From Ponticaulis sp. (GTDB lineage Bacteria; Pseudomonadota; Alphaproteobacteria; Caulobacterales; Hyphomonadaceae), in NCBI GenBank assembly GCA_002723155.1, contig PBNO01000003.1:234932-298931 (forward strand): a stretch of DNA of 64,000 nt, read 5' to 3'. How positions within the stretch are numbered: position 1 is the first letter of the stretch; the number at the start of each line of letters is the position of its first letter. Position numbers and translations under genes: made by a program. Under the pieces are notes generated by a model. That model made no database searches and was not told the DNA's origin. It saw only the letters and a list, made by a program, of their open reading frames with translations. Positions 1-64,000 of the stretch are shown here, in pieces.

Positions 1-45
1 CAAAATCACGGCGGATATATTCTAACCGTTCTTGGGGAGAACTGC

Positions 46-1323
46 ATGTCTTTAGCCAATCAGGCTCGCGAGCAAAAAGATATTTACGACGTTGGTGAAA
101 TTCCACCGGAGTTCCACGTCCCAAAATTCATGCACGCATGGGCCATTCGCCGTGAGCGCCACGGTCGTCCGAATCAGGCGATGCAGCTAGAACAGGTTCC
201 AGTTCCTGAAATCGATTCCGATGAAGTTCTGGTTCTCGTTATGGCTGCTGGTGTGAACTATAACGGTGTATGGGCCGGTCTTGGTGAGCCAATTTCACCA
301 TTCGACGTACACAAAGCCGACTTCCACGTAGCTGGCTCCGACGCATCAGGCATTGTCTGGGCTGTTGGTCGCAAAGTAACGCGTGTGAAGCCGGGCGACG
401 AAGTTGTTATCCACTGTAACCAGGATGATGGCGACGACGAGGAATGTAATGGCGGCGACCCTATGTTTTCGCCAAGCCAGCGCATCTGGGGTTATGAAAC
501 TCCGGACGGTTCCTTCGCTCAATTCTGCCGTGTTCAGGCGCGCCAGTGCATGCCACGTCCGAAGCACCTCACATGGGAAGAGAGCGCGTGCTACACACTG
601 ACGCTCGCTACCGCTTACCGCATGCTGTTCGGCCACCGTCCGCACGTTCTGCGTCCGGGTGAGCACGTTCTCGTCTGGGGTGCATCTGGCGGTCTCGGTT
701 CGTTTGCGACACAGCTTTGCGCCGTTACCGGTGCACACGCCATTGGTGTCGTCTCGAACGAGGATAAACGCGACTTTGTGATGAGTATGGGCGCCAAAGC
801 TGTGCTCAACCGCAAAGACTTTAATTGCTGGGGTCAGCTGCCGACCGTAAACGGCCCTGAGTTCAATGATTACATGAAAGAGAGCCGTAAGTTCGGTAAG
901 GCGATCTGGGAGATCACAGGCAAAAAAGACGTCGACATGGTGTTCGAACACCCTGGCGAGTCCACAATGCCGGTTTCTGTCTTCGTTGTGAAACGCGGCG
1001 GTATGGTCGTGATCTGTGCTGGTACAACAGGCTTCAACCTGACCATGGATGCCCGCTTCCTCTGGATGCGTCAGAAGCGTGTTCAGGGTTCCCACTTCGC
1101 GAACCTCAAACAAGCCTCTCAGGCAAACCAGCTCGTTATCGATCGCCGTATCGACCCGTGCATGTCCGAAGTCTTCCCATGGAGCGACATTCCGGAAGCG
1201 CACGAGAAAATGCTCGATAACCAGCACCTTCCGGGCAATATGGCCGTTCTGGTTACATCTCCGAAGCCGGGCCTGCGCTCTGTTGAAGATGTTCTCGAGA
1301 ACGCACCGGGCAAAGCGAGCTAA
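46..1323 (+). CDS. ccrA: Crotonyl-CoA carboxylase/reductase
   Basis: This 425-residue enzyme reductively carboxylates crotonyl-CoA to ethylmalonyl-CoA with NADPH and CO2, the signature step of the ethylmalonyl-CoA pathway for acetyl-CoA assimilation. It is a medium-chain dehydrogenase/reductase of the usual family length. The nucleotide-binding loop WGASGGLGS lies at residues 211-219. By-eye matches to the CO2 pocket of characterised enzymes are the NYN at 71-73, YE at 150-151 (Phe-Glu in the Kitasatospora enzyme) and His350 in GSHF. The ATG follows a GGGGAG ribosome-binding site. A terminator follows at once, so it is probably the last or only gene of its unit; what lies upstream is outside the window. 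Confidence 0.95.
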   Translation: MSLANQAREQKDIYDVGEIPPEFHVPKFMHAWAIRRERHGRPNQAMQLEQVPVPEIDSDEVLVLVMAAGVNYNGVWAGLGEPISPFDVHKADFHVAGSDASGIVWAVGRKVTRVKPGDEVVIHCNQDDGDDEECNGGDPMFSPSQRIWGYETPDGSFAQFCRVQARQCMPRPKHLTWEESACYTLTLATAYRMLFGHRPHVLRPGEHVLVWGASGGLGSFATQLCAVTGAHAIGVVSNEDKRDFVMSMGAKAVLNRKDFNCWGQLPTVNGPEFNDYMKESRKFGKAIWEITGKKDVDMVFEHPGESTMPVSVFVVKRGGMVVICAGTTGFNLTMDARFLWMRQKRVQGSHFANLKQASQANQLVIDRRIDPCMSEVFPWSDIPEAHEKMLDNQHLPGNMAVLVTSPKPGLRSVEDVLENAPGKAS

Positions 1324-1347
1324 GGCTCGCTTCAGCCAACCAGAATC

Positions 1348-1380
1348 AAAAAGGCCTGAGCGATGCTCAGGCCTTTTCTT
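1348..1380 (+). terminator. Rho-independent terminator after ccr
   Basis: A 12-bp perfect stem (AAAGGCCTGAGC / GCTCAGGCCTTT) with a 3-nt loop is followed by TTTCTT, just downstream of the ccr stop codon. Confidence 0.85.
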
Positions 1381-1405
1381 ATTCGGGGTCAGAACCTTTT
1401 AAGCG

Positions 1406-2200
1406 TTATGCAATCGCGTAGTTCGCACGCTGGCCCGGCTGAAGATTCAGCTGGCGGATCACCTGCGCCGCGAGGCGACGTGATTCCGTACGTGCGGCCA
1501 GGAAGCTACGCTGGATCGGTTCACCGGCAATGTCGTCTACCGGCGTCACGCCTGTTTCCATCATGATACGGTAACCAACGCGGTCAACCAGACCTTCGAG
1601 CAGGTCGATATTGGACTCTTCGCAGAAATCGAGCAGCTGCTCACGCACGCTTTCACCAACGCGGGTAATCAGATGGGATTTGCGGTTCAGGCACATAAAC
1701 CAGCCAAAGTCGGTTTTGTTGCGCTTTTGCGCGTGACGGCGAACAAGGTCGATCAGCTGTGAGTAAGGGCGCGTCGCCTGCATGCTCGGACCATTTGTCG
1801 GCATAATCTGATAGAGATCGACAGGGCTTTCAGTAACCGTTGTGATAACGAGATCAGCCACAAGGTGAGCCGCGATAACTTCCGGCTTCCAGACAGAAAC
1901 CGTATCGATCAGCAGAACATCATAGCCTTTGCGCGCCGCTTCTTCGGCCTGATTGCGGAAGCCCATCTGCCAGTCCTGCACGTCAGGATGTCCGCCGGAG
2001 ACATGGAGATCTGCGACATTCGGGCTGTTCAGGTCTGCGAATTCACGCGCAGCCTCAAAGCGAGCCAGAGGTTTCGTCGACGTCTCAAGTTCGATGACCC
2101 GGGTCTTCAATCCGCGTTGCGTAAGGGCTGTAGCCAATACCGCACACAGTGTTGTTTTTCCCGTCCCACCCTTGAAGCTGCCAATTGTTACGATCTTCAT
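1406..2200 (-). CDS. ParA/VirC1-family P-loop ATPase (orphan)
   Basis: This 264-residue protein opens with the deviant Walker A motif KGGTGKTT (residues 10-17) typical of the ParA/MinD/VirC1 class, followed by a YDVLLIDT switch-type strand near residue 95. Such ATPases position DNA, chemosensory arrays or cell-division factors by cycling on nucleoid or membrane. The middle of the protein resembles the VirC1-like branch more than plasmid ParA. No parB, parS-like repeat or partner gene lies next to it: ccr converges from the left and an acyl-CoA dehydrogenase operon lies upstream. It is therefore an orphan whose cargo cannot be read from context. The start ATG has a GGAG site 6 nt upstream. Confidence 0.8.
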   Translation of the reverse strand: MKIVTIGSFKGGTGKTTLCAVLATALTQRGLKTRVIELETSTKPLARFEAAREFADLNSPNVADLHVSGGHPDVQDWQMGFRNQAEEAARKGYDVLLIDTVSVWKPEVIAAHLVADLVITTVTESPVDLYQIMPTNGPSMQATRPYSQLIDLVRRHAQKRNKTDFGWFMCLNRKSHLITRVGESVREQLLDFCEESNIDLLEGLVDRVGYRIMMETGVTPVDDIAGEPIQRSFLAARTESRRLAAQVIRQLNLQPGQRANYAIA

Positions 2201-2528
2201 GTCGTCTCCAGGTTCGTTTGGTGCGCCCTGAGCGCACGATTTAAACGAGTACCAGCAACAAAAATACCAAGCTGTAGAGTTAACGTATCATTGCGTTTTC
2301 AAGACTCGCAACAGCGCTCGCGCAAAAGGGGATATTCCTGCATAGAATTTTTATAATTCACTGTTTTTCTTATACTTTGCCCGAAAAGCAAGCAGACACT
2401 TCTTTCAATTCTGGATCAAAATCCAAAGAATCAAACAGATTCAAAAGGTTAAAAAAAAGGCCCGATTTTCATCGGGCCTCTCGCTTGATGCGGGAATTGG
2501 GACAGTCAGAGTCCCTTTTCAGGACAGT
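2201..2528. other. Gene-free stretch between ParA-like gene and dehydrogenase operon
   Basis: This 328-bp interval is AT-rich. It should hold the promoter of the leftward ParA-like gene and the terminator (2456-2481) of the leftward acyl-CoA dehydrogenase operon. No convincing ORF or RNA gene was seen in it. Confidence 0.6.
2456..2481 (-). terminator. Rho-independent terminator of dehydrogenase operon
   Basis: Read on the minus strand, AGGCCCGAT-(4 nt)-ATCGGGCCT is followed by a run of eight T, just downstream of the 2529-3665 gene. Confidence 0.85.
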
Positions 2529-3665
2529 CTAGAAACCGAGCAGGCTCGCGAAGCGCTCTTTATGGAAGCCTTCGCCGCCGAACATGGCTTCAACCACGCG
2601 CGCACGCTTAATGAAGAAACCTGCATCATGTTCGTCGGTCATGCCGATACCGCCATGCATCTGGATTGTCTCGTTTGTGACGAGGTGTGCCAGATGAGAA
2701 GCTTTAGCTTTTGCAAGGGATGCCATCTGAGCGACATCATCACGGCCTTCATCGAGCGCCGCCAGAGCGCCAGCCACGCAAGAACGGGTCTGCTCGATTT
2801 CAGAGAACATGATCGCAGCGCGGTGCTGCAGTGACTGGAAAGAACCAATCAGCTGACCGAACTGCTTACGCGTCTGCAGATACTCGTGCGTCATCTCAAA
2901 TGCCGCGACAGAGAGGCCGAGCAGTTCGGCTGCGGCACCGATCCGGCCACGGTCGAGAACGGCATCCAGAAGCGCAAAACCGCCACCGACTTCACCCAGA
3001 ACATCTGCAGCCGGAACCACGACACCGTTCAGTTCAAGGTTTGCGGCGCCATGATAATCAAGCGTGCTGAGCTCGCTGATTGTCAGGCCGTCCGTCTCAC
3101 GTGGCACCATAAACAGCGTGATGCCGTCTGTATCGCCCGCAGAACCGGACGTACGTGCCGCGATGATGAAGAGGTCAGCGAAGTGACCGTTTGGTACGAA
3201 CACTTTCTTACCGGTGAGCGTATAACCGCCACCCGCAGCTTCAGCCGTCATTACGACATTAGACGGCGCGTGGTGTGCATGCTCGTCCACAGCCAGAGCC
3301 GTTGTGATCTTGCCTTCAGCGACCTTTGGCAGAACCGTAGATTTCTGCGCGTCTGTGCCGCCAAGAACCAGCGCTGATACGCCAACCATAGCCGTCTGCA
3401 GAAGCGGTGAAGATGCCAGAGTGCGGCCTTGCGCTTCGAGCACCTGGCCCATGCCGACGTAACCAAACTCGGAACCGCCGAACTCTTCCGGTACAAGAAC
3501 GCCATACCAACCCATTTCGGCCATGGCGCCCCAGCTTTCCGGGTCTTTACCGTTTGCGCCCGCATTACGTTGCTTGCGGAAGTGTGTGAGTGAGAGCTGC
3601 TCGGACATGAAATCCTGAGCGGCTTCCTTGAGCATGTTCTGCTCTTCAGTAAGTACGAATGTCAT
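2529..3665 (-). CDS. Acyl-CoA dehydrogenase, small (FAD-contact) subunit type
   Basis: This 378-residue acyl-CoA dehydrogenase-fold protein resembles small subunits such as PimD. It keeps the FAD-contact motif IQMHGGIGMT near residue 338. At the C-terminus the usual catalytic-Glu motif (YEGT-like) is replaced by MFGGEG, so it probably cannot form a complete active site alone. The companion dehydrogenase at 4249-5463 has the opposite pattern. This matches heterotetrameric dehydrogenases known from steroid and pimeloyl-CoA catabolism, in which each active site is built from two subunits. The ATG overlaps the stop of the 196-aa ORF by 4 bp (ATGA). A perfect AGGAGG ribosome-binding site lies 5 nt upstream, inside the end of that ORF. 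Last gene of its operon. Confidence 0.88.
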   Translation of the reverse strand: MTFVLTEEQNMLKEAAQDFMSEQLSLTHFRKQRNAGANGKDPESWGAMAEMGWYGVLVPEEFGGSEFGYVGMGQVLEAQGRTLASSPLLQTAMVGVSALVLGGTDAQKSTVLPKVAEGKITTALAVDEHAHHAPSNVVMTAEAAGGGYTLTGKKVFVPNGHFADLFIIAARTSGSAGDTDGITLFMVPRETDGLTISELSTLDYHGAANLELNGVVVPAADVLGEVGGGFALLDAVLDRGRIGAAAELLGLSVAAFEMTHEYLQTRKQFGQLIGSFQSLQHRAAIMFSEIEQTRSCVAGALAALDEGRDDVAQMASLAKAKASHLAHLVTNETIQMHGGIGMTDEHDAGFFIKRARVVEAMFGGEGFHKERFASLLGF

Positions 3666-4252
3666 TGATTCCTCCTAGAGACACCGTCGAGATAGCGCTC
3701 CACACGCTCTTTGATGTCTCGGTATTTTAAAACCAGCTCTGAGAAAGATAGGTTTTCTTTGAGTAACACATTGAGTTCATGATAATGAACAAACCCATCG
3801 GCGGAGAACTCTTTGGCGAATGCTCCTTTGTGAGACATATGTCTCATGAGCGCTACCAGCGTGTTTCCAATGGTGTGATGCAGCCTCATTATTTCAGGTT
3901 TCACTTGAGCATAGTGTGCAAAATCTTCGCGTTCGAGGTCCGCCAGAAAAGTGCCGAAACCACTCCTATGCGCTGGATCAAGATTGCGGAGCGAATCTTC
4001 GTATTTCGCAAACAGTGCAATCATCTCATCCAACTTTAAGAATAGCGTTTGAAACTGAATCTTCAGAGATGTGACCTGCCCCCAAAATGGGTCGGAAGTA
4101 TCTGTTGCCGAACTTGAATTACGCTTCGTCTCAGCAAATTGATACAGTCCAACCAAGTCCGCAATAACGCCAACACCACTCAACAAAATCCCAAAAAACT
4201 CCGGATCAATGGCGGAGTTTTTCTCGTTTTGGTCAGACGGTTCCAGCGTCAC
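3662..4252 (-). CDS. Unknown AT-rich protein inserted between two dehydrogenase genes
   Basis: This 196-residue protein is not recognised. It has one hydrophobic segment near the N-terminus (about residues 18-42, FFGILLSGVGVIADLVGLYQ), then a charged helical body with predicted coiled-coil character (about 65-195). It starts with GTG overlapping the upstream dehydrogenase stop by 4 bp (GTGA) and ends overlapping the downstream dehydrogenase start by 4 bp (ATGA). Its last codons form the ribosome-binding site of the next gene. Base composition is visibly richer in A+T than either flanking gene, which suggests acquisition by transfer. Perfect coupling implies co-expression with the dehydrogenase subunits. 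A role in acyl-CoA metabolism is not shown; membrane association is plausible. Confidence 0.7.
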   Translation of the reverse strand: MTLEPSDQNEKNSAIDPEFFGILLSGVGVIADLVGLYQFAETKRNSSSATDTSDPFWGQVTSLKIQFQTLFLKLDEMIALFAKYEDSLRNLDPAHRSGFGTFLADLEREDFAHYAQVKPEIMRLHHTIGNTLVALMRHMSHKGAFAKEFSADGFVHYHELNVLLKENLSFSELVLKYRDIKERVERYLDGVSRRNQ

Positions 4253-5463
4253 CCCTTATGCTCTTTCAGTCCGAGAACGCGCTTCGCGATCACGTTGAGA
4301 TTCACCTCAGAGGTGCCGCCTTCAATCGAGTTCGCTTTGGCCCGCAGCATCGCTTTGTTGGACGCCAGCTCCAGATCGGTGAAGCCCTCGCCTTCCCAGC
4401 CAAGGCCCTGATAGCCCAGCGTTTCGACAGTCATTTCTGTCTTCTTCTGGTTCAGCTTCGCCGCTGCGTATTTCACGATGCTCGCCGTGTGACCGACTTC
4501 TTCGCCAGCCTTGGACTGCTCGGCCATGCGGGCAACCGTCAGCTTGAAGGCTTTGTCATCCATTGCGAGGTCCGCAAGACGCATGCGCAGGTCCGGATCG
4601 AGCAGCTTGCCGCTCGCATCTGTGCCCACATACTCTTTCGCGCGCTCGTAAAGCGGCGGTGTGCCTGCACGGTCCGCGCCGAAGCCAGTCGCAGAGATGT
4701 TTGAACGCTCATACTGGAGAAGGCGTTTCGCTATCTCCCAGCCGCCATTCAGACGACCCACGAGGTGATCCTTTGGAACCTTCACATCATTGAAGAAGGT
4801 TTCACAGAACGGAGACGAACCGGAGATCAGCTTGATCGGACGCGCTTCGACGCCTTCGCTTTCCATGTCGAACAGGAGGAAGGAGATGCCTTCATGCTTT
4901 TTGGAAGTGTCGGTACGAACCAGACAGAAGATCCAGTCAGCCTGATCGGCATAAGACGTCCAGACTTTCTGGCCATTCACCAGCCAGTGATCGCCCTTGT
5001 CTTCACACTTTGTCTGAAGGCCAGCAAGGTCAGAGCCTGCACCCGGCTCTGAATAGCCCTGACACCAGCGAATTTTACCGTTGACGATGTCCGGCAGGAA
5101 TTTCTGCTTCTGCTCTTCATTGGCATATTCAAGAAGAACAGGGCCAAGCATCCAGAGACCGAAAGAGTTCAGCGCAGGACGCGCTTTGATGCGCTTGAGT
5201 TCCTGCTGCAGGATAAGGTTCTCTTCCTTGGTAAGGCCACCGCCGCCATATGCTTTCGGCCATGTTGGCGCTGTCCAGCCTTTAGCGGCCATGCGCTCCA
5301 GCCAGAGCTTGGAGTCCGGATTTTTAAATTCTTCTTTGCGACCGCCCCACACGGTTTCGTCTTCTACTTGCGGGGTGCGCATGCTCGCCGGGCAGTTCTC
5401 TTCCAGCCAGGCCCGTGTTTCAGCCCTGAACTGGTCAAGGGTCGGGTCCATTCCGTCCGCCAT
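4249..5463 (-). CDS. Acyl-CoA dehydrogenase, large (catalytic) subunit type
   Basis: This 404-residue acyl-CoA dehydrogenase has the flavin-binding SEPGAGSDLA segment near residue 138. Its C-terminal SIEGGTSEVNLNVIAKRVLGL-type tail places a Glu (IEGGTSE) where the catalytic base usually sits. It lacks the QxHGGxG FAD-contact motif, having ETLGYQGLGW instead; the small subunit at 2529-3665 supplies that motif. Together they probably form an alpha2-beta2 enzyme oxidising a bulky or dicarboxylic acyl-CoA; the substrate is unknown. First gene of a leftward three-gene operon with 4-bp overlaps. The ATG follows GAGGGAG by 7 nt. A GATAGT-N2-ACTATC palindrome lies about 50 bp upstream. Confidence 0.9.
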   Translation of the reverse strand: MADGMDPTLDQFRAETRAWLEENCPASMRTPQVEDETVWGGRKEEFKNPDSKLWLERMAAKGWTAPTWPKAYGGGGLTKEENLILQQELKRIKARPALNSFGLWMLGPVLLEYANEEQKQKFLPDIVNGKIRWCQGYSEPGAGSDLAGLQTKCEDKGDHWLVNGQKVWTSYADQADWIFCLVRTDTSKKHEGISFLLFDMESEGVEARPIKLISGSSPFCETFFNDVKVPKDHLVGRLNGGWEIAKRLLQYERSNISATGFGADRAGTPPLYERAKEYVGTDASGKLLDPDLRMRLADLAMDDKAFKLTVARMAEQSKAGEEVGHTASIVKYAAAKLNQKKTEMTVETLGYQGLGWEGEGFTDLELASNKAMLRAKANSIEGGTSEVNLNVIAKRVLGLKEHKG

Positions 5464-5513
5464 TTTATTCTCCCTCGTGACGTATTTTATCGGGTTCAGC
5501 CCTGAAGGCTTTA

Positions 5514-5527
5514 GATAGTAAACTATC
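5514..5527. promoter_or_regulatory. Candidate operator palindrome of the dehydrogenase operon
   Basis: GATAGT-AA-ACTATC is a perfect inverted repeat 51-64 bp upstream of the first ATG of the leftward operon, a position suited to a dimeric repressor such as a TetR-type regulator. No regulator gene lies adjacent. The call rests on symmetry and position only. Confidence 0.4.
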
Positions 5528-5685
5528 GTGAACCACTTAAGGTTACTCAGTCTTATTCTGTAAATCTAGCCAATGTGTGCCCCTATCCCAGGGTAAAGAA
5601 GCACGTTTTTCGATCTATACTGAAAAATCCGATGTTTTCCGGCATATCCTGCCCGAACATACCGGTTATGCCGTCGCGTCACGCG

Positions 5686-5701
5686 TTGACGCACACGTAA
5701 A
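5686..5701 (+). promoter_or_regulatory. Candidate MerR (LiuR-like) box before the flavin monooxygenase
   Basis: TTGACGCACACGTAAA matches the elements in front of the MerR gene (53300-53315) and of the 55834 dehydrogenase (55797-55811). It could alternatively serve as a sigma-70 -35 box, since TACACT lies 16 nt further on. Confidence 0.45.
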
Positions 5702-5766
5702 GCCCCATACACTCCACTTAAAAGCGCGGCCCATTTGAGACGCCGCACAATACAGGGAGAGACAAG

Positions 5767-7146
5767 ATGGGTTTCAACGGCGCAGCCCACCTGCCGAAAG
5801 TCTGCATTATCGGTGCAGGCCCGTCCGGCTTCACGACAGCCAAACGTCTGAAGGATGCGAACATCCCGTATGACTGTTTTGAGGTCTCAGACAATATTGG
5901 CGGCAACTGGTATTTCAACAATCCGAACGGCATGTCGTCCTGCTACGAAAGCCTGCACATCGACACGTCAAAATGGCGTCTGGCGTTCGAGGATTTTCCC
6001 GTTCCAAAGAATTGGCCGGACTTTCCGCACCACTCCCAGCTGCTTCAATACTTCCATGACTATGTAGACCATTTCGGTGTGCGCGAGACGATCACCTTCA
6101 ACACAGGTGTCGACCATGCTGCCCGGCGCGATGACGGTCTCTGGGAGGTTCGCCTCTCAACTGGAGAAGCGCGGGTGTACGACGCGTTGATTGTCGCCAA
6201 TGGTCACCATTGGGACCCGCGCATTCCGTATGAATATCCCGGTGAGTTTGATGGGTATCAGGTCCATAGCCACCATTATCGCGACCCGTTCGAGCCATAC
6301 GATTTTCGCGGCAAGAAAGTCATGGTCGTTGGTGGCGGAAACTCCGCAATGGATATCTCTTCAGAACTGTCCCAGCGCCCGATTGCCGACACGCTCTATA
6401 TTTCGCTGCGCCGGGGTATCTGGGTGCTACCAAAATACATGAACGGCAAACCCGCGGACAAAGCCGTTTTGCCTGCATGGCTGCCTTCGGGGCTGGGCCG
6501 AAAACTTGCTCGGGGCGCTATTAAAAAATCCATTGGAAATATGGAAAATTACGGTCTCCCGAAACCGGATCACGAGCCTCTGGAAGGTCATCCTTCTGTC
6601 TCGGGCGAGTTCCTCACACGCGTCGGATGCGGAGATATTCAAGTAAAGGGCGCGATAGAGCGACTGGATGGCGATGGCGTCGTCTTCAAGGACGGCACAC
6701 GCGAAGAGCTGGATGCTATTGTCTGGGCGACCGGATATAAAATCAGCTTCCCATTTTTCTCCGACAACCTTCTGAAGCCCGATGAGAACCATAAATTCGA
6801 CCTGTTCAAGCGCATGGTTCGCGACGGGTTCGGCAATCTGTTCTTTGTCGGACTAGCCCAGCCTCTGCCGACCCTCGTCAACCTAGCCGAACAACAATCC
6901 AAGCTCATCGCGGCCTATCTGACCGGAGAGTACGCCCTGCCACCGCCCGAAGAGATGCAGGCGATCACTAACAAAGACGATGAATTTCACCGCGGGCATT
7001 TCTACGCCTCCCCGCGTCATACAATCCAGATCGACTTCAACGCCTATTGCAAGGATTTGAACCGCGAGCTGAAGCTCGGCGAAGCGCGCGCAATCTCAAA
7101 ACGAAAGGCTCTGCCTGTGCCGCCCCGCGCCATGGAAACGGCCTGA
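5767..7146 (+). CDS. Flavin-containing monooxygenase (FMO/BVMO-type)
   Basis: This 459-residue protein has two Rossmann folds: GAGPSG at residues 16-21 for FAD and VGGGNSA at 188-194 for NADPH. Between them is the FMO fingerprint FxGxxxHxxxY (FDGYQVHSHHY, 161-171). Enzymes of this class insert one oxygen atom into soft nucleophiles or ketones using NADPH and O2; the substrate here is unknown. The Tyr at the end of the fingerprint favours FMO over classical Baeyer-Villiger enzymes, which usually have Trp. The ATG follows AGGGAG. It diverges from the heteromeric dehydrogenase operon and shares its intergenic control region, so it may act on a related lipid or ketone pathway. Confidence 0.9.
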   Translation: MGFNGAAHLPKVCIIGAGPSGFTTAKRLKDANIPYDCFEVSDNIGGNWYFNNPNGMSSCYESLHIDTSKWRLAFEDFPVPKNWPDFPHHSQLLQYFHDYVDHFGVRETITFNTGVDHAARRDDGLWEVRLSTGEARVYDALIVANGHHWDPRIPYEYPGEFDGYQVHSHHYRDPFEPYDFRGKKVMVVGGGNSAMDISSELSQRPIADTLYISLRRGIWVLPKYMNGKPADKAVLPAWLPSGLGRKLARGAIKKSIGNMENYGLPKPDHEPLEGHPSVSGEFLTRVGCGDIQVKGAIERLDGDGVVFKDGTREELDAIVWATGYKISFPFFSDNLLKPDENHKFDLFKRMVRDGFGNLFFVGLAQPLPTLVNLAEQQSKLIAAYLTGEYALPPPEEMQAITNKDDEFHRGHFYASPRHTIQIDFNAYCKDLNRELKLGEARAISKRKALPVPPRAMETA

Positions 7147-7156
7147 CGCCACATAA

Positions 7157-7187
7157 AGAAAACCCCGGACTTGCGTCCGGGGCTCTC
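7157..7187. terminator. Terminator between convergent genes
   Basis: The stem CCCCGGAC-(4 nt)-GTCCGGGG (7163-7182) has an A-rich left flank and a CTCTCT right flank. It lies between the convergent monooxygenase and the 7209-7811 gene and could serve both. Confidence 0.7.
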
Positions 7188-7208
7188 TCTATCAGCGGCT
7201 GACGAAGC

Positions 7209-7811
7209 CTATCGTGAACCGGCTGATGCTTCCACGTTTGCACGGAATTCTGCTTCGTTCGCATCGAGTACGACGGCGTTTGCGTCAGCGTGGAATGCTG
7301 CGCTATTTCCCGCTACCGGCATGGTCTCGGCGTCGGCCTGACCATTGCCACGGACATAGATCATGCCGTTGTCCATGCGATCGACGGTGCCAACCTGTGC
7401 GCCATCACGTGTGTAGACAGTCACCGGTGCCGGTGTCTCTTCTACGCGTGTATTGATCCGGCTTGCTGTGCCCCAGGCACGGTCCTGAGCATTTTCACGC
7501 GCCTGATCAGCGCGGTCACGCATTGCTTCTGCATCCGAGCGCAGGCGTTGGCCGAGTGTATCACCGGCATTCTCGATTTCATATGTGCTCAGCGAACCCT
7601 GAAGGTCGGATGCGAGCGCACCGTTCACCACGACGGAGTCGCGGTCAATCATTGTGTTCGTAGAGGTATCAATCGTGGACTGAAGGTCTACAGTATTGCC
7701 GATCGTCGAGCCGAGCTGGCCTGTCGTATCTGAAGTGACCGAGCCAAGCTGCGCAGACGCTGTGCCTGCAAGAAGGGCGACTGAAGCGGCTGTTGTGATA
7801 AGGTATTTCAT
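7209..7811 (-). CDS. Secreted protein with a possible PRC-barrel-like C-terminus
   Basis: This 200-residue protein begins with a clear signal peptide (MKYLITTAASVALLAGTASA, cut before QLGS). A Ser/Thr/Asp-rich low-complexity region follows (about 20-85), then a charged helix (about 90-120). The last part (about 130-165, TVYTRDGAQVGTVDRMDNG) resembles a PRC-barrel strand pattern, though weakly. It is probably periplasmic. The ATG has a strong GGAGGA site. Function unknown; no neighbour suggests one. Confidence 0.75.
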   Translation of the reverse strand: MKYLITTAASVALLAGTASAQLGSVTSDTTGQLGSTIGNTVDLQSTIDTSTNTMIDRDSVVVNGALASDLQGSLSTYEIENAGDTLGQRLRSDAEAMRDRADQARENAQDRAWGTASRINTRVEETPAPVTVYTRDGAQVGTVDRMDNGMIYVRGNGQADAETMPVAGNSAAFHADANAVVLDANEAEFRANVEASAGSR

Positions 7812-7903
7812 GAGTGTTCCTCCGATTTCTACCTATGGCAATTCAACGGAGACGGTCGGGCTAATGTTCCAAAACAAGCCGATGAAACATCTGTAATGCC
7901 GAC

Positions 7904-8140
7904 CTAAAAGCGGCCGAGAAGACCTTTGCCAGGCCCTGTCTCATAACCCAGAATATTGATCAGGTGCACGAAGAACAGGATCGCGACAAACGCGCTCACA
8001 ATCATAATAAGCCGCCATGGAAGCAGTTTCGGACGCATATCATCCCGCGGCGCACTTGCACGATGTGATGAGAAGACCGCGAAACCAGCCATCACCAACA
8101 GGCCGATAACGCTCAAAATCATATCAGTTGAAATCGTCAT
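7904..8140 (-). CDS. Small inner-membrane protein, two TM helices
   Basis: This 78-residue protein starts at MTISTDMILSVIG. An in-frame ATG 17 codons earlier (8191) would add a basic, non-hydrophobic tail and is less likely. Two hydrophobic helices (about residues 5-25 and 45-65) flank a basic loop, with a short Gly-rich C-terminus. It is not recognised by name. It is divergent from the MscS channel gene. Confidence 0.55.
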   Translation of the reverse strand: MTISTDMILSVIGLLVMAGFAVFSSHRASAPRDDMRPKLLPWRLIMIVSAFVAILFFVHLINILGYETGPGKGLLGRF

Positions 8141-8293
8141 GCCTGCCTGATGCGGTTTTCCGGAACGGTTCGAGTGTTGAGGCTTTAACATTTAGGGACA
8201 ATCACAACGACGCCAAGCCCGCACTGAACAGACAAGAGCTGTTCTTCGTGCATTGGGGCGTTTTGAACATTCAGCCGCCAGAAGGATGACGGA

Positions 8294-9481
8294 ATGACAG
8301 CAAACTCACCGACCGCAGACGCCATGGAGCCGGTAACTGAAGTACTGGCCGACGTAACGATGGGCAACATGATGGCCATCGCCATGCTGGCAGGCGCAGT
8401 CGTAATAGCTGTTATGATCCACGCCGTGATATATGGACTGCTTTCCAAGGCAGTCGGCAACGATGGCGACAAGCTGTTCGCTCGCGCTGTCCGGCGCACA
8501 CGCACGGTATCACGGATCGGGTTTGGCGTGCTGGCCATCGAACTTGTGCTTCCCTTGGTAGACATGCCCGATAGTTGGCGCGGCCTGATCAATCAGGTCG
8601 TCACAATTCTTCTGATCGGAATTGCAGGCTGGCTGCTCAATCGCCTGATCAACGCCTTCACCGAAAACCGCGTCTCCAAATACGATCTCGACGCCGAGGA
8701 CAATCTGGAAGCACGCAAAGTCTCAACACGCATGCGCCTTCTTAGCCGTATGATGACCATGCTCATACTGCTGGTGACGGTCGCCGCCATGCTGATGACC
8801 TTCCCGTCCGTGCGCTCGATTGGCATTTCGCTGTTTGCGTCGGCGGGTGTAGCCGGCATTGTCATAGGCTTTGCCGCGCGGCCTGTGCTGTCTAACCTGA
8901 TCGCTGGCATTCAGATCGCCCTCACCCAGCCGCTTCGCATTGGCGACGCCGTCATTATGGAGGGAGAATGGGGCTGGATTGACGAAATCACTTCGACCTA
9001 TGTCGTGGTAAAAATCTGGGACTGGCGACGCCTCGTCGTGCCGCTGACGCAGGTTGTCGAAAAGCCATTCCAGAACTGGACCCGCGAAGGCTCGTCCATC
9101 ATCGGCTCTGTAACCTGGCATCTGGATTACACCGCACCCGTCAGCGAAATCCGCGCCAAACTGAAAGAGTTTCTGGAAGAAAGCGAGCTGTGGGACGGCG
9201 ATGTACAAGTGCTGCAGGTGATCGACACGACGCAGGAAACCATCACACTTCGTGGCCTGATGAGCGCGAAGAACTCACCTATCGCATGGGATTTGCGCTG
9301 CGAAATCCGCGAGAAGATGGTCTCATGGCTACAGCAAGAGCACGCCTACGCCCTGCCACGCCGCCGCGGTGAAATTCACATTGAGGACTCAGAGATCGAA
9401 TTTACGCCGTCACCGGCGCCGCGTGAAAGCGACGATACGGGCATGTCGGACAAAATCGATCATCCTGACGAAACACGCTGA
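8294..9481 (+). CDS. MscS-family mechanosensitive channel
   Basis: This 395-residue membrane protein has three or more N-terminal transmembrane helices. The Gly/Ala-rich pore helix ASAGVAGIVIGFAARPVLSN (about 187-206) is followed by the conserved beta domain (QPLRIGDAVIM...GWIDEI). That architecture defines small-conductance mechanosensitive channels, which release solutes on hypo-osmotic shock. An extra acidic, disordered C-terminal tail follows the cytoplasmic domain. The ATG follows AAGGA. The 3' end overlaps the convergent HDAC-family gene by 22 bp. Confidence 0.9.
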   Translation: MTANSPTADAMEPVTEVLADVTMGNMMAIAMLAGAVVIAVMIHAVIYGLLSKAVGNDGDKLFARAVRRTRTVSRIGFGVLAIELVLPLVDMPDSWRGLINQVVTILLIGIAGWLLNRLINAFTENRVSKYDLDAEDNLEARKVSTRMRLLSRMMTMLILLVTVAAMLMTFPSVRSIGISLFASAGVAGIVIGFAARPVLSNLIAGIQIALTQPLRIGDAVIMEGEWGWIDEITSTYVVVKIWDWRRLVVPLTQVVEKPFQNWTREGSSIIGSVTWHLDYTAPVSEIRAKLKEFLEESELWDGDVQVLQVIDTTQETITLRGLMSAKNSPIAWDLRCEIREKMVSWLQQEHAYALPRRRGEIHIEDSEIEFTPSPAPRESDDTGMSDKIDHPDETR

Positions 9482-10398
9482 TCGGTTTCAGCGTCCAGCG
9501 TGCGGGCAGCTTCTTCAAACGCAAAAGCATGAAGCCGCGCCAGATGACTCACATCATGGCTATACCCGCCGCCCATCACACAGACGAGCGGCAAGCCCCG
9601 CTCACGTACGCGGGAGATAACCAGCCGATCACGCGCGCGTATGCCCTCATCACTGAGCTTGAGCTTGCCCAACCGGTCATCGGCGTGCGGGTCGACACCG
9701 GCATTGTAGAATACGATGTCCGGAGAGGACGCCTCCAGCACGCGCGCCAGTCCGGCCTCTAACTCACTCAGATAGCCTTCATCACCCAGCCCCTGATCGA
9801 GCCCGATATCCAGCGTTGAAGCGACCTTACGCACTGGCCAGTTATCCTCGCAGTGAAGCGAGAAGGTGAAAACGCTGTCGTCATTCTGGAAAATGTCTGC
9901 TGTGCCGTCGCCCTGATGCACATCGCAATCAATCACGAGCGCTTTGCGGATGCGTTCGGTCTTCTGCAGAGCACGGATAGCAACACCCACATCATTGAAC
10001 ACACAGAAGCCCGCCCCATGCGTATATTTGGCATGGTGGCTGCCACCTGCCGCGTTGCAGGCAATGCCTCTGGACAGCGCCGCTTCCCCGGCAAGATAGG
10101 TGCCCATACAGGAAAGTCGCGAGCGCATGGCGACAGCCGCCGTCATCTCGAAGCCGATGGTCCGCGCGGTTTTATAATCTACCGTCTGATGAAAGACCGC
10201 ATCCACATAGGACGGGTCGTGCGCAAGCGCGATCATCTCAAAATCAGCAGGTTTCGGCCTACGGATCGGATTGGCTGGCGTGACGAGGCCAATCTCCTTC
10301 AGGCGACGCCCCGTCTCGCGATATTTGCGCATGGGGAAGCGATGCCCGTCCGGCACAGTCTCGGCGTCATATCTGTCATGATAGAAAATCGGCAGCAT
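9460..10398 (-). CDS. Histone-deacetylase-family amidohydrolase
   Basis: This 312-residue protein of the arginase/deacetylase superfamily resembles the class IV (HDAC11-like) branch. The zinc-site motifs are present: GGSHHA, DCDVHQGDGTA and a downstream NAGVDPHADD. Bacterial members deacetylate polyamines, acetoin-like molecules or acyl-lysine; the substrate here cannot be told. The start chosen is the ATG of MLPIFYHDRYD, because the family begins there. A TTG 12 codons upstream would overlap the glycosyltransferase stop (TTGA) and is an alternative if the two genes are coupled. It lies directly downstream of the broken glycosyltransferase gene. Confidence 0.88.
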   Translation of the reverse strand: MLPIFYHDRYDAETVPDGHRFPMRKYRETGRRLKEIGLVTPANPIRRPKPADFEMIALAHDPSYVDAVFHQTVDYKTARTIGFEMTAAVAMRSRLSCMGTYLAGEAALSRGIACNAAGGSHHAKYTHGAGFCVFNDVGVAIRALQKTERIRKALVIDCDVHQGDGTADIFQNDDSVFTFSLHCEDNWPVRKVASTLDIGLDQGLGDEGYLSELEAGLARVLEASSPDIVFYNAGVDPHADDRLGKLKLSDEGIRARDRLVISRVRERGLPLVCVMGGGYSHDVSHLARLHAFAFEEAARTLDAETDQRVSSG

Positions 10399-10430
10399 TG
10401 AGCTATCAGATAGCGCCAATCGGGGCGGGT

Positions 10431-11046
10431 TCAAACCTTGGCAGTGCGAAGCTGCTTGCGGGACAGGCTTTTCACGCTGACGCCGTGTTGGGTTTTATCC
10501 CAATAGAATGGACGCACGATCAGCTCGTAGATCGCTTTGCCTGCCGCAATCGTCTGAAGAGGCCAGTAGAATGGCGCCGTGATCAGCGCCCGAATAGCGC
10601 CAGCCGATGCGAGAGCGCCGGACATGACGACTGACAGGATATGCACGCTGAAACCTGTCAGACAGAGGATGATTGCTTCTGATGGCGGCGTCAGGCCCGG
10701 CAGCATGGCCTGCGCAACAAGCCAGAGCGCGAATGGCCCGTGAAACACTGCTGATAATACAGAGCCGGACAGCAGCAATACGGCAGAGATGTAATTCTTT
10801 AGCCCCATCACCCTGATCCGTGAGGCTGGAGAGGCCCGGAAGAAGACACCCGCCGTCTGGATAAAGCCTTTCACCCAACGTGAACGCTGACCGATCCATT
10901 GGCGAAGGCCGATCGGCGCTTCTTCAAATGTTGGCGGAGAGATATGACCCACGCGATACCCCGCGGCGGCAAAGCGTAGGCCAAGATCTGCATCTTCTGT
11001 CACATTGTAAGGGTCCCAGCCGCCTACTTTCTCAAGCGCTGCGCGA
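10431..11046 (-). pseudogene. Processive family-2 glycosyltransferase, C-terminal half (disrupted)
   Basis: This is the 3' part of a glycosyltransferase gene interrupted by the IS1595-type element. It holds the catalytic TEDAD and QRSRW motifs (the third Asp and QxxRW of BcsA-like processive enzymes), followed by about three membrane helices. Joined to 14653-15554 after deleting the element and one 8-bp target copy, it reads in frame across GTSNHFDRAALEKVGG and gives an ancestral protein of 505 residues. The surviving ORF extends into the element (ATG at 11132), so a 233-aa protein with about 28 foreign N-terminal residues could be made. It lacks the donor-binding half and is probably inactive. 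Confidence 0.93.
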
Positions 11047-11054
11047 TCAAAATG
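11047..11054. repeat. Target-site duplication, left copy
   Basis: TCAAAATG immediately precedes the left inverted repeat and is repeated at 14653-14660. Eight bp is the duplication length typical of IS1595-family elements. Confidence 0.95.
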
Positions 11055-11079
11055 CGGACTTATGTAGCAAGCGCACCAA
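11055..11079 (+). repeat. Left terminal inverted repeat
   Basis: Twenty-five bp beginning CGGACTTATGTAGCAAGC are identical to the reverse complement of 14628-14652. Similarity stops after the CACCAA at the inner end. Confidence 0.97.
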
Positions 11080-11123
11080 ATTTCGGACTGCCAGAATAGC
11101 GCATTTTCTGCGACTCTGGCCAG

Positions 11124-11621
11124 ATGAAACATGAAACTCCACTAACCCGACACGGTAAGCTCAACCCGTCTAAAACAGAGACATACGAGCACACCATAAA
11201 CGGACTACTTACAAAGCGAGCTGACCTGTTCAATGAGGCTGAACGCCTGAGAGACAGGACAGCAGAGATAAAGAACGATGTAGCCGCTCTGGACCGCGTG
11301 TTAGCCACGCTAGGATATACCGGCGATCTCGACGCCATAATGCCACGGCAGAAGGTAACGCGCCTGTTTGGATCGGGTGAGCTTCTAAGAGCTTGTATGC
11401 AAGAGCTGCGTCACTCAGATGAACCACTAACTAGCAGGGACATTGCCCGAAACATCGTAGAGCTTCGTGGAGACGATCCCAACGACCGGAAGTACCTATC
11501 CGACATGACCCGCCGTATCTCAAAGTGTCTGCGTCAGGAACGCGCTGTAGGCTCTGTAAGGATGAAAGAGAAGCGCTCTGGTTGCGCGGTGTGGGAGTAT
11601 GTTGGGATTACAGGGAAGTGA
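11124..11621 (+). CDS. Transposon passenger: coiled-coil protein with a possible winged-helix C-terminus
   Basis: This 165-residue protein starts 45 bp inside the left repeat. Residues about 25-65 form a charged heptad-rich coiled coil (LTKRADLFNEAERLRDRTAE). About 85-155 have a helix-turn-helix-like pattern (LTSRDIARNIVELRG... SDMTRRISKCLRQERAVGSV) ending in a short beta-like tail. This resembles small winged-helix proteins that pair a coiled coil with a DNA-binding domain, but no family is firmly recognised. No strong ribosome-binding site precedes the ATG. It may regulate the element or assist transposition; neither is shown. Confidence 0.65.
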   Translation: MKHETPLTRHGKLNPSKTETYEHTINGLLTKRADLFNEAERLRDRTAEIKNDVAALDRVLATLGYTGDLDAIMPRQKVTRLFGSGELLRACMQELRHSDEPLTSRDIARNIVELRGDDPNDRKYLSDMTRRISKCLRQERAVGSVRMKEKRSGCAVWEYVGITGK

Positions 11622-11666
11622 TCGAAAATTTTTACTATCAAATTGATATCTAATTATGTTATGTAA

Positions 11667-11697
11667 ATACCCGGCGAACAAGCGCCGGGTATTTTTA
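11667..11697. terminator. Terminator inside the transposon
   Basis: ATACCCGGC-(8 nt)-GCCGGGTAT is followed by TTTTTATAG. It sits between the convergent passenger genes and has a T-run on the plus strand. Confidence 0.85.
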
Positions 11698-11726
11698 TAG
11701 GTATCAAATGTCAGGTGTTCCGCACA

Positions 11727-12011
11727 CTAATGGTGTACCGCTTCGAGAACGCCTTTCAGCCAATTCCCATTCGCTTCAGTGTGGCCAGTCCATGCCGCCT
11801 CGCCGGAGAGCTTACCGACGAACAGCTTATCATTTGAGTCAAGGCATCCTTGCAAGTTATCACGCACTTGTACGGCAGATGAGGCTGTGGAAATAATCCA
11901 CACCGATTCCTGCATGTGCCAATAAGTACCGTAGCCCTTGAGCTTTTTTGAGAGGCAATCGTACTTCTGCCCCGGCGCGTGAAGATCGTAAGATACGATG
12001 TACTTAGCCAT
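11727..12011 (-). CDS. Transposon passenger: Cas2/VapD-like (SinR-type) protein
   Basis: This 94-residue protein has a small ferredoxin-like fold pattern. It begins MAKYIVSYDLHAPGQKYD, with the first beta strand ending in the Asp that is catalytic in Cas2 and VapD nucleases. A WHMQESVWII strand and a DKLFVGKLSGEAAW strand follow. Proteins of this shape are usually annotated SinR-family or Cas2-like. There is no cas1 and no CRISPR array, so an adaptation role is unlikely. Its ATG shares one base with the stop of the upstream HTH gene (TAATG), so the two are translationally coupled. A toxin-antitoxin-like pair is a reasonable hypothesis. Confidence 0.75.
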   Translation of the reverse strand: MAKYIVSYDLHAPGQKYDCLSKKLKGYGTYWHMQESVWIISTASSAVQVRDNLQGCLDSNDKLFVGKLSGEAAWTGHTEANGNWLKGVLEAVHH

Positions 12012-12232
12012 TAAGCGGCCCTCCCGCGACGATAAAGCGCCGCCTCATATGCAGATGGATGACGCTTGAGGTTGATTACCTCGCTAATGCGCCCCTGATT
12101 CGTATCAAAGTGGGCCGCGATACGGCTCTGAAGCCATCCATCCCATTTCATAAACCAAACTTGAATTGCATCATCTTTGGTCAGGATACGAGATGGTTTT
12201 CCGCGCTCTGGCGGAGTGTCGAAAGTAGGCAT
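12011..12232 (-). CDS. Transposon passenger: small HTH protein
   Basis: This 73-residue basic protein contains a helix-turn-helix-like segment, SRIAAHFDTNQGRISEVINL (about residues 36-55). The ATG has an excellent AGGAGG site 7 nt upstream. Its stop overlaps the Cas2-like gene start by one base. It probably binds DNA and may regulate its own operon, as antitoxins commonly do. No named family was recognised. Confidence 0.7.
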   Translation of the reverse strand: MPTFDTPPERGKPSRILTKDDAIQVWFMKWDGWLQSRIAAHFDTNQGRISEVINLKRHPSAYEAALYRRGRAA

Positions 12233-12330
12233 GTAGTTGCCTCCTCTTATGAAGAGGCGGGGCTTGACACGGACTCACGCTCCTGTCATCCAAGTTGGAC
12301 AAGCTTGTGAATCATCCCCGCCTCGGGGTT

Positions 12331-12377
12331 ACGATTAAGAACCCGCACCGACCACGAATCAGTGCGGGTTCAATCGT
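12331..12377. other. Long hairpin between transposase and HTH genes
   Basis: ACGATT and GAACCCGCAC (12331-12348, with a 2-nt AA bulge) pair with GTGCGGGTTC and AATCGT (12362-12377), giving a 16-bp interrupted stem with a 13-nt loop. It lies just downstream of the leftward transposase gene. There is no T-run directly after it, so it may be a transcription attenuator, an RNA structure or a protein-binding site rather than a plain terminator. Confidence 0.6.
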
Positions 12378-12429
12378 ATTTGAGGCACAATTTACTATAA
12401 AAGTCGAATCCGATGTTCTTGCTTGGTTC

Positions 12430-13395
12430 TCAAGCCGCCGAACGCTGCCAGTACCCCGAAAAGTCGCGACTAACCGGCGCGCCCATAACGCCACGAACAA
12501 CAGTGGCAACAAGATTGCCGTTATCGACGCGGCGGTGATCTTCCAGCCATGCTGCGTGAGCAGCATATTGATGAAGATACTTGTGAGACACCCAATGGTG
12601 CTGACCGCGTACCATGCGACGAAGGCGAGAGAAGAAGCTTTCAGCGTTGTTAGTGTGTGTGCCTGAGAGGTCGCTATACGCTTCTTCGTGATTAATGCGC
12701 CCCATTGCGTAACCGCGATAGAGGTGGTCCCAGTGCGTAGCTTCATCGGCGTAGATGATTGAACCCGGCTTCACTGTACGCGCTACAATGTCCACGCCAT
12801 CAGCTTCGGTCTTCGTTACAAATGTAAGTGTGCGGCCTTTGCGCTCACGGATAGCAACAACGACGCGGCGCGTGCCTGTCTGGTAACGCTTACGGCGACG
12901 GTCTACGCGGTCTTTGCGCTGGTTCTTAGGGCGAATGTGACCGCCAAAATACGCTCCATCAACTTCGACTTCACCCGATACAGTACGGTTATCATATTCG
13001 TCAGACATAGACTCGCGAAGCTTATGGCAGAGCACCCAAGCTGTTTTGTATTGAACATCAAGCTCACGGCTCATCTGAACGGCTGATTTGCCTTTTGCTG
13101 AATTCACGAAAAGGAATACAGCGGCCAGAATGTCCATGAATTGAAGCTTGCGGCTCGCGAAGATCGTTCCAGACGTAACGGAGAACTGACGGTAGCACGC
13201 CTTGCATTTGAACTTGCGGCGCGTCGTGATCTTGTAAGTCTCACAGCATCCGCAGTCAGGGCAAACAGCTTCCCCGTCCGTCTCCGGCCAGCGGAGCTTG
13301 CAAAACGTCTCATACGCTTTGTCTTCACCAGCCCGGTAAATTCCGGTCAGTGAAAGCGTGCGAGCCGCTGCAGAAAGAAGGAAGTGTTGTGCCAT
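12430..13395 (-). CDS. IS1595-family (ISXO2-like) transposase
   Basis: This 321-residue protein appears intact. An N-terminal zinc ribbon (Cys45, Cys48, Cys64, Cys67) likely recognises the ends. It is followed by an HTH-like region and the ISXO2-type catalytic core, with Asp146 (VEVDGAYFGG), Asp217 (IYADEATHW) and the THTNNAESFFSRLRR segment carrying Asn250/Glu252. Family members move by a cut-and-paste or replicative DDE-type reaction and make 8-bp target duplications, as seen here. No frameshift or internal stop interrupts it, so the element may still be active. Confidence 0.95.
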   Translation of the reverse strand: MAQHFLLSAAARTLSLTGIYRAGEDKAYETFCKLRWPETDGEAVCPDCGCCETYKITTRRKFKCKACYRQFSVTSGTIFASRKLQFMDILAAVFLFVNSAKGKSAVQMSRELDVQYKTAWVLCHKLRESMSDEYDNRTVSGEVEVDGAYFGGHIRPKNQRKDRVDRRRKRYQTGTRRVVVAIRERKGRTLTFVTKTEADGVDIVARTVKPGSIIYADEATHWDHLYRGYAMGRINHEEAYSDLSGTHTNNAESFFSRLRRMVRGQHHWVSHKYLHQYAAHAAWLEDHRRVDNGNLVATVVRGVMGAPVSRDFSGYWQRSAA

Positions 13396-13408
13396 TGTCT
13401 ACGTTTGC

Positions 13409-13435
13409 GTTACCTATGTAACGTATATAGTACGT
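13409..13435. promoter_or_regulatory. Nested palindromes in the divergent transposase/DUF6471 control region
   Basis: GTTAC-(4 nt)-GTAAC (13409-13422) overlaps ACGTA-TATAG-TACGT (13421-13435), with further ACGTA copies just beyond. The cluster lies between the divergent transposase and DUF6471 genes and is a likely operator/promoter. The transposon's own HTH proteins are candidate binders. Confidence 0.45.
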
Positions 13436-13500
13436 AGACGTATCGTAATCAATACCTTATGTATCGTTTATGATACTTTTTCCTGCAAAGGCGTTACGTT

Positions 13501-13728
13501 ATGGCTGATCAGACCGAATGGGAAACCAAAGCTGCCAACCTTCTCAAGGCTGAATTGAAACGGAAGGGAATCACATATGCTGGTCTAGTAGAGAAGCTAG
13601 AAGGCATCGGCATATGCGAGAAGGAAGTGAACATCAGGAACAAGCTGAGCCGCGGGAAGTTCAGCGCGGCTTTCTTGTTGCAATGTATGAACGCTATAGA
13701 GTCTCAATCTTTGCGTTTGGATTGGTAG
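13501..13728 (+). CDS. Transposon passenger: DUF6471-type protein
   Basis: This 75-residue protein has the DUF6471 pattern: WETKAANLLKAELKRKG, then an HTH-like stretch ending NIRNKLSRGKFSAAFLLQC. It looks like a phage-repressor-type DNA-binding domain. The 3' end overlaps the start of the next passenger gene by 46 bp in another frame, suggesting translational coupling. Function is unknown for the family; a regulatory role is inferred from the fold pattern. Confidence 0.75.
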   Translation: MADQTEWETKAANLLKAELKRKGITYAGLVEKLEGIGICEKEVNIRNKLSRGKFSAAFLLQCMNAIESQSLRLDW

Positions 13729-14567
13729 GAATACTTCTAGTTATTGCAATAATTACAGCTCCGACAGAGCGAGAGTTACGTGACGAATATAGTAATCATT
13801 ACAATGAACAAACCTGTGAAAATTGGAAAAAGAGCTATAGCTTGGACCGGTGGTTTCCGCCCATAGTTTCGAGCTATATAGATTGCCAAGAGAGACAAAC
13901 AGGCCGCGAAGAATACCAATCCAATGAAAACACTATAGATCCATTTAATCCAATACCCATCGAATTGAGCGATCTCTTGGCTCAACGAAGAATGGCTCAC
14001 TGGACTGTATGGATTGCCATTTTCACAAGTATTGGCCTCGTGACACTTTTCTTCACCCTTCTTGAGGCCAACAAGACTGCTACTTTTGCTTTCAGAAGCT
14101 ACGAAGCGACTAAGGAGCAACTCGCTCCACAAATATACGTTGGTCAATCGAGCGTCATTGTAAAACTTGGTCCCGGTGAGCAAGCTATCGTCAATATGGA
14201 AATATCGATTGAGAACGCTGGAGCGACTATTGCGCGGGATGTTTCGTACCAAATTGAAGTTGCCCCAATTCCGTACATCGAAAAACTTTCTGATAATGAC
14301 GGCGTTATTTACACCAAAGGGGCGATAAATCGGTTTAATGTTTCTGCGGGAGAAACGTACCCAATTCAACTCGATTTCAAGCATCGGTTTTGGGATTTTT
14401 TTGTGGACGAAAATCGAACTAGCCCACGAGATATCAGAATAAGAGTATACCTCTCTTGGAGTGATTTCGACGGACGGAAAAAGTTGAACTTGATCGGAGA
14501 TGCCAGCTTGCAGGGCCTCCAAGGGAACCTTTGCCAAAGCGCAATTGGACCATTCGTAAAGAGATAG
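13683..14567 (+). CDS. Transposon passenger: two-TM membrane protein with extracytoplasmic beta domain
   Basis: This 294-residue protein starts at MYERYRVSIFAFG. The ORF is open further upstream, but that part only re-reads the DUF6471 gene. TM1 lies at about residues 7-28. A polar loop with two Cys (about 30-115) follows, then TM2 (about 118-140), then a beta-rich domain (about 165-285). The layout is common among uncharacterised proteins on prophages and genomic islands. The gene is markedly AT-rich compared with host genes. A 271-aa antisense ORF was rejected. No function is recognised; a surface or exclusion role would be speculation. Confidence 0.65.
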   Translation: MYERYRVSIFAFGLVGILLVIAIITAPTERELRDEYSNHYNEQTCENWKKSYSLDRWFPPIVSSYIDCQERQTGREEYQSNENTIDPFNPIPIELSDLLAQRRMAHWTVWIAIFTSIGLVTLFFTLLEANKTATFAFRSYEATKEQLAPQIYVGQSSVIVKLGPGEQAIVNMEISIENAGATIARDVSYQIEVAPIPYIEKLSDNDGVIYTKGAINRFNVSAGETYPIQLDFKHRFWDFFVDENRTSPRDIRIRVYLSWSDFDGRKKLNLIGDASLQGLQGNLCQSAIGPFVKR

Positions 14568-14627
14568 CATAACTATCAAAAATTTAATCATTTTGACGGG
14601 TCCCGAAATGGGAGCTCATGTCGGCGC

Positions 14628-14652
14628 TTGGTGCGCTTGCTACATAAGTCCG
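14628..14652 (-). repeat. Right terminal inverted repeat
   Basis: This is an exact reverse complement of 11055-11079 over all 25 bp. Confidence 0.97.
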
Positions 14653-14660
14653 TCAAAATG
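14653..14660. repeat. Target-site duplication, right copy
   Basis: TCAAAATG directly follows the right inverted repeat and is identical to 11047-11054. Confidence 0.95.
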
Positions 14661-15554
14661 ATTGCTCGTCCCACCCAGCATGACTGGCAGGCGGAGCGCG
14701 CTGAGCCCCGGCACGATCAGACCGAAATGGACGCGATATTCCTGGGTAAACTGGGCAGCGATCCAGCTCTCCCCGCTATTGTGCGGAATGAGCGGCGCCT
14801 GAACGCATGCGAGCGGCTTACCGCCTACCTCTTCGCGCGCAAACTGGAAGGCCCTCACTGCCTCTTTCAGCTGGGTTGAGTGCATGGCGTCTTCGGCATC
14901 GTAGACGGCGATCATCTGACCGGTCGCAAGCTTCAGTCCGAAATTGAGAGCGCGAGGCTTGGTCTGCACCTCACCTTCAGGCACGACGATCACTTTAAAA
15001 TATGGCCGCAATTTCAACTGCTCGATTGCCGCCAGCGTTTCAGTATCGCTCTCTTCCAGAAGAATAAAGATCTCCAGCTGGCGTTTCGGATAGTCGAGCC
15101 CTTTCAGCGCCGCGATCAGAGGCCCAATGGCTTCGGGCTCACGAAAGACGGGCACCAACACGCTATAACGCGGCCAGATAAATCGGCGCTTTGCACTATC
15201 ACCCGTGAACGGAGACGCTGTGCGCGCAGCAAAGCCCGCGCAAAGCAATACGCATCGATAGATGATCAGCAGGCAAAATGCGGAGAAGGCCAGAGCACTG
15301 ACCGCGGAGAACAGCCCCATCGGCACCAGCAAAACACCCACACCCAGAACCGCGGCGATTTGTTTCACCAACGTCTTCTGAGCTGCCGTCACGCCTGTCT
15401 TACAGCTGGCTTCAGGATTAGCTTCGAGAAGATCATTTTCTGCGCCGAAACGGAGCCATTCCAGATAGGCCGCATCATAAAGGTCAGCTTCATGCGCGGC
15501 ATCGCCGGTCCGAAGACCGGCGGTTAAACCGTCATTACCCCACCCGTCAGCCAT
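14653..15554 (-). pseudogene. Processive family-2 glycosyltransferase, N-terminal half (disrupted)
   Basis: This is the 5' part of the split glycosyltransferase. It has a soluble N-terminal stretch (about residues 1-60), two membrane helices (about 65-115), and the GT-A start YSVLVPVFREPE with the DxD-type YDAEDAM motif. The reading frame runs into the transposon and stops after four foreign codons (304-aa ORF, 14640-15554). The third Asp and QxxRW motifs are on the other side of the insertion, so catalysis should be lost. The intact enzyme probably polymerised or transferred a sugar at the inner membrane, perhaps for exopolysaccharide. No other polysaccharide gene lies nearby. Confidence 0.93.
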
Positions 15555-15685
15555 GTCCCCGACAACCCCTCGTTAAGGAATTGTTAGGATTTAACCAGAG
15601 TTATCCACAGCGCGTCCAGCTATTTTTTGAAAAATACAACCAGACGCACCACACGAACTACCCTGTTAACTATAGAGTTTCGGAT

Positions 15686-17146
15686 TTAGCGCCCTTCCAC
15701 GAGCGCCAGAGCTGCGTCCAGAACAACATCACCCTCGCCCAGCACAATCGGAGCTGGAATAGCAATATCCGGCACAACGCCGCGCACGGTTACATCTCCG
15801 TTCGGGCGGATGATGTACGCTTTGGGAAAGCCCACACTCACCCCGCTATTTGGCAAAGTGAAGCTCTCCATCGCGCCATAGGTTGTCGCCAGATCAGCTG
15901 TCTCCTCGCCAATAATCGTGCCGAAACCGTAATCCTGAACCATGGCGGCGAAAGTCACCGCGTTTGAGTAGGAATGACGATCCACCAGCACATAGACGTT
16001 GCCCTCAAACTGCTGCTCCTCACGTGGCTGCACCTCCGGAAACTCGACCTCAAACACCTCACCATAAGGCGTCTCAGCGAACTTCTCCGCATAGATCGCA
16101 TTCACGCTGTCAGTGTCATCCGGATCAAGCCGCGCCGCATTTGCGGCTTCCGCTTCAGGGCTGGAGCGCACATAAAGCTCTGACGCAAAGCGAAAAGGCT
16201 CGCCTGCAAACCAGGCGGCAATCGGGTCGGAAAAGGCAGCATCACCGCCCGGATTATTACGCACATCCACGATCAGTGCGTCCGCACCCGCCTCAATAAA
16301 GCTTTCAAAGCCCTCATCCACGAAAGTGAGATAAGCGTCTGTATTCCAGAGATTCTCAGGATCTTCGGCATTATAGAACGGTCCCGGCTTCAGATAGGCG
16401 ACGCGATCTGAGAGCATACGCGCCTCTCGAAGCGGGCTCTCTTCGTCCGCCGCAGCGCTCGCCTGATTGGCCTGCATATCGAGCCGTGTCAGAGCCGGCA
16501 GCGTCACCGTTTCGATCACGCCCTCACCGTGCCGACGGACTTCCAGCTCGAACGTATCAACCGGTCCTGTCTCCAGCCAGAGATAAACCGGCCATGAAAA
16601 TTCAAGCTGTGTTTCCAGCAGATAGTCGGTGTCCGCAGAAAGGTGTCGCCCGACACGTTCAAGCCAGTCTGCAATGCTCACGCCATTGATGGCCACGATC
16701 TCATCGCCCTCACTGACCAGATCACTTCCGGAATAATCCTCACCGATGAAGAAACGCCCTTCGCTGAAGCGCGGATAGAGCGGAAAGGCCAGTCCACCTT
16801 CGCCGACATACTCCATCCAGATACTCACCGGAAAATCGATGCGGGCGTGAGCGACGTCACCGAAAGCTGCGAAGGTCTGGAACAGGATCTGCGCCTCGTC
16901 CGGTGTCATGGGGTCGGTGATGCTGGCATAGGTCGCATCATAAACCGCGTCATATTCGGCACGTGTTTTATTCGCGAACAGATCGAAATGCCCGCTCTCA
17001 AGTCCGCCATAAAGCGCGCGTAAGTCTTCGCGCATCGCCTCGACAGACAGATAGCCTTCAGGAGGGGGCGGTTCCTGTTGGCTGCACGCGGCGAGTACAA
17101 ACAGCGTAGCAACCGAAGCGATGACAGATCGACGGAAGAATGACAT
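15686..17146 (-). CDS. S41-family protease, lipoprotein
   Basis: This is a tail-specific/CtpA-like serine protease of about 486 residues. The start at MSFFRRSVIASVATLFVLAAC is preferred because GAGG lies 8 nt upstream; the ORF is open six codons further to a TTG. The signal peptide ends in a lipobox (LAAC), so it is membrane-anchored in the envelope. A PDZ-like segment (EGDEIVAINGVSIADWL) precedes the catalytic core with VLVDRHSYSNAVTFAAMVQD, where the Ser before Asn is the likely nucleophile, and GEETA. It is divergent from the CadC-like regulator and neighbours the caspase/PPC genes. Confidence 0.87.
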   Translation of the reverse strand: MSFFRRSVIASVATLFVLAACSQQEPPPPEGYLSVEAMREDLRALYGGLESGHFDLFANKTRAEYDAVYDATYASITDPMTPDEAQILFQTFAAFGDVAHARIDFPVSIWMEYVGEGGLAFPLYPRFSEGRFFIGEDYSGSDLVSEGDEIVAINGVSIADWLERVGRHLSADTDYLLETQLEFSWPVYLWLETGPVDTFELEVRRHGEGVIETVTLPALTRLDMQANQASAAADEESPLREARMLSDRVAYLKPGPFYNAEDPENLWNTDAYLTFVDEGFESFIEAGADALIVDVRNNPGGDAAFSDPIAAWFAGEPFRFASELYVRSSPEAEAANAARLDPDDTDSVNAIYAEKFAETPYGEVFEVEFPEVQPREEQQFEGNVYVLVDRHSYSNAVTFAAMVQDYGFGTIIGEETADLATTYGAMESFTLPNSGVSVGFPKAYIIRPNGDVTVRGVVPDIAIPAPIVLGEGDVVLDAALALVEGR

Positions 17147-17318
17147 TGAAATCCTCATTATCAATAAAGTGTGCCTTCCACCTCACATGGAGCCGCCAAT
17201 TCTCCCATGACGGAGCGCTCCTTTTGTCATGACGAAATCCTGACCATGCTTTCGGCAGGCTGCAAAGTCCTCTATCCATACAGACTTTCACAAGGCAAAA
17301 GAGCGGACCACGACACGA

Positions 17319-18515
17319 ATGGATAGCGCTGTCGCAACATCGCAGATCATGATCGGAGACTGGCGTTTCGAGCCAGCCCTGCGCACGCTGATACGGGGCG
17401 ATGAGACAGTAACGCTGGAGCCGAAGACAGCTGACCTTCTCACCCTGCTCGCCTCAAAGCCGGGCGAGGTGTTCACACGCGACCAGCTGTTTGATGCGAT
17501 CTGGCAAGGCGTCACAGTAGGCGAAGATACGCTTGCACGCGCGATCATGAAGCTTCGCAAAGCACTGGCAGATGATGCCAAACAGGCCCGCTATATCGAG
17601 ACCATTCCCAAGGCGGGTTACCGGCTGATCGCGCCTGTATTGCCCGTTGGCGCGCCGCGTCGCGGTAAGCGCAACCGCTCCTTCGTGCTGCTCGTTGGCG
17701 CGCTGGTTGTCGGCATTGTTGGCACGGGCGCACTACTCGTCACACAGCAGCCTCAACCCGCGAGCACGGATCAGCCGCTCGCACGCGCTGACGATCTTTA
17801 TTCCCGTTTTACCCGCACAGATAATGAAGCGGCTATCTCTCTGTATGAAGAGGTTCTGACCCGTCAGCCCGAAAGCGCAGCGGCCCATGCGGGGCTCGCC
17901 AACAGTCTTGTTCAGCGCACCTTCCGATGGCCCCAAGGCGCAACCGGCGCAGACTCCGTCCGGGACGCGCACCAGTCCGGCCTGATTGATTCGCCGCACG
18001 CAACCCGAACACTGGCACGCGCCGAGGAGCTCGCCCTTCGTGCCGTTCGCCTCGCACCAAATGATGGCGGCGCGCTGAAAGCTCTGGGCCTCGTTTACTC
18101 AGCTCAGGGCCGGTTTGACGAAGCGATAGAGACTTATCAACGCGCGCTTGCGGAAGATGAAAGCGACTGGCGCGTTCTGATCAACCTCAGCGAAGCCTAC
18201 AACATGACAGGCGAGCCGGACATTGCGCTGAGCACGCTCAAACGCGCTTATTCCGGCATGATGGCGGCCTATGAGGACGAGCCACAGCGCGTTGCAGACT
18301 GGCCGGGAGATATCGCTGTCCTGATTGGTGATTATCATCTGGAAGACGGCGAGCGCGACGACGCAGCGCTCTGGTATCGCCGCGCGCTGACACATCGCCC
18401 GTTTGACGAAGCCGCGACGTCACGGCTGGTGAGCGTACTTTCGGAAACTGGCGAGGCGGAGGCTGTCTGCGCAGAATATGAAGCGCGCATCGGCGATCTC
18501 CCCGCCTGCAATTAG
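17319..18515 (+). CDS. ToxR/CadC-like membrane transcription regulator with TPR repeats
   Basis: This 398-residue protein has an N-terminal OmpR/PhoB-type winged helix (about 10-108, ending RYIETIPKAGYRLIAPV). A basic linker and one transmembrane helix (about 123-143) follow, then a periplasmic region with TPR-like repeats (about 155-380). CadC/ToxR-type regulators sense an envelope signal and act directly on DNA from the membrane. It lies between divergent S41 protease and convergent caspase-PPC genes, whose expression it may control. No phosphorylation partner is encoded nearby, as is usual for this class. Confidence 0.85.
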   Translation: MDSAVATSQIMIGDWRFEPALRTLIRGDETVTLEPKTADLLTLLASKPGEVFTRDQLFDAIWQGVTVGEDTLARAIMKLRKALADDAKQARYIETIPKAGYRLIAPVLPVGAPRRGKRNRSFVLLVGALVVGIVGTGALLVTQQPQPASTDQPLARADDLYSRFTRTDNEAAISLYEEVLTRQPESAAAHAGLANSLVQRTFRWPQGATGADSVRDAHQSGLIDSPHATRTLARAEELALRAVRLAPNDGGALKALGLVYSAQGRFDEAIETYQRALAEDESDWRVLINLSEAYNMTGEPDIALSTLKRAYSGMMAAYEDEPQRVADWPGDIAVLIGDYHLEDGERDDAALWYRRALTHRPFDEAATSRLVSVLSETGEAEAVCAEYEARIGDLPACN

Positions 18516-18534
18516 CCCCTGAAACTGGACACAA

Positions 18535-18563
18535 AAAAGCCCGCCATACAGCGGGCTTTTCTA
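18535..18563. terminator. Bidirectional terminator
   Basis: AAAAGCCCGC-(6 nt)-GCGGGCTTTT lies between the convergent regulator and caspase-PPC genes, with A and T runs on both sides. Confidence 0.85.
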
Positions 18564-18579
18564 ATTCTGTCGCTATCGC

Positions 18580-21222
18580 TTAGCGAAGTTCAAAGAAGAC
18601 TTCGTAAGGCGATACACCTGAACGGTCGACGACGAGGTGCTGGTAGGTCACATCAATGTCGTCCAGAGAGTCGAAGCTTTCCAGCTGACGCTTGCTCTGG
18701 TGTTCCAGCAGATAGCTTGTGCGCAGATACTGGCTGAGCTCAATCGCATCGAGCTGACTGTCACCATTGATATCGGCTTCACCTGTCTCCAGCGCAGCGC
18801 GGAAGAAGTGAGCCAGATAGCCGCCCGCTTCAAACTTGGACGCCACGAGAGACACAACGTCTTCCTCCGAAGAGAAGAGCCCCATACGGCCCGGAGACGA
18901 AATCACGTCTTTCGCGAAACCACCTGAATAGCAGCTGTCGAGGATGATCAGCGCGCGCTCGACTGGCATGCTGTCGAGAAGCGCATCGAACTGAGTATCC
19001 GTCATCGGATTATCATAAAGCTCGATTGTCTCATCCATGCCATCCAGATCGGCTGTTTCGGCAGGACCGCGAATGTCGACGCGGTTACCGTGACCGGAGA
19101 AGAAGAAGACGAATGTGTCGTCATCATCCATGCGGGCAGACAGGGTCTGGAACGCCTGACGCAGGTTGGCTTCGGTCGCTTCTTCGTCTGTCAGCAGGAT
19201 CGCGTTGCTGGCGTTCATGCCGCCAAAGTCGCGAACCGCATCATGAGCCAGCACAGCGTCCTGAGCCGTATATGGCAGGTCGTTATAGAAGCTCGGATAG
19301 TCAGAGATACCAACGAAGATGCCGTAGATTTCCGTGCTATCACCGCCATAACCGCCGCCATTGTTCGGGATGAGCTGGGAGTTGCCCGTGCCATCCGTTA
19401 CGGACAGGGTGTAAGAGCCGGTTTCACCTTCAGCGTAAGATGTCGCCGTAATGGTGTAGCGACCGGAAGACGGTGCCCGGAATTCGATGACGGACTGGTC
19501 CAGAGACCCGTTATAGTCGTCGTTTTCAAGCGAAACGCCGCCCGGGCCTGTCAGGCGCAGATAAGTATCGATTGGTCCGGATTCCATCGTCACACGGACG
19601 TTCTGGCCTGCCTGAGCCTGGAAGGAATATGTATCTTCATATTCGCCATACTGGCCGCGACGGTCGCTGGTCGTTAACTGACCGTTTACAGACGCACCGA
19701 CATACAGTTCCGAAGCATTGTTAGAGTTCGTGACAGGACGCGAAGACCCGCCGCCAGCGCTGACGTTGAGATTGTACCGACCGGTCTCACCTGGTGCGAA
19801 AGATGTCGCGATCACAGAGTACTCACCAGACGTTGGCAGTGACACATCAAGGCGGCTGTTCGTGCCCATATTCGGCGCATCATCGTTCGCGTCGATAATG
19901 CCTTCAGGGCCAACCAGACCAACCCAGGTATCAAACTCGGTCGAGCTCATTTCGATAGACAAACGCTGCCCGGCAGAACCTGTAAATGGATAGACATCGA
20001 AGAATTCGCCGCCTTCCAGTGTTTCGTCGCCGCGTGCGAGCGTGCCTGTTTCAGACATGCCAGAGAAGCTGCCAGCATATCCGCCACCGGAGAAGCCGCC
20101 AGACCCGCCGCTCTCCATAGAGAGTGCGTAAGAACCGGTTTCGCCCGGCGCAAAGCTGGTCACGATGACTTCATATGCACCGCCCTGAGACGCAACCGTC
20201 TCAACACGTGAATGAGACAGAGACCCTTCCCAGTCATCATTCTCAATCTGCTCGCCATTTGGCGTCACGAGAATAATGTACGGGTCGAACTGCTGAGATG
20301 TGAGATCAACAATGATGTTCTCGCCAGCAGACGCATTCAGCGTGTAGCGGTCGAGGAACTCGCCGGACTGAAGCTGTTCGTCACCGGACGAAAGCGAGCC
20401 AGTAGAGCCGGAGCTGTTGCCGCCGCCATAGCCAGGCTGACCGCCGCCATATCCGCCACCAGAGCCGTTGAAGGACAGCGAGTATGCGCCTGTTTCACCC
20501 GGTGCAAAGCTTGTCACCTGCACCATATAAGTGCCGCCATTTGCGGCCGTCGCATCGATGTGAGACCGCGACAGGCTGCCCTGATAATCATCATTATCAA
20601 GCTGCTCGCCGTCCGGCGTCTGCACGATCAGATACGGGTCGAAGTCGTTAGACGTCAGGTCGATGGATACCGCCTCGCCCGGGCCGGCTGTAAATTCGTA
20701 GCGGTCAGAATACTCACCGGTTGTAAGCGTCTGGTCGCCTGGTGCGAGAGTGCCTGTCGCGCCTTGCCCTGCACCGCCATCATAACCGCCGCCGTAACCG
20801 GCGCCTGCATCGTATTCGAGCGTATAGCGACCAGTTTCACCTGGTGCGAAGCTGGTGACGAGCACTTCATACGTGCCGCTGCTGGACGCTGTTGTCTCAA
20901 TGCGTGAATGAGAAAGCGATCCCTCCCAATCATCATTGTCCATCTGGTCGCCAACTGGCGGGATCAGAATGAGGTATGGGTCGAACTGCGTAGACGTCAG
21001 ATCAACCGTGATCTGGTCACCCGCATTCGCCGTGAATGTATAGCTGTCCTGATACTCACCGGACTGGAGCTGCTCATCCCCTGCAGCCAGATTGCCCGTG
21101 AATGTGTCGCCCTTGGCGACCTGCGCAATCGCCAAACCGGAGAACCCGATTGCGATAGCAGATGCGACGGCAACAGCGCTGGTTGAGCGCTTCAGCGTAG
21201 AAAGTTTTGGTCCCTTGAACAT
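18580..21222 (-). CDS. Secreted caspase-fold protease with five PPC domains
   Basis: This 880-residue protein has a signal peptide (cut near residue 33, AIA/QVAK). Five bacterial pre-peptidase C-terminal (PPC) domains follow, each with the FDPYL/FDTYL strand, a central NDD and a closing FAPGETGxY-type motif, separated by Gly/Ser linkers. The C14 caspase-like domain (about 630-860) has the catalytic dyad His711 (FSGHGN) and Cys764 (LDSCYSGG). An EF-hand-like loop lies at 817-828 (DINGDSQLDAIE). Metacaspase-type enzymes cleave after Arg/Lys and are often calcium-activated; calcium control here is inferred. The leader CGAGGGGA before the ATG is shared with the next PPC gene. Confidence 0.9.
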   Translation of the reverse strand: MFKGPKLSTLKRSTSAVAVASAIAIGFSGLAIAQVAKGDTFTGNLAAGDEQLQSGEYQDSYTFTANAGDQITVDLTSTQFDPYLILIPPVGDQMDNDDWEGSLSHSRIETTASSSGTYEVLVTSFAPGETGRYTLEYDAGAGYGGGYDGGAGQGATGTLAPGDQTLTTGEYSDRYEFTAGPGEAVSIDLTSNDFDPYLIVQTPDGEQLDNDDYQGSLSRSHIDATAANGGTYMVQVTSFAPGETGAYSLSFNGSGGGYGGGQPGYGGGNSSGSTGSLSSGDEQLQSGEFLDRYTLNASAGENIIVDLTSQQFDPYIILVTPNGEQIENDDWEGSLSHSRVETVASQGGAYEVIVTSFAPGETGSYALSMESGGSGGFSGGGYAGSFSGMSETGTLARGDETLEGGEFFDVYPFTGSAGQRLSIEMSSTEFDTWVGLVGPEGIIDANDDAPNMGTNSRLDVSLPTSGEYSVIATSFAPGETGRYNLNVSAGGGSSRPVTNSNNASELYVGASVNGQLTTSDRRGQYGEYEDTYSFQAQAGQNVRVTMESGPIDTYLRLTGPGGVSLENDDYNGSLDQSVIEFRAPSSGRYTITATSYAEGETGSYTLSVTDGTGNSQLIPNNGGGYGGDSTEIYGIFVGISDYPSFYNDLPYTAQDAVLAHDAVRDFGGMNASNAILLTDEEATEANLRQAFQTLSARMDDDDTFVFFFSGHGNRVDIRGPAETADLDGMDETIELYDNPMTDTQFDALLDSMPVERALIILDSCYSGGFAKDVISSPGRMGLFSSEEDVVSLVASKFEAGGYLAHFFRAALETGEADINGDSQLDAIELSQYLRTSYLLEHQSKRQLESFDSLDDIDVTYQHLVVDRSGVSPYEVFFELR

Positions 21223-21427
21223 AACGTCCCCTCGTATTGCGTTTACCCCTGATGGTCAGCTGTAAAACGGACTAGTGACCTTCCCTTTCAAGCACTGTGT
21301 CGTCCAGCCAAACACCTGCGATCTAGGTATTGACAGTAGGAATTGTCACATAAACCTAACCTGAACGAAATGTAATTTTCAAAAAAATCTATAGAAACAG
21401 CCGAAAAATCATGCCCCTAACGCCAAT

Positions 21428-21462
21428 AAAAAAGCCCGCCTGCTAAGTACAGACGGGCTTTA
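21428..21462 (-). terminator. Terminator of the PPC-repeat gene
   Basis: AAAGCCCGCCTG-(7 nt)-CAGACGGGCTTT (one mismatch) is followed on the minus strand by TTTTTTATT. Confidence 0.8.
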
Positions 21463-21509
21463 TGAAGCTGAGGACTAACAGCTTAGCCCACTTATGACTT
21501 CACGTCAGA

Positions 21510-24332
21510 TCAGCTGCGACGGAACAAGAGGTAATCGCCTGTTTCTTCCGGATCATAGCTGGTGACGATGACCATGTACTCACCAGCCTGATCGGTTGTC
21601 ATTGTGATGTGAGAATGATCAAGCGAACCGTTATAGTCGTCGTTTTCTGTCCATGCGCCATCCGGTGACACAACGATCAGATACGTATCAAAGCCAGCCG
21701 AGAAGAGATCGAATGCGACCTCTTCACCAGCCCCGGCTTCGAATGAGTACACATCGCGGAACTCACCCGCTTCGTGCAGCGCATCGCCTTCTTCCAGCAC
21801 CCCATTGATAGAGTCACCGGAACCGATTTCAGCTTCTGCTTCCAGCTCGCCGCCCATCACCGGGCCTTCTTCCTGGCTGTATTCAACCGTGTACGAGCCG
21901 GTTTCACCTTCACCGAAGCTGCGAACCAGAACAGTGTATGTACCCGGCACCCGGACACGCTGTTCTACATGCGAATGGCCAAGGCCCGTATAGTCGTCGT
22001 TTTCAAGTATTTCACCATCCGGCGCGATCACTGTCAGATAGGTGTCGAACTCGGCAGAGCGGAGATCAACAACCAGATCCTGACCAACTTCAGCTTCGAT
22101 CTCATGGCTGTCCTGATACTGGCCTTCTTCAGCCAGATCATCGCCTTCAGCCAGCTCGCCGGTGAAGAAGTCGCGCGGATTGTCTTCATCGATCATGAAG
22201 GACAGTTCGTAATCACCGTACTCACCTGCTGAGTAAGCGGATGCTGTGATCGTGTACTCACCGCCTGCGAATGCTGTCAGTTCCACGCGGGAATGAGACA
22301 GGCTGCCTTCAAAGTCGTCATTGAACGTCTCGGAACCATCCGGGCCGCGAACCATCAGGAACGTATCAAAATCGATGGAGTTCATGTCGACGGTCAAGAA
22401 AGCACCAGCCGGAACATCCAGCGTGTACTCATCCATGTAAGAGCCGTCTCCACCGGTCGCGTCCATAATGGAAAGCTCAGCTTCGAGGGAGCCCTCGTCA
22501 CCATCAAGTTCCAACGGCGGACCACCGATTGGTTCATCACTTACAGCGTAGCTGATTGCGTAGCTTCCAGCTTCACCAGAGCCGAATGTTGAGGCGCTGA
22601 CCGTATAGACACCGCTCTCGGGGGCTTCGAATGCGACGCGCGAGTCAAAGCTGCCGCCGAAATCATCATTGACGAACTCTTCGCCTGATGGTGTCGCCAC
22701 CGTCAGATAGCTGTCAAACGCATCAGAGCGCTGGAACAGCTGGAAGGTTTCGCCTTCGACAAGCTCGATCTCGTAGAGATCATACAGCGTCCCGTCTTCA
22801 TTGATGCCATCGCCAAGCGTCAGCATGCCCTCAACGTCACCGCCATCGCGGGAGAGCGTCGTTGCCGGGCCGGCTTCGATCTCATCAGACACCTGATAGC
22901 TGAACGCATAATCGCCCGCTTCACCAGCGCCATAGCTGGTGGCAACGATTGTGTATGTGCCCGCCGTTTCAGCGACCGTCATGATCGCCGCATTCAGTTC
23001 GCCAGCAAAATCGTCATTCTCAATGTCATAACCTTGCGGTGTGGTGACACGCAGGAATGGATCGAACTGTTCAGAGTTGAGGCGCAGGATCAGCGTTTCG
23101 CCTTCAGCGACTTCAAGCTGATACACATCCTGCAGCGCGCCGGAGAGGTGAACACCGTCACCGAGTTCCAGGCGGCCATAGACTTCGCCAGCACCCGGCT
23201 CGAGCGTTTCAGGCGAGCCCGCAAATGGCTCATCGCTTGTGCGATAATCCATCGTGTACGCGCCAAGGCCGTCCATGCCGAAGGCGCCGACTTCAATCGT
23301 GTAAATGCCTGTCTCTTCTGCCAGCATCATCAGGCCGGAGTTCAGCGAGTCACCGAAATCATCGTTGAACATCTCTTCGCCAGAAGGAGACGTGATGGTG
23401 AGAACCGTATCGAAATCGTCTGAGTCGAGGCGCACCATCATGGATGTGCCCTGCTGCAGTGAGATTTCGTAAAGATCGACAACGCTGCCGTTTGGCATCA
23501 TGCCGTCATCTTCAGACAGCTCACCCTCAACAACGTCATTTGTGTAGACCAGAACTTCAGGCACGCCTCCGAACGGAGTGTCGCTGACCTGATACTCCAG
23601 CGCGTAAGAACCCGTCTCGCCTTCGCCAAAGCTTGTGACGACGAACTCATATGTACCGCTCTCTTCTGCCTGCATCATCAGGCCGGAATTCACGCCCATG
23701 CCGTAATCGTCATTGACGTATTCTTCGCCGGACGGCGAAATCAGCGCGATAAGCGTGTCGAACTCATCAGACGAAACGCTGAAGAAGATGTGTTCGCCTT
23801 CTTCAATCTCGACTTCATATGTGTCGAAGAAAGACCCGTGTTCGTTGAAGCCGTCACCCATAGCGAGTTCGCCGGAGATGGTCTCGCCACCTGCCGCGAT
23901 CTCCACTGCCGGGCCGCCCTCATTCAACTCGATCGTGTTGTATTCAAGCGTGTACTCGCCCGCACCGTCCGTATCGTATGAAGAGACAATGGCGATAAAG
24001 GTGCCGGTCTCTTCTGTGTTGAACATGACGCGTGAGTTGAAGCTCATGCCGTAGTCATCATTCTCCAGCAGTTCACCGGATGGCGTGACCAGCGTGAGGT
24101 AAGTGTCGAAATCGTCCGATACGAGATCGACATAGAGCATACCCGCGCTCGTCACCTCGAATTCGTATCGATCGGAATATCCGCCTGCATCTGTGGTGGC
24201 GTCGCCGTCTGCCAGCGTGCCTGTTACCGTTTCAGCGTAAGCGGCGCCTGCCATACCCATAGCCAGAAGCGCTGCAGCAGCTGTCTGGCACGTCAGGCGC
24301 GCCGCGAGTGATTTTGAAAGTGATCCGAGCAT
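21510..24332 (-). CDS. Secreted protein of eight tandem PPC domains
   Basis: This 940-residue acidic protein has a signal peptide (cut near residue 33, AYA/ETVT) and then only PPC domains. I count eight copies of about 105-115 residues, each with a G-x-L start, an FDTxL strand, a conserved NDD and a GxGxY end. No protease or anchor domain was found. PPC domains are usually appended to secreted proteases; a protein made only of them is likely a scaffold, inhibitor or calcium/ligand-binding surface protein. It has its own terminator, and lies upstream of and co-oriented with the caspase-PPC gene, with the same GAGGGGA-type ribosome-binding leader. Confidence 0.85.
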   Translation of the reverse strand: MLGSLSKSLAARLTCQTAAAALLAMGMAGAAYAETVTGTLADGDATTDAGGYSDRYEFEVTSAGMLYVDLVSDDFDTYLTLVTPSGELLENDDYGMSFNSRVMFNTEETGTFIAIVSSYDTDGAGEYTLEYNTIELNEGGPAVEIAAGGETISGELAMGDGFNEHGSFFDTYEVEIEEGEHIFFSVSSDEFDTLIALISPSGEEYVNDDYGMGVNSGLMMQAEESGTYEFVVTSFGEGETGSYALEYQVSDTPFGGVPEVLVYTNDVVEGELSEDDGMMPNGSVVDLYEISLQQGTSMMVRLDSDDFDTVLTITSPSGEEMFNDDFGDSLNSGLMMLAEETGIYTIEVGAFGMDGLGAYTMDYRTSDEPFAGSPETLEPGAGEVYGRLELGDGVHLSGALQDVYQLEVAEGETLILRLNSEQFDPFLRVTTPQGYDIENDDFAGELNAAIMTVAETAGTYTIVATSYGAGEAGDYAFSYQVSDEIEAGPATTLSRDGGDVEGMLTLGDGINEDGTLYDLYEIELVEGETFQLFQRSDAFDSYLTVATPSGEEFVNDDFGGSFDSRVAFEAPESGVYTVSASTFGSGEAGSYAISYAVSDEPIGGPPLELDGDEGSLEAELSIMDATGGDGSYMDEYTLDVPAGAFLTVDMNSIDFDTFLMVRGPDGSETFNDDFEGSLSHSRVELTAFAGGEYTITASAYSAGEYGDYELSFMIDEDNPRDFFTGELAEGDDLAEEGQYQDSHEIEAEVGQDLVVDLRSAEFDTYLTVIAPDGEILENDDYTGLGHSHVEQRVRVPGTYTVLVRSFGEGETGSYTVEYSQEEGPVMGGELEAEAEIGSGDSINGVLEEGDALHEAGEFRDVYSFEAGAGEEVAFDLFSAGFDTYLIVVSPDGAWTENDDYNGSLDHSHITMTTDQAGEYMVIVTSYDPEETGDYLLFRRS

Positions 24333-24408
24333 GTGTTCCCCTCGATCTGAGTTCCGTGATCATCGGGGTAAACGACATAAAAGGCAAAATTTAGCCTTTA
24401 GCTGCAGA

Positions 24409-25434
24409 TTAACTGCGATATCCCACCAAGCCCCGATTGATGTCCGACACCATATCGACACCAAGATAAACCAGAGCTGAATAAACCTGAACGGCGTGCG
24501 CTCCGGCACTTAATTTTTCGTAAGCCTGTTCAGCAGAGCTAATTCCACCCGCACCGATCAGGTCAAAACGCCCTTCAAGGCGGTCTGCGAAGGCACGCAG
24601 AATTTTCGTCGATAATTCAAAGAGCGGCGCACCCGACAGTCCGCCCATCTCGCCCTTATGGATACTTTGAAGCGAGTCTGGGCGCTCCAGCGTCGTGTTA
24701 GAAATAATCAAACCGGAAAGCCAGCTGCCCGCTGTGTCGATTACGCCCACAATGTCGTCGATAGCGGTTTCATCCAGGTCTGGCGCAAGCTTCAGAAAGA
24801 CAGGGCGTGAGACCTTGTCCGCCTCGGCCGCAGCGGATGCCGCCTCACCGCAGCGAGTCAGAAGATCTGTCAGCGATGCCTTATCCTGAAGGCCGCGCAG
24901 TCCTGGCGTGTTTGGCGAGGAGATGTTGATCGTCACATAATCACAATGCGCCCAGACGGCTTTCACGCCGGTCTCATAGTCTGCAATCTTGTCTTCGCTG
25001 ACTTTGTTCGCGCCGACATTCGCGCCGAGCTTAGCCTGCCCGCGATACTTTTTCAGATTGGCAACGAAGACATCCAGCCCGTCATTGTTAAAGCCCATCC
25101 GGTTGATCACCGCACGGTCTTCGGTCAGGCGAAACAGGCGTGGACGCGGATTACCCGGCTGGGGCTGCGGCGTCACCGTTCCACATTCGACAAAGCCGAA
25201 CCCGAAGCCGGACATCGCGCTTGGTACTTCCGCGTTTTTATCGAAACCCGCAGCAAGGCCAAGCGGTGAATTCAGTTCAAGACCGGATTTAGGAAGCACT
25301 GTCTTAAGCGATGGATCAAGCCGAGGCGCCCCCTTCGGTCCGAAGCCGGCTTTAAGCGCTTTAATCGTCATACGGTGCGCGGTTTCCGGTTCAAATTTGG
25401 TCAGAACCGACTGGCCCAGTTTATAGATCGACAT
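24409..25434 (-). CDS. pyrD: Dihydroorotate dehydrogenase (quinone), class 2
   Basis: This enzyme oxidises dihydroorotate to orotate in pyrimidine synthesis, passing electrons through FMN to quinone at the inner membrane. Class 2 marks are the amphipathic N-terminus (MSIYKLGQSVLTKFEPETAH), the GFDKN loop, the catalytic-Ser strand NISSPNTPGLRGLQ, and the phosphate-binding GAGGISS near the C-terminus. The start is set at MSIYKLG by family convention. The ORF is open 33 codons further, including an ATG at 25461, and no ribosome-binding site is decisive. Confidence 0.92.
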   Translation of the reverse strand: MSIYKLGQSVLTKFEPETAHRMTIKALKAGFGPKGAPRLDPSLKTVLPKSGLELNSPLGLAAGFDKNAEVPSAMSGFGFGFVECGTVTPQPQPGNPRPRLFRLTEDRAVINRMGFNNDGLDVFVANLKKYRGQAKLGANVGANKVSEDKIADYETGVKAVWAHCDYVTINISSPNTPGLRGLQDKASLTDLLTRCGEAASAAAEADKVSRPVFLKLAPDLDETAIDDIVGVIDTAGSWLSGLIISNTTLERPDSLQSIHKGEMGGLSGAPLFELSTKILRAFADRLEGRFDLIGAGGISSAEQAYEKLSAGAHAVQVYSALVYLGVDMVSDINRGLVGYRS

Positions 25435-25547
25435 GGAGCGCCCTTCCGCATGAATCGCCATTTTCACGCGCCTAGTTAGCGCGTCCGGAAGCTCTAGGGA
25501 ACCATGGTCGCGAGCCGCTTGTTTCCTTTTCATCGAAAGGAAGACAT

Positions 25548-25769
25548 ATGACCACGAAGAACAGTTATTCAGTCGGCGACAGAGTGGAATGGGATTGGGG
25601 AAACGGCACGGCCTCCGGTGAAGTGCAAAAGGTGTACACTCAAAAACGAACTCTGAAGATCAAAGGAGAAGACGTCACCCGTGACGCAAGCGAAGACTGC
25701 CCAGCCTACAGAATCGAGACCGAAGATTCAGAGGTGCTCAAAAGCCATTCGGAACTTCGTAAGGCCTAG
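25548..25769 (+). CDS. DUF2945 (HVA1/Tudor-like) protein
   Basis: This 73-residue protein has the typical DUF2945 beta-barrel pattern: YSVGDRVEWDWGNGTASGEV at the start, then KGEDVTRDASEDCPAYRIE. The family is small and widespread in proteobacteria, with a predicted Tudor-like SH3 barrel; its biochemical role is not settled. The ATG follows AAAGGAAG. It diverges from pyrD. Confidence 0.85.
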   Translation: MTTKNSYSVGDRVEWDWGNGTASGEVQKVYTQKRTLKIKGEDVTRDASEDCPAYRIETEDSEVLKSHSELRKA

Positions 25770-25791
25770 CATAGCGAACGCACTAAAATAG

Positions 25792-25805
25792 GTAGACATT
25801 CCTAC
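25792..25805. promoter_or_regulatory. Candidate operator of the S24 repressor gene
   Basis: GTAG-(6 nt)-CTAC lies 44-57 bp upstream of the repressor ATG. An autoregulatory site is plausible; the short arms make this tentative. Confidence 0.25.
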
Positions 25806-25848
25806 ATAATGTGGTAATTATCGGAAAACATACCCATAGGAGGTGGGC

Positions 25849-26466
25849 ATGCGACATTCCGATATGTGGAAGGGCCTCGATCTTCTTGCCGAGCGTCATG
25901 GCCTTTCAGCCTCAGGCCTTGCCCGCGCCGCCGGTCTCGACCCAACATCATTCAACAAATCCAAGCGCGTTTCACGCGATGGCAAAGCCCGCTGGCCCTC
26001 AACGGAAAGCGTCTCACGCGCGCTGAAAGCGGTCGGCTCCACCTTTGAAGAGTTCGCAGACCTTGTGGAAGGTCGCCCGGGGCGATCCGTTCCCCTCATC
26101 GGCCTCGCGCAGGCTGGCAATGACGGCTATTTCGATGATTCAGGCTTTCCCGTCGGGCAAGGCTGGGAAGCGATCCGCTTTCCGGGGCTGATGGATGAAG
26201 CTGTCTACGCGCTCGAAATCACAGGCGACTCTATGGAGCCCATCTTCCGCGAAGGCGACCGCGTTATCGTTGCGCCGGGCGCGCAGGTGCGCCGCGGCGA
26301 CCGAGTCGTCGCCAAAACCGTTCGGGGTGAAATTCTGGCTAAAACGCTTGGCCGCACGACTGAAGACACGGTGGAACTGATCTCAGCCAATCCCGCCTAT
26401 CCAGTTCGCAAGGAAGCCCGCTCTTCGATCCGCTGGATGGCCCGTATTTTATGGGCCAGCCAGTAA
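25849..26466 (+). CDS. LexA-like S24 self-cleaving repressor (XRE-type HTH)
   Basis: This 205-residue protein has an N-terminal HTH domain (about 1-75) and an S24 peptidase domain. Ser128 (GDSMEP) and Lys165 (EILAKTL) are 37 residues apart, the same spacing as LexA Ser119/Lys156. An Ala89-Gly90 pair in GLAQAGNDG could be the autocleavage site. ATG 25849 is chosen because AGGAGGT lies just upstream; a GTG two codons earlier overlaps that site. Such proteins are phage CI-like or stress-responsive repressors. No prophage genes are nearby, so it is probably a chromosomal stress regulator. Confidence 0.88.
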   Translation: MRHSDMWKGLDLLAERHGLSASGLARAAGLDPTSFNKSKRVSRDGKARWPSTESVSRALKAVGSTFEEFADLVEGRPGRSVPLIGLAQAGNDGYFDDSGFPVGQGWEAIRFPGLMDEAVYALEITGDSMEPIFREGDRVIVAPGAQVRRGDRVVAKTVRGEILAKTLGRTTEDTVELISANPAYPVRKEARSSIRWMARILWASQ

Positions 26467-26487
26467 GATCAAAGATCACGCAACAGA

Positions 26488-26934
26488 TCAGGCGAAGACT
26501 TCCGCATCCACCTCTCTCGGTCGGTGCGGAAGCATTTTATGGTAGATGAACGCTTTCCAGATCCCGCGCCCCAGGAAAAACGGACCAATCAGGTTGATCC
26601 AGCCAGGATTGGTGACCTGTCCTTCCATGAGCGCCAGAACGAATTCGGCCCAATTCAGAATGAAGAAGATCATGCCCAAGATCAGCGCAACGCGCGATTT
26701 CATAAACCAGCCGAAAAAGCCCAGCGCAGCCGCAAATGCGATGTAGAGGCCAAGCGTCACCTGCAGATAAATCTCTTCACCGGGAGGTGTATCGACCATG
26801 TTAACGTCGAAGAACATCAGCCCAAGCTGAAGCGCAGCGAGCCCGGCCAGCAGCCATAGCATGACCGCGCCGCCCTTCACGGCTTTTCGCGCGATCAGAA
26901 ATCCTGTTTCATCGAACGTCTGAGTGTTTTCCAT
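26488..26934 (-). CDS. Inner-membrane protein, four TM helices
   Basis: This 148-residue protein has four hydrophobic segments (about 20-42, 58-77, 83-103, 112-130) and a polar C-terminus. The ATG follows GGGAGGG. It has no recognised family. It stands alone between the S24 repressor and the bacteriohemerythrin. Confidence 0.7.
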   Translation of the reverse strand: MENTQTFDETGFLIARKAVKGGAVMLWLLAGLAALQLGLMFFDVNMVDTPPGEEIYLQVTLGLYIAFAAALGFFGWFMKSRVALILGMIFFILNWAEFVLALMEGQVTNPGWINLIGPFFLGRGIWKAFIYHKMLPHRPREVDAEVFA

Positions 26935-27011
26935 GGCAAATCCCTCCCCACCATTCAGAAGGGCAGATCATCAGCAAGGATTAGGAAACACAAGCCTAAA
27001 TTGATACAAAC

Positions 27012-27416
27012 CTAACTTGCCAGCTTTTGCGCGTTAGGGCCGTACTGCATATCAATGCCTTTAATGTGTGCGGTCAGCCAGTGTTTAAGGAAGAAGAAGA
27101 ACCCGTCTTCCAGCTTGCCATGGCTGGCATGTGCCGCTTCGGCGTAACCAGTGAACTTCTTCAGAAGGTCTTCATGGATGAGTTTATGCGTTTTGAACTT
27201 CGGATAGCCGGAGCGCTCCATAAAGTCTTCTTCATCCTTGAAATGCTTAACCGTTGCCGCGCCAAGCGCATCGAGAATATCGAGGACTTCCTTACCAGTT
27301 TTTCCGGCGTCTCGGGCATCGTGCAGGCGGTTCATCAGGTTCAGCAGCCCCTGATGTTCGCGATTCATCTGATCGACACCAACATCCAGGCTCGCATCCC
27401 AGTTCATAATGGTCAT
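27012..27416 (-). CDS. Bacteriohemerythrin
   Basis: This 134-residue non-heme di-iron protein binds O2 reversibly. The full ligand set is visible by position: His21, His58, Glu62, His77, His81, His112 or His117, and Asp122. The start MTIMNWDASLDVG is chosen by the family N-terminus and a GGAG site 8 nt upstream; the longer open frame is not used. As a single-domain protein it may store or deliver O2 or sense it. It has no fused signalling domain. Confidence 0.9.
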   Translation of the reverse strand: MTIMNWDASLDVGVDQMNREHQGLLNLMNRLHDARDAGKTGKEVLDILDALGAATVKHFKDEEDFMERSGYPKFKTHKLIHEDLLKKFTGYAEAAHASHGKLEDGFFFFLKHWLTAHIKGIDMQYGPNAQKLAS

Positions 27417-27677
27417 TACAGGTCTCCAACAGCAAAATCTGGAAATACCCATACAAATAGACCGGTTAATATCCGGTACGCTTTTATTCATCATTTTCGC
27501 GCTATTGACGAAAAAAGAGAGAAAAGGCTGAGAAATAATTCGCCAGCAATCACGGGCCTTCTGCGCTTCTGCGCGAGAGATTTCCACAGGCCATTAACGA
27601 ATCGTTAATCCGGTGGCTTGCCTGATTCTGCGAATACGTCGAGTCTTTCTTCACTCACGAATAAAGGACCACCCCCA

Positions 27678-28058
27678 ATGGCCCGCATAAGCACGCAAAA
27701 TGCACTCGAAATCTGGTGTGATGTCACCTCTCAGGTGGTCAGCGGCGACTGGCCCGACCTGACGCTCCGCCAGCAGGCAATCCTGATGCAGGTATACCTG
27801 AAGCCACAACCTCACACAGTCCGCGGCCTGGCCCGCACGCTGAACATCACCAAGCCGGCTGTCACACGCGCGATCGACGCCCTGTCAGCTCTGGATCTGG
27901 TCAAACGGAAGAAAGACCCGTCCGACCTGCGCAATGTTCTGATCCAGCGCACGGTGAAGGGATCGGTATTCCTCAGCGAGTTCTCTGAACTCTTTATCAA
28001 GGAAGCGTCGGAACGCGGCCTGATCAGCGAGGAAGATACAGAAAAGGCGGCCGCTTAG
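27678..28058 (+). CDS. MarR-type winged-helix regulator
   Basis: This 126-residue protein has the winged-helix segment TVRGLARTLNITKPAVTRAIDALSALDLV with a wing (KKDPSDLRNVLIQRT). It is shorter than most MarR proteins, lacking part of the N-terminal dimer helix. The start MARISTQNALEIW is chosen because AAAGGA precedes it; the ORF is open further upstream without support. The target is unknown. Confidence 0.8.
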   Translation: MARISTQNALEIWCDVTSQVVSGDWPDLTLRQQAILMQVYLKPQPHTVRGLARTLNITKPAVTRAIDALSALDLVKRKKDPSDLRNVLIQRTVKGSVFLSEFSELFIKEASERGLISEEDTEKAAA

Positions 28059-28072
28059 GACCGCCTTTCTTA
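28041..28072. terminator. Terminator overlapping the MarR-type gene stop
   Basis: AAAGGCGG-(10 nt)-CCGCCTTT is followed by CTTAATT. It covers the stop codon and sits against the convergent DUF4167 gene. Confidence 0.7.
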
Positions 28073-28078
28073 ATTGGC

Positions 28079-28729
28079 TTAGCTGTCGACAGCTTCGACA
28101 CTGTCTGTGTCGAGATCGCTGGCAGGCGTACGCGCCATCATGGCGCGAAGGCCGGCATCATCATCAGAACCATTGTCATCAGATGCTTTAGCGTTGCTCG
28201 CTTCATCGTCATTGCGACGGCGGCGCGCTGGACGGCGGCGACGCGTTTCCTTGCGCTCACCTTCATCAGACTCTGAGTCAGAAGACGCTTCTTCAGCCTG
28301 ATCATCATCGCTGTCGCCATCAACAACCTTCATCTCGTCGACATTGTTATTGTCGCGGTCACGATTGCGGTCGTTGCGGTTATTGCGGCGGTTGCGGCCC
28401 TGATTGCGATCCTGACGCTCTGAATTCTCGCCGGACTGGTCGTCAGCGCTCGCTTCATTGTCCTGATCATCCGATCCATCCTGATCGTCCTGCGGAGGAC
28501 GCTCTTTCGGCTGGTTCGCCATCATAATACGGAAATAGTGTTCCGCGTGCTGGAAGTAAGCTTCCGCATTAATTCGATCGCCAGAGGTTTGAGCATCCCG
28601 GGCATACTGGAGATATTTGTCGTAAATCTGGTTGGCGTTACCACGAATTTTTACGTCCGGTCCATTGCTCTCATATGAACGATTGGCCGGATTGCTTGGC
28701 TTACGCCCACGCCCACTTCGGCGTTTCAT
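28079..28729 (-). CDS. DUF4167 protein (alphaproteobacterial)
   Basis: This 216-residue protein has the conserved DUF4167 head: a basic MKRRSGRGRKPSN start and a helical NQIYDKYLQYARDAQTSGDRI segment ending HAEHYFRIM (about 35-70). A long acidic/basic disordered tail rich in Asp, Arg and Asn follows. Such proteins are nearly universal in Alphaproteobacteria, often near prfA-prmC as here. The basic head and disordered tail suggest RNA or ribosome contact; the function is unproven. The ATG follows AGGA. Confidence 0.88.
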   Translation of the reverse strand: MKRRSGRGRKPSNPANRSYESNGPDVKIRGNANQIYDKYLQYARDAQTSGDRINAEAYFQHAEHYFRIMMANQPKERPPQDDQDGSDDQDNEASADDQSGENSERQDRNQGRNRRNNRNDRNRDRDNNNVDEMKVVDGDSDDDQAEEASSDSESDEGERKETRRRRPARRRRNDDEASNAKASDDNGSDDDAGLRAMMARTPASDLDTDSVEAVDS

Positions 28730-28897
28730 ATATCCATCCTGCGTCTGCTGATAGCCAGTAGCTAACTACTAGAAATGACAGCCCTTCGTTCAGTGCATCA
28801 GTTTCAACGAATCTGAAGGGGAGCCCCGACTTAAACCAGTCAACTGGTTCGCGTACTTCTGCCTAGCGTCAATCTTCGATTCCGCCAAGCCCTTTTT

Positions 28898-29758
28898 TCA
28901 CTGTTTTCTTCCGAGTACCACACGATCATGCCCTGAAAAGTCTTTCAGAATGGTCAATTCCGCAAAACCATGCCCATCCATCAGTTTCTCAACGGCTTTT
29001 CCCTGATCATAACCGATTTCAAAGGCAAGCCATGCCCCTGCCTTCAAACTGTCATCACAAAGGCTTGTGATCGCACGATAGGCATCAAGGCCATCTTCGC
29101 CACCATCAAGCGCCAGATGCGGATCATGATTGAGCACTTCCGGGTCGAGCGTCTTCATGACATCAGAGACGATATAGGGCGGATTAGACACAACGATGTC
29201 GGCCTGAGAGATCGCTTCGCGCCCTACCTCCCAGCTGCCCTCAATGAAGGCCACACGGTTCTGAACGCCCACCCGAACAGCATTCTCGCGCGCAAGGCTC
29301 AGCGCATCAGGGCTGAGATCGACAGCTGTTCCCGTCCAGCGGGGGCGATAGTGCAGAAAGCTTTGCAGAAGACAGCCCGTGCCCGTGCCGAGATCGACAA
29401 CGCGTCCCTGCTCTACGCCCTCAGTCAGAGACAGCGCCGCTTCAACTAGCCTTTCACTATCTGAGCGCGGCGCCAGTGCGCGCTCGTCGGTGAGAAAGCT
29501 CAGCCCCATAAAGTCGACATGCCCGATGATGAGCGAGACCGGCTCACGGTTCTTACGGCGCGCAATCATCTTATCGAACAGGGCGGCCAGCGTATCATCT
29601 ACGATGTCCTGCTCACGCATGATGAAGTCGGATGAAGAGATGCCCGCCGCCTCGAACAGCAAAAACTTTGCGTCCTCGCGCGCGCCGTCAATGCCAGCCG
29701 CATCGAGCTGCGATGCGCCCCTCTGAAGAAGCTCCCGATACGTCAGCCCAGTGCTCAC
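28898..29758 (-). CDS. prmC: Release-factor glutamine methyltransferase
   Basis: This 286-residue SAM-dependent methyltransferase modifies the Gln of the GGQ motif in release factors RF1/RF2, raising termination efficiency. The AdoMet loop DLGTGTG and the catalytic NPPY are present. The start is GTG, overlapping the stop of the MOSC gene by 4 bp (GTGA). It belongs to the prfA-MOSC-prmC operon, so its substrate is encoded two genes upstream. Confidence 0.93.
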   Translation of the reverse strand: MSTGLTYRELLQRGASQLDAAGIDGAREDAKFLLFEAAGISSSDFIMREQDIVDDTLAALFDKMIARRKNREPVSLIIGHVDFMGLSFLTDERALAPRSDSERLVEAALSLTEGVEQGRVVDLGTGTGCLLQSFLHYRPRWTGTAVDLSPDALSLARENAVRVGVQNRVAFIEGSWEVGREAISQADIVVSNPPYIVSDVMKTLDPEVLNHDPHLALDGGEDGLDAYRAITSLCDDSLKAGAWLAFEIGYDQGKAVEKLMDGHGFAELTILKDFSGHDRVVLGRKQ

Positions 29759-30522
29759 GCCCGCTCCAGCCGGTCGCCAACACGCACAATGCCGGTTTTA
29801 GCGACATGCGCGTACAGCCCGAGCGTGTTGCGCCCGAAATGCTTGTGCAGCAGCGGCACGGTATCAAGATCATAGCCCTGTCCGTCCGGGCTGGCGTGTG
29901 TCGCCCTGCAGCGGACCGTTGGCTTGAAGACACGAAGCTCTGCTTCGCCAAGCTTCAGAATATCGCCCTCAGCCCATTCGTCTTCTTCCCAGGCAGACAG
30001 CCCGTCAAAGACGAGATTCATGCGAAAGCGGGAGGCTTCGACCTCGCGACCAAACGACTGCGATACCGCATCAACGCTCGCCAGATTGAGAAGCGAGACA
30101 TGGCCAAGATGATGGTCTGAGAACCGGAACGCGCCCGGCGCTTCCAGAACCTTTAGCGGCCCCGGAAAGGCCTCACCGAAACTCGATGCCAGGTAATCTG
30201 CGAGCCTATCGCGCCCGGCTACGTCACGAAGACTGAACGCGCGAGTCTTGCCCGCCTCATCTGTGATGTGAAACTGACCGCTCGCCTCGTCAAAACGCGT
30301 TTGAAGCTTTGCCACCACCGCGCTGCGCGCCAGCACTGTAAACTTCATCTTGCTGACATGTGCAGGCGCATCCGGATCAAACCCTGACGGGCCATTCTCA
30401 ATCGCGTAGACGCGATCTGCGGGAAAGCCTTCGCCCTCGGTCAGAGTAACGGCATCCACCGCCTCAGGCGTGAAACCCTTCACCGGATGGCGGTAAATCG
30501 CTGCAAGCCGCCCTGCCGACAT
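29755..30522 (-). CDS. MOSC-domain protein
   Basis: This 255-residue protein has the MOSC N-terminal beta barrel (IYRHPVKGFTPEAV) and a C-terminal MOSC core with the conserved Cys in RVFKPTVRCRATH. MOSC proteins bind molybdenum cofactor and transfer sulfur or reduce N-hydroxylated compounds. It lies between prfA and prmC, starting 2 nt after the prfA stop and overlapping prmC by 4 bp. This is a co-expression arrangement without an obvious functional link. Confidence 0.87.
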   Translation of the reverse strand: MSAGRLAAIYRHPVKGFTPEAVDAVTLTEGEGFPADRVYAIENGPSGFDPDAPAHVSKMKFTVLARSAVVAKLQTRFDEASGQFHITDEAGKTRAFSLRDVAGRDRLADYLASSFGEAFPGPLKVLEAPGAFRFSDHHLGHVSLLNLASVDAVSQSFGREVEASRFRMNLVFDGLSAWEEDEWAEGDILKLGEAELRVFKPTVRCRATHASPDGQGYDLDTVPLLHKHFGRNTLGLYAHVAKTGIVRVGDRLERA

Positions 30523-30524
30523 GA

Positions 30525-31601
30525 TCAGCCTTCAGCTTCCATATCTGCGAGCTTGGCGGCCTGATCTTCTGCCAGAAGCGCGTTGATCACATCGCCAAGA
30601 TCATCACCCGCCAGAACGGTATCCATTTTATGGAGCGTCAACTTGATACGGTGATCGGACACGCGGTTTTCCGGGAAGTTATAGGTGCGGATTTTCTCTG
30701 AACGGTCACCGGAGCCAACCTGCGACTTACGGGCCTCAGAGCGCGCAGCGTCTTTCTCTTCGCGCTCTTTCTCATAGAGACGGACTTTGAGAACTTCCAT
30801 CGCTTTGGCGCGGTTGGCGTGCTGGGACTTCTCAGATGAGGTCACGACGATACCGGTTGGAAGGTGGGTGATCCGGACGGCAGAGTCAGTCGTGTTAACG
30901 TGCTGACCACCCGCGCCAGACGCGCGCATCGTGTCGATGCGGATGTCTTCCTGTTTGACTTCAATTTCGACATTCTCTGGCGCTGGCAGAACCGCCACGG
31001 TCGCCGCCGAGGTGTGAATACGCCCGCCGCTCTCAGTCTTTGGAACCCGCTGCACGCGATGCACACCGGATTCAAACTTCAGCTTACCGAACACGCCATC
31101 GCCTTCGATTTCTGCGATGATTTCTTTATAGCCGCCCGCATCACCCTCAGACGCAGAGATGACATTCATCTTCCAGCCCTGAAGCTGAGCATAGCGTTGG
31201 TACATGCGGAAAAGATCGCCCGCGAACAATGCCGCTTCATCACCACCGGTACCGGCACGCACTTCGAGCACCGCGTTCGCATCATCATCCTGATCTTTCG
31301 GCAGAAGCAGGATCTGAACTTCGTTCTCAAGATCGGGGATCGACTCTTTCAGCGCGTAATATTCCTCGCGCGCGAGCTCCGCCATGTCGGGATCATCGCC
31401 CTCCATCATGGTTTCGGCTTCTTCGTAGTCGGCGCGGGCCTGCGCGAGCTCTTTTGCCTTCTCGGCAACAGGGCGCAGTTCGGCATGCTCTTTCGACAGC
31501 GCAACAATCTCGTCCGGATCGGACACCGCACCCATACGGGCTTCGACTTCCTCAAAGCGGTCGATTACCTGTTCGAGGCGGTGCGCTGGAATAGTGGCCA
31601 T
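30525..31601 (-). CDS. prfA: Peptide chain release factor 1
   Basis: This 358-residue class I release factor recognises UAA/UAG. The GGQ catalytic motif lies in [19 protein letters not shown], and the last domain [14 protein letters not shown] is typical. Length is standard. An AGGAG site lies 11 nt before the ATG. First gene of prfA-MOSC-prmC. Confidence 0.95.
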
Positions 31602-31673
31602 TGTCTGATGATCTCCTGGAAGACGCCTGAGATAATCGAAGTCTGCCCGAATGAACAGAGGGCAGCGTGAGTT

Positions 31674-32330
31674 TCAGCCCTCTACATAGCTGGCCGGCGG
31701 CTCGGGCAGAAGCTGCATCGGCGAGAGTGTATCCGCATCTATGCGCAGCTCCACCTGCTCCACCTCTTTCACTTTGGCGCTGCGATAGCGGATATGATGC
31801 CAGACGGCATCACCATCGGAATTCAGAAAATCGCGCAAAGAGAAAGACAGGCACGGAAACGCCTTCGAACTAAAATCATTGGCGAACAGAACGAGGGTCT
31901 GGCCGCTTTCCAGTTCCATCAACAAGATATCTGATTGCTCGCCGCTGCATTCAACGCGCATGACCGAGCGCGCATCCACTTGCGCGATCCGGACGCGACC
32001 AGCCTCGATCGCCGTTTCGAATTTGCGCTGATGGAGACGGGACTCGCCTAACATATCCTTGCTGATCCATGCGATCAGCAGAACGCCAAACCCGCCCCAG
32101 AACAGATAAAGCCAGACATCAATGCCGTGCGAGACGGCGATAGAAATCCAGCACATCACAGCGACCAGCACCGCAATGACAGGCAGCCTGATCAGCCGGT
32201 GAAAGTGCATTTTCAGCACCGACCGCGACACTCTGAGAAGATGCCTCAGATAGCGCAGCTCCGAAGCGGTCGCTGCGCGGTCTGTCGGCGTAAGAAATAC
32301 AGGGTCAGGCTGAAATGCGTCTTGTGTCAT
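31674..32330 (-). CDS. Unknown two-TM membrane protein
   Basis: This 218-residue protein has two membrane helices (about 48-68 and 72-90) and a C-terminal soluble domain (about 105-218) with a beta-strand pattern. Its ATG shares one base with the stop of the MAPEG gene (TGATG), so the two are co-translated. The family is not recognised. Confidence 0.7.
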   Translation of the reverse strand: MTQDAFQPDPVFLTPTDRAATASELRYLRHLLRVSRSVLKMHFHRLIRLPVIAVLVAVMCWISIAVSHGIDVWLYLFWGGFGVLLIAWISKDMLGESRLHQRKFETAIEAGRVRIAQVDARSVMRVECSGEQSDILLMELESGQTLVLFANDFSSKAFPCLSFSLRDFLNSDGDAVWHHIRYRSAKVKEVEQVELRIDADTLSPMQLLPEPPASYVEG

Positions 32331-32776
32331 CAGCCGAGGAATATGCGCAGAATCTCTCGCACCACAATGACAATCAGGCAGATTGTTGAAAGCGTGAAGA
32401 CGAGGAAACGCGACACGACATGATTAACCGTGCACTGGATCAGAGAATGCACAACACGCAGCACGACATAGCCCCACAATAGCGCGACATTCACGCTGTC
32501 ATGGCCACCGCCGAGAGACAGGAAGAATGCAAGCGCATAGAAGATCACAGGCTGTTCCAGCAAGTGATTGTAATTGTCTGCTTTGAACGCGACCGAATCC
32601 GGCAGTGCATTGGCAAGCTTGCCTGTGCGCTGTCCGTCCTGCGGATCAATACCGGCTTTGCTCATCGCGGGAATACGCGTGGCATACATCCAGACCCAGA
32701 TAATCAGCGTCCATGTGATCAACGCCAATACCGGCAGTAATGCTGCGCTATTCAGGCTTTCCATCGTTGTAGGCAT
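32330..32776 (-). CDS. MAPEG-family membrane protein
   Basis: This 148-residue protein has four membrane helices and the MAPEG-like ADNYNHLLEQPVIFYAL and YVVLRVVHSLIQCTVNHV segments, as in microsomal glutathione-transferase relatives. Bacterial members are usually uncharacterised. The start MPTTMES follows GGGAGAGA; the longer frame is not supported. It is coupled to the downstream two-TM gene. Confidence 0.88.
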   Translation of the reverse strand: MPTTMESLNSAALLPVLALITWTLIIWVWMYATRIPAMSKAGIDPQDGQRTGKLANALPDSVAFKADNYNHLLEQPVIFYALAFFLSLGGGHDSVNVALLWGYVVLRVVHSLIQCTVNHVVSRFLVFTLSTICLIVIVVREILRIFLG

Positions 32777-32894
32777 ATCTCTCTCCCGTTGTTTTTCTGG
32801 CACCTTATCTCAACGAACGCACAAACCTAGTTGAAAAGTCGAAACGAGTATGGTTAACCTGAATACAACTTAAACGTGCATTTTGGAGACTTGG

Positions 32895-33404
32895 ATGGCG
32901 GATACTGCAACACTCAGCGAAAATGCCAATGCCCCACAGCCCGAAAACTGGGGACTAACGGCTGTGCGCACAGCCCTTCAGCCGGAGGGGCGCACGCGTG
33001 ATTTGCCTTTCATGAGAACGGCTGGCCTTTCAGAAACACTGGAGCTGATCGACACTGGGCCGGGATATCTCACCCTCGCCTGGCGGGCAGAAGCGCCCCT
33101 CGACAGTTATGACGGCATCATTCAGGGCGGCATGCAGACTGTCGTGGCGGATGTCGCGCAAGGCCACGCCTTCTCTACGCTGCTGGAGGAACCACGCGGC
33201 TTTTCAACCGTTGATTTATCATCGCGCTACCTACGTCCGATGCCATCCGGGCAGACCTATACGGTGGAAACGAAGGTGACGGAAAAGACCCGTCGGACAG
33301 CGCTGATAGAGACAACAATCAGACGTTCGGATGGCAAACCCGTCAGCCACTTCCTCGGAAGCTGGCAGATCGTCCAACGCGATTTCAAACTGAAATCCGC
33401 CTGA
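32895..33404 (+). CDS. PaaI-type hotdog thioesterase
   Basis: This 169-residue hotdog protein has the central helix segment GIIQGGMQTVVADVAQGHA and strand SSRYLRPMPSGQTYTVE of PaaI-type acyl-CoA thioesterases. ATG 32895 is used because GGAG lies 6 nt upstream; the open frame begins 4 codons earlier with TTG inside that site. It is not clustered with other acyl-CoA genes. Confidence 0.85.
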   Translation: MADTATLSENANAPQPENWGLTAVRTALQPEGRTRDLPFMRTAGLSETLELIDTGPGYLTLAWRAEAPLDSYDGIIQGGMQTVVADVAQGHAFSTLLEEPRGFSTVDLSSRYLRPMPSGQTYTVETKVTEKTRRTALIETTIRRSDGKPVSHFLGSWQIVQRDFKLKSA

Positions 33405-33420
33405 AGTTTTCGCTCAACTG

Positions 33421-33451
33421 TGCCAGCCTCTCATAAGGCTGGCAGCTTTTT
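33421..33451 (+). terminator. Terminator after thioesterase
   Basis: TGCCAGCCT-(6 nt)-AGGCTGGCA is followed by GCTTTTTAT. Confidence 0.8.
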
Positions 33452-33465
33452 ATGGAGCAGCGAAT

Positions 33466-33840
33466 CTAGTCGTCGCCGTGATCGAGTTCGGCTTCCTTCG
33501 CCTTGTTCGCCACCTGCAGCGCCATCATCAAAGACTTGGCCTTTGGAAGCATAATCAGGCTTGCAATGATCGTAACGACGGTCAGCACAAACATCAGAAA
33601 CAGTTTCAGAGCCAGACCGATATTCGCCATCGGAATGATAAATCCGAATGGTGCAAAGATGATCAGCACGATGAAACCAACGAAGAAGGCCGGCCCGTCA
33701 GCCGTATCAGAGCTCAAAAAGTCCTGACCGCACGCCTGACAGTTCGGCTTGAATTTAAGATAGCCCCGGAACACACGGCCCTGGCCACAATTCGGGCAGC
33801 GCTCTGCTAGGCCTGCCGAGATAGGGGAAACTCTTGTCAT
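33466..33840 (-). CDS. DUF983 zinc-ribbon membrane protein
   Basis: This 124-residue protein has the DUF983 layout: an N-terminal double CxxC zinc ribbon (RCPNCGQGRVF and CQACGQDF) followed by two membrane helices (about 52-75 and 78-98). It is common in Alphaproteobacteria; its role is unknown, though members occur near cytochrome oxidase genes elsewhere. Confidence 0.87.
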   Translation of the reverse strand: MTRVSPISAGLAERCPNCGQGRVFRGYLKFKPNCQACGQDFLSSDTADGPAFFVGFIVLIIFAPFGFIIPMANIGLALKLFLMFVLTVVTIIASLIMLPKAKSLMMALQVANKAKEAELDHGDD

Positions 33841-33921
33841 ACCGGTCAGATGACGCCTCGGCTTTCAAAGGTCAACGCGACCTTTGAGCACAAAGCGATC
33901 ACACATCTGGCAGAACTGGAC

Positions 33922-35559
33922 TTAAATCTTCCACCAATAGCCGGTGAGTGCCGGTATCTCGTTTTCGATATTGTGCGGCTCCACGCCGATATTCGAAATG
34001 ATCAGCTCGCGCTTCTCTGGCAGCTCGAAATCATACTCCAGCGGCCGGTTTGAGAGATTGAACACGCAGAGAATGGTCTCATCCCCCTGCTTCCGTTTGA
34101 AGGCGAGCAGGTATTCTTCTGCCGTGATGAACGCCAGATCACCGATACGGATCGGGGCCAGATCACGGCGTAGACGGATCGCCTCCCGTGCAAACACCAA
34201 AGTAGAGTACTCGTCCGCCTCCTGAACATCTGGGGCGAGCGCGGCGTGCGCCGGATCGACCGGCAGCCATGGCTCACCCGTGGTGAAGCCCGCATACTCT
34301 TCCGTAGAAGACCATGGAAATGGCGTGCGCGCCCCATCGCGTCCCAACGTGTGTGGCCAGTTCTCAATGGCTTCAGGGTCCTGCAGGAATTCATACGGCA
34401 CATTGCCCGTTGGCAGGCCGAGTTCTTCCCCCTGATACATGAAGACCGTGCCGCGCATACTCAGCAGCAAAAGCAGATAGAGCTTGGCATGGACGACAGT
34501 GTTCATTCCATCCGACCAACGCGAAAGGACACGCGGCGCGTCATGGTTGGAAAACGCCCAGCTAGGCCAGCCATGGGCCGGATCGCCTTCCCAGCTGGAG
34601 AGCGAATTCGCAATCGACCAGCCCGTCAGATGATCAAGATAGAGGAAGTCGAAATTGTAAGACGTGTTCAGCCTTTGATGGCCGGATGTGTATTCGCGCT
34701 GAAACTTGAACGGATCAGGGCTGGAGACTTCCGCGACTGTGAACTTGTTGCCCTCATAACCATCAAGAACCCAGCGCATACGCGTCAGGAAATTCACCGT
34801 CTCATGGTGGGTTTCACTGTAGATATGATCCTGCATATCAAAGCTGCGCACGACCTCCTCAATCGGGCGGCCTGACGGCGGATTATCTCGCAGTTCAGGA
34901 TCGTGCATGAAGCAGTTCACAACATCGAGGCGGAAGCCGTCCACACCGCGATCCAGCCAGAAACGGGTCACATCAAGCAGAGCGTCCTGAACCTTTGGAT
35001 GATGCAGGTTGAGGTCCGGCTGGGAACTCAGAAAGTTATGCATGAAGTATTGTTTGCGGCTGGAATCCCATTGCCAGGACGAGCCACCGAAATAGGCCTG
35101 CCAGTTGTTTGGCGGCGATCCATCCGGCTTGGCATCAGCCCAGATATACCAGTCGGCCTTGTCATTCGTTCGGCTTTTCCGGCTTTCCAGAAACCAGTTA
35201 TGCTGGTCGGACGTGTGGGAATAAACCTGATCGATAATGACTTTCAGACCTAGCTCTTTAGCCCGTTTGAACAGCGCCTCGAAATCCTCGATCGTCCCGA
35301 AAATCGGATCAACGTCACAATAGTCGGAAACGTCATATCCGAAGTCTTTCATCGGCGATTTGAAGAAGGGCGACAGCCAGATCGCATCCACATTCAGAGA
35401 CGCGACATATTCCAGCCGCTCGGTAATCCCTTTGAGATCGCCAACGCCATCGCCATTCGTATCCTGAAAACTACGCGGATAGATCTGGTAGAAGGTCGCA
35501 CCGCGCCACCATTCATTGGGCGAAGACGTTGTAAAGATATCAGCCAAACAGGGCTCCAT
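33922..35559 (-). CDS. GH13 alpha-glucosidase
   Basis: This 545-residue cytoplasmic TIM-barrel enzyme resembles alpha-glucosidase/oligo-1,6-glucosidase of GH13. Catalytic residues are Asp212 (GFRLDVVN, nucleophile), Glu277 (TVAEV, acid/base) and Asp340 (SNHDAPR, transition state). There is no signal peptide. The first ATG has no ribosome-binding site. A TTG four codons on has GGAG 6 nt before it and may be the true start. No sugar transporter or regulator lies adjacent. Confidence 0.92.
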   Translation of the reverse strand: MEPCLADIFTTSSPNEWWRGATFYQIYPRSFQDTNGDGVGDLKGITERLEYVASLNVDAIWLSPFFKSPMKDFGYDVSDYCDVDPIFGTIEDFEALFKRAKELGLKVIIDQVYSHTSDQHNWFLESRKSRTNDKADWYIWADAKPDGSPPNNWQAYFGGSSWQWDSSRKQYFMHNFLSSQPDLNLHHPKVQDALLDVTRFWLDRGVDGFRLDVVNCFMHDPELRDNPPSGRPIEEVVRSFDMQDHIYSETHHETVNFLTRMRWVLDGYEGNKFTVAEVSSPDPFKFQREYTSGHQRLNTSYNFDFLYLDHLTGWSIANSLSSWEGDPAHGWPSWAFSNHDAPRVLSRWSDGMNTVVHAKLYLLLLLSMRGTVFMYQGEELGLPTGNVPYEFLQDPEAIENWPHTLGRDGARTPFPWSSTEEYAGFTTGEPWLPVDPAHAALAPDVQEADEYSTLVFAREAIRLRRDLAPIRIGDLAFITAEEYLLAFKRKQGDETILCVFNLSNRPLEYDFELPEKRELIISNIGVEPHNIENEIPALTGYWWKI

Positions 35560-35681
35560 TTACTCGAAGGGTGTTTCTACTTTGCGGACCAGATGAGTCC
35601 GGTCAACCGCACAACACGCCATTCCTTGCCTCTATTCCCGTGTTGAAGAACAATGCTGCAGATTGATCAGAAAGTGACGCA

Positions 35682-36362
35682 TTGAGCACGCAAATTCCTC
35701 CGGACTGGCCCAAAACCGAAGTTGAAGCTTTGTCGCTCCAAAAAGAGATGGCGAACAAGGTGATAGAAACGACGCTGGAAAAGCCTGTGCGCACACTTGG
35801 CGGGCTGGACGTCGCCTATGATGAGGAAAGCGATGAACTGGTCGCGGCACTTTCGCGCTTCGACTACCCGTCCATGCAGCATGTCGCCTCGCACACCTCG
35901 CGCGGGAAGACAGCATTTCCCTATATTCCGGGCCTGTTTTCCTTCCGCGAACTGCCTGCCGTATTACCGCTATTTGCAGAGCAAGACCGCGCGCTCTGGC
36001 CGGATGTCATCATTTGTGACGGCCATGGGCGTATTCATCCGAGGCGTTTCGGCCTCGCCTGTCATCTGGGCGTACTGCTGGACTGGCCCGTAACCGGCTG
36101 CGCAAAAAACCATCTCTGTGGAGACTGGGAGGTTCCAGCCGAGCCGCGCGGTAGCTGGTCGCCGGTGGTCATGGACGGTGAAACCATTGGCGCGGCGCTT
36201 CGTACGCAAGACGGTGTGAACCCGATCTTTGTATCTGTCGGCAACAGGGTCACTCTGGAAGAGGCTATCGAGGTGGTCCTGAAGGCCAGCCCCAATTACC
36301 GCCTGCCAGAAACAACAAGAGCTGCCGACGCAGCAGTGCGGGCAGCTCTTGCAAAGACATGA
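35682..36362 (+). CDS. nfi: Endonuclease V
   Basis: This 226-residue nuclease cleaves DNA or RNA one base 3' of deaminated purines (inosine). Family motifs present are GLDVAY, YIPGLFSFRE and DGHGRIHPRRFGLACHLG, the last carrying metal-binding Asp and His. The start is TTG with only a weak ribosome-binding site. The gene diverges from the GH13 gene and converges on the iron-binding protein gene. Confidence 0.93.
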   Translation: MSTQIPPDWPKTEVEALSLQKEMANKVIETTLEKPVRTLGGLDVAYDEESDELVAALSRFDYPSMQHVASHTSRGKTAFPYIPGLFSFRELPAVLPLFAEQDRALWPDVIICDGHGRIHPRRFGLACHLGVLLDWPVTGCAKNHLCGDWEVPAEPRGSWSPVVMDGETIGAALRTQDGVNPIFVSVGNRVTLEEAIEVVLKASPNYRLPETTRAADAAVRAALAKT

Positions 36363-36377
36363 AATGAGGCGGGAAGC

Positions 36378-37436
36378 CTAGCGCCAGCCTGCCCGGTCAA
36401 ACACGCGAACAGCCGTCGCCTGATTGGTACCAAGCGCTGTTACCTGCAGATCATCCTCACGGAAATCGCCAAGGCCGGATACTTGCGGAGCCAGTTCGGC
36501 CTCCAGGTTGACCGGATACTCGTTATTGCCCGCAGAGAACGCTGTCTGAACGTCTTCGCGCGTCAGGAAGTGAAGAAGCTCAATCGCATTTTCACGGTTC
36601 GGCGCATACTGGGTAAGACCGCCGCCGGATACGTTTACGTGCGTGCCAGCCCCATCCTGGTTCGGGAAGATGATGCCGATATTGTCGTAAACCGCGCGCA
36701 GATCCGGATTATCGGACGCTGCAAAACGAGCAATGTAATAGGTGTTCGCAAGTCCGATACCGCACTCACCCGCTGCAATGGATTGCAGAATGGATGTGTC
36801 ATTGCCCTGCGGTGGACGCGCAAAGTTCTCAACCACGCCCTCAGCCCATTCCTGAGCCGCCTCTTCGCCGTCACGCTCCACAATCGAAGCCAGAAGCGAG
36901 ATGTTGTAAATGTTAGAGGATGAGCGCATGCAGACTTCGCCCTGATAAGCCGGGTATGCGAGGTCTTCATAGGTTGTCAGACCTTCAGGTGCGCCTTCGG
37001 ACTTGTTGTATACAATTACGCGCGCACGCTTAGTGAAGCCATACCAGAGATTGTTCGGGTCGCGCACATAGTCCGGCACGCGGGACTGGAGAAGCTCGTC
37101 ATCCAGCGGCTGGAAGACATCTGCCTCAACCGCGCGGAACAGGCGGCCCGCATCAACAGTGATCAGAATATCAGCTGGAGAGAACTCTGCCTCATTCACG
37201 AGGCGCTGGATCAGCTGCTCACTCTCGCCTTCGAGGAGGTTCACGCGAATGCCGGTCTCGGCTTCAAACTGCTCGTAAAGCGCGTGGTCTGAGTCATAGT
37301 GGCGGGCGGAGTAGACGTTCACGACGCCGGCATTGGCAGGTGTCGCAGACGTTTCAGTCGTTTCATCCGGCGAACTTCCCCCGCAGGCAGCAAGACCAAA
37401 ACACAGCGCGAGCCAAGCAGATTTCAGATGAGCCAA
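36378..37436 (-). CDS. fbpA: Ferric-iron ABC transporter, substrate-binding lipoprotein
   Basis: This 352-residue periplasmic binding protein of the FbpA/FutA type has a lipobox (FGLAACGG) at about residues 14-20 and the NTYYIA Tyr pair used to hold Fe3+. The start is TTG with an AGGAGG site 5 nt upstream. A short palindrome (37454-37464) lies just before it. Its partners are fbpC, directly upstream on the same strand, and fbpB, divergent. Confidence 0.9.
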   Translation of the reverse strand: MAHLKSAWLALCFGLAACGGSSPDETTETSATPANAGVVNVYSARHYDSDHALYEQFEAETGIRVNLLEGESEQLIQRLVNEAEFSPADILITVDAGRLFRAVEADVFQPLDDELLQSRVPDYVRDPNNLWYGFTKRARVIVYNKSEGAPEGLTTYEDLAYPAYQGEVCMRSSSNIYNISLLASIVERDGEEAAQEWAEGVVENFARPPQGNDTSILQSIAAGECGIGLANTYYIARFAASDNPDLRAVYDNIGIIFPNQDGAGTHVNVSGGGLTQYAPNRENAIELLHFLTREDVQTAFSAGNNEYPVNLEAELAPQVSGLGDFREDDLQVTALGTNQATAVRVFDRAGWR

Positions 37437-37453
37437 AACGGCCTCCTTTGTTG

Positions 37454-37464
37454 AGAACCGTTCT
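37454..37464. promoter_or_regulatory. Candidate iron-regulatory palindrome before fbpA
   Basis: AGAAC-C-GTTCT is an 11-bp palindrome in the 63-bp gap between fbpC and fbpA, a few bases before the ribosome-binding site. It could be an Irr/RirA/Fur-type site, but no consensus match was established. Confidence 0.3.
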
Positions 37465-37499
37465 TATCTAGGCCGTTATGTGCGAGTCTACAAGGCCGC

Positions 37500-38555
37500 T
37501 CATTGCGACTCTTTGTCGAAAAGGAAGGCGTTGCGCTGGCGAAGTGATAAATGCCCTTTCGCGCCGATCTCCGGCAGGGCATGTTCATCGGCATCCACAC
37601 GCACAAGCGAGATGGCTGCAGCGTCCACGCGGGAGACGAACAATACACGTCCGGAACTGCGATAACGCACATCGCGCACCACCCATTCGCCATCCTCAGC
37701 GGCCGTGAAGCATACACCTGACGGACGGATCACCATTGTGCTGACCGGACCTTCGCGGCGTGCGACCTCTCCAAGGCCGAACCGGCCCGCAGCGCAGACA
37801 AACTCTTCGCCTTCGACGTGACCGTCAAACAACTGTGCATCGCCAAACAGGCTCGCGACTTCCGCGCAACTCGGCTCGTTAATCACCTTGTCCGGCTCAT
37901 CCACCTGAAGGATGCGGCCTTTGGACATGACAGCGATCTTGTCCGACATTTCCAATGCTTCTTCAGGGTCGTGCGTTACCAGAATGGAGGCGCTACCCGC
38001 TTCTTTCAGAAGGACGCGCGCAGCCTCGCGCAGCTCACGGCGCAGCATGATGTCGACGCTCGCATATGGCTCGTCGAGCAGCATGACCTTTGGTGCAGGC
38101 GCAAGCGCACGGGCCAGCGCCACACGCTGCTGCTGGCCACCTGACAATGTGCCCGGCTTTCGCTGGTCGTAACCGGCAAGCCCGACCATTTCGAGCAGCG
38201 CCTTACGGCGCGCCTGACGATCTGCCTGCGGCATGGCTTTCAGACCGAACTCGATGTTCTCGGCCACCGTCATATTCGGAAACAGCGCATGCTCCTGAAA
38301 CACCAGACCGACAGGGCGATTTTCCGGCGCAGGATGATGATCCGGCGCGGCGAGTAGCTCGTTGTTCAGCATGATCTGACCGCTGGAAAGATGCTCCAAT
38401 CCTGCGACAAGGCGCAGCAGCGTCGTTTTCCCACATCCTGAAGGACCGAGAAGCGATACAACCTCTCCGCTGCGGACCGAGAGAGAAAGCGCGTTCAGCG
38501 TCTGCATATCCCCATATGAATGGGTCAGGTTTTCGAGAATGAGTGTCATAAGCAT
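37500..38555 (-). CDS. fbpC: Ferric-iron ABC transporter, ATP-binding protein
   Basis: This 351-residue ATPase has Walker A GPSGCGKTTLL, signature LSGGQQQRVALARAL and Walker B VMLLDEP. The C-terminal regulatory TOBE-like domain (about 240-350) is typical of FbpC/PotA-type importers. Its start is at ATG 38555 or two codons later. It diverges from fbpB with only 39 bp between. Confidence 0.92.
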   Translation of the reverse strand: MLMTLILENLTHSYGDMQTLNALSLSVRSGEVVSLLGPSGCGKTTLLRLVAGLEHLSSGQIMLNNELLAAPDHHPAPENRPVGLVFQEHALFPNMTVAENIEFGLKAMPQADRQARRKALLEMVGLAGYDQRKPGTLSGGQQQRVALARALAPAPKVMLLDEPYASVDIMLRRELREAARVLLKEAGSASILVTHDPEEALEMSDKIAVMSKGRILQVDEPDKVINEPSCAEVASLFGDAQLFDGHVEGEEFVCAAGRFGLGEVARREGPVSTMVIRPSGVCFTAAEDGEWVVRDVRYRSSGRVLFVSRVDAAAISLVRVDADEHALPEIGAKGHLSLRQRNAFLFDKESQ

Positions 38556-38594
38556 TACTTTGACTATTGAATGCGCCCGGTCTAGAGCGAGATC

Positions 38595-40274
38595 ATGAAC
38601 GCGTCAAAAAGCATCGCTATAAGACCTCAGTCGCAAACGCAAAATCATTTGCGTCGAGTTGCGCTGGCAAGCCTTGTCTTTTTGATCGCAGCGCTCCTCA
38701 CCCTGCCTCTGTTCGGGGTTATCATAGGCTCGATGGGCGAGAGTGATGGCACGTGGTCACACCTCACCGAAACGGTGCTGTCCGAATATGTGATCAACAC
38801 GCTGGCGCTGCTTGTTATGGTTGGCGTTCTGACCGGCAGCATCGGCACGGTGAGCGCATGGCTCGTCACATCGATCGAGTTTCCGGGGCGCAAAGTCGTC
38901 GAATGGCTTCTGGTTCTGCCGATCGCCTCACCGGCCTATATCGCGTCTTATGTCTATACAGACCTGATGGACTATGCCGGCCCTGTTCAGTCAGCGCTGC
39001 GCGGCCTGATGGGCTGGGGCGCGGATGATTACTGGTTTCCGGCGATCAGAACGCTTCCGGGCGCAGGGCTTGTGCTGTCCTTCGTGCTCTACCCGTATGT
39101 CTATCTGCTGGCGCGATCTGCGTTTTTGAACCAGTCCCAGACTCGTTTCGCCGCCGCCCGCTCTCTTGGGGCTTCACCGCTGCGCGCCTTCTGGAGTGTT
39201 GCGCTACCGGCCGCCCGCGCAGCTATTCTGGGCGGCATTGCCCTCACTTTGATGGAAACCGCGGCCGACTTTGGCGTGGCGGACTATTTCGGCGTGCCGA
39301 CCTTCTCGACTGGCATTTATCGCGCCTGGTACGGCATGGGCGATCCGGTCTCAGCGCTGCGCCTTTCCGGTCTGCTTCTCGTCATCATGGCCATTCTGGT
39401 GATGGCAGAGCGTCGTTTCCGCCCGTCTCAGGCCAATAATGATATCGCCCGCGATACCGTTCTACGGCGCATGAAGCCGTCCCAACCGCTGCAATGGCTC
39501 GCCGCCTTTGCCTGCATTATGCCAATCCTGATTGGCTTTGCCTTCCCTGTCGCACGCCTCATCTATCTTGCGGCTGGCGACATTGCCCGCAACGGCATGC
39601 CTCAGTTTGTGTCCTTCGCGACGAACTCCGTCACCATGTCGGTCATCGCGGCAGTCCTCACACTCGCGCTCTCTCTTTTCCTCGCCTACGCCCAGCGCGG
39701 CCGGACACGGAACCAGAAGACCGGACCGATGAGCGCGGCAACACGCCTCGCGACGCTCGGCTATGCCCTGCCCGGTACGCTTCTGGCGGTTGGCCTTCTT
39801 CTGCCGATGACAACGATTGATAAGTCGATCTCACGCTGGATGCTGGACCAGTTCGGCTGGGCACCGGGCCTCTTCCTCACAGGCACAGTCGTTACGCTGA
39901 TTTACGCCTATGTGATCCGCTTCCTGACTGTGTCCTACAACACGGTCGAGCCTGCCGTGTCGTCCATCCCTCGCGCTATGGACGAAGCAGCCCGCACGCT
40001 CGGCTCACGCCTGTCACGTATTGTATTTGAAGTGCACCTGCCGGGCCTCAAGCCTGCGCTCTATTCGGCAGGCCTTCTGGTCTTCATCGACACGATGCGC
40101 GAATTGCCCGCAACGCTTCTGCTGCGTCCTGCCAATTTCGAAACGCTGGCAACGCAGGTCTATCGCCTCGCCTCGGATGAGCGCCTCGCAGAAGCCTCTG
40201 TCGCCGCGCTAATCCTCATTGCGATTGGTATTCTGCCCGTCATGCTGATCACGCGGGCAAACCTCAAATCCTGA
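38595..40274 (+). CDS. fbpB: Ferric-iron ABC transporter, permease (fused dimer)
   Basis: This 559-residue permease has about 12 membrane helices in two homologous halves. Each has an EAA-type loop contacting the ATPase (SLGASPLRAFWSVALP and TLGSRLSRIVFEVHLP). This duplicated form is normal for FbpB/SfuB. It is transcribed away from fbpC-fbpA, unlike the usual fbpABC operon. Confidence 0.92.
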   Translation: MNASKSIAIRPQSQTQNHLRRVALASLVFLIAALLTLPLFGVIIGSMGESDGTWSHLTETVLSEYVINTLALLVMVGVLTGSIGTVSAWLVTSIEFPGRKVVEWLLVLPIASPAYIASYVYTDLMDYAGPVQSALRGLMGWGADDYWFPAIRTLPGAGLVLSFVLYPYVYLLARSAFLNQSQTRFAAARSLGASPLRAFWSVALPAARAAILGGIALTLMETAADFGVADYFGVPTFSTGIYRAWYGMGDPVSALRLSGLLLVIMAILVMAERRFRPSQANNDIARDTVLRRMKPSQPLQWLAAFACIMPILIGFAFPVARLIYLAAGDIARNGMPQFVSFATNSVTMSVIAAVLTLALSLFLAYAQRGRTRNQKTGPMSAATRLATLGYALPGTLLAVGLLLPMTTIDKSISRWMLDQFGWAPGLFLTGTVVTLIYAYVIRFLTVSYNTVEPAVSSIPRAMDEAARTLGSRLSRIVFEVHLPGLKPALYSAGLLVFIDTMRELPATLLLRPANFETLATQVYRLASDERLAEASVAALILIAIGILPVMLITRANLKS

Positions 40275-40278
40275 TCGC

Positions 40279-41079
40279 TCAGACGAGGCCTTTTTCTTTG
40301 AGGATACGTTCGGCCAGCGCGAGGTCTTCTGGCGTATCCACACCTGATATAGACACTTCCGGCGCGGGTACTTCCACGATGCGGATTTTCATACCCGCTT
40401 CCAGCATGCGCAGCTGCTCCAGCCCTTCCAGCGCCTCATAGTAGGACTCTGGCATTTCTGCGAACGCCTTCAGCGCGCTCAGTGAATAAGCGTAAAGCCC
40501 GATATGACGCAGCACTGGCGAGAACTCACCTTCGCCGCGCATCTTCTCTTCCTTGCGCAGGCCCGGAATGATGTTCTTGGAGAACCAGAGCGCACGACCA
40601 TCTGGCCCGCGCACGCAAGTCGTGCCGGAGAATGGCGCTATCTTTTTATGCTCACGCAGCTCGTCCAGGGCCTCCCATGTCAGGCGCACAACCGGCGTTG
40701 CCGCATCATCGCCTGTCTCCAGAACAGCCTTGCCGACATCGGCCACCATTTGCGGCGGCGTAAACGGCGCATCACCTTGCAGATTGATGACAACTTCGGG
40801 CTCAAGCCCCAGTGCCGCGACAGCGGCAAGCGCACGGTCTGTACCCGTCGCGACATCTTCCGGCGTCAGAACCACTGGCACGCATTCCGCCTCGCAATGG
40901 GCCGCGATACGCTCATCATCTGTCGCGACCACATAGCCAGCATCGCCGATAATATCGGCAGCAGCCTTAGCCGTCTCCGTCACGCGCAGCACCATGGATT
41001 TACCTGCAATTTCCATAAGCGGCTTGCCCGGAAAACGGGTGGAGCCATAACGGGCAGGAACGACGATGAGTGTACGCAT
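40279..41079 (-). CDS. kdsB: 3-deoxy-manno-octulosonate cytidylyltransferase
   Basis: This 266-residue enzyme activates KDO as CMP-KDO for LPS core assembly. Motifs include IVVPARYGSTRFPGKPL at the N-terminus and INLQGDAPFTPP in the middle. It converges on fbpB. No other LPS genes are adjacent. Confidence 0.94.
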   Translation of the reverse strand: MRTLIVVPARYGSTRFPGKPLMEIAGKSMVLRVTETAKAAADIIGDAGYVVATDDERIAAHCEAECVPVVLTPEDVATGTDRALAAVAALGLEPEVVINLQGDAPFTPPQMVADVGKAVLETGDDAATPVVRLTWEALDELREHKKIAPFSGTTCVRGPDGRALWFSKNIIPGLRKEEKMRGEGEFSPVLRHIGLYAYSLSALKAFAEMPESYYEALEGLEQLRMLEAGMKIRIVEVPAPEVSISGVDTPEDLALAERILKEKGLV

Positions 41080-41187
41080 TAAGGCATCTCATAAAAACTG
41101 AACTGGACAGCCACTCACTTGCGCCAGTCCGGCGCTACGTGTCAATTTCCCATCTCGGTGCAAAACGCGAAACTCAAGGCGCATCCA

Positions 41188-41616
41188 ATGAACCACACCA
41201 TCAAGACAGGTATCTCAAGCGCGTTCATTATATTCGTCGCCGCCTGCACTCAGAATGAAATATCACCGGAACAGGCGGTGGTTGAGCAGTATACGGCAGC
41301 TTACAATGAGGCAGACGTCGCCTCCATGACCGCGCTTATGAGCGACACCGTGCAATGGTTCGCAATAGAAGGCGGCGTGACCATTCCGATGGCTGACGGC
41401 AAAGAAGATCTCAGCGCACAACTCACAACGTATCTGGCTTCAACAAATACTACGAGTACGCTATCAGACTGGACTCAGAATGGGGCATTTCTTTCAGTCA
41501 TTGAAACCGCCAGCTGGTCTTCGCAATCGGGTGAGACCATGTCCCAATCATCGCTCGCAGTCTATGAAATCCGTGACGGCCTTATTCAGCGCGTCTGGTA
41601 TTATCCGGCAGAATAA
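41188..41616 (+). CDS. NTF2/SnoaL-like lipoprotein
   Basis: This 142-residue protein has a lipobox signal (FIIFVAACTQ) and an NTF2-like body (AVVEQYTAAYNEADVASMTALM... followed by alternating strands). Such domains are often small binding pockets or enzymes. The start MNHTIKTG is chosen for the signal peptide; the open frame extends 23 codons upstream. It abuts the convergent 41617-42291 gene. Confidence 0.7.
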   Translation: MNHTIKTGISSAFIIFVAACTQNEISPEQAVVEQYTAAYNEADVASMTALMSDTVQWFAIEGGVTIPMADGKEDLSAQLTTYLASTNTTSTLSDWTQNGAFLSVIETASWSSQSGETMSQSSLAVYEIRDGLIQRVWYYPAE

Positions 41617-42291
41617 TCAGAGCGCCGCCTCGACGTTTTCTACGCGTTGGATCGTCGTTTCGGTCTGGCGCATTCCCATTGCCGATACGTCAATCGCAAT
41701 CGTCAGTTCGGAAAGGTAGGCCCGACCGGACGCACTGGCTACGCAAGCACCCTGCAGGTCAAATGCGTGCACGCGCGCGACGATCACCGGCTTGAAGGAT
41801 TCCTGCAGATGATAGCTGAAACTGCGGATCTGCTCACTCTGTTTGTCGATGACCATAGTACCGGTGGTGCGCTCAATAACAAGACGCTCCATATCATCAG
41901 CATCCGGAGGCGCAGTGGGCGTGAAGCTGAAAGTGGCCGTCTCTGCGTCCTCTGAGACAAGCTCAACATCGCCCAGCACCCGCTCTGCCATGCCATCGCA
42001 CCAGATGTCTCCATCTTCCTCTACGAGGCTCTGTCGCAGATCAGCCTCGCTGATGTCATCACTTCGGTCACTGATCTGGATCGGCTCGTCCTCTGACGGG
42101 TCGAAAGCATAGCTATAAAGCACATCACCCGTCGAACGTGTGACGGTCATCTCATAACTATGCGGCTGGTTTTCACCGTCGAAGTCAGCGACAGCTGTCC
42201 GGAAAAGTTCGGGCCAGCCCTCATCCGCCTGCGCCGTATTCAATCCAGAAATCATCAGTATCGCGGCGCTTGCCGCCAGTAGGTTTCTCAT
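41617..42291 (-). CDS. Secreted protein of unknown function
   Basis: This 224-residue protein has a signal peptide (MRNLLAASAAILMISGLNTAQA, cut before DEGW) and then a beta-rich body without recognised domain. The start is set at MRNLL with GGGAG upstream. Paired Asp/Glu-rich strands near the middle suggest a lipocalin-like or LolA-like barrel, but this is a guess. Confidence 0.7.
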   Translation of the reverse strand: MRNLLAASAAILMISGLNTAQADEGWPELFRTAVADFDGENQPHSYEMTVTRSTGDVLYSYAFDPSEDEPIQISDRSDDISEADLRQSLVEEDGDIWCDGMAERVLGDVELVSEDAETATFSFTPTAPPDADDMERLVIERTTGTMVIDKQSEQIRSFSYHLQESFKPVIVARVHAFDLQGACVASASGRAYLSELTIAIDVSAMGMRQTETTIQRVENVEAAL

Positions 42292-42401
42292 CAGATCATC
42301 TCCCGAACACCTGCATATTCGAGACAGCATCGTTACAAAAATCAAATGAGAAATCTGTCAGGAAGAAGAACCTTAAAGCCGACAGAAATTAATAATGCTA
42401 C

Positions 42402-43577
42402 TCAATTGCGCCTGACATTGATAGCGAACGTATACATGACCGGAATCGACATGTCTTCCAGTGTGCAACTGGAACGATCCACATCCTCGTCCACGATCCA
42501 CCTCCAGTCATTCATCGGCTCAAGAACGTCAGACAAGGCCTGATATGGAACTTCCGCGATCAACTCTTTAGATTTTATGTTGCCTTCTGCATCCAACGTC
42601 ATTTTAACAACGACGCCCGACAGGTTCCAGCGTGCCGAATAGGCGCTCTGAGGGACTACATCGGAAGGCGGAATATCCCAGCGACCGTCGCACCCAATGC
42701 CCTCTCCCTCCCAGAAAGGGGCTGAATCATCTTCAATGCTGGTCACGCCAGCTGGCAAAGGAAATTCTGCAAAAATTCTTGCGCTCTCTCGTTCAGACAC
42801 ATAGCGAGATTGGCGCCCAGTAGCTCCGCGAGAGTCAGGTCGAACACTCACCACGGCGTCCCAGAGTTTGCTTCGCCAATACATCGAGTAAAGCCATTCT
42901 GGTATTTCAACTACAGCATTGCGAGTCACTTCAAACGCCTGGCGTACTTCTGCATGCCATCGGACGATATTTTCCAGGCTCTCGCTGCCTTCCTCGGCGT
43001 TAACCCAGGACAGCGCATGTGCTTCTATAGCATTGAAGTAAGCTTGGAACGCGCTGCTTTTTACGGGGCGGATATGCTCAACGGCTAACAGCGAAGTACG
43101 TCGAGCGTCTTCCCAGTGCTCTGCGGCCACATGATTGATATAGAGCTCAGTTGCCGCGCGAACGCTCAACAGAGAAGGCTCAGTGACCGAAATGAGGGCC
43201 ACCTCCAGTGCAGATGTCATCTCAGGATCAGATGTTGCGGAAAAGCGCGCATAGGCCAACAACAATTGGCGGTCCGCTATGTTAGGATAGTCGCCAGTAT
43301 CGGGAAAACTTAGAGCGAATTCAGCGCCCGGAATAGCAGAGGCACAGTCAGTTGCGCACAGTCTTGTCGCCGCTTCATAAGTAGCCAGTAGCGCATTCGG
43401 ATCATCAGGATTCCGCATCGCATCTGCCATCAATTCTCGTGATGCAGCTTCGATCGTTTGCGGATCTCCTGCTTCAACAGCGGAATTGAACCTATTGAAG
43501 GAAGCATCTGAAATCTCTGTCCAGCCAGGAAGCACAGTAACGACCAGAGCGGCTGAAATTAAAATCGCTCGAAGCAT
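42402..43577 (-). CDS. Secreted protein with TonB-C-like C-terminus
   Basis: This 391-residue protein has a signal peptide (about 1-20). A helical middle (about 25-230) could be TPR-like. The C-terminal domain (about 300-391, PPSDVVPQSAYSARWNLSGV and following strands) resembles TonB C-termini (PxYP... G.V...  D..G.). It lacks a membrane-anchored TonB N-terminus and has no ExbB/D partner. The ATG follows GGGAG. Confidence 0.65.
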   Translation of the reverse strand: MLRAILISAALVVTVLPGWTEISDASFNRFNSAVEAGDPQTIEAASRELMADAMRNPDDPNALLATYEAATRLCATDCASAIPGAEFALSFPDTGDYPNIADRQLLLAYARFSATSDPEMTSALEVALISVTEPSLLSVRAATELYINHVAAEHWEDARRTSLLAVEHIRPVKSSAFQAYFNAIEAHALSWVNAEEGSESLENIVRWHAEVRQAFEVTRNAVVEIPEWLYSMYWRSKLWDAVVSVRPDSRGATGRQSRYVSERESARIFAEFPLPAGVTSIEDDSAPFWEGEGIGCDGRWDIPPSDVVPQSAYSARWNLSGVVVKMTLDAEGNIKSKELIAEVPYQALSDVLEPMNDWRWIVDEDVDRSSCTLEDMSIPVMYTFAINVRRN

Positions 43578-43810
43578 ATATGGACTCTCCCAACAGCATC
43601 CTCAGGGAGATGGAATACAAATAATGCGACCCAATCAAGCAGAATCGACCAAATTCTAATTCTGGTCGCTTCGCGAACAGTTCAGAGCTGTATTCATTTT
43701 ATTGAAACATCGTACCTGTGAGCAAATCCGTTTCAAACGGTAACGCTACTGCAAATCTGAACGCTCCATAAGCGGCTTAATCGGCTTGCTATTTCGGGAG
43801 ATGACGCGCC

Positions 43811-46333
43811 GTGTTTTCACGCTATGTTCCAATCATGACTGACGGCGCACCCCGCATTTTATTACCAGACCAGTTTGAAGACTGGTTCGCCTCACGAGGC
43901 TGGCAGCCGCGCGCCCATCAGCTTGCCCTGGTAGACGCCGCAACGCGCGAAGAAAGCAGCCTGCTCATCGCGCCAACGGGCGCTGGCAAAACACTGGCCG
44001 GTTTTCTGCCAAGCCTGATTGATCTGGCTAAGCAAAAGCGCCAGTCAAACGATACGCGCCCACGCCTGCACACCCTTTATATCTCGCCGCTGAAGGCACT
44101 CGCCGTCGATGTGCACCGAAACCTCAACACGCCGGTTGAGGAGATGGGGCTCGATATCCGCATTGAGACGCGGACCGGTGACACGCCGCAATCGCGTCGC
44201 CAGCGACAGCGCGCCAATCCGCCCGATATTCTGCTCACCACGCCGGAACAGCTTGCGCTGTTCATTGCCTCTGACCGAGCGAGCGAATTCTTCGAAGACC
44301 TGAAATGCGTGATCATTGATGAGATCCACGCCATCGCGCCCACCAAGCGCGGCGACCTTCTGGCGCTCGGCCTTGCGACCTTGAAAAGCTGGGCGCCCAA
44401 TCTGCGCCTCACGGGCCTGTCTGCGACAGTGGCGGCCCCAGACAAGCTCACCCATTGGCTAGGCGGCGCGACGACTATTACCGCGGCTGGCGGGGCAGAC
44501 GCGAATATCGATCTTCTCATTTCAAAAGAGCGCATTCCCTGGTCAGGCCATTCAGGGCGGTTCGCGATTGGCGAGGTGTATGAGGAGATCAAGAAAGCCC
44601 GCCTTGCGCTGGTCTTTGTCAATACGCGCTCTCAGGCGGAATTGCTGTTTCAGGAGCTCTGGCAAGCCAATGATGACAGCCTTCCCATCGCGCTCCACCA
44701 CGGGTCGCTGGATGTGGAACAGCGCCGCAAGGTAGAAGCCGCCATGGCGAAGGGCATACTGCGCGCTGTGGTCTGCACCTCTACGCTGGACCTTGGCATT
44801 GACTGGGGCGATGTGGACCTTGTGATCCAGATGGGCGCTCCGAAAGGCTCCTCTCGCCTCATCCAGCGCATTGGCCGCGCCAATCACCGTCTGGACGAAC
44901 CCTCCCGCGCGCTACTCGTGCCGACCAACCGGTTTGAAGTTCTGGAATGCCGCGCCGCCAAGGAAGCCGCGGATGACCGCGCGCTGGATGGCTCTGACCG
45001 CGTAAAAGGTGGGCTGGATGTGCTCGCCCAACATGTGATGGGCCGCGCCTGTGGCGAGGGCTTCGATATGGCCCGCCTCTATGAAGAGATCATTTCCGTT
45101 GCGCCCTACGCTCATATCGACTGGGAGACATTTGAACGCGTTGTCGATCTCGTGGCCACTGGCGGATATGCACTGCGGAGCTATGACCGGTTCAAACGGA
45201 TCGTAAAGCGCAAAGATGGCCTCTGGCACGCCCGCACACCGCGCGATGCGCAGGGACACCGGCTGAATGTCGGCACGATTATCGAAGCGGCCATGCTGAA
45301 GGTGAAAGTCCTCTCGCGTATCAAGCGCGATGGTCAGGGGCGCATTACCTCACCTGCCTATGGCGGCAAGGTTCTGGGCGAGATCGAAGAAGGCTTTATC
45401 GAAAGCCTCACCCCCGGCGATACATTCCTGTTTGGCGGAGAAGTACTCGCCTTTGAAGGCATTGCAGAGACAAACGTGATCACCACACGTTCGAACGATC
45501 CGGAACCTGCCATCCCCTATTATGCGGGCGGCAAATTTCCGCTCTCAACCTTTCTGGCGGATCGCGTGAGGAAGCTCCTTCACAATGAAGCAGGCTGGAA
45601 ACATCTGCCTGAGCAGGTCGCCGAGTGGATACGCATTCAGAAGCTGCGCTCGGTTATCCCGCCTGCGGATAAAATGCTGGTTGAGACCTTCCCTCGTGCC
45701 GGGCGGCATTATCTTGTCTGCTATCCGTTTGACGGGCGGCTCGCACACCAGACGCTTGGCATGTTGCTCACGCGCAGACTTGAACGCTGGGGTTATCGCC
45801 CGCTTGGATTCGTCGGCTCGGAATATGCCATGGCAATCTGGGGGCTGGAGCCGATGGGTGGGCTCGATATGGCCAAGCTCTTCCATCAGGACATGCTGGG
45901 CGACGATCTGGAAGAATGGCTGGATGAGAGCTTCATGATGAAGCGCACCTTCAAACAATGCGCGCAGATTGCAGGCCTGATCCTGCGCCACCAACCGGGC
46001 ACGGAGAAAACGGGCCGTCAGGTGACCTTCTCAACCGATCTCATTTATGACGTACTGCGCAGCCATGAGCCCGACCATATCCTTTTACAGGCCGCGCGCG
46101 AGGAAGCCGGTGAAGGCCAGCTGGATATCCGCCGTCTTGGTCAACTGCTTGAACGCGTGAAAGGCCATATCGTGCATGCAGACCTTGAGCGTATCTCGCC
46201 CTTTGCCGTTCCGGTGATGCTGGAAGTTGGCCGCGAACCTGTCGCAGGCGTTTCCGCCTCTGAAGCCATTCTCGCCGAAGCCGAAGAAGACCTTCTTATG
46301 GAAGCTTTCGGCGATGATGTACCGGGCGGGTGA
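43811..46333 (+). CDS. Lhr-like ligase-associated DEXH helicase
   Basis: This 840-residue SF2 helicase of the ligase-associated DNA-damage-response type has Walker A APTGAGKTLAG, DEIH (VIIDEIHAI) and QRIGRANHR (motif VI). A long C-terminal Lhr extension (about 410-840) follows. The enzyme unwinds DNA 3'-5'. The usual companion pdeM lies 2.4 kb downstream, not adjacent. Start may be GTG 43811 (GGGAG 10 nt before) or ATG 43835. Confidence 0.9.
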   Translation: MFSRYVPIMTDGAPRILLPDQFEDWFASRGWQPRAHQLALVDAATREESSLLIAPTGAGKTLAGFLPSLIDLAKQKRQSNDTRPRLHTLYISPLKALAVDVHRNLNTPVEEMGLDIRIETRTGDTPQSRRQRQRANPPDILLTTPEQLALFIASDRASEFFEDLKCVIIDEIHAIAPTKRGDLLALGLATLKSWAPNLRLTGLSATVAAPDKLTHWLGGATTITAAGGADANIDLLISKERIPWSGHSGRFAIGEVYEEIKKARLALVFVNTRSQAELLFQELWQANDDSLPIALHHGSLDVEQRRKVEAAMAKGILRAVVCTSTLDLGIDWGDVDLVIQMGAPKGSSRLIQRIGRANHRLDEPSRALLVPTNRFEVLECRAAKEAADDRALDGSDRVKGGLDVLAQHVMGRACGEGFDMARLYEEIISVAPYAHIDWETFERVVDLVATGGYALRSYDRFKRIVKRKDGLWHARTPRDAQGHRLNVGTIIEAAMLKVKVLSRIKRDGQGRITSPAYGGKVLGEIEEGFIESLTPGDTFLFGGEVLAFEGIAETNVITTRSNDPEPAIPYYAGGKFPLSTFLADRVRKLLHNEAGWKHLPEQVAEWIRIQKLRSVIPPADKMLVETFPRAGRHYLVCYPFDGRLAHQTLGMLLTRRLERWGYRPLGFVGSEYAMAIWGLEPMGGLDMAKLFHQDMLGDDLEEWLDESFMMKRTFKQCAQIAGLILRHQPGTEKTGRQVTFSTDLIYDVLRSHEPDHILLQAAREEAGEGQLDIRRLGQLLERVKGHIVHADLERISPFAVPVMLEVGREPVAGVSASEAILAEAEEDLLMEAFGDDVPGG

Positions 46334-46336
46334 GAC

Positions 46337-47698
46337 TTAGTTCACCACCGGCTTTCGGGCTGACTGCCAGGCACCGATAGACCCGACATAGACATCGACG
46401 CCCTTCTGGCCTGCCGCTTTCAGGGCTGAGGCAGCAAGGCTTGCGCGCGCGCCAGAGCCACACATTACGGTAATGCCTTTATCGCTCACATAGTCTTCCG
46501 GCTTTTCAAGCACCTCGCCGACATAGGCATGGGTCGCGCCCTCAATATGGCCGCTCTCGAACTCTTCTTTTGAGCGCACGTCCAGCAGGATCCAGTTCTC
46601 TGGCGACTGGTTCACGCGGCTCGCGATAGCGCCCGTATCAGCTGTCGCGATGAAATCTGTGTCGGCACCGCTGGATGCCATGCCGAGCACCCCCGTCACT
46701 GCACCCACAATATTCGTAAAGCCGATCCGACAGAGATGACGGGCAGCATCCTGCACCTGATCTGCGCTTTCAGCGACAAGACCAATGCGCGTGTCTTCCT
46801 TCAGGAACCAACCACCAAACGCAGCGATCATACCAACCGGCAGGCAAAGGCTACCGGACACATGTCCGCCTAGATGACTTGTCGGTTCACGCACATCAAG
46901 CACCACGTCCGGAGATGCCTCTTTTAGCGCAGAAAGGCTGAGCATCGGCACTTGAGCCGGACTGATCACCTTATGCCCGCCCTCCAGATTGAGGCGCTCC
47001 ATCAGTTCAAAATAGGGCGGCTGGTAATGATGCTCACCGGCTTTGGCTTTAATGAAATCCTCTCGGGCGAGCTGAAGGCGCGGATTATTGGCGCGCTCGT
47101 GACCAATGGTCGAAAACTCTCTCGCCGCCATGCCGGAGCCGCAAACAGAGCCCGCACCATGTGCCGGATAGAGAATGGCCTGATCACCAAGCGCGAGCAG
47201 CTTTTGCAAGCTATCAAAGAGCAGCCCTGCTTTCTCTTCCTCCTGCCTTTCATAAAAGTCCGTGCGCCCCACATCACCGATGAACAAGGCATCGCCGGTG
47301 AACACACCCACTGCGCCATCAGGATACTCAGAGTCATAAATCGCGATGGAGATGGAGTCGTCTGTATGACCGGGTGTGTAGAGGGTTTTAAGCTTCAACT
47401 GACCGACCTCGACTTCGGCGCCCTCACCCACGGTTTCAGCATAGGCGATCTCGCCCGCAGAGTTTGGCCCGTGCCAGACTTTGGCACCCGTCGCCTCTGC
47501 AAGCCTTTTTGCGCCCGTGACAAAGTCTTCATTCCGGTGGGTTTCGAAGATATGGCGGATTACCACCCCTTCTTCCTGCGCGGCGGTGAGGTATTGCTCC
47601 AGATCAAGCTGCGGGTCGATCACGGCAGCGTCTTCACCCGCGCCGATCAAATATGAAAAGTGTGCAAGGCCCGGCGTTTTGAACTGTTTGAGGATCAC
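46337..47698 (-). CDS. MBL-fold/rhodanese fusion, persulfide-dioxygenase-like
   Basis: This 453-residue protein has an N-terminal metallo-beta-lactamase-fold domain (about 1-240) and two rhodanese domains (about 255-345 and 360-450). The second has the active Cys (VMCGSGARAS); the first lacks it. The usual HxHxDH is changed to HRNEDF (residues 54-59). His54, His111 and Asp136 match the single-iron triad of ETHE1 (H79, H135, D154), so a mono-iron sulfur dioxygenase is plausible. It is convergent with the helicase and divergent from the enoyl-CoA hydratase. Confidence 0.85.
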   Translation of the reverse strand: MILKQFKTPGLAHFSYLIGAGEDAAVIDPQLDLEQYLTAAQEEGVVIRHIFETHRNEDFVTGAKRLAEATGAKVWHGPNSAGEIAYAETVGEGAEVEVGQLKLKTLYTPGHTDDSISIAIYDSEYPDGAVGVFTGDALFIGDVGRTDFYERQEEEKAGLLFDSLQKLLALGDQAILYPAHGAGSVCGSGMAAREFSTIGHERANNPRLQLAREDFIKAKAGEHHYQPPYFELMERLNLEGGHKVISPAQVPMLSLSALKEASPDVVLDVREPTSHLGGHVSGSLCLPVGMIAAFGGWFLKEDTRIGLVAESADQVQDAARHLCRIGFTNIVGAVTGVLGMASSGADTDFIATADTGAIASRVNQSPENWILLDVRSKEEFESGHIEGATHAYVGEVLEKPEDYVSDKGITVMCGSGARASLAASALKAAGQKGVDVYVGSIGAWQSARKPVVN

Positions 47699-47852
47699 GA
47701 AGTCTTTCTCCCTTTTTCTGCTTCATCGCTAACAACGAAACAAATGGAACGAAGTTCGAAGATTTCTTGTCAGGCACCGTTTTGACGCAGCGTGAAATTG
47801 ACCTGCACACCAATCCGCGCAATCAGTCTTCCCGATAAAGGGAGAAACGCAC

Positions 47853-48644
47853 ATGTCAGATCTGCTGCACAAAGTCGAAAACGGTATCGCCACGCTTACG
47901 TTCAACCGCCCGGAGGCGATGAACGCACTGTCTCAGGAAACCTTCGAGATCGGCATTCCGCTGCTGGAGCAATGGGCGCAGGATGACGATGTACGCTGCG
48001 TTGTCGTAACGGGCACTGGCGACCGCGCATTTTGTGCAGGCGGCGACGTGAAAGCCATGAATGCAGGCCGCGGCGCGGAGCAGACAACCGAGCAAAAGGT
48101 AAACCGCCAGCTTGGCATTCACCGGATGTCCGGCCTTCTGAACTCCATGCCTAAGGTTACGATTGCGGCCGTGAACGGCGTAGCAGCGGGCGCGGGCTTC
48201 TCTATCGCTCTTTCGTGCGACCTGCGCATTGCCTCCAGCCGCGCGCGCTTTACAACGGCCTTCGCAAAGGTCGGCTTTGCAGGTGATTTCGGCATCACAT
48301 GGCCGCTCGTGCGCACTCTCGGCGAAGCCAAAGCGAAAGAGCTTCTGTTCCTGTCTGAAATGGTGACGGTTGATGAGGCGCTGCGCCTTGGTCTGGTCAA
48401 TAAGGTCGCTGATGCAGAGGGTTTTGATGCCGCCGTCACAGAGCTTGCGACACGCATATCCTCTGGCGCGCAGCTCGCTTACCGCTACATGAAAGAGAAT
48501 GTACGTCTGTCCTCCACCGAGAACTATCAGACCATGCTGGAGCGCGAAGCCTTCACGCAGATCTACACGGGCGAGTCTGAAGACCATAAGGAAGGCGCAC
48601 GTGCCTTCGTTGAAAAGCGTGCACCGAACTTCAAGGGCCGCTAG
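47853..48644 (+). CDS. Enoyl-CoA hydratase/isomerase
   Basis: This 263-residue crotonase-fold enzyme has the oxyanion-hole segments CAGGDVKAM and AAVNGVAAGAGFSIAL. It lacks the paired Glu of classical enoyl-CoA hydratase at one position (FGITWPL replaces the acidic motif), so isomerase or hydratase function cannot be separated. The ATG follows AGGGAG. A hairpin without T-run follows at 48661-48683. Confidence 0.88.
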   Translation: MSDLLHKVENGIATLTFNRPEAMNALSQETFEIGIPLLEQWAQDDDVRCVVVTGTGDRAFCAGGDVKAMNAGRGAEQTTEQKVNRQLGIHRMSGLLNSMPKVTIAAVNGVAAGAGFSIALSCDLRIASSRARFTTAFAKVGFAGDFGITWPLVRTLGEAKAKELLFLSEMVTVDEALRLGLVNKVADAEGFDAAVTELATRISSGAQLAYRYMKENVRLSSTENYQTMLEREAFTQIYTGESEDHKEGARAFVEKRAPNFKGR

Positions 48645-48660
48645 GACGCGCCCAGACGCA

Positions 48661-48683
48661 GCGGGGAGATTGACCCTCCCCGC
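48661..48683 (+). terminator. Hairpin after enoyl-CoA hydratase
   Basis: GCGGGGAG-(7 nt)-CTCCCCGC lies 16 nt past the stop. It lacks a T-run, so it may be a weak or Rho-aided terminator. Confidence 0.45.
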
Positions 48684-48746
48684 GACTTGCGCAATCCCTT
48701 GGATATGCGCCCCGGACTTAAACTCTCAGACGAGCCAGCTGGTCAT

Positions 48747-49439
48747 ATGATCCGGCTTTGCGGACACGATCTTCGCCCGCTGAAAGAGGGTGCGCTCTAC
48801 TGGCCGGCACAGAAAACGCTGATCGTCTCCGACCTGCACTTTGAAAAGGGCTCCAGCTATGCCCGCGCAGGCCAGCATTTACCGCCTTATGACACGCGTA
48901 CAACACTCGGTCTGATCACACGCCTGATTACAGAACTGAACCCGGAACGTGTCATTTCTCTGGGTGACAGCTTTCACGATCCGCGCGCCCATGAACGCCT
49001 TGCCGATGAAGACTGGAGTGCAATTTGCGCGCTCACCACATCGCTCGACTGGGTATGGGTGGAAGGAAACCACGATCCGGACCCTCCCGAAGGGCTGGGG
49101 GGCACAGCCTGTAAAGAACTCAAACTCGGGCGCCTGACCTTCCGGCATGAACCGACAGGTGAGACCGGAGAGATTTCAGGGCACCTCCACCCGTGCGCGC
49201 GCCTTGTCGGACGCGGAAACAAAATGGTCCGCCGCCGTTGTTTTGTGACTGATGGCAACAGCCTCATTCTGCCGAGCATGGGTGCTTTTACAGGCGGGCT
49301 GAATGTTCTTGAAACGCCGTACAAGCCGCTTTTCCCGCGTGGGCTTCAGGTTTTCATGATGGGCACCGACCGCGTTTATGCAGTGCCTACAAACCGCCTC
49401 GCGCCGGATCGCTCATCCGGCGCGCGCTGGAAATTTTAG
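48747..49439 (+). CDS. pdeM: PdeM-like metallophosphoesterase (ligase-associated)
   Basis: This 230-residue calcineurin-fold phosphoesterase has metal-binding motifs VSDLHFEKG, SLGDSFHD, VEGNHDPD and GHLHP. It matches the ligase-associated DNA-damage-response endonuclease family, normally next to the Lhr-like helicase. The start at MIRLCGHD is chosen by family length; an ATG at 48705 and a TTG at 48687 are in frame, and none has a clear ribosome-binding site. Confidence 0.87.
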   Translation: MIRLCGHDLRPLKEGALYWPAQKTLIVSDLHFEKGSSYARAGQHLPPYDTRTTLGLITRLITELNPERVISLGDSFHDPRAHERLADEDWSAICALTTSLDWVWVEGNHDPDPPEGLGGTACKELKLGRLTFRHEPTGETGEISGHLHPCARLVGRGNKMVRRRCFVTDGNSLILPSMGAFTGGLNVLETPYKPLFPRGLQVFMMGTDRVYAVPTNRLAPDRSSGARWKF

Positions 49440-49453
49440 AGACAGCTTAGCTT

Positions 49454-52400
49454 TTAGAGACCTGTGTCAGCCGCGGCGCGCATCTGACGAAGCAGAGTTG
49501 GCGTCACCTGACCTGATTGCGGATACCCGTTCGCGCCTTGAAAGGCGAGAATGGCGTTACGCGTCTGGTTGCCGAAGCGGCCATCAGGGAAGCCTGCATT
49601 ATAGCCAAGCTCGTTCAGCAGTTCTTGCGCCTGACGCACCTGTCCGTTCAGAGCAAGCTCGGTCGGTGCAGATGTTGCCGCTGGCGTAGATGCCGCCGCG
49701 CGAGGCTGCTGCGGGAAGATACCGTTCGCTGCAGGATCGCTTTGTGTTGGCGTATACGCTGCGGCACGTCGAAGAGCTGACTGGGCCACCGTCGGGTCAA
49801 TCTGCGCGGCAAGCTCGGACACCTTAGACCCGGCACCGCTATCACCCATTTGTTCGGCAACAGCATACCAGTAAAGCGCTTCAGCCGGATCAGCCGTCAC
49901 GCCGAGACCCTGCTCATAAAGCACGCCCAGATTATACTGACTGTCGACAAGGCCGTATTCAGCTGCGGAGCGGAACCATTGTGCCGCGCCTGCATAGCTT
50001 TGCGGGCCGCCCTCGCCTTCGGCAAAGAAGACAGCGAGGTCGTGCATGGCTTTTACATTGCCATTTTCCGCTGCAAGTTCAGTCCACTGGCGCGACTGCG
50101 TGAGATCACGTGGCACACCCTGACCACGCTCATAGAGCTTGGACATGCGATACTGGGCCATTGCGAGACCATCATCAGCGGAGTTCTGGATCAGCGTAAC
50201 AGCTTCGCGGATATTGCCTTCTTCAAGCAGGCGCATGCCGTCCTGATATTGCGTAACCGGCGTGACAACAGGTGGCAGAGGCGCGGCTGGCTCGGCAACT
50301 GCCGACTGGGCAGAGGCCATTTCAGAAGGCGCGATCGGTACAGCGTTCTGGATGGAGATCGGCTGACCGGTCAGCTGGCTGCGATTGAGATCACTGGTCG
50401 TCGGACCGTTATTGCGAGCGATCTCAACCGGCGCAGGCGCTGGCGCTTCTGCGGTCTCGGCAGAACGCGGCGCTGGTGCCGGTGCAGGCTCGGATTCGAT
50501 GAGGCGTTCTTCACGGCGCGGCGTTGTTTCTTCTACAGTATCTGAAACAGCAGCTTCGCTTTCAATGACTTCAGGCCCGACAATCTCAAGGCCAATGCCA
50601 GCATCTGCACCGTTTTCCAGCGCAGACAGCTCGTCAGCGCCCGCCGACGGCACGAGCGGCGTACGACCATCAACCTGCCCACGTGCAGATGGACCATCAA
50701 GATAATCGAGACTTGAATCCTGCTTGCCACGCATCAGCATGAAGCCCGCGGCACCTGCCGCAGCGATTGCGATAACCGATGCCGCAGCGATCAGAGGCAG
50801 TTTAGAGCTGCCGCCACCCTTTTTGCCGCCTTTGGCAGCGAGAACCTTCGGCGCTTTGCGGCCACGACCGCTTTCCTGCGCAGCGTTTGCCGCGGCGCGA
50901 GCCCGTGACAGATAATCTGACGCGCTGCCCGCATCTGGAACAGACATAGGCGCATCATCATCGAAACTATCAGTCTCGAAGGATGTGTTTTCGTCGAACT
51001 CGGCAGCATCAAGGTCAAAGCCGGAGCCTGGAACGTCCGCCGCAAAGCCATCATCCGGTTCATCCAGATCGTCATCAAAGCTGGCTTTCGGGGACGGGGA
51101 TTCAAATTCGTCATCGCCAAAGTCAGCCCACGGGTCATCTTCAACAGGCGCAGGCTTAGCTATTTCAGCTTTTGGAGCTGGCGGCTCAGGAATTTCGAAA
51201 TCGGTATCAAGCTCTTCCGGAATCGCCGGAGCAGCAGCGCTTTTCTGCTTCGCATCAGCTGCATCGAGGCGTGCCTCAAAGCTATCGAAAGACATTGGCG
51301 GCGCCGCCGGGCGGGACACACCATCCGGATTAGAGAAGTCTTCCACCGCAGAAAGGCGCTCGGCCAGAGACGCCATTGCTTTTTGGATCGGGCTGATTGA
51401 GGACGATGTCGCCTGCTCAACCTGCGCAATACGGTCTGTGACCTTACCAAGCGCGGTCTCAACCTTTTCAGACTGACGCTGTTCGCTCGCCTGAATCTCG
51501 CTGGAGAGGCGGTTAACGCTCTCATCCTGACGCGCCTGAAGATTCTTCGTCAACGTGGTCACATGATCTGTGAAATCACGGATGGCCGACGCGCTGCGTT
51601 CTTCAGAGGCCTCAACGCGGGAATTCAGCGCGCTCGCGAGCTCGTCCATTTTAGCGGTGACGGATTCAAGCGGCTCGCCCGTCTCACGAGTTTCAATCTC
51701 GGAGAGGCGTTTCTGGAAGGCGCTCGCAAAGTCGTTCAACTGGTCACGCAAAGCGCTGCCAATCTCTGAGTCATTGCGCTGTTCGACCGTCGCAACGCGC
51801 TTGTCGAGCTTTTCGGCAATGCCCGTGACTTCCTCGCCAATGGCTTCAACCGCCTGCGTCTGGCGCTGTTCGGTGCGGCGCATGCGCTTGGCGATTTCAT
51901 TCACTGCCGAGTTCATCTCGGAGAAGACTTCGGTGGATTGAGACGCTGCAGTCTCGATCTGACTTGTCAGCTCACTGCGCGTTTCGGAAATGGTCTGCGC
52001 AAGCTCCGACTTGATCGCCTCGATGCGCTCTTCAAATTCAGCGCGAAGCCCGACAAGGCCCTCGCCCTCGAACTGGCCAAGGCGTTCATCAAGCTGCGAG
52101 AAGCTGGATTCAAGACCGGAAAGGGCTGCGTCCGTTGTCATTTCCGCGCGTGAGAGACGCTCGGCGATATCTTCAAGCTGGCCTTCAACGTCGTCGCGCT
52201 GGGCTTTCGCCTGCTCTTCCAGGCGGGACACCAGATCAAAAGCCTGAACGCTGCGATTTTCAGTTTCGGCGATATTGCGCCCGAAGCGCTCAACGCTTTC
52301 CGAAACCTTTGTCAGCGTGCCGGATACATTATGGTTGATCTCGGTCACGTCGCGCTCGACCTGCGTCATGCGGTCAGTGAGATGCTTATTCGCGCCTTCA

Positions 52401-53125
52401 GTGCGCGCAACCGTTTCAGAGAGTGCGCGATCAACTTTCGCGGACGCGTTCTCGATCTGCGAGGTTACAGAATTCTGAAGCCCGGTAACCTTCTGACTGA
52501 CGGACTGGTCCATCTCGCCTATACGCTCATCCAGAGACTTTAGCTGATTTTCAGCATTTGCATGCTTGGCTTCGGTTTCGCTACGTGTCTGCTCGATACG
52601 CTCGGACAGGTTTTCCAGCGCTTTTTCGATCGAACGCATAGCGCGCAGGCTCTGATGGGAGGCATCGTCGGCTTCAATCTGGTCGATACGGCGCTTCAGC
52701 AGCGCTTGTGCCTGTTGCAGCTCTTCTGCGGCAGCATCGATGCGCCCTTCGATAGCCTGCTGGGATTTCTCGGTATCGTCGAGACGGTTCAGCAAACCCA
52801 CGACAGACTTATCAATATCGGTGATTGCGAGGCGTGAACGGGCTTCAGCCGCTTCCACGCGGCGCGTCAGTTCATCAAGCGCGGCTGAGCTGGTGCTTGT
52901 CGCGCGCGGCGCAGGCCGATCCATGTCCGGTATATCATTATGCGCGGTATGCGGCGCTGCCTGCTGGCGGCGCGCTTCCGCTTCTGCGGCGTTCTGATCT
53001 GATTCGAGGAGCAATCTGTTCAGATAATCCCCAAGCGTAATTCCTTCATTGCGTGCAGCCTGCAGAGCCGCTTCACGCGCTTTGGAATCTATGCCTTTGA
53101 CGCTCCATGGGCCACGCGCTGACAT
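49454..53125 (-). CDS. PodJ-like polar localisation protein
   Basis: This 1223-residue protein has a conserved N-terminal head (ARGPWSVKGIDSKAREAALQ, with GDYLNRLL) and a long coiled coil (about 65-600). An acidic linker rich in Asp and Pro, one membrane helix (about 770-795), Sel1 repeats (about 960-1110) and a peptidoglycan-binding domain (about 1155-1223) follow. This order matches Caulobacter PodJ, which organises the new cell pole. ATG 53125 has GAGGGG just before; a GTG two codons earlier is less likely. It is divergent from the MerR regulator. Confidence 0.85.
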   Translation of the reverse strand: MSARGPWSVKGIDSKAREAALQAARNEGITLGDYLNRLLLESDQNAAEAEARRQQAAPHTAHNDIPDMDRPAPRATSTSSAALDELTRRVEAAEARSRLAITDIDKSVVGLLNRLDDTEKSQQAIEGRIDAAAEELQQAQALLKRRIDQIEADDASHQSLRAMRSIEKALENLSERIEQTRSETEAKHANAENQLKSLDERIGEMDQSVSQKVTGLQNSVTSQIENASAKVDRALSETVARTEGANKHLTDRMTQVERDVTEINHNVSGTLTKVSESVERFGRNIAETENRSVQAFDLVSRLEEQAKAQRDDVEGQLEDIAERLSRAEMTTDAALSGLESSFSQLDERLGQFEGEGLVGLRAEFEERIEAIKSELAQTISETRSELTSQIETAASQSTEVFSEMNSAVNEIAKRMRRTEQRQTQAVEAIGEEVTGIAEKLDKRVATVEQRNDSEIGSALRDQLNDFASAFQKRLSEIETRETGEPLESVTAKMDELASALNSRVEASEERSASAIRDFTDHVTTLTKNLQARQDESVNRLSSEIQASEQRQSEKVETALGKVTDRIAQVEQATSSSISPIQKAMASLAERLSAVEDFSNPDGVSRPAAPPMSFDSFEARLDAADAKQKSAAAPAIPEELDTDFEIPEPPAPKAEIAKPAPVEDDPWADFGDDEFESPSPKASFDDDLDEPDDGFAADVPGSGFDLDAAEFDENTSFETDSFDDDAPMSVPDAGSASDYLSRARAAANAAQESGRGRKAPKVLAAKGGKKGGGSSKLPLIAAASVIAIAAAGAAGFMLMRGKQDSSLDYLDGPSARGQVDGRTPLVPSAGADELSALENGADAGIGLEIVGPEVIESEAAVSDTVEETTPRREERLIESEPAPAPAPRSAETAEAPAPAPVEIARNNGPTTSDLNRSQLTGQPISIQNAVPIAPSEMASAQSAVAEPAAPLPPVVTPVTQYQDGMRLLEEGNIREAVTLIQNSADDGLAMAQYRMSKLYERGQGVPRDLTQSRQWTELAAENGNVKAMHDLAVFFAEGEGGPQSYAGAAQWFRSAAEYGLVDSQYNLGVLYEQGLGVTADPAEALYWYAVAEQMGDSGAGSKVSELAAQIDPTVAQSALRRAAAYTPTQSDPAANGIFPQQPRAAASTPAATSAPTELALNGQVRQAQELLNELGYNAGFPDGRFGNQTRNAILAFQGANGYPQSGQVTPTLLRQMRAAADTGL

Positions 53126-53293
53126 GGACACCCCTCAAGTTGACGCATTACCGCAATACTAATGAAAATCTTAAAAGCCACCGTTCGTATTAAGGGGGAG
53201 TTAAGAATGGTAAAAACCTGTCTTAACCCGGTAATTTTTGCCGCCCTCTGAAAACGCCAGAGAATTTCCGAAACCGTCAGACGAGTCTGAAAA

Positions 53294-53315
53294 TTAACGT
53301 TGACGTTCACGTTAA
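53294..53315 (+). promoter_or_regulatory. Candidate MerR autoregulatory site
   Basis: TTAACGTTGACGTTCACGTTAA starts at 53294; its core TTGACGTTCACGTTAA is at 53300-53315, 19 bp before the MerR ATG. The segment is a near-palindrome with three ACGT steps and matches the elements at 5686 and 55797. Confidence 0.55.
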
Positions 53316-53333
53316 GAGAAGTATGGTTCCCGC

Positions 53334-53819
53334 ATGAACGCACTCTCTGAAAGCAAAAAACCGCTCGATACGCGTACTTACGCCATCAGCGAACTCGCCC
53401 GCGAATTTGGCGTCACGCCTCGCGCCCTCCGCTTTTATGAAGACAAGGGCCTCCTCTCGCCCGACCGCGACGGCATGAATCGCGTCTATTCAAACCGCGA
53501 CCGCGCCCGCCTGAAGCTTATTCTGTCAGGCCGCAAAGTCGGGTTCTCGCTCAATGATATTCGCGAAATTCTCGACCTTTACGATCTGGGCGACAATCAA
53601 CGCTCACAGCTGCGCGCCGCTTATAAAAAGCACAAACAGCAGATCGAAGTGCTGAACCAGCAACGCCTGGAAATCGATGAAGCACTCGACGCGCTTCACA
53701 AAGGCGTGTCCTGGCTGGAAAGCAAACTTGATACAATCGGCCCGTCCGAAAATGAATCCGAAGCTGCCCGCGCCTATGACGCTGTCGCGCGCAAAAGCTT
53801 TGAAACCGAAGAAGACTGA
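53334..53819 (+). CDS. MerR-family regulator (LiuR-like)
   Basis: This 161-residue protein has the MerR winged helix (YAISELAREFGVTPRALRFYEDKGLL, about 16-41) and a long coiled-coil dimer helix (about 95-135). There is no C-terminal Cys metal-binding motif, fitting the subclass that controls branched-chain or fatty acyl-CoA degradation. It lies directly upstream of acyl-CoA oxidation genes, and a matching DNA element lies just before it. Confidence 0.85.
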   Translation: MNALSESKKPLDTRTYAISELAREFGVTPRALRFYEDKGLLSPDRDGMNRVYSNRDRARLKLILSGRKVGFSLNDIREILDLYDLGDNQRSQLRAAYKKHKQQIEVLNQQRLEIDEALDALHKGVSWLESKLDTIGPSENESEAARAYDAVARKSFETEED

Positions 53820-53882
53820 GACAGCTGCGGCCCTGACACTGCCAGCAAAACTCGGCAACACACCTGAAGAAAGAAAAGACCT

Positions 53883-55667
53883 ATGCCACGTTATAAGGCT
53901 CCTGTTCGCGACATGCAGTTCATCCTTCACGATGTGCTCTCGCTACAGAATTACTCCTACCTGCCAGGCTTCTCTGACGCCTCACCTGATCTGATCGACC
54001 AGATCCTCGAAGGTGGCGCGAAATTCGCAGAAGATGTCCTGTTCCCGCTGAACTATTCCGGCGACAAGGAAGGCTGCAAACGCAACCCGGACGCCACAGT
54101 TAAAACACCGGACGGCTTCCCTGCCGCTTACGAGCAGCTGGTGGATGCAGAATGGCTCTCGCTTTCAGCTGACCCGAAATACGGCGGTCAGGGCCTGCCG
54201 GGCGTTGTGAACATCGCGATCAACGAGATGCAGTCCTCGTCCAACATGGCCTTCTCCATGTATCCGGGCCTTACCCATGGCGCGTATCAGGCGCTGCTCG
54301 CGGGTGGTTCCGAAGAGCAAAAGCAGACCTACGTCACGAAGATGATCAACGGAAAATGGTCCGGCACAATGAACCTCACTGAACCTCAGTGCGGCACAGA
54401 CCTCGGCCTGATCAAAACAAAAGCCGTTCCGCAGGCTGACGGCTCTTACAAAATCACTGGTCAGAAAATCTGGATTTCCGGCGGTGAGCAGGACCTGTCT
54501 GAAAACATCATCCACCTCGTGCTCGCACGTATTGAAGGCGGCCCTGAAGGCATTAAGGGCATCTCGCTCTTCGTTGTGCCTAAATTCATACCGGATGCTG
54601 ACGGCAATCCGGGCGAGCGCAACGCACTTGAGTGCGGCGGCCTTGAAGAGAAGATGGGCATTCACGGCAATGCGACCTGCGTCATGAACTATGACGGTGC
54701 GACCGGCTGGCTCGTTGGTGAAGAGCACAAAGGCATGCGCACAATGTTCGTGATGATGAACGAAGCGCGCCTTGGCGTTGGCATGCAGGGCCTCGCACAG
54801 GCCGAAATCGCTTACCAGAACGCCGCTGATTTTGCCCGCGACCGCCTGCAGAGCCGCGCGCTCTCTGGTCCGGCTGCACCTGAAAAACCAGCAGACCCGA
54901 TTATCGTCCATCCGGATGTCCGACGTATGCTGATGGATAGCCGCGCCTTTACCGAAGGCGCACGCGCCTTCATGTTCTGGACCGCCCTTTACGGCGACCT
55001 TCTGCACAAATCTCCGGACGACGCCGTCCGTCAAAAGGCCGGCGACTATATGGCCCTCATGACGCCTGTCGTGAAAGCCTTCCTCACAGACATCGGCTTC
55101 AAGACGACGTCTGAATGCCTGCAGCTTCACGGCGGCATTGGCTACACGCAGGAAATGGGCGTTGAGCAGTATATGCGCGATGCACGTATCGCGATGATCT
55201 ATGAAGGCACGAACGGCATACAGGCGCTCGACCTTGTCGGCCGTAAGCTGGCTGCAAATGGTGGTCGCGCAATCTTCACCTTCTTCAAGGAGATGGACGA
55301 TTTCGTTGGCGAAAACGCTGACAATAGCGACATGAAACTCTTCACGGACGCTCTCTCCGACGCGAAGAAAAAGCTGGAAGCTGGCACGACGTGGCTCATG
55401 CAGAACGGCCTCTCCAACTTCAATAATGCGGCGGCGGCATCAACCGACTACGTCCACCTCTTCGGCTACACGGCTATGGCCTATATGTGGGCGATGATGG
55501 CGAAGACGGCGCTTGAAAAGGATGACGGGTCTGATCCGTATTATGCGAACAAGCTGAAAACAGCGCGCTACTATATGGAACGCGTCCTGCCGAAAGCCGG
55601 CTCTCACCTGGATATGCTGAAAGCAGGCGCAGAAAGCATGATGGCTCTGGAAGCTGACGCCTTCTAA
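53883..55667 (+). CDS. Acyl-CoA dehydrogenase, long C-terminal form
   Basis: This 594-residue dehydrogenase has the FAD segment LTEPQCGTDLGLIKT, the QLHGGIGYTQ motif, a catalytic Glu in MIYEGTNGIQA, and an extra C-terminal helical domain (about 470-594) typical of long FadE forms. It is likely active on medium/long acyl-CoA. It starts 63 bp after the MerR stop, so it may be co-transcribed. A terminator follows. Confidence 0.9.
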   Translation: MPRYKAPVRDMQFILHDVLSLQNYSYLPGFSDASPDLIDQILEGGAKFAEDVLFPLNYSGDKEGCKRNPDATVKTPDGFPAAYEQLVDAEWLSLSADPKYGGQGLPGVVNIAINEMQSSSNMAFSMYPGLTHGAYQALLAGGSEEQKQTYVTKMINGKWSGTMNLTEPQCGTDLGLIKTKAVPQADGSYKITGQKIWISGGEQDLSENIIHLVLARIEGGPEGIKGISLFVVPKFIPDADGNPGERNALECGGLEEKMGIHGNATCVMNYDGATGWLVGEEHKGMRTMFVMMNEARLGVGMQGLAQAEIAYQNAADFARDRLQSRALSGPAAPEKPADPIIVHPDVRRMLMDSRAFTEGARAFMFWTALYGDLLHKSPDDAVRQKAGDYMALMTPVVKAFLTDIGFKTTSECLQLHGGIGYTQEMGVEQYMRDARIAMIYEGTNGIQALDLVGRKLAANGGRAIFTFFKEMDDFVGENADNSDMKLFTDALSDAKKKLEAGTTWLMQNGLSNFNNAAAASTDYVHLFGYTAMAYMWAMMAKTALEKDDGSDPYYANKLKTARYYMERVLPKAGSHLDMLKAGAESMMALEADAF

Positions 55668-55686
55668 ATTTCGCACCTATTCAGAC

Positions 55687-55719
55687 ACCGGGCCTCCAGC
55701 AGGCCCGGTTCACGTTTTT
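55687..55719 (+). terminator. Terminator after acyl-CoA dehydrogenase
   Basis: ACCGGGCCT-(5 nt)-AGGCCCGGT is followed by TCACGTTTTT. Confidence 0.75.
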
Positions 55720-55796
55720 CCGCCGAAATACTGCATTTTTGGGTGCGCCTGCCGCAACGTCACGGGGCGACAAACCTCCGCAGAATGCCTATATCG

Positions 55797-55811
55797 TTGA
55801 CGCAAACGTAA
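55797..55811 (+). promoter_or_regulatory. Candidate MerR box before dehydrogenase
   Basis: TTGACGCAAACGTAA lies 23-37 bp before the ATG at 55834 and matches 53300-53315 and 5686-5701. The spacing to a TATAAA (9 nt) does not suit a sigma-70 -35/-10 pair. Confidence 0.5.
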
Positions 55812-55833
55812 TATAAAATCTCGGAGGGAAAAC

Positions 55834-57000
55834 ATGCTACAATCACCTCTCGACATTCCGGCCTCAGGCTGGCGTCTCGACGAAGAAGTTTCGATCTTCT
55901 CGGACTCGGTTGGACAGTTCTTTGAAAAAGAATGTGCGCCGCACGTCCCGCAATGGCGAAAAGACGGCATCGTTCCCAAAGAGATGTGGCTGAAAGCCGG
56001 TGAGATGGGCATTCTTGGTGCCTCTGTTTCCGAAGAGTATGGCGGCATGGGCGGCGACTTCCGCCACGAAGCCATCATCGCAGAACAGATGGGCTGGAAG
56101 GGTATCGACGGCTTCGGCATCACCCTCCATAACGGCATTATTGCGCCCTACATTGAAAGCTTCGGCACGGAAGAGCAGAAGCAGAAATACCTGCCGAAAA
56201 TCGCAACTGGCGAGATCATCACAGCCATCGCCATGACAGAGCCAGGCACGGGCTCTGACCTTCAGAACATCAAAACCACCGCAAAGAAGAACGCGGACGG
56301 CTATGTTCTCAACGGTTCAAAGACCTTCATCTCGAATGGCCAGAACGCCAACCTCATCCTCGTTTGCGCAAAGACGGACCCGACCGAAGGCGCCAAAGGC
56401 GTCTCCATCATGCTTGTTGAAACCGATGGCGCAGCAGGGTTTGAGCGCGGCCGCAATCTTGAGAAAATCGGCCAGCATGCAGCAGATACCTCAGAGCTGT
56501 TCTTCAATGATGTTCAGCTCGGCCCGGACGCTGTTCTCGGCGGCAAAGAAGGCATGGGCTTCATCCAGCTCATGCAAAAGCTTCCGCAGGAGCGCCACAT
56601 CATCGGCGTGCAAGGCATGGCTACGATTGAGCGCGCCATCCATGTAACCGTTGAATATGTGAAGCAGCGCAAAGCCTTCGGCAAAACCATCTGGGACTTC
56701 CAGAACACCCAGTTCAAGCTGGCAGAATGCAAAACCGAAGCAACTGTCGCAAAAGTGTTCGTAGACCGCTGTACCGACCTACTCCTTGAAAACAAACTGG
56801 ATTCTGCGACGGCCAGCATGTCGAAATACTGGGTGTCCGATTTGCAATGTAAAATCGTGGACGAATGCCTCCAATTGCATGGTGGCTATGGTTATATGGA
56901 TGAATATCCGATCGCCCAGATGTACGCAGACAGCCGTGTCCAGCGCATTTATGGCGGCGCAAACGAAGTCATGAAGATGCTGATTGCGAGGACGATGTAA
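55834..57000 (+). CDS. Acyl-CoA dehydrogenase (long-chain/IVD-like)
   Basis: This 388-residue dehydrogenase has AMTEPGTGSDLQNIKTT for FAD and QLHGGYGYMDE. The C-terminal RIYGGANEVMKM lacks Glu at the usual position; in long-chain and isovaleryl enzymes the base lies earlier, and a Glu in MATIERAIHV near residue 268 could serve. The ATG follows GGAGGG. First gene of a run continuing to fadB. Confidence 0.9.
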   Translation: MLQSPLDIPASGWRLDEEVSIFSDSVGQFFEKECAPHVPQWRKDGIVPKEMWLKAGEMGILGASVSEEYGGMGGDFRHEAIIAEQMGWKGIDGFGITLHNGIIAPYIESFGTEEQKQKYLPKIATGEIITAIAMTEPGTGSDLQNIKTTAKKNADGYVLNGSKTFISNGQNANLILVCAKTDPTEGAKGVSIMLVETDGAAGFERGRNLEKIGQHAADTSELFFNDVQLGPDAVLGGKEGMGFIQLMQKLPQERHIIGVQGMATIERAIHVTVEYVKQRKAFGKTIWDFQNTQFKLAECKTEATVAKVFVDRCTDLLLENKLDSATASMSKYWVSDLQCKIVDECLQLHGGYGYMDEYPIAQMYADSRVQRIYGGANEVMKMLIARTM

Positions 57001-57004
57001 TCTG

Positions 57005-57439
57005 ATGTCCGATTTTGATCCGGCACAGTTTTTCAGAAATGACAGCCCGGCAGCGCCGGCGGCTGCGAAGCATCTCGGCTTCGAGTTTCAGGATGCCGAC
57101 ACGGCGCGCGGCTGGATCAAAATCAAATTCAACCCAAAGCCCGAGTTTCTGAACCCGGCAGGCGTTATTCAGGGCGGTTTCCTGATGGCCATGCTGGACG
57201 ACACTATGGGCCCTGCAGTGCTGGTGAAATCGGGCGGCAAATACATGTCGAGCTCGATTGACCTGCACGCTCACTATCTGCGTCCGGTGCGCCTTGGTCC
57301 CGTTATCTGCGAGGCCGAGGTTACACAACTCGGACGTTCAGTCGCCTACCTTGAGAGCAAACTGTTCGATGAACGTGGACGCCTTTGCGTACGCGCCACG
57401 TCGAGCGCCATGCTCATGAAATTTCCGACACCGGAATAA
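57005..57439 (+). CDS. PaaI-type thioesterase
   Basis: This 144-residue hotdog thioesterase has the central segment AGVIQGGFLMAMLDDTMG and SIDLHAHYLRPVRLG. The start MSDFDPAQFF lies 4 nt after the dehydrogenase stop, so the two are coupled. It likely frees CoA from stalled acyl-CoA intermediates of the pathway. Confidence 0.88.
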   Translation: MSDFDPAQFFRNDSPAAPAAAKHLGFEFQDADTARGWIKIKFNPKPEFLNPAGVIQGGFLMAMLDDTMGPAVLVKSGGKYMSSSIDLHAHYLRPVRLGPVICEAEVTQLGRSVAYLESKLFDERGRLCVRATSSAMLMKFPTPE

Positions 57440-57463
57440 AAGATCCGAAAGGGAGAACACCAA

Positions 57464-58669
57464 ATGGCAGAAGCATATATTTATGACGCGGTGCGCACAC
57501 CGCGCGGGAAAGGAAAGGCCAGCGGCGCGCTGCATGAAATCACCGCGCTCAGCCTCGCAACACAGGCTCTTCAGGCTGTGCGCGACCGTAACGACCTCGA
57601 CACGTCGAAAGTGGACGACGTTGTTCTCGGCTGCGTCTCTCCGGTTGGCGAGCAAGGCTCAGATATCGCACGTATCGCTGTTCTGAACGCAGACTATGCC
57701 GAAACTGTTGGCGGCGTTCAGGTTGACCGTTTCTGCGCCTCAGGCCTTGAAGCCTGCAACATGGCTGCAGCGAAGGTCATGACCGGCGAAGCTGACATGG
57801 CTATCGGCGGCGGCGTTGAAGCAATGTCCCGCGTCCCAATGGGCTCTAATGGCGGCGCATGGTCGACAGACCCAAGCATCGCTCTGAAATCCTACTTCGC
57901 ACCGCAAGGCATTGGCGCGGACCTCATCGCGACGAAATACGGCTTCTCCCGCGATGACGTCGACGCCTTCGCTGTAGAAAGCCAGCGCCGCGCAGCGCAA
58001 GCCTGGGAAGAAGGCCGTTTCGGCAAGTCTATCGTGCCCGTGAAAGACCAGATGGGCGCTGTGATCCTCGACCGTGACGAGCATATGCGTCCGGAAGCTG
58101 ACATGCAGTCTCTGGCTGGCCTCAACCCTAGCTTTGCCGGTCTTGGCGGCATGGGCTTTGATGAAGTTGTGAAGCGTCGCTACCCTGAAGTGGAAGCAAT
58201 CAACCACGTCCACCACGCTGGTAACTCTTCCGGTATCGTTGATGGTGCGTCTGCTGTTCTCTTCGGCACGAAGGAAATGGGTGACGCGCTGGGCCTCAAA
58301 CCACGTGCACGCGTGAAAGGCTTTGCATCTATCGGTTCAGAACCGTCCATCATGCTCACCGGCCCGGAATTCGTGACCACCAAGCTTCTCAAAAAGCTCG
58401 GGATGGAAGCATCCGACATCGACCTGTACGAGCTAAACGAGGCGTTCGCGTCCGTGGTTCTGCGCTTCATGCAGGCGCACGACATTGCGCACGACAAGAT
58501 CAACGTGAACGGCGGCGCAATCGCTATGGGTCACCCGCTCGGCGCGACCGGCGGCATGATCCTCGGCACAATGGTCGACGAGCTTGAGCGTTCAGACAAA
58601 GAGACAGCTCTCATCACGCTCTGCGTTGGCGCAGGCATGGGCACAGCAACTGTGATTGAGCGGGTTTAA
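57464..58669 (+). CDS. fadA: Acetyl-CoA C-acyltransferase (thiolase)
   Basis: This 401-residue thiolase catalyses the last step of beta-oxidation. The catalytic residues are the Cys in [10 protein letters not shown], the His in [16 protein letters not shown] and the Cys in [10 protein letters not shown]. The ATG follows AAGGGAG. Downstream partners are the small Gly-rich gene and fadB. Confidence 0.93.
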
Positions 58670-58671
58670 TC

Positions 58672-58884
58672 ATGGCCGGAAAGATTAGCCCGGGCGCAGG
58701 CATGGCCATAGGAATTGGCTGTGGAACTGCGATGGGCGCAGGCCTGATGGCGGCAACCGACCAACCGTCAATGCTGGCGGTCGGTATAGGTTGCGGTGTT
58801 GCGATTGGCGCGGCGTTGACCGCCTCCTTCCAACGCAAAGCCGACACGCAGGCCGACTCTTCCGATGACAATGATCAAACCTGA
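58672..58884 (+). CDS. Small Gly-rich membrane protein between fadA and fadB
   Basis: This 70-residue protein has two Gly/Ala-rich helices with GxxxG-type spacing (GAGMAIGIGCGTAMGAGLMA and LAVGIGCGVAIGAALTA) and an acidic tail. It starts 2 nt after the thiolase stop and ends 19 nt before fadB. The paired near-repeat (GIGCG...A.GA) suggests a membrane hairpin. Unknown function; it could tether the beta-oxidation enzymes to the membrane, but that is speculation. Confidence 0.65.
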   Translation: MAGKISPGAGMAIGIGCGTAMGAGLMAATDQPSMLAVGIGCGVAIGAALTASFQRKADTQADSSDDNDQT

Positions 58885-58903
58885 CACTTCAGGAGACACA
58901 TAA

Positions 58904-61132
58904 ATGAACCTTGAAACATTCAAATTCGAAATCGACGGCGACGGCATTGCGCTGGCAACCTTCGACGTACCAGGCCGCTCCATGAACACACTGACCGGTC
59001 AGGTCGTTCAGGACATTGTCGCTCTGGCCGCTGAAGTTGCGTCCAATGACGAGATCAAAGGCCTCGTCATTACATCCGGCAAGCCATCAGGCTTCTGCGC
59101 AGGCGCTGACCTTGGCGAGATGAACCAGTCCGCAGGCGGCGGCGCTGCACAAGACGAAGACGAGCAGACAAAACTCAAAAAACTGTTCGACCGGTCTTTC
59201 GTGCTGAACAAAACTTTCCGCGAGCTGGAAACATGCGGCAAGCCGGTTGCAGCCGCAATTAACGGCCTCGCACTCGGCGGTGGCCTCGAGCTTGCGCTGG
59301 CATGTCACTACCGCGTTGCCGCGAACGACAATCCAAAGCTCCAGCTTGGTCTGCCAGAAGCGAAAATCGGCCTTCTGCCGGGTGCAGGTGGCACGCAACG
59401 TCTGCCACGTCTGATCGGCCTGATGGCTGCCAGCCAGTACATTCTGGAAGGCAAATCCATGAAAGCTGACGAGGCGCTAGGCCTTGGCGTTGTCAACGAA
59501 CTCGCGCCAACTTCAGAGCTGGTCGAAAAAGCTAAAGCATGGGCGAAAGCCAACCCGAACGCGAAAGCACCATGGGACGAGAAAGGCTTCAAATTCCCGG
59601 GCGGCGTTCCAAACCAGCACCCTAAGGCGACCCAGATCTCTACCATGGGCAATGCGATGATTTCATCGAAAACCTATGGCAATTACCCAGCGCAGACGAA
59701 CATCCTGAAATGCCTCTATGAAGGCTCTCAGGTGCCAATCGATGCTGGTCTTCGTATTGAGACACGCTACTTCATCGACACGCAGCAGCGTCCGGAAGCC
59801 AAAGGCATGATCCGCTCGCTCTTCGTTTCCATGCAGGAACTCTCCAAGGGCGCATCCCGTCCGGCAGCGCCTGCTAAATACGAAGTGAAAAAAGCAGCGG
59901 TTCTCGGCGCTGGCCTCATGGGCGCGGGTATCGCCCACGTTCAGGCGATGGCTGGTATTGAAACCGTCCTTCTCGACATCTCCCAGGAGAGTGCCGAAAA
60001 AGGTAAGGCTTACTCCAAGCGCATTCTCGACAAGCAGGTCTCTCGCGGCAAGATGAGCCAGGAGAAAGCCGACGGCATTCTCTCCCTCATCACGCCAAGC
60101 ACAGACTACTCCCAGATCAAGGGTGCAGACATTGTGGTTGAGGCCGTGTTCGAGGACACAGAGCTGAAAGCCAAAGTCACAAAAATGGCGGAAGAGCACC
60201 TCGCCGATACAGCAGTCATGGGCTCCAACACCTCTACACTGCCGATCACCGGCCTCGCAGAAGCATCTGTCCGCCCTGAAAACTATATCGGCGTCCACTT
60301 CTTCTCACCGGTTGAGCGTATGGGCCTTGTCGAGATCATCCTCGGTGACAAAACCACCGAAGAGACCCTCGCCAAGACGATCGACTATGTTCTGAAGATC
60401 CGCAAAACACCAATCGTCGTGAACGATTTCCGCGGCTTCTACACATCACGCTGCTTCGGCACATACACGCAGGAAGGCATGGAAATGCTGATGGAAGGCA
60501 TCAAGCCGGCCATCATCGAGAATGTCGGCCGTCAGTGCGGTATGCCAATGGGCCCACTGGAAGTCTCTGACTCCGTCGGTCTCGACACAGCGCTGAAAAT
60601 CGGTCGCCAATATGCCAAAGCGGCAGGCGTCGATGCGAACGAGCAACCATCCAGCCAGTTCCTGGCATGGCTTGTGGAAGACAAAGGCCGCGTCGGCCGT
60701 AAAGCTGGTAAGGGCTATTACGAGTACGGCGATAACGGGAAGCCGACCCGCCTCTGGCCGGACCTTTCCGACAAGCTGGAAGTGAAAGTCGACGAATGCC
60801 CGCCTGAGCTCAAAGAAGAGCTGACCAAGCGCTTCCTCTTCCGTCAGTGCATCGAAGTTGCCCGCTGCTTTGAAGAAGGCGTGATCACGGACGCACGTGA
60901 CGCGGATATCGGCTCGATCCTCGCCTGGGGTTTTGCGCCATACACAGGCGGCTGTGCGTCTTACATGGACCTGAAATGGGGCATTAAAGCCTTCGTTGCA
61001 GAAGCTGACCGTCTTGCTGACGCGCACGGCGAACGCTTCCGTCCAAACGCAATGCTGCGTGAAATGGCTGAGAAGGGTGAAACCTTCTACTCCCGCTTCC
61101 CGCCAGCAAAGCAGGAAAAAGCGGCCGCATAA
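58904..61132 (+). CDS. fadB: FadB-type multifunctional beta-oxidation enzyme
   Basis: This 742-residue protein has an N-terminal enoyl-CoA hydratase (LALGGGLELALACHY and EAKIGLLPGAGGTQRLPR, about 1-290). A 3-hydroxyacyl-CoA dehydrogenase with the NAD loop VLGAGLMGAGIA (about 330-520) follows, then C-terminal dimer domains (about 530-742). It supplies hydratase and dehydrogenase steps between the dehydrogenases and thiolase of the same run. The ATG follows AGGAG. A strong terminator ends the operon. Confidence 0.93.
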   Translation: MNLETFKFEIDGDGIALATFDVPGRSMNTLTGQVVQDIVALAAEVASNDEIKGLVITSGKPSGFCAGADLGEMNQSAGGGAAQDEDEQTKLKKLFDRSFVLNKTFRELETCGKPVAAAINGLALGGGLELALACHYRVAANDNPKLQLGLPEAKIGLLPGAGGTQRLPRLIGLMAASQYILEGKSMKADEALGLGVVNELAPTSELVEKAKAWAKANPNAKAPWDEKGFKFPGGVPNQHPKATQISTMGNAMISSKTYGNYPAQTNILKCLYEGSQVPIDAGLRIETRYFIDTQQRPEAKGMIRSLFVSMQELSKGASRPAAPAKYEVKKAAVLGAGLMGAGIAHVQAMAGIETVLLDISQESAEKGKAYSKRILDKQVSRGKMSQEKADGILSLITPSTDYSQIKGADIVVEAVFEDTELKAKVTKMAEEHLADTAVMGSNTSTLPITGLAEASVRPENYIGVHFFSPVERMGLVEIILGDKTTEETLAKTIDYVLKIRKTPIVVNDFRGFYTSRCFGTYTQEGMEMLMEGIKPAIIENVGRQCGMPMGPLEVSDSVGLDTALKIGRQYAKAAGVDANEQPSSQFLAWLVEDKGRVGRKAGKGYYEYGDNGKPTRLWPDLSDKLEVKVDECPPELKEELTKRFLFRQCIEVARCFEEGVITDARDADIGSILAWGFAPYTGGCASYMDLKWGIKAFVAEADRLADAHGERFRPNAMLREMAEKGETFYSRFPPAKQEKAAA

Positions 61133-61176
61133 GGCGAACCATTCCTCCACGGGCGGCCTTGTTGTCGCCCGACTGC

Positions 61177-61205
61177 AAAGCCGGGGCGAAAGCTCCGGCT
61201 TTTTT
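61177..61205 (+). terminator. Terminator of the beta-oxidation operon
   Basis: AAAGCCGGGGC-GAAA-GCTCCGGCTTT (one G-T pair, GNRA-type tetraloop) is followed by TTT. Confidence 0.88.
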
Positions 61206-61298
61206 GCATCCGCCAGAGTAATTACAGCTCTGGCATTGCTGCCCCCGCAGAATGGTGCAACCGTAAAGTCGGGACGTACAATCAGGGGGACTCATTGA

Positions 61299-61652
61299 AT
61301 GAAATATACTGCGATACTCGCAGCGCTCTTTTTTGCCTGCGCATCTGCACCTGCCGTCATGGCTGAAGACACACTGCCACCACCATTCGACGACATTGAA
61401 CTGCCAGAAGGACGTATGCTCGTCTATGGCGACCGCACCTGCCCGGAAGGCAGCGAACTCGCCGATGGCAATGGCAATAGCGAGATTGACCGCCTCATGG
61501 CGCTGGTCTCTGAAGGTGGCCGCTGCCCTGACATGCCAATCGTGCGCATGTCTCACGGCGTAACTTTCCGCGCTGACACTCAGAATTACTGCGTCATTCA
61601 GGCGCGTGACACCCGCACCGCCGACCTCTCCTACTGCGTGGTGAGCGAGTAG
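61299..61652 (+). CDS. Small secreted Cys-containing protein
   Basis: This 117-residue protein has a signal peptide (MKYTAILAALFFACASAPAV, cut near MA/EDT). The mature part has four Cys (CPEG, CPDM, CVIQ, CVVS) that could form two disulfides. No family is recognised. The ATG follows GGGGGA. A terminator follows, shared with the convergent S9 peptidase. Confidence 0.7.
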   Translation: MKYTAILAALFFACASAPAVMAEDTLPPPFDDIELPEGRMLVYGDRTCPEGSELADGNGNSEIDRLMALVSEGGRCPDMPIVRMSHGVTFRADTQNYCVIQARDTRTADLSYCVVSE

Positions 61653-61676
61653 AACCGGCATTCACCTGTCAGATAC

Positions 61677-61710
61677 AAAAAAGCCCGGAGCTTGAAACTC
61701 CGGGCTTTTT
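61677..61710. terminator. Bidirectional terminator
   Basis: AAAAAGCCCGGAG-(7 nt)-CTCCGGGCTTTTT lies between convergent genes; both flanks supply T-runs. Confidence 0.9.
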
Positions 61711-61729
61711 CATGTGTGCATCACTCAGA

Positions 61730-63670
61730 TCAGTTTGAACCGATATGCGTGTTCACAAAGGTGATGATTTCCTGAAGCACGCCCTCACGAGAGCCCTCAT
61801 CCAGAATGGAGTGGTTCTGGCCCGGGAATGTGCGGATTTCATAGTATTTACCGGCTGCTTCAAGCGCTTCGGCCATGATCTCACTTTGCTCATCAGGAAC
61901 AATCAGATCGTCCTCACCATGCAGAAGGAGCACAGGCGCCTGGAACGCTTCAGCGTGCATAGCCGCTGAACGCGGCGCAAGGTCTTCCGGCTCGATACCA
62001 TCACGGCCGAACTGATCAACCCAATAGCGGTATGGCATGCTGTCTACGCCGTAACGGTCTTCTTCGTAGCGCAGCATAGCGTGCAAATCAGAAACGCCTG
62101 CAACCGCGACAACGCAATTATAGAGGTCCGGCGTAAACGCACCGCCTGCGAGCGCTGCGTAGCCGCCATAGCTCCAGCCTACGATACAAACGCGGTCAGG
62201 GTCGGCCCAGCCTTCCTCTATAAGGATGTTCACGCCATCGGTGACGTCCTGCTGCATCGCACGGCCCCATTCGCCGCGCCCAGCCATTGTGAAGGCACGA
62301 CCAAAGCCATCCGAACCACGGAAGTTTGGCTGAAAGACGAGATAGCCCTGATTGGCAATAGACTGCGCGAGGAAGTCATACTGCATCTTGTCGTAAGCTT
62401 CCGGCCCGCCATGCGGCATGACAATCATCGGCATCGGCTCAAGGTTTGCCATATCGGTATCGCGTGGCCATGTCACAATCGATGGAATGGTATAGCCATC
62501 GTCCGTTGTGTAGGAAATCGTCTCGATCACCGCCATGTCTTCAGGCTGGATCCAACGACGCTCCGGCACGACCAGAACAATGCTCGCGGAAGCGATATCA
62601 TAAACGACATAGTGGCCTGAGAAGAAGCGGCCAGACACGTAGACAACAATGCGTGAGCCGTCCGCGCTGCGGCTTTGATAGCTGACGCTCGTGCCCTGGA
62701 ATTGCTCCATGAGCGAGTCCATTGCAGTCGTCAGGTCTTCATCAAAGAAATGGTAAGCCGGACGCAGGCCGGAATAACGGATACCCGTCATCTCGTTATC
62801 AAGATTGAGATAAACTGCCTCAATCTCGCGGCCCTCTTCTACAAAGAACGGTCCGGTTTTCTCGCCAGTTTGCAGGTTGATGTAATAAATACCGTCAGCT
62901 GTTTCGTCTTCTGTTGGCAGAACAACGACAAGATTCTCACGATCCGGGCTGAGGCCGCGAACCTGATGCTCAAGCAGAGGCTCGTTGGAAGTAAAAATGG
63001 TCTGCCAGTCATCGCCGCGGCGTGTTTCGATAGAATAATTGCCGCTCTCAATGTCGTATTTCTCACGAGAAACAGCGTCACCGTCGCGGGTAATGACCCA
63101 GCCGACCGTCTCAGCATCGCCAAGAAGAACGCGGCGGCCACTGCCCGTATTCAGATTGACGCGAAACACGTCATAACGGAATGGCGGTGTGCGGTTGTAA
63201 GATGGTACGTAAACGTACTCGCTTTCCTCATCGATACCAATAATGCCGGTCATACCCGCCTGACGTGGGTGCATTCCGCGCACATCACGCGCCAGCGGAT
63301 TTACAGCACCCCGCTCGGTATCAACTACGAACATAGACACCTGATCAAATCGGCCGCGCGATCCGAAAGCCCGCGTACGCTCTGACGCAATGAGCAAGAC
63401 ATGTTCATCGTCAATAAAGCCGGTGCCGTTTGCACGAAGCTCACGAACATTAGCATGGCAGTGCTCGGTCTGCTCGGCGATATTGAACACACAGAGGTAA
63501 TCCTGCCCGTCAATCTCGTGAATAATAGAGAGCATTGAGCCGTTCGGCGACAGGTCTACTGCGTTATACTCAGGGCTGGCTGCATACTCTGCGAGGGTCG
63601 GTGTCGCCTGCGCAGCCTGCGAGAGAACCGCGCCCACGAACAACGAACCAAGAATGCGTTTCAGGGACAT
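61730..63670 (-). CDS. S9-family (prolyl oligopeptidase-type) peptidase, secreted
   Basis: This 646-residue peptidase has a signal peptide (MSLKRILGSLFVGAVLSQAA, cut near AQA/TPT). A beta-propeller (about 25-370) follows, then an alpha/beta-hydrolase domain (about 390-646) with Ser in GWSYGGYAAL, Asp in HGEDDLIVP and His in GQNHSILDE. ATG 63670 is chosen for the AGGTGG site and signal peptide; the open frame is 18 codons longer. A second, partial S9 gene lies just upstream. Confidence 0.92.
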   Translation of the reverse strand: MSLKRILGSLFVGAVLSQAAQATPTLAEYAASPEYNAVDLSPNGSMLSIIHEIDGQDYLCVFNIAEQTEHCHANVRELRANGTGFIDDEHVLLIASERTRAFGSRGRFDQVSMFVVDTERGAVNPLARDVRGMHPRQAGMTGIIGIDEESEYVYVPSYNRTPPFRYDVFRVNLNTGSGRRVLLGDAETVGWVITRDGDAVSREKYDIESGNYSIETRRGDDWQTIFTSNEPLLEHQVRGLSPDRENLVVVLPTEDETADGIYYINLQTGEKTGPFFVEEGREIEAVYLNLDNEMTGIRYSGLRPAYHFFDEDLTTAMDSLMEQFQGTSVSYQSRSADGSRIVVYVSGRFFSGHYVVYDIASASIVLVVPERRWIQPEDMAVIETISYTTDDGYTIPSIVTWPRDTDMANLEPMPMIVMPHGGPEAYDKMQYDFLAQSIANQGYLVFQPNFRGSDGFGRAFTMAGRGEWGRAMQQDVTDGVNILIEEGWADPDRVCIVGWSYGGYAALAGGAFTPDLYNCVVAVAGVSDLHAMLRYEEDRYGVDSMPYRYWVDQFGRDGIEPEDLAPRSAAMHAEAFQAPVLLLHGEDDLIVPDEQSEIMAEALEAAGKYYEIRTFPGQNHSILDEGSREGVLQEIITFVNTHIGSN

Positions 63671-63810
63671 CAGATACCACCTAGGTTTCTTACAAAACAG
63701 GACAGATGCGTCACGCCTGTGCACCGCAAAGACGCGCAGAACATAACGAACCTGTAATCGTAATTTTGATAGAATAACCTTTCGGCCGCGTCCATAAGAG
63801 CCCTGCTATT

Positions 63811-63834
63811 CTTCCCCGAAATTCATCGGGGAAG
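63811..63834 (-). terminator. Hairpin after the partial S9 gene
   Basis: CTTCCCCGA-(6 nt)-TCGGGGAAG lies just past the stop of the partial gene on the minus strand. It has no clear T-run. Confidence 0.5.
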
Positions 63835-63839
63835 CGCAA

Positions 63840-64000
63840 TTACTCACCACCGATATGCTGGTCGACGAAATCCAGAAGCTCAGTCAGAATTTCTTCCCGA
63901 TCATCATCATCGAGAATAGAATGCCCTCGGCGCACAAACCTTATATACTCGACATCTCTTCCAGCATCGCTCAACGCATCTTCCATCCTGTGGCTTTGCC
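63840..64000 (-). CDS. S9-family peptidase, C-terminal end (partial)
   Basis: The minus strand encodes a tail ending RGHSILDDDDREEILTELLD and then FVDQHIGGE before the stop. It matches the end of the neighbouring S9 peptidase (QNHSILDEGSREGVLQEIITF), including the catalytic His. It is therefore a tandem paralogue in the same orientation; the rest lies outside the window. Confidence 0.85.
   Translation of the reverse strand, partial: QSHRMEDALSDAGRDVEYIRFVRRGHSILDDDDREEILTELLDFVDQHIGGE

What the first reader, a model, noticed from the sequence alone, without database searches (positions are those of the whole stretch)
11055..14652. Recent IS1595-type transposon with cargo, defined to the base
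Perfect 25-bp inverted repeats and an 8-bp TCAAAATG duplication bound a 3598-bp element carrying an intact ISXO2-like transposase and five other genes. Removing it and one target copy restores a 505-codon glycosyltransferase in frame. Identical ends and a restorable target indicate a young event. IS1595 elements with this much cargo are uncommon, and these passenger genes are not standard resistance cargo.
Basis: partly seen in the sequence, partly recalled or inferred. Interest (0 to 1): 0.85.

Follow-up and report, generated by a model that had tools for sequence, protein, structure and literature searches.

The report
Site-choosing transposon with swappable target selector
This jumping gene is one of a family of multi-gene bacterial transposons that often land on the same exact base of a few conserved genes or repeats, and the landing site follows one small, probably DNA-binding protein they carry rather than the enzyme that does the jumping.

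Summary
In detail: a 3598-bp IS1595-family element (11055-14652) with perfect 25-bp ends and an 8-bp duplication splits a glycosyltransferase (GT) gene that is whole in two sister genomes. Two interpretations fail. Cargo is not unusual here: 95 bounded relatives span 2.3-7.0 kb (median 3.7). The insertion is not random: 12 of 56 first-set elements sit on one base of the same GT gene, and 47 of all 95 lie in three genes (GT 17, comM 22, nfrB 8), nearly all at base-exact sites. The site follows "C1" (11124-11621 here), a left-end protein modelled as a long helix plus winged helix. On the C1 tree nine site classes need 9 changes (minimum 8), on the transposase tree 20, on the DUF6471 tree 26. L041 and L042 have 98%-identical transposases, 25%-identical C1s and different targets. 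Among 14 new elements whose nearest C1 had a known site, C1 named the right gene in 11, the nearest transposase in 3; 8 more had nearest C1s without a recurrent site and shared no target with them. I propose that C1 is a target selector, working like Tn7's TnsD/TnsF in an unrelated family. DNA binding and C1 swapping are untested, and some C1 clades have off-site members.

The parts
11047..11054 (.). left copy of the 8-bp target duplication TCAAAATG (codons H-F-D of GGTSNHFD on the minus strand)
   Evidence: position in the GT gene
11055..11079 (.). left terminal inverted repeat, 25 bp
11124..11621 (+). C1: proposed target-selector protein (165 aa), long helix 22-62 plus winged helix 86-159
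   Evidence: C1 found in 56 of 56 first-set elements and 35 of 39 new ones, the other 4 with a second HMM, in two of them short or split; AlphaFold2 mean pLDDT 87.3; tracks target class
11727..12011 (-). Cas2-like protein (94 aa) in the variable cargo slot; no Cas1 among the element's scanned proteins and no regular repeat array in it
   Evidence: PF09827 24.1 bits, cutoff 23.8; TIGR01573 16 bits, under its cutoff 24.5; PADLOC Cas2b E 1e-6; AlphaFold2 pLDDT 71.5; Foldseek top hits Cas2, best E 0.0055
12011..12232 (-). 73-aa protein, possibly helix-turn-helix (inferred), overlapping the Cas2-like gene by one base; relatives of both genes recur together in L035
   Evidence: no Pfam or NCBIfam match
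12430..13395 (-). IS1595 family transposase (321 aa)
13501..13728 (+). DUF6471 protein (75 aa), divergent from tnp; regulator by inference
   Evidence: PF20075 E 6.6e-30; in 55 of 56 first-set elements; in 39 of 39 new elements, which were found through PF20075
13614..14567 (+). fast-evolving membrane protein of unknown role (probable start 13683), C3 family
   Evidence: HMM match in 26 of 56 elements; alignment; no Pfam match
14628..14652 (.). right terminal inverted repeat, 25 bp
14653..14660 (.). right copy of the 8-bp target duplication
10431..11054 (-). C-terminal part of the interrupted GT2 gene
   Evidence: PF13632
14653..15554 (-). N-terminal part of the interrupted GT2 gene
   Evidence: PF00535, PF13641; 92 of 105 family genomes have a match at E<=0.001, several of them weak and probably other GT2 genes

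Best explanation
The element belongs to a subgroup of IS1595-family transposons with the core C1 - variable cargo - transposase - DUF6471 - (often) membrane protein. The transposase recognises the ends and catalyses cut and insertion, giving the 8-bp duplication (family knowledge). C1, probably a dimer through its long helix (inferred from the model), binds a specific target DNA through its winged helix and brings the transposase there (inferred). Shown here: insertions recur at base-exact sites, and the site goes with C1 kinship rather than with transposase or DUF6471 kinship. C1 clades have their own sites: codons N-H-F of a GT2 gene (this element), two sites in comM, two in nfrB, tRNA 3' ends, an intergenic repeat. 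C1 genes have been exchanged between elements, which went with a change of target. The slot between C1 and the transposase carries exchangeable genes, several defence-like; here a Cas2-like gene and a small partner.
For: Base-exact recurrence: 12 elements at one base of the GT gene (11 confirmed by protein matches on both flanks, L039 by one), 3 at a second site, L155 and L064 at two more; comM 9+13, nfrB 5+3, with L304 and L306 3 bp off the others; three tRNA genes, the duplication overlapping the last 2 nt of each; six copies of an intergenic repeat. Trees: first set, 30 labelled of 56 rows, C1 4 changes (minimum 4), Tnp 8, DUF6471 10; both sets, 55 labelled of 91 rows, C1 9 (minimum 8), Tnp 20, DUF6471 26. 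AU tests reject one transposase clade for comM-1 (p 5e-47), comM-2 (p 2.5e-48) and GT-A (p 0.0017), not for GT-B (p 0.24). AUC for 'same site', 30 first-set rows: C1 identity 0.997, Tnp identity 0.82; 55 rows: C1 0.950. Natural swaps: L041/L042 Tnp 98%, DUF6471 96%, C1 25%, sites differ; L045/L152 Tnp 57%, C1 71%, same comM base; L304 Tnp 95% like comM element L063, but C1 nearest L060, and it sits in nfrB. New elements whose nearest C1 has a known site: right gene by C1 11 of 14, by nearest Tnp 3 of 14. Orientation is free within classes (first set GT-A 8/4, comM-1 4/4, comM-2 4/2, GT-B 1/2), so C1 is not merely linked to one flank. Availability does not decide: GT-A genomes G000, G053, G025 have a whole comM; five comM-2 genomes have it split at profile position about 304-309, and G080 still has a whole GT with the site. 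C1 is a predicted DNA-binding fold.
Against: No experiment. Site fidelity is not absolute: L034 and L169 lie in or beside the GT-A C1 clade but sit elsewhere; L153 in the comM-1 clade lies by a TraI-like helicase gene and L147 in the GT-B clade by a MatE gene; L179 in the comM-2 clade and L275 and L317 in the repeat clade sit elsewhere; L149, L321, L333 (C1 73-74% to L149) have three different targets; L029 and L030 (C1 80%) differ. 36 of 91 rows carry no class label. In the new set 22 of 35 elements had a first-set C1 of at least 40% identity: 11 share the neighbour's target gene; L316, L330, L332 (L050, 42-45%) do not; 8 had neighbours without a recurrent site (five with L144, two with L149, one with L028) and do not share its target, the five being comM-2. 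Class support on the C1 tree is moderate (GT-A 86-90%, comM-1 94-96%), and comM-2 and the two nfrB subsites are not single groups in the larger tree, though nfrB as a whole is (99%). No part of C1 stands out as the specificity region. Foldseek gave no match at E<=0.001. H-codon choice at hit GT sites does not differ clearly from empty ones (CAT in 11 of 12 against 17 of 25).
Confidence: 0.82

Rival explanations
1. The transposase itself sets the site; C1 is a regulator that travels along.
For: Tnp kinship also predicts the site somewhat (AUC 0.82; 20 changes against a shuffled mean of 36.2).
Against: AU tests; near-identical transposases with different sites (L041/L042, L304/L063); diverged transposases with one site (L045/L152).
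Confidence: 0.08
2. Physical linkage: C1 lies next to the left flank, and recombination inside settled elements replaced the transposase half, so C1 and site stay together without any function of C1.
For: C1 lies at the left end in most elements: start within 90 nt in 46 of 56 and 31 of 35.
Against: Both orientations occur in each of the four first-set classes of 3 or more, so C1 abuts either flank; the 56 first-set duplications are perfect; hosts of one class are of different families (record titles).
Confidence: 0.04
3. Insertion is random; GT, comM and nfrB insertions are seen because losing these genes helps host or element (less transformation, phage resistance).
For: comM is often inactivated by mobile elements in Acinetobacter, and loss may protect elements (passages in PMC11472951); the L060 target is of the NfrB family, a phage N4 receptor component (recalled).
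Against: Selection for gene loss does not explain one base per class, nor tRNA ends and intergenic repeats, nor the tie to C1. It may add to site choice: three genes host at least eight distinct sites.
Confidence: 0.04
4. Ordinary cargo-bearing IS1595 element that happened to hit a GT gene.
For: Anatomy.
Against: Eleven further elements at the same base of the gene in other genomes.
Confidence: 0.02

Closest known systems
IS1595 family insertion sequences and their passenger-gene ('transporter IS') members (Siguier, Gagnevin and Chandler 2009; paper not read, cited in a passage of PMC3129680)
   Same: Transposase domains, 8-bp duplication, inverted repeats, passenger genes
   Different: Conserved C1 and DUF6471 genes, hypervariable cargo slot, base-exact site choice that follows C1; no description of this turned up in the searches made
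Tn7-like transposons with target selectors TnsD/TniQ and TnsF (PMC10293859: passages and section 14 read)
   Same: A dedicated, exchangeable protein appears to choose a conserved site; defence-like cargo; comM-2 lies by the comM Walker B motif used by TnsF
   Different: Unrelated single-gene DDE transposase, 8-bp duplication, no TnsA/B/C match, selector is a small helix-winged-helix protein, insertion splits the target motif in either orientation
CRISPR adaptation protein Cas2
   Same: Cargo protein at 11727-12011 has the Cas2 fold by model and a Pfam match just over threshold
   Different: No Cas1 match and no repeat array in the element; sits next to a 73-aa partner

Membership tests
IS1595 family | DDE_Tnp_IS1595 domain and N-terminal zinc ribbon | tested here: met
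   PF12762 131 bits, PF12760 44.6 bits; NF033547 161.1 bits, cutoff 75
IS1595 family | 8-bp target duplication and terminal inverted repeats | tested here: met
   56 elements (this one included) with perfect 8-bp duplications
IS1595 family | assignment to a named ISfinder subgroup | not testable with these tools
   ISfinder not available
Tn7-like transposons | TnsA/TnsB/TnsC-type transposition genes | tested here: not met
   no such match among the element's six scanned proteins
Transposon target selector (functional class) | site follows the selector gene, not the transposase | tested here: met
   with off-site exceptions listed in the Against line
Transposon target selector (functional class) | selector binds the target and is required for insertion there | not testable with these tools
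   needs binding and transposition assays
TnsF | tyrosine-recombinase-type domain | tested here: not met
   C1 model is helix plus winged helix; no Pfam match for the window C1
CRISPR-Cas adaptation module | cas1 and CRISPR array with cas2 | tested here: not met
   no Cas1 among the element's six scanned proteins; no regular repeat array
RNA- or DNA-guided targeting | element carries a match to its own target | tested here: not met
   41 elements; own matches are as a rule no longer than matches to other elements, the window's being among the best (2 of 40 others as long)

The most novel reading that the evidence does not exclude
A second, Tn7-independent origin of dedicated transposon targeting: IS1595 elements carry a fast-diversifying, exchangeable winged-helix selector that re-aims the same transposase at different base-exact sites (at least nine site classes), so that swapping a gene of about 150 codons would retarget insertion.
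Probability: 0.72. Interest if true: 0.9.

Novelty: new variant of a known kind. Interest (0 to 1): 0.82.

Why it matters
Dedicated target selectors are known in Tn7-like transposons; ordinary DDE insertion sequences are mostly treated as loosely specific (general knowledge). If C1 does what the trees imply, a simple IS-type transposase has gained modular, protein-guided targeting, with many natural selectors of about 150 aa and known sites to compare. It would also make comM a target reached by a further, unrelated kind of element, sharpening the question why mobile elements break the same few genes.

Tried and rejected
Guide hypothesis: the window element holds an inverted copy of its target next to the right end; tested on 41 elements and rejected. 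Target codon bias at the GT site: no clear difference. Mapping specificity to one part of C1: not resolved. A minus-strand reading of the right-end gene was considered (271 aa ORF); the plus-strand C3 family is preferred because it is conserved. A strict pattern for comM-1 missed L296; one search shows the same base position. The GT C-half query was out of frame and was repeated correctly. Four new elements first appeared to lack C1; a second HMM found a divergent C1 in all four, short or split in L315 and L318. The two nfrB subsites and the 3-bp shift of L304 and L306 were read by eye from the contexts; gene identity is.

Rows dropped: of 104 loci examined, 56 had perfect duplications and were used; elements with mismatched duplications (for example L038, L046, L048, L049, L074, L160) and unbounded ones were not. 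Of 80 later loci 52 had a transposase, 43 were bounded with at most 1 mismatch, 4 were duplicates, 39 were new. 36 of 91 tree rows carry no site label; L155 was labelled but, as a single, not; L336 (repeat site) was not in the trees because its C1 was found only later.
Full report
What is there. The 3598-bp element at 11055-14652 has 25-bp perfect inverted ends, an 8-bp duplication TCAAAATG and one copy in its 3.84-Mb genome. It carries an IS1595 family transposase, a 165-aa protein at the left end (C1), a 94-aa Cas2-like protein with a 73-aa partner, a DUF6471 protein and a membrane protein. Removing it and one duplication gives a 505-codon GT2 frame. In the family, 92 of 105 genomes have a match to the N-terminal half of this GT at E<=0.001, several of them weak and probably other GT2 genes; in sisters G082 and G080 (96% and 90%) the gene is open over 511 codons with the site intact.

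Relatives. A scan of genome contigs with the transposase gave 63 loci; whole-genome searches with the element or with PF20075 (DUF6471) gave more. Among 104 loci examined, 56 elements, the window's included, have two family ends around a transposase and a perfect 8-bp duplication. A later, separate set of 80 fetched loci gave 39 new ones. The 95 elements range from 2346 to 6976 bp, median 3742. C1 is found in 56 of 56, in 35 of 39 new elements with one model and in the remaining 4 with another. DUF6471 is found in 55 of 56 and in 39 of 39 new ones, the latter by construction, since they were sought through it. The membrane protein is detected in 26 of 56. In 41 elements compared gene by gene, gene families other than the core and the membrane protein have at most 4 members. 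122 non-core candidate ORFs include Panacea/SocA (4 members), DUF3892 (3), DNA methylases, KilA-N, IrrE-type peptidase and other defence-list matches; some of these ORFs are alternative frames, so the counts are rough. Relatives of the window pair, Cas2-like plus 73-aa gene, recur together in L035.

Sites. The joined target contexts showed that insertions are not scattered. Twelve elements of the first set, from several host families by record title, lie at one base: the duplication begins at the His codon of GGTSNH in a GT2 gene; 11 of the 12 are confirmed by protein matches on both flanks, L039 by one. Three (L032, L033, L052) lie at LDYP of the same gene, and L155 and L064 at two further places in it. 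comM (TIGR00368 for L173 and L061) is hit at EALEVSM by 9 and at FLDELPEF by 13 elements over both sets. A NfrB-family gene (L060) is hit by 8 elements, with protein matches on both flanks: five at or within 3 bp of the L060 site, three (L297, L298, L303) about 70 bp upstream. Smaller groups are tRNA 3' ends (L272, L308, L311: tRNA-Gln, tRNA-Gln, tRNA-Trp; the duplication overlaps the last 2 nt of the tRNA gene in each), an intergenic AAATATC repeat (6 elements) and an HNH-like gene (2; label recalled from the motif). GT, comM and nfrB together take 47 of 95. Orientation is free: GT-A 8 against 4, comM-1 4 against 4, comM-2 4 against 2, GT-B 1 against 2 among first-set elements.

What decides the site. 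In the first set the five site classes (30 of 56 rows) need 4 changes on the C1 tree, which is the minimum, 8 on the transposase tree and 10 on the DUF6471 tree. AU tests on the transposase data reject single clades for comM-1, comM-2 and GT-A, but not GT-B (p 0.24). C1 identity separates same-site from different-site pairs with AUC 0.997 against 0.82 for transposase identity. L041 and L042 share 98% of the transposase and 96% of DUF6471, but only 25% of C1, and sit at different sites; L045 and L152 share 57% of the transposase, 71% of C1 and the same base of comM.

Separate test. For 14 of these the neighbour had a known target gene: comM-2 2 of 2 right (L267, L319), comM-1 1 of 1 (L296), nfrB through L060 7 of 7 in the gene (four at or within 3 bp of the L060 site, three at the upstream site), HNH through L050 1 of 4 (L326 right; L316, L330, L332 wrong, all under 46% identity). 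So 11 of 14 were right. For the same 14 the nearest transposase named the right gene 3 times (L267, L296, L303), a wrong gene 6 times, and had no class 5 times. The other 8 had neighbours without a recurrent site and do not share the neighbour's target: five nearest to L144 turned out to be comM-2, two nearest to L149 and one nearest to L028 have targets of their own. Counted over all 22, then, 11 share the target gene of the nearest C1. The nfrB and HNH groups were named after their contexts were seen, though the script had fixed L060 and L050 as nearest neighbours; nfrB was then checked with protein matches. With both sets, 55 labelled of 91 rows, nine classes need 9 changes on C1 (minimum 8), 20 on the transposase and 26 on DUF6471; shuffled means are about 36.

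Target supply does not explain it. The three GT-A genomes checked (G000, G053, G025) have a whole comM; the five comM-2 genomes (G080, G014, G022, G098, G009) have comM split at profile position about 304-309, and G080 keeps a whole GT with the GGTSNHFD site.

Mechanism. AlphaFold2 models C1 (37 sequences, mean pLDDT 87.3) as a helix at 22-62 followed by a winged helix at 86-159. Foldseek places Fur-family DNA-binding proteins first, at E 0.006 or worse. I infer a dimeric DNA-binding adaptor that recruits the transposase. Dimer formation, DNA binding and contact with the transposase are not shown. DUF6471, divergent from the transposase gene, may be its regulator (inferred). For the Cas2-like protein only the fold is supported.

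Against. Some C1s lie inside or beside a site clade but sit elsewhere (L034, L169, L153, L147, L179, L275, L317), and some close C1s use different sites (L029/L030; L149/L321/L333). Selectors may tolerate secondary sites or have drifted; this limits the claim to a strong tendency.

Known work. IS1595 elements with passenger genes are known (passages in PMC3129680; the 2009 paper itself not read), and the family's 8-bp duplication is stated in a passage of PMC8101967. Modular target selectors are described for Tn7-like elements, with TnsF needing a 10-bp region in the comM Walker B motif (PMC10293859, passages, section 14); the comM-2 duplication here begins two codons after the FLDE that I take to be that motif. 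Cargo of Tn7-like elements is rich in defence systems (PMC8649781, title, start of abstract and passages). Searches that turned up no report of a selector or site specificity in IS1595 elements: (listings only, apart from the papers named). The library lacks most subscription journals.

Noticed in passing
L040, L154, L172, L173, L175, L178, L267, L284, L289, L293, L299, L301, L319: Insertion two codons after the FLDE of comM, which I take to be the Walker B motif, the region that TnsF of Tn6022 and Tsy needs: apparent convergence of unrelated transposons on one motif.
   Followed up: partly
L272:5487-5494, L308:5525-5532, L311:2915-2922: Elements with divergent transposases inserted at tRNA 3' ends (Gln, Gln, Trp); the duplication overlaps the last 2 nt of the tRNA gene in all three.
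   Followed up: partly
L264, L316, L324, L330, L332, L336: Elements sharing one base of an intergenic AAATATC repeat, mostly followed by CCGGGGG-like sequence.
   Followed up: partly
L055:3711-8807: Right flank continues into a second element end, so two elements seem to stand in tandem.
   Followed up: no
window 11727-12232 and L035: Cas2-like gene plus small partner gene recur as a pair in the cargo slot; could be a two-gene defence or toxin-antitoxin unit.
   Followed up: partly
G046 C1:2591644-2592564: One 27-nt element end and a weak DUF6471 match (under the cut-off) without a detected transposase: probably a decayed copy.
   Followed up: no
window 14586-14599 and 14650-14663: 14-nt inverted repeat of target plus end inside the element; judged coincidence with a start-codon context.
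   Followed up: yes
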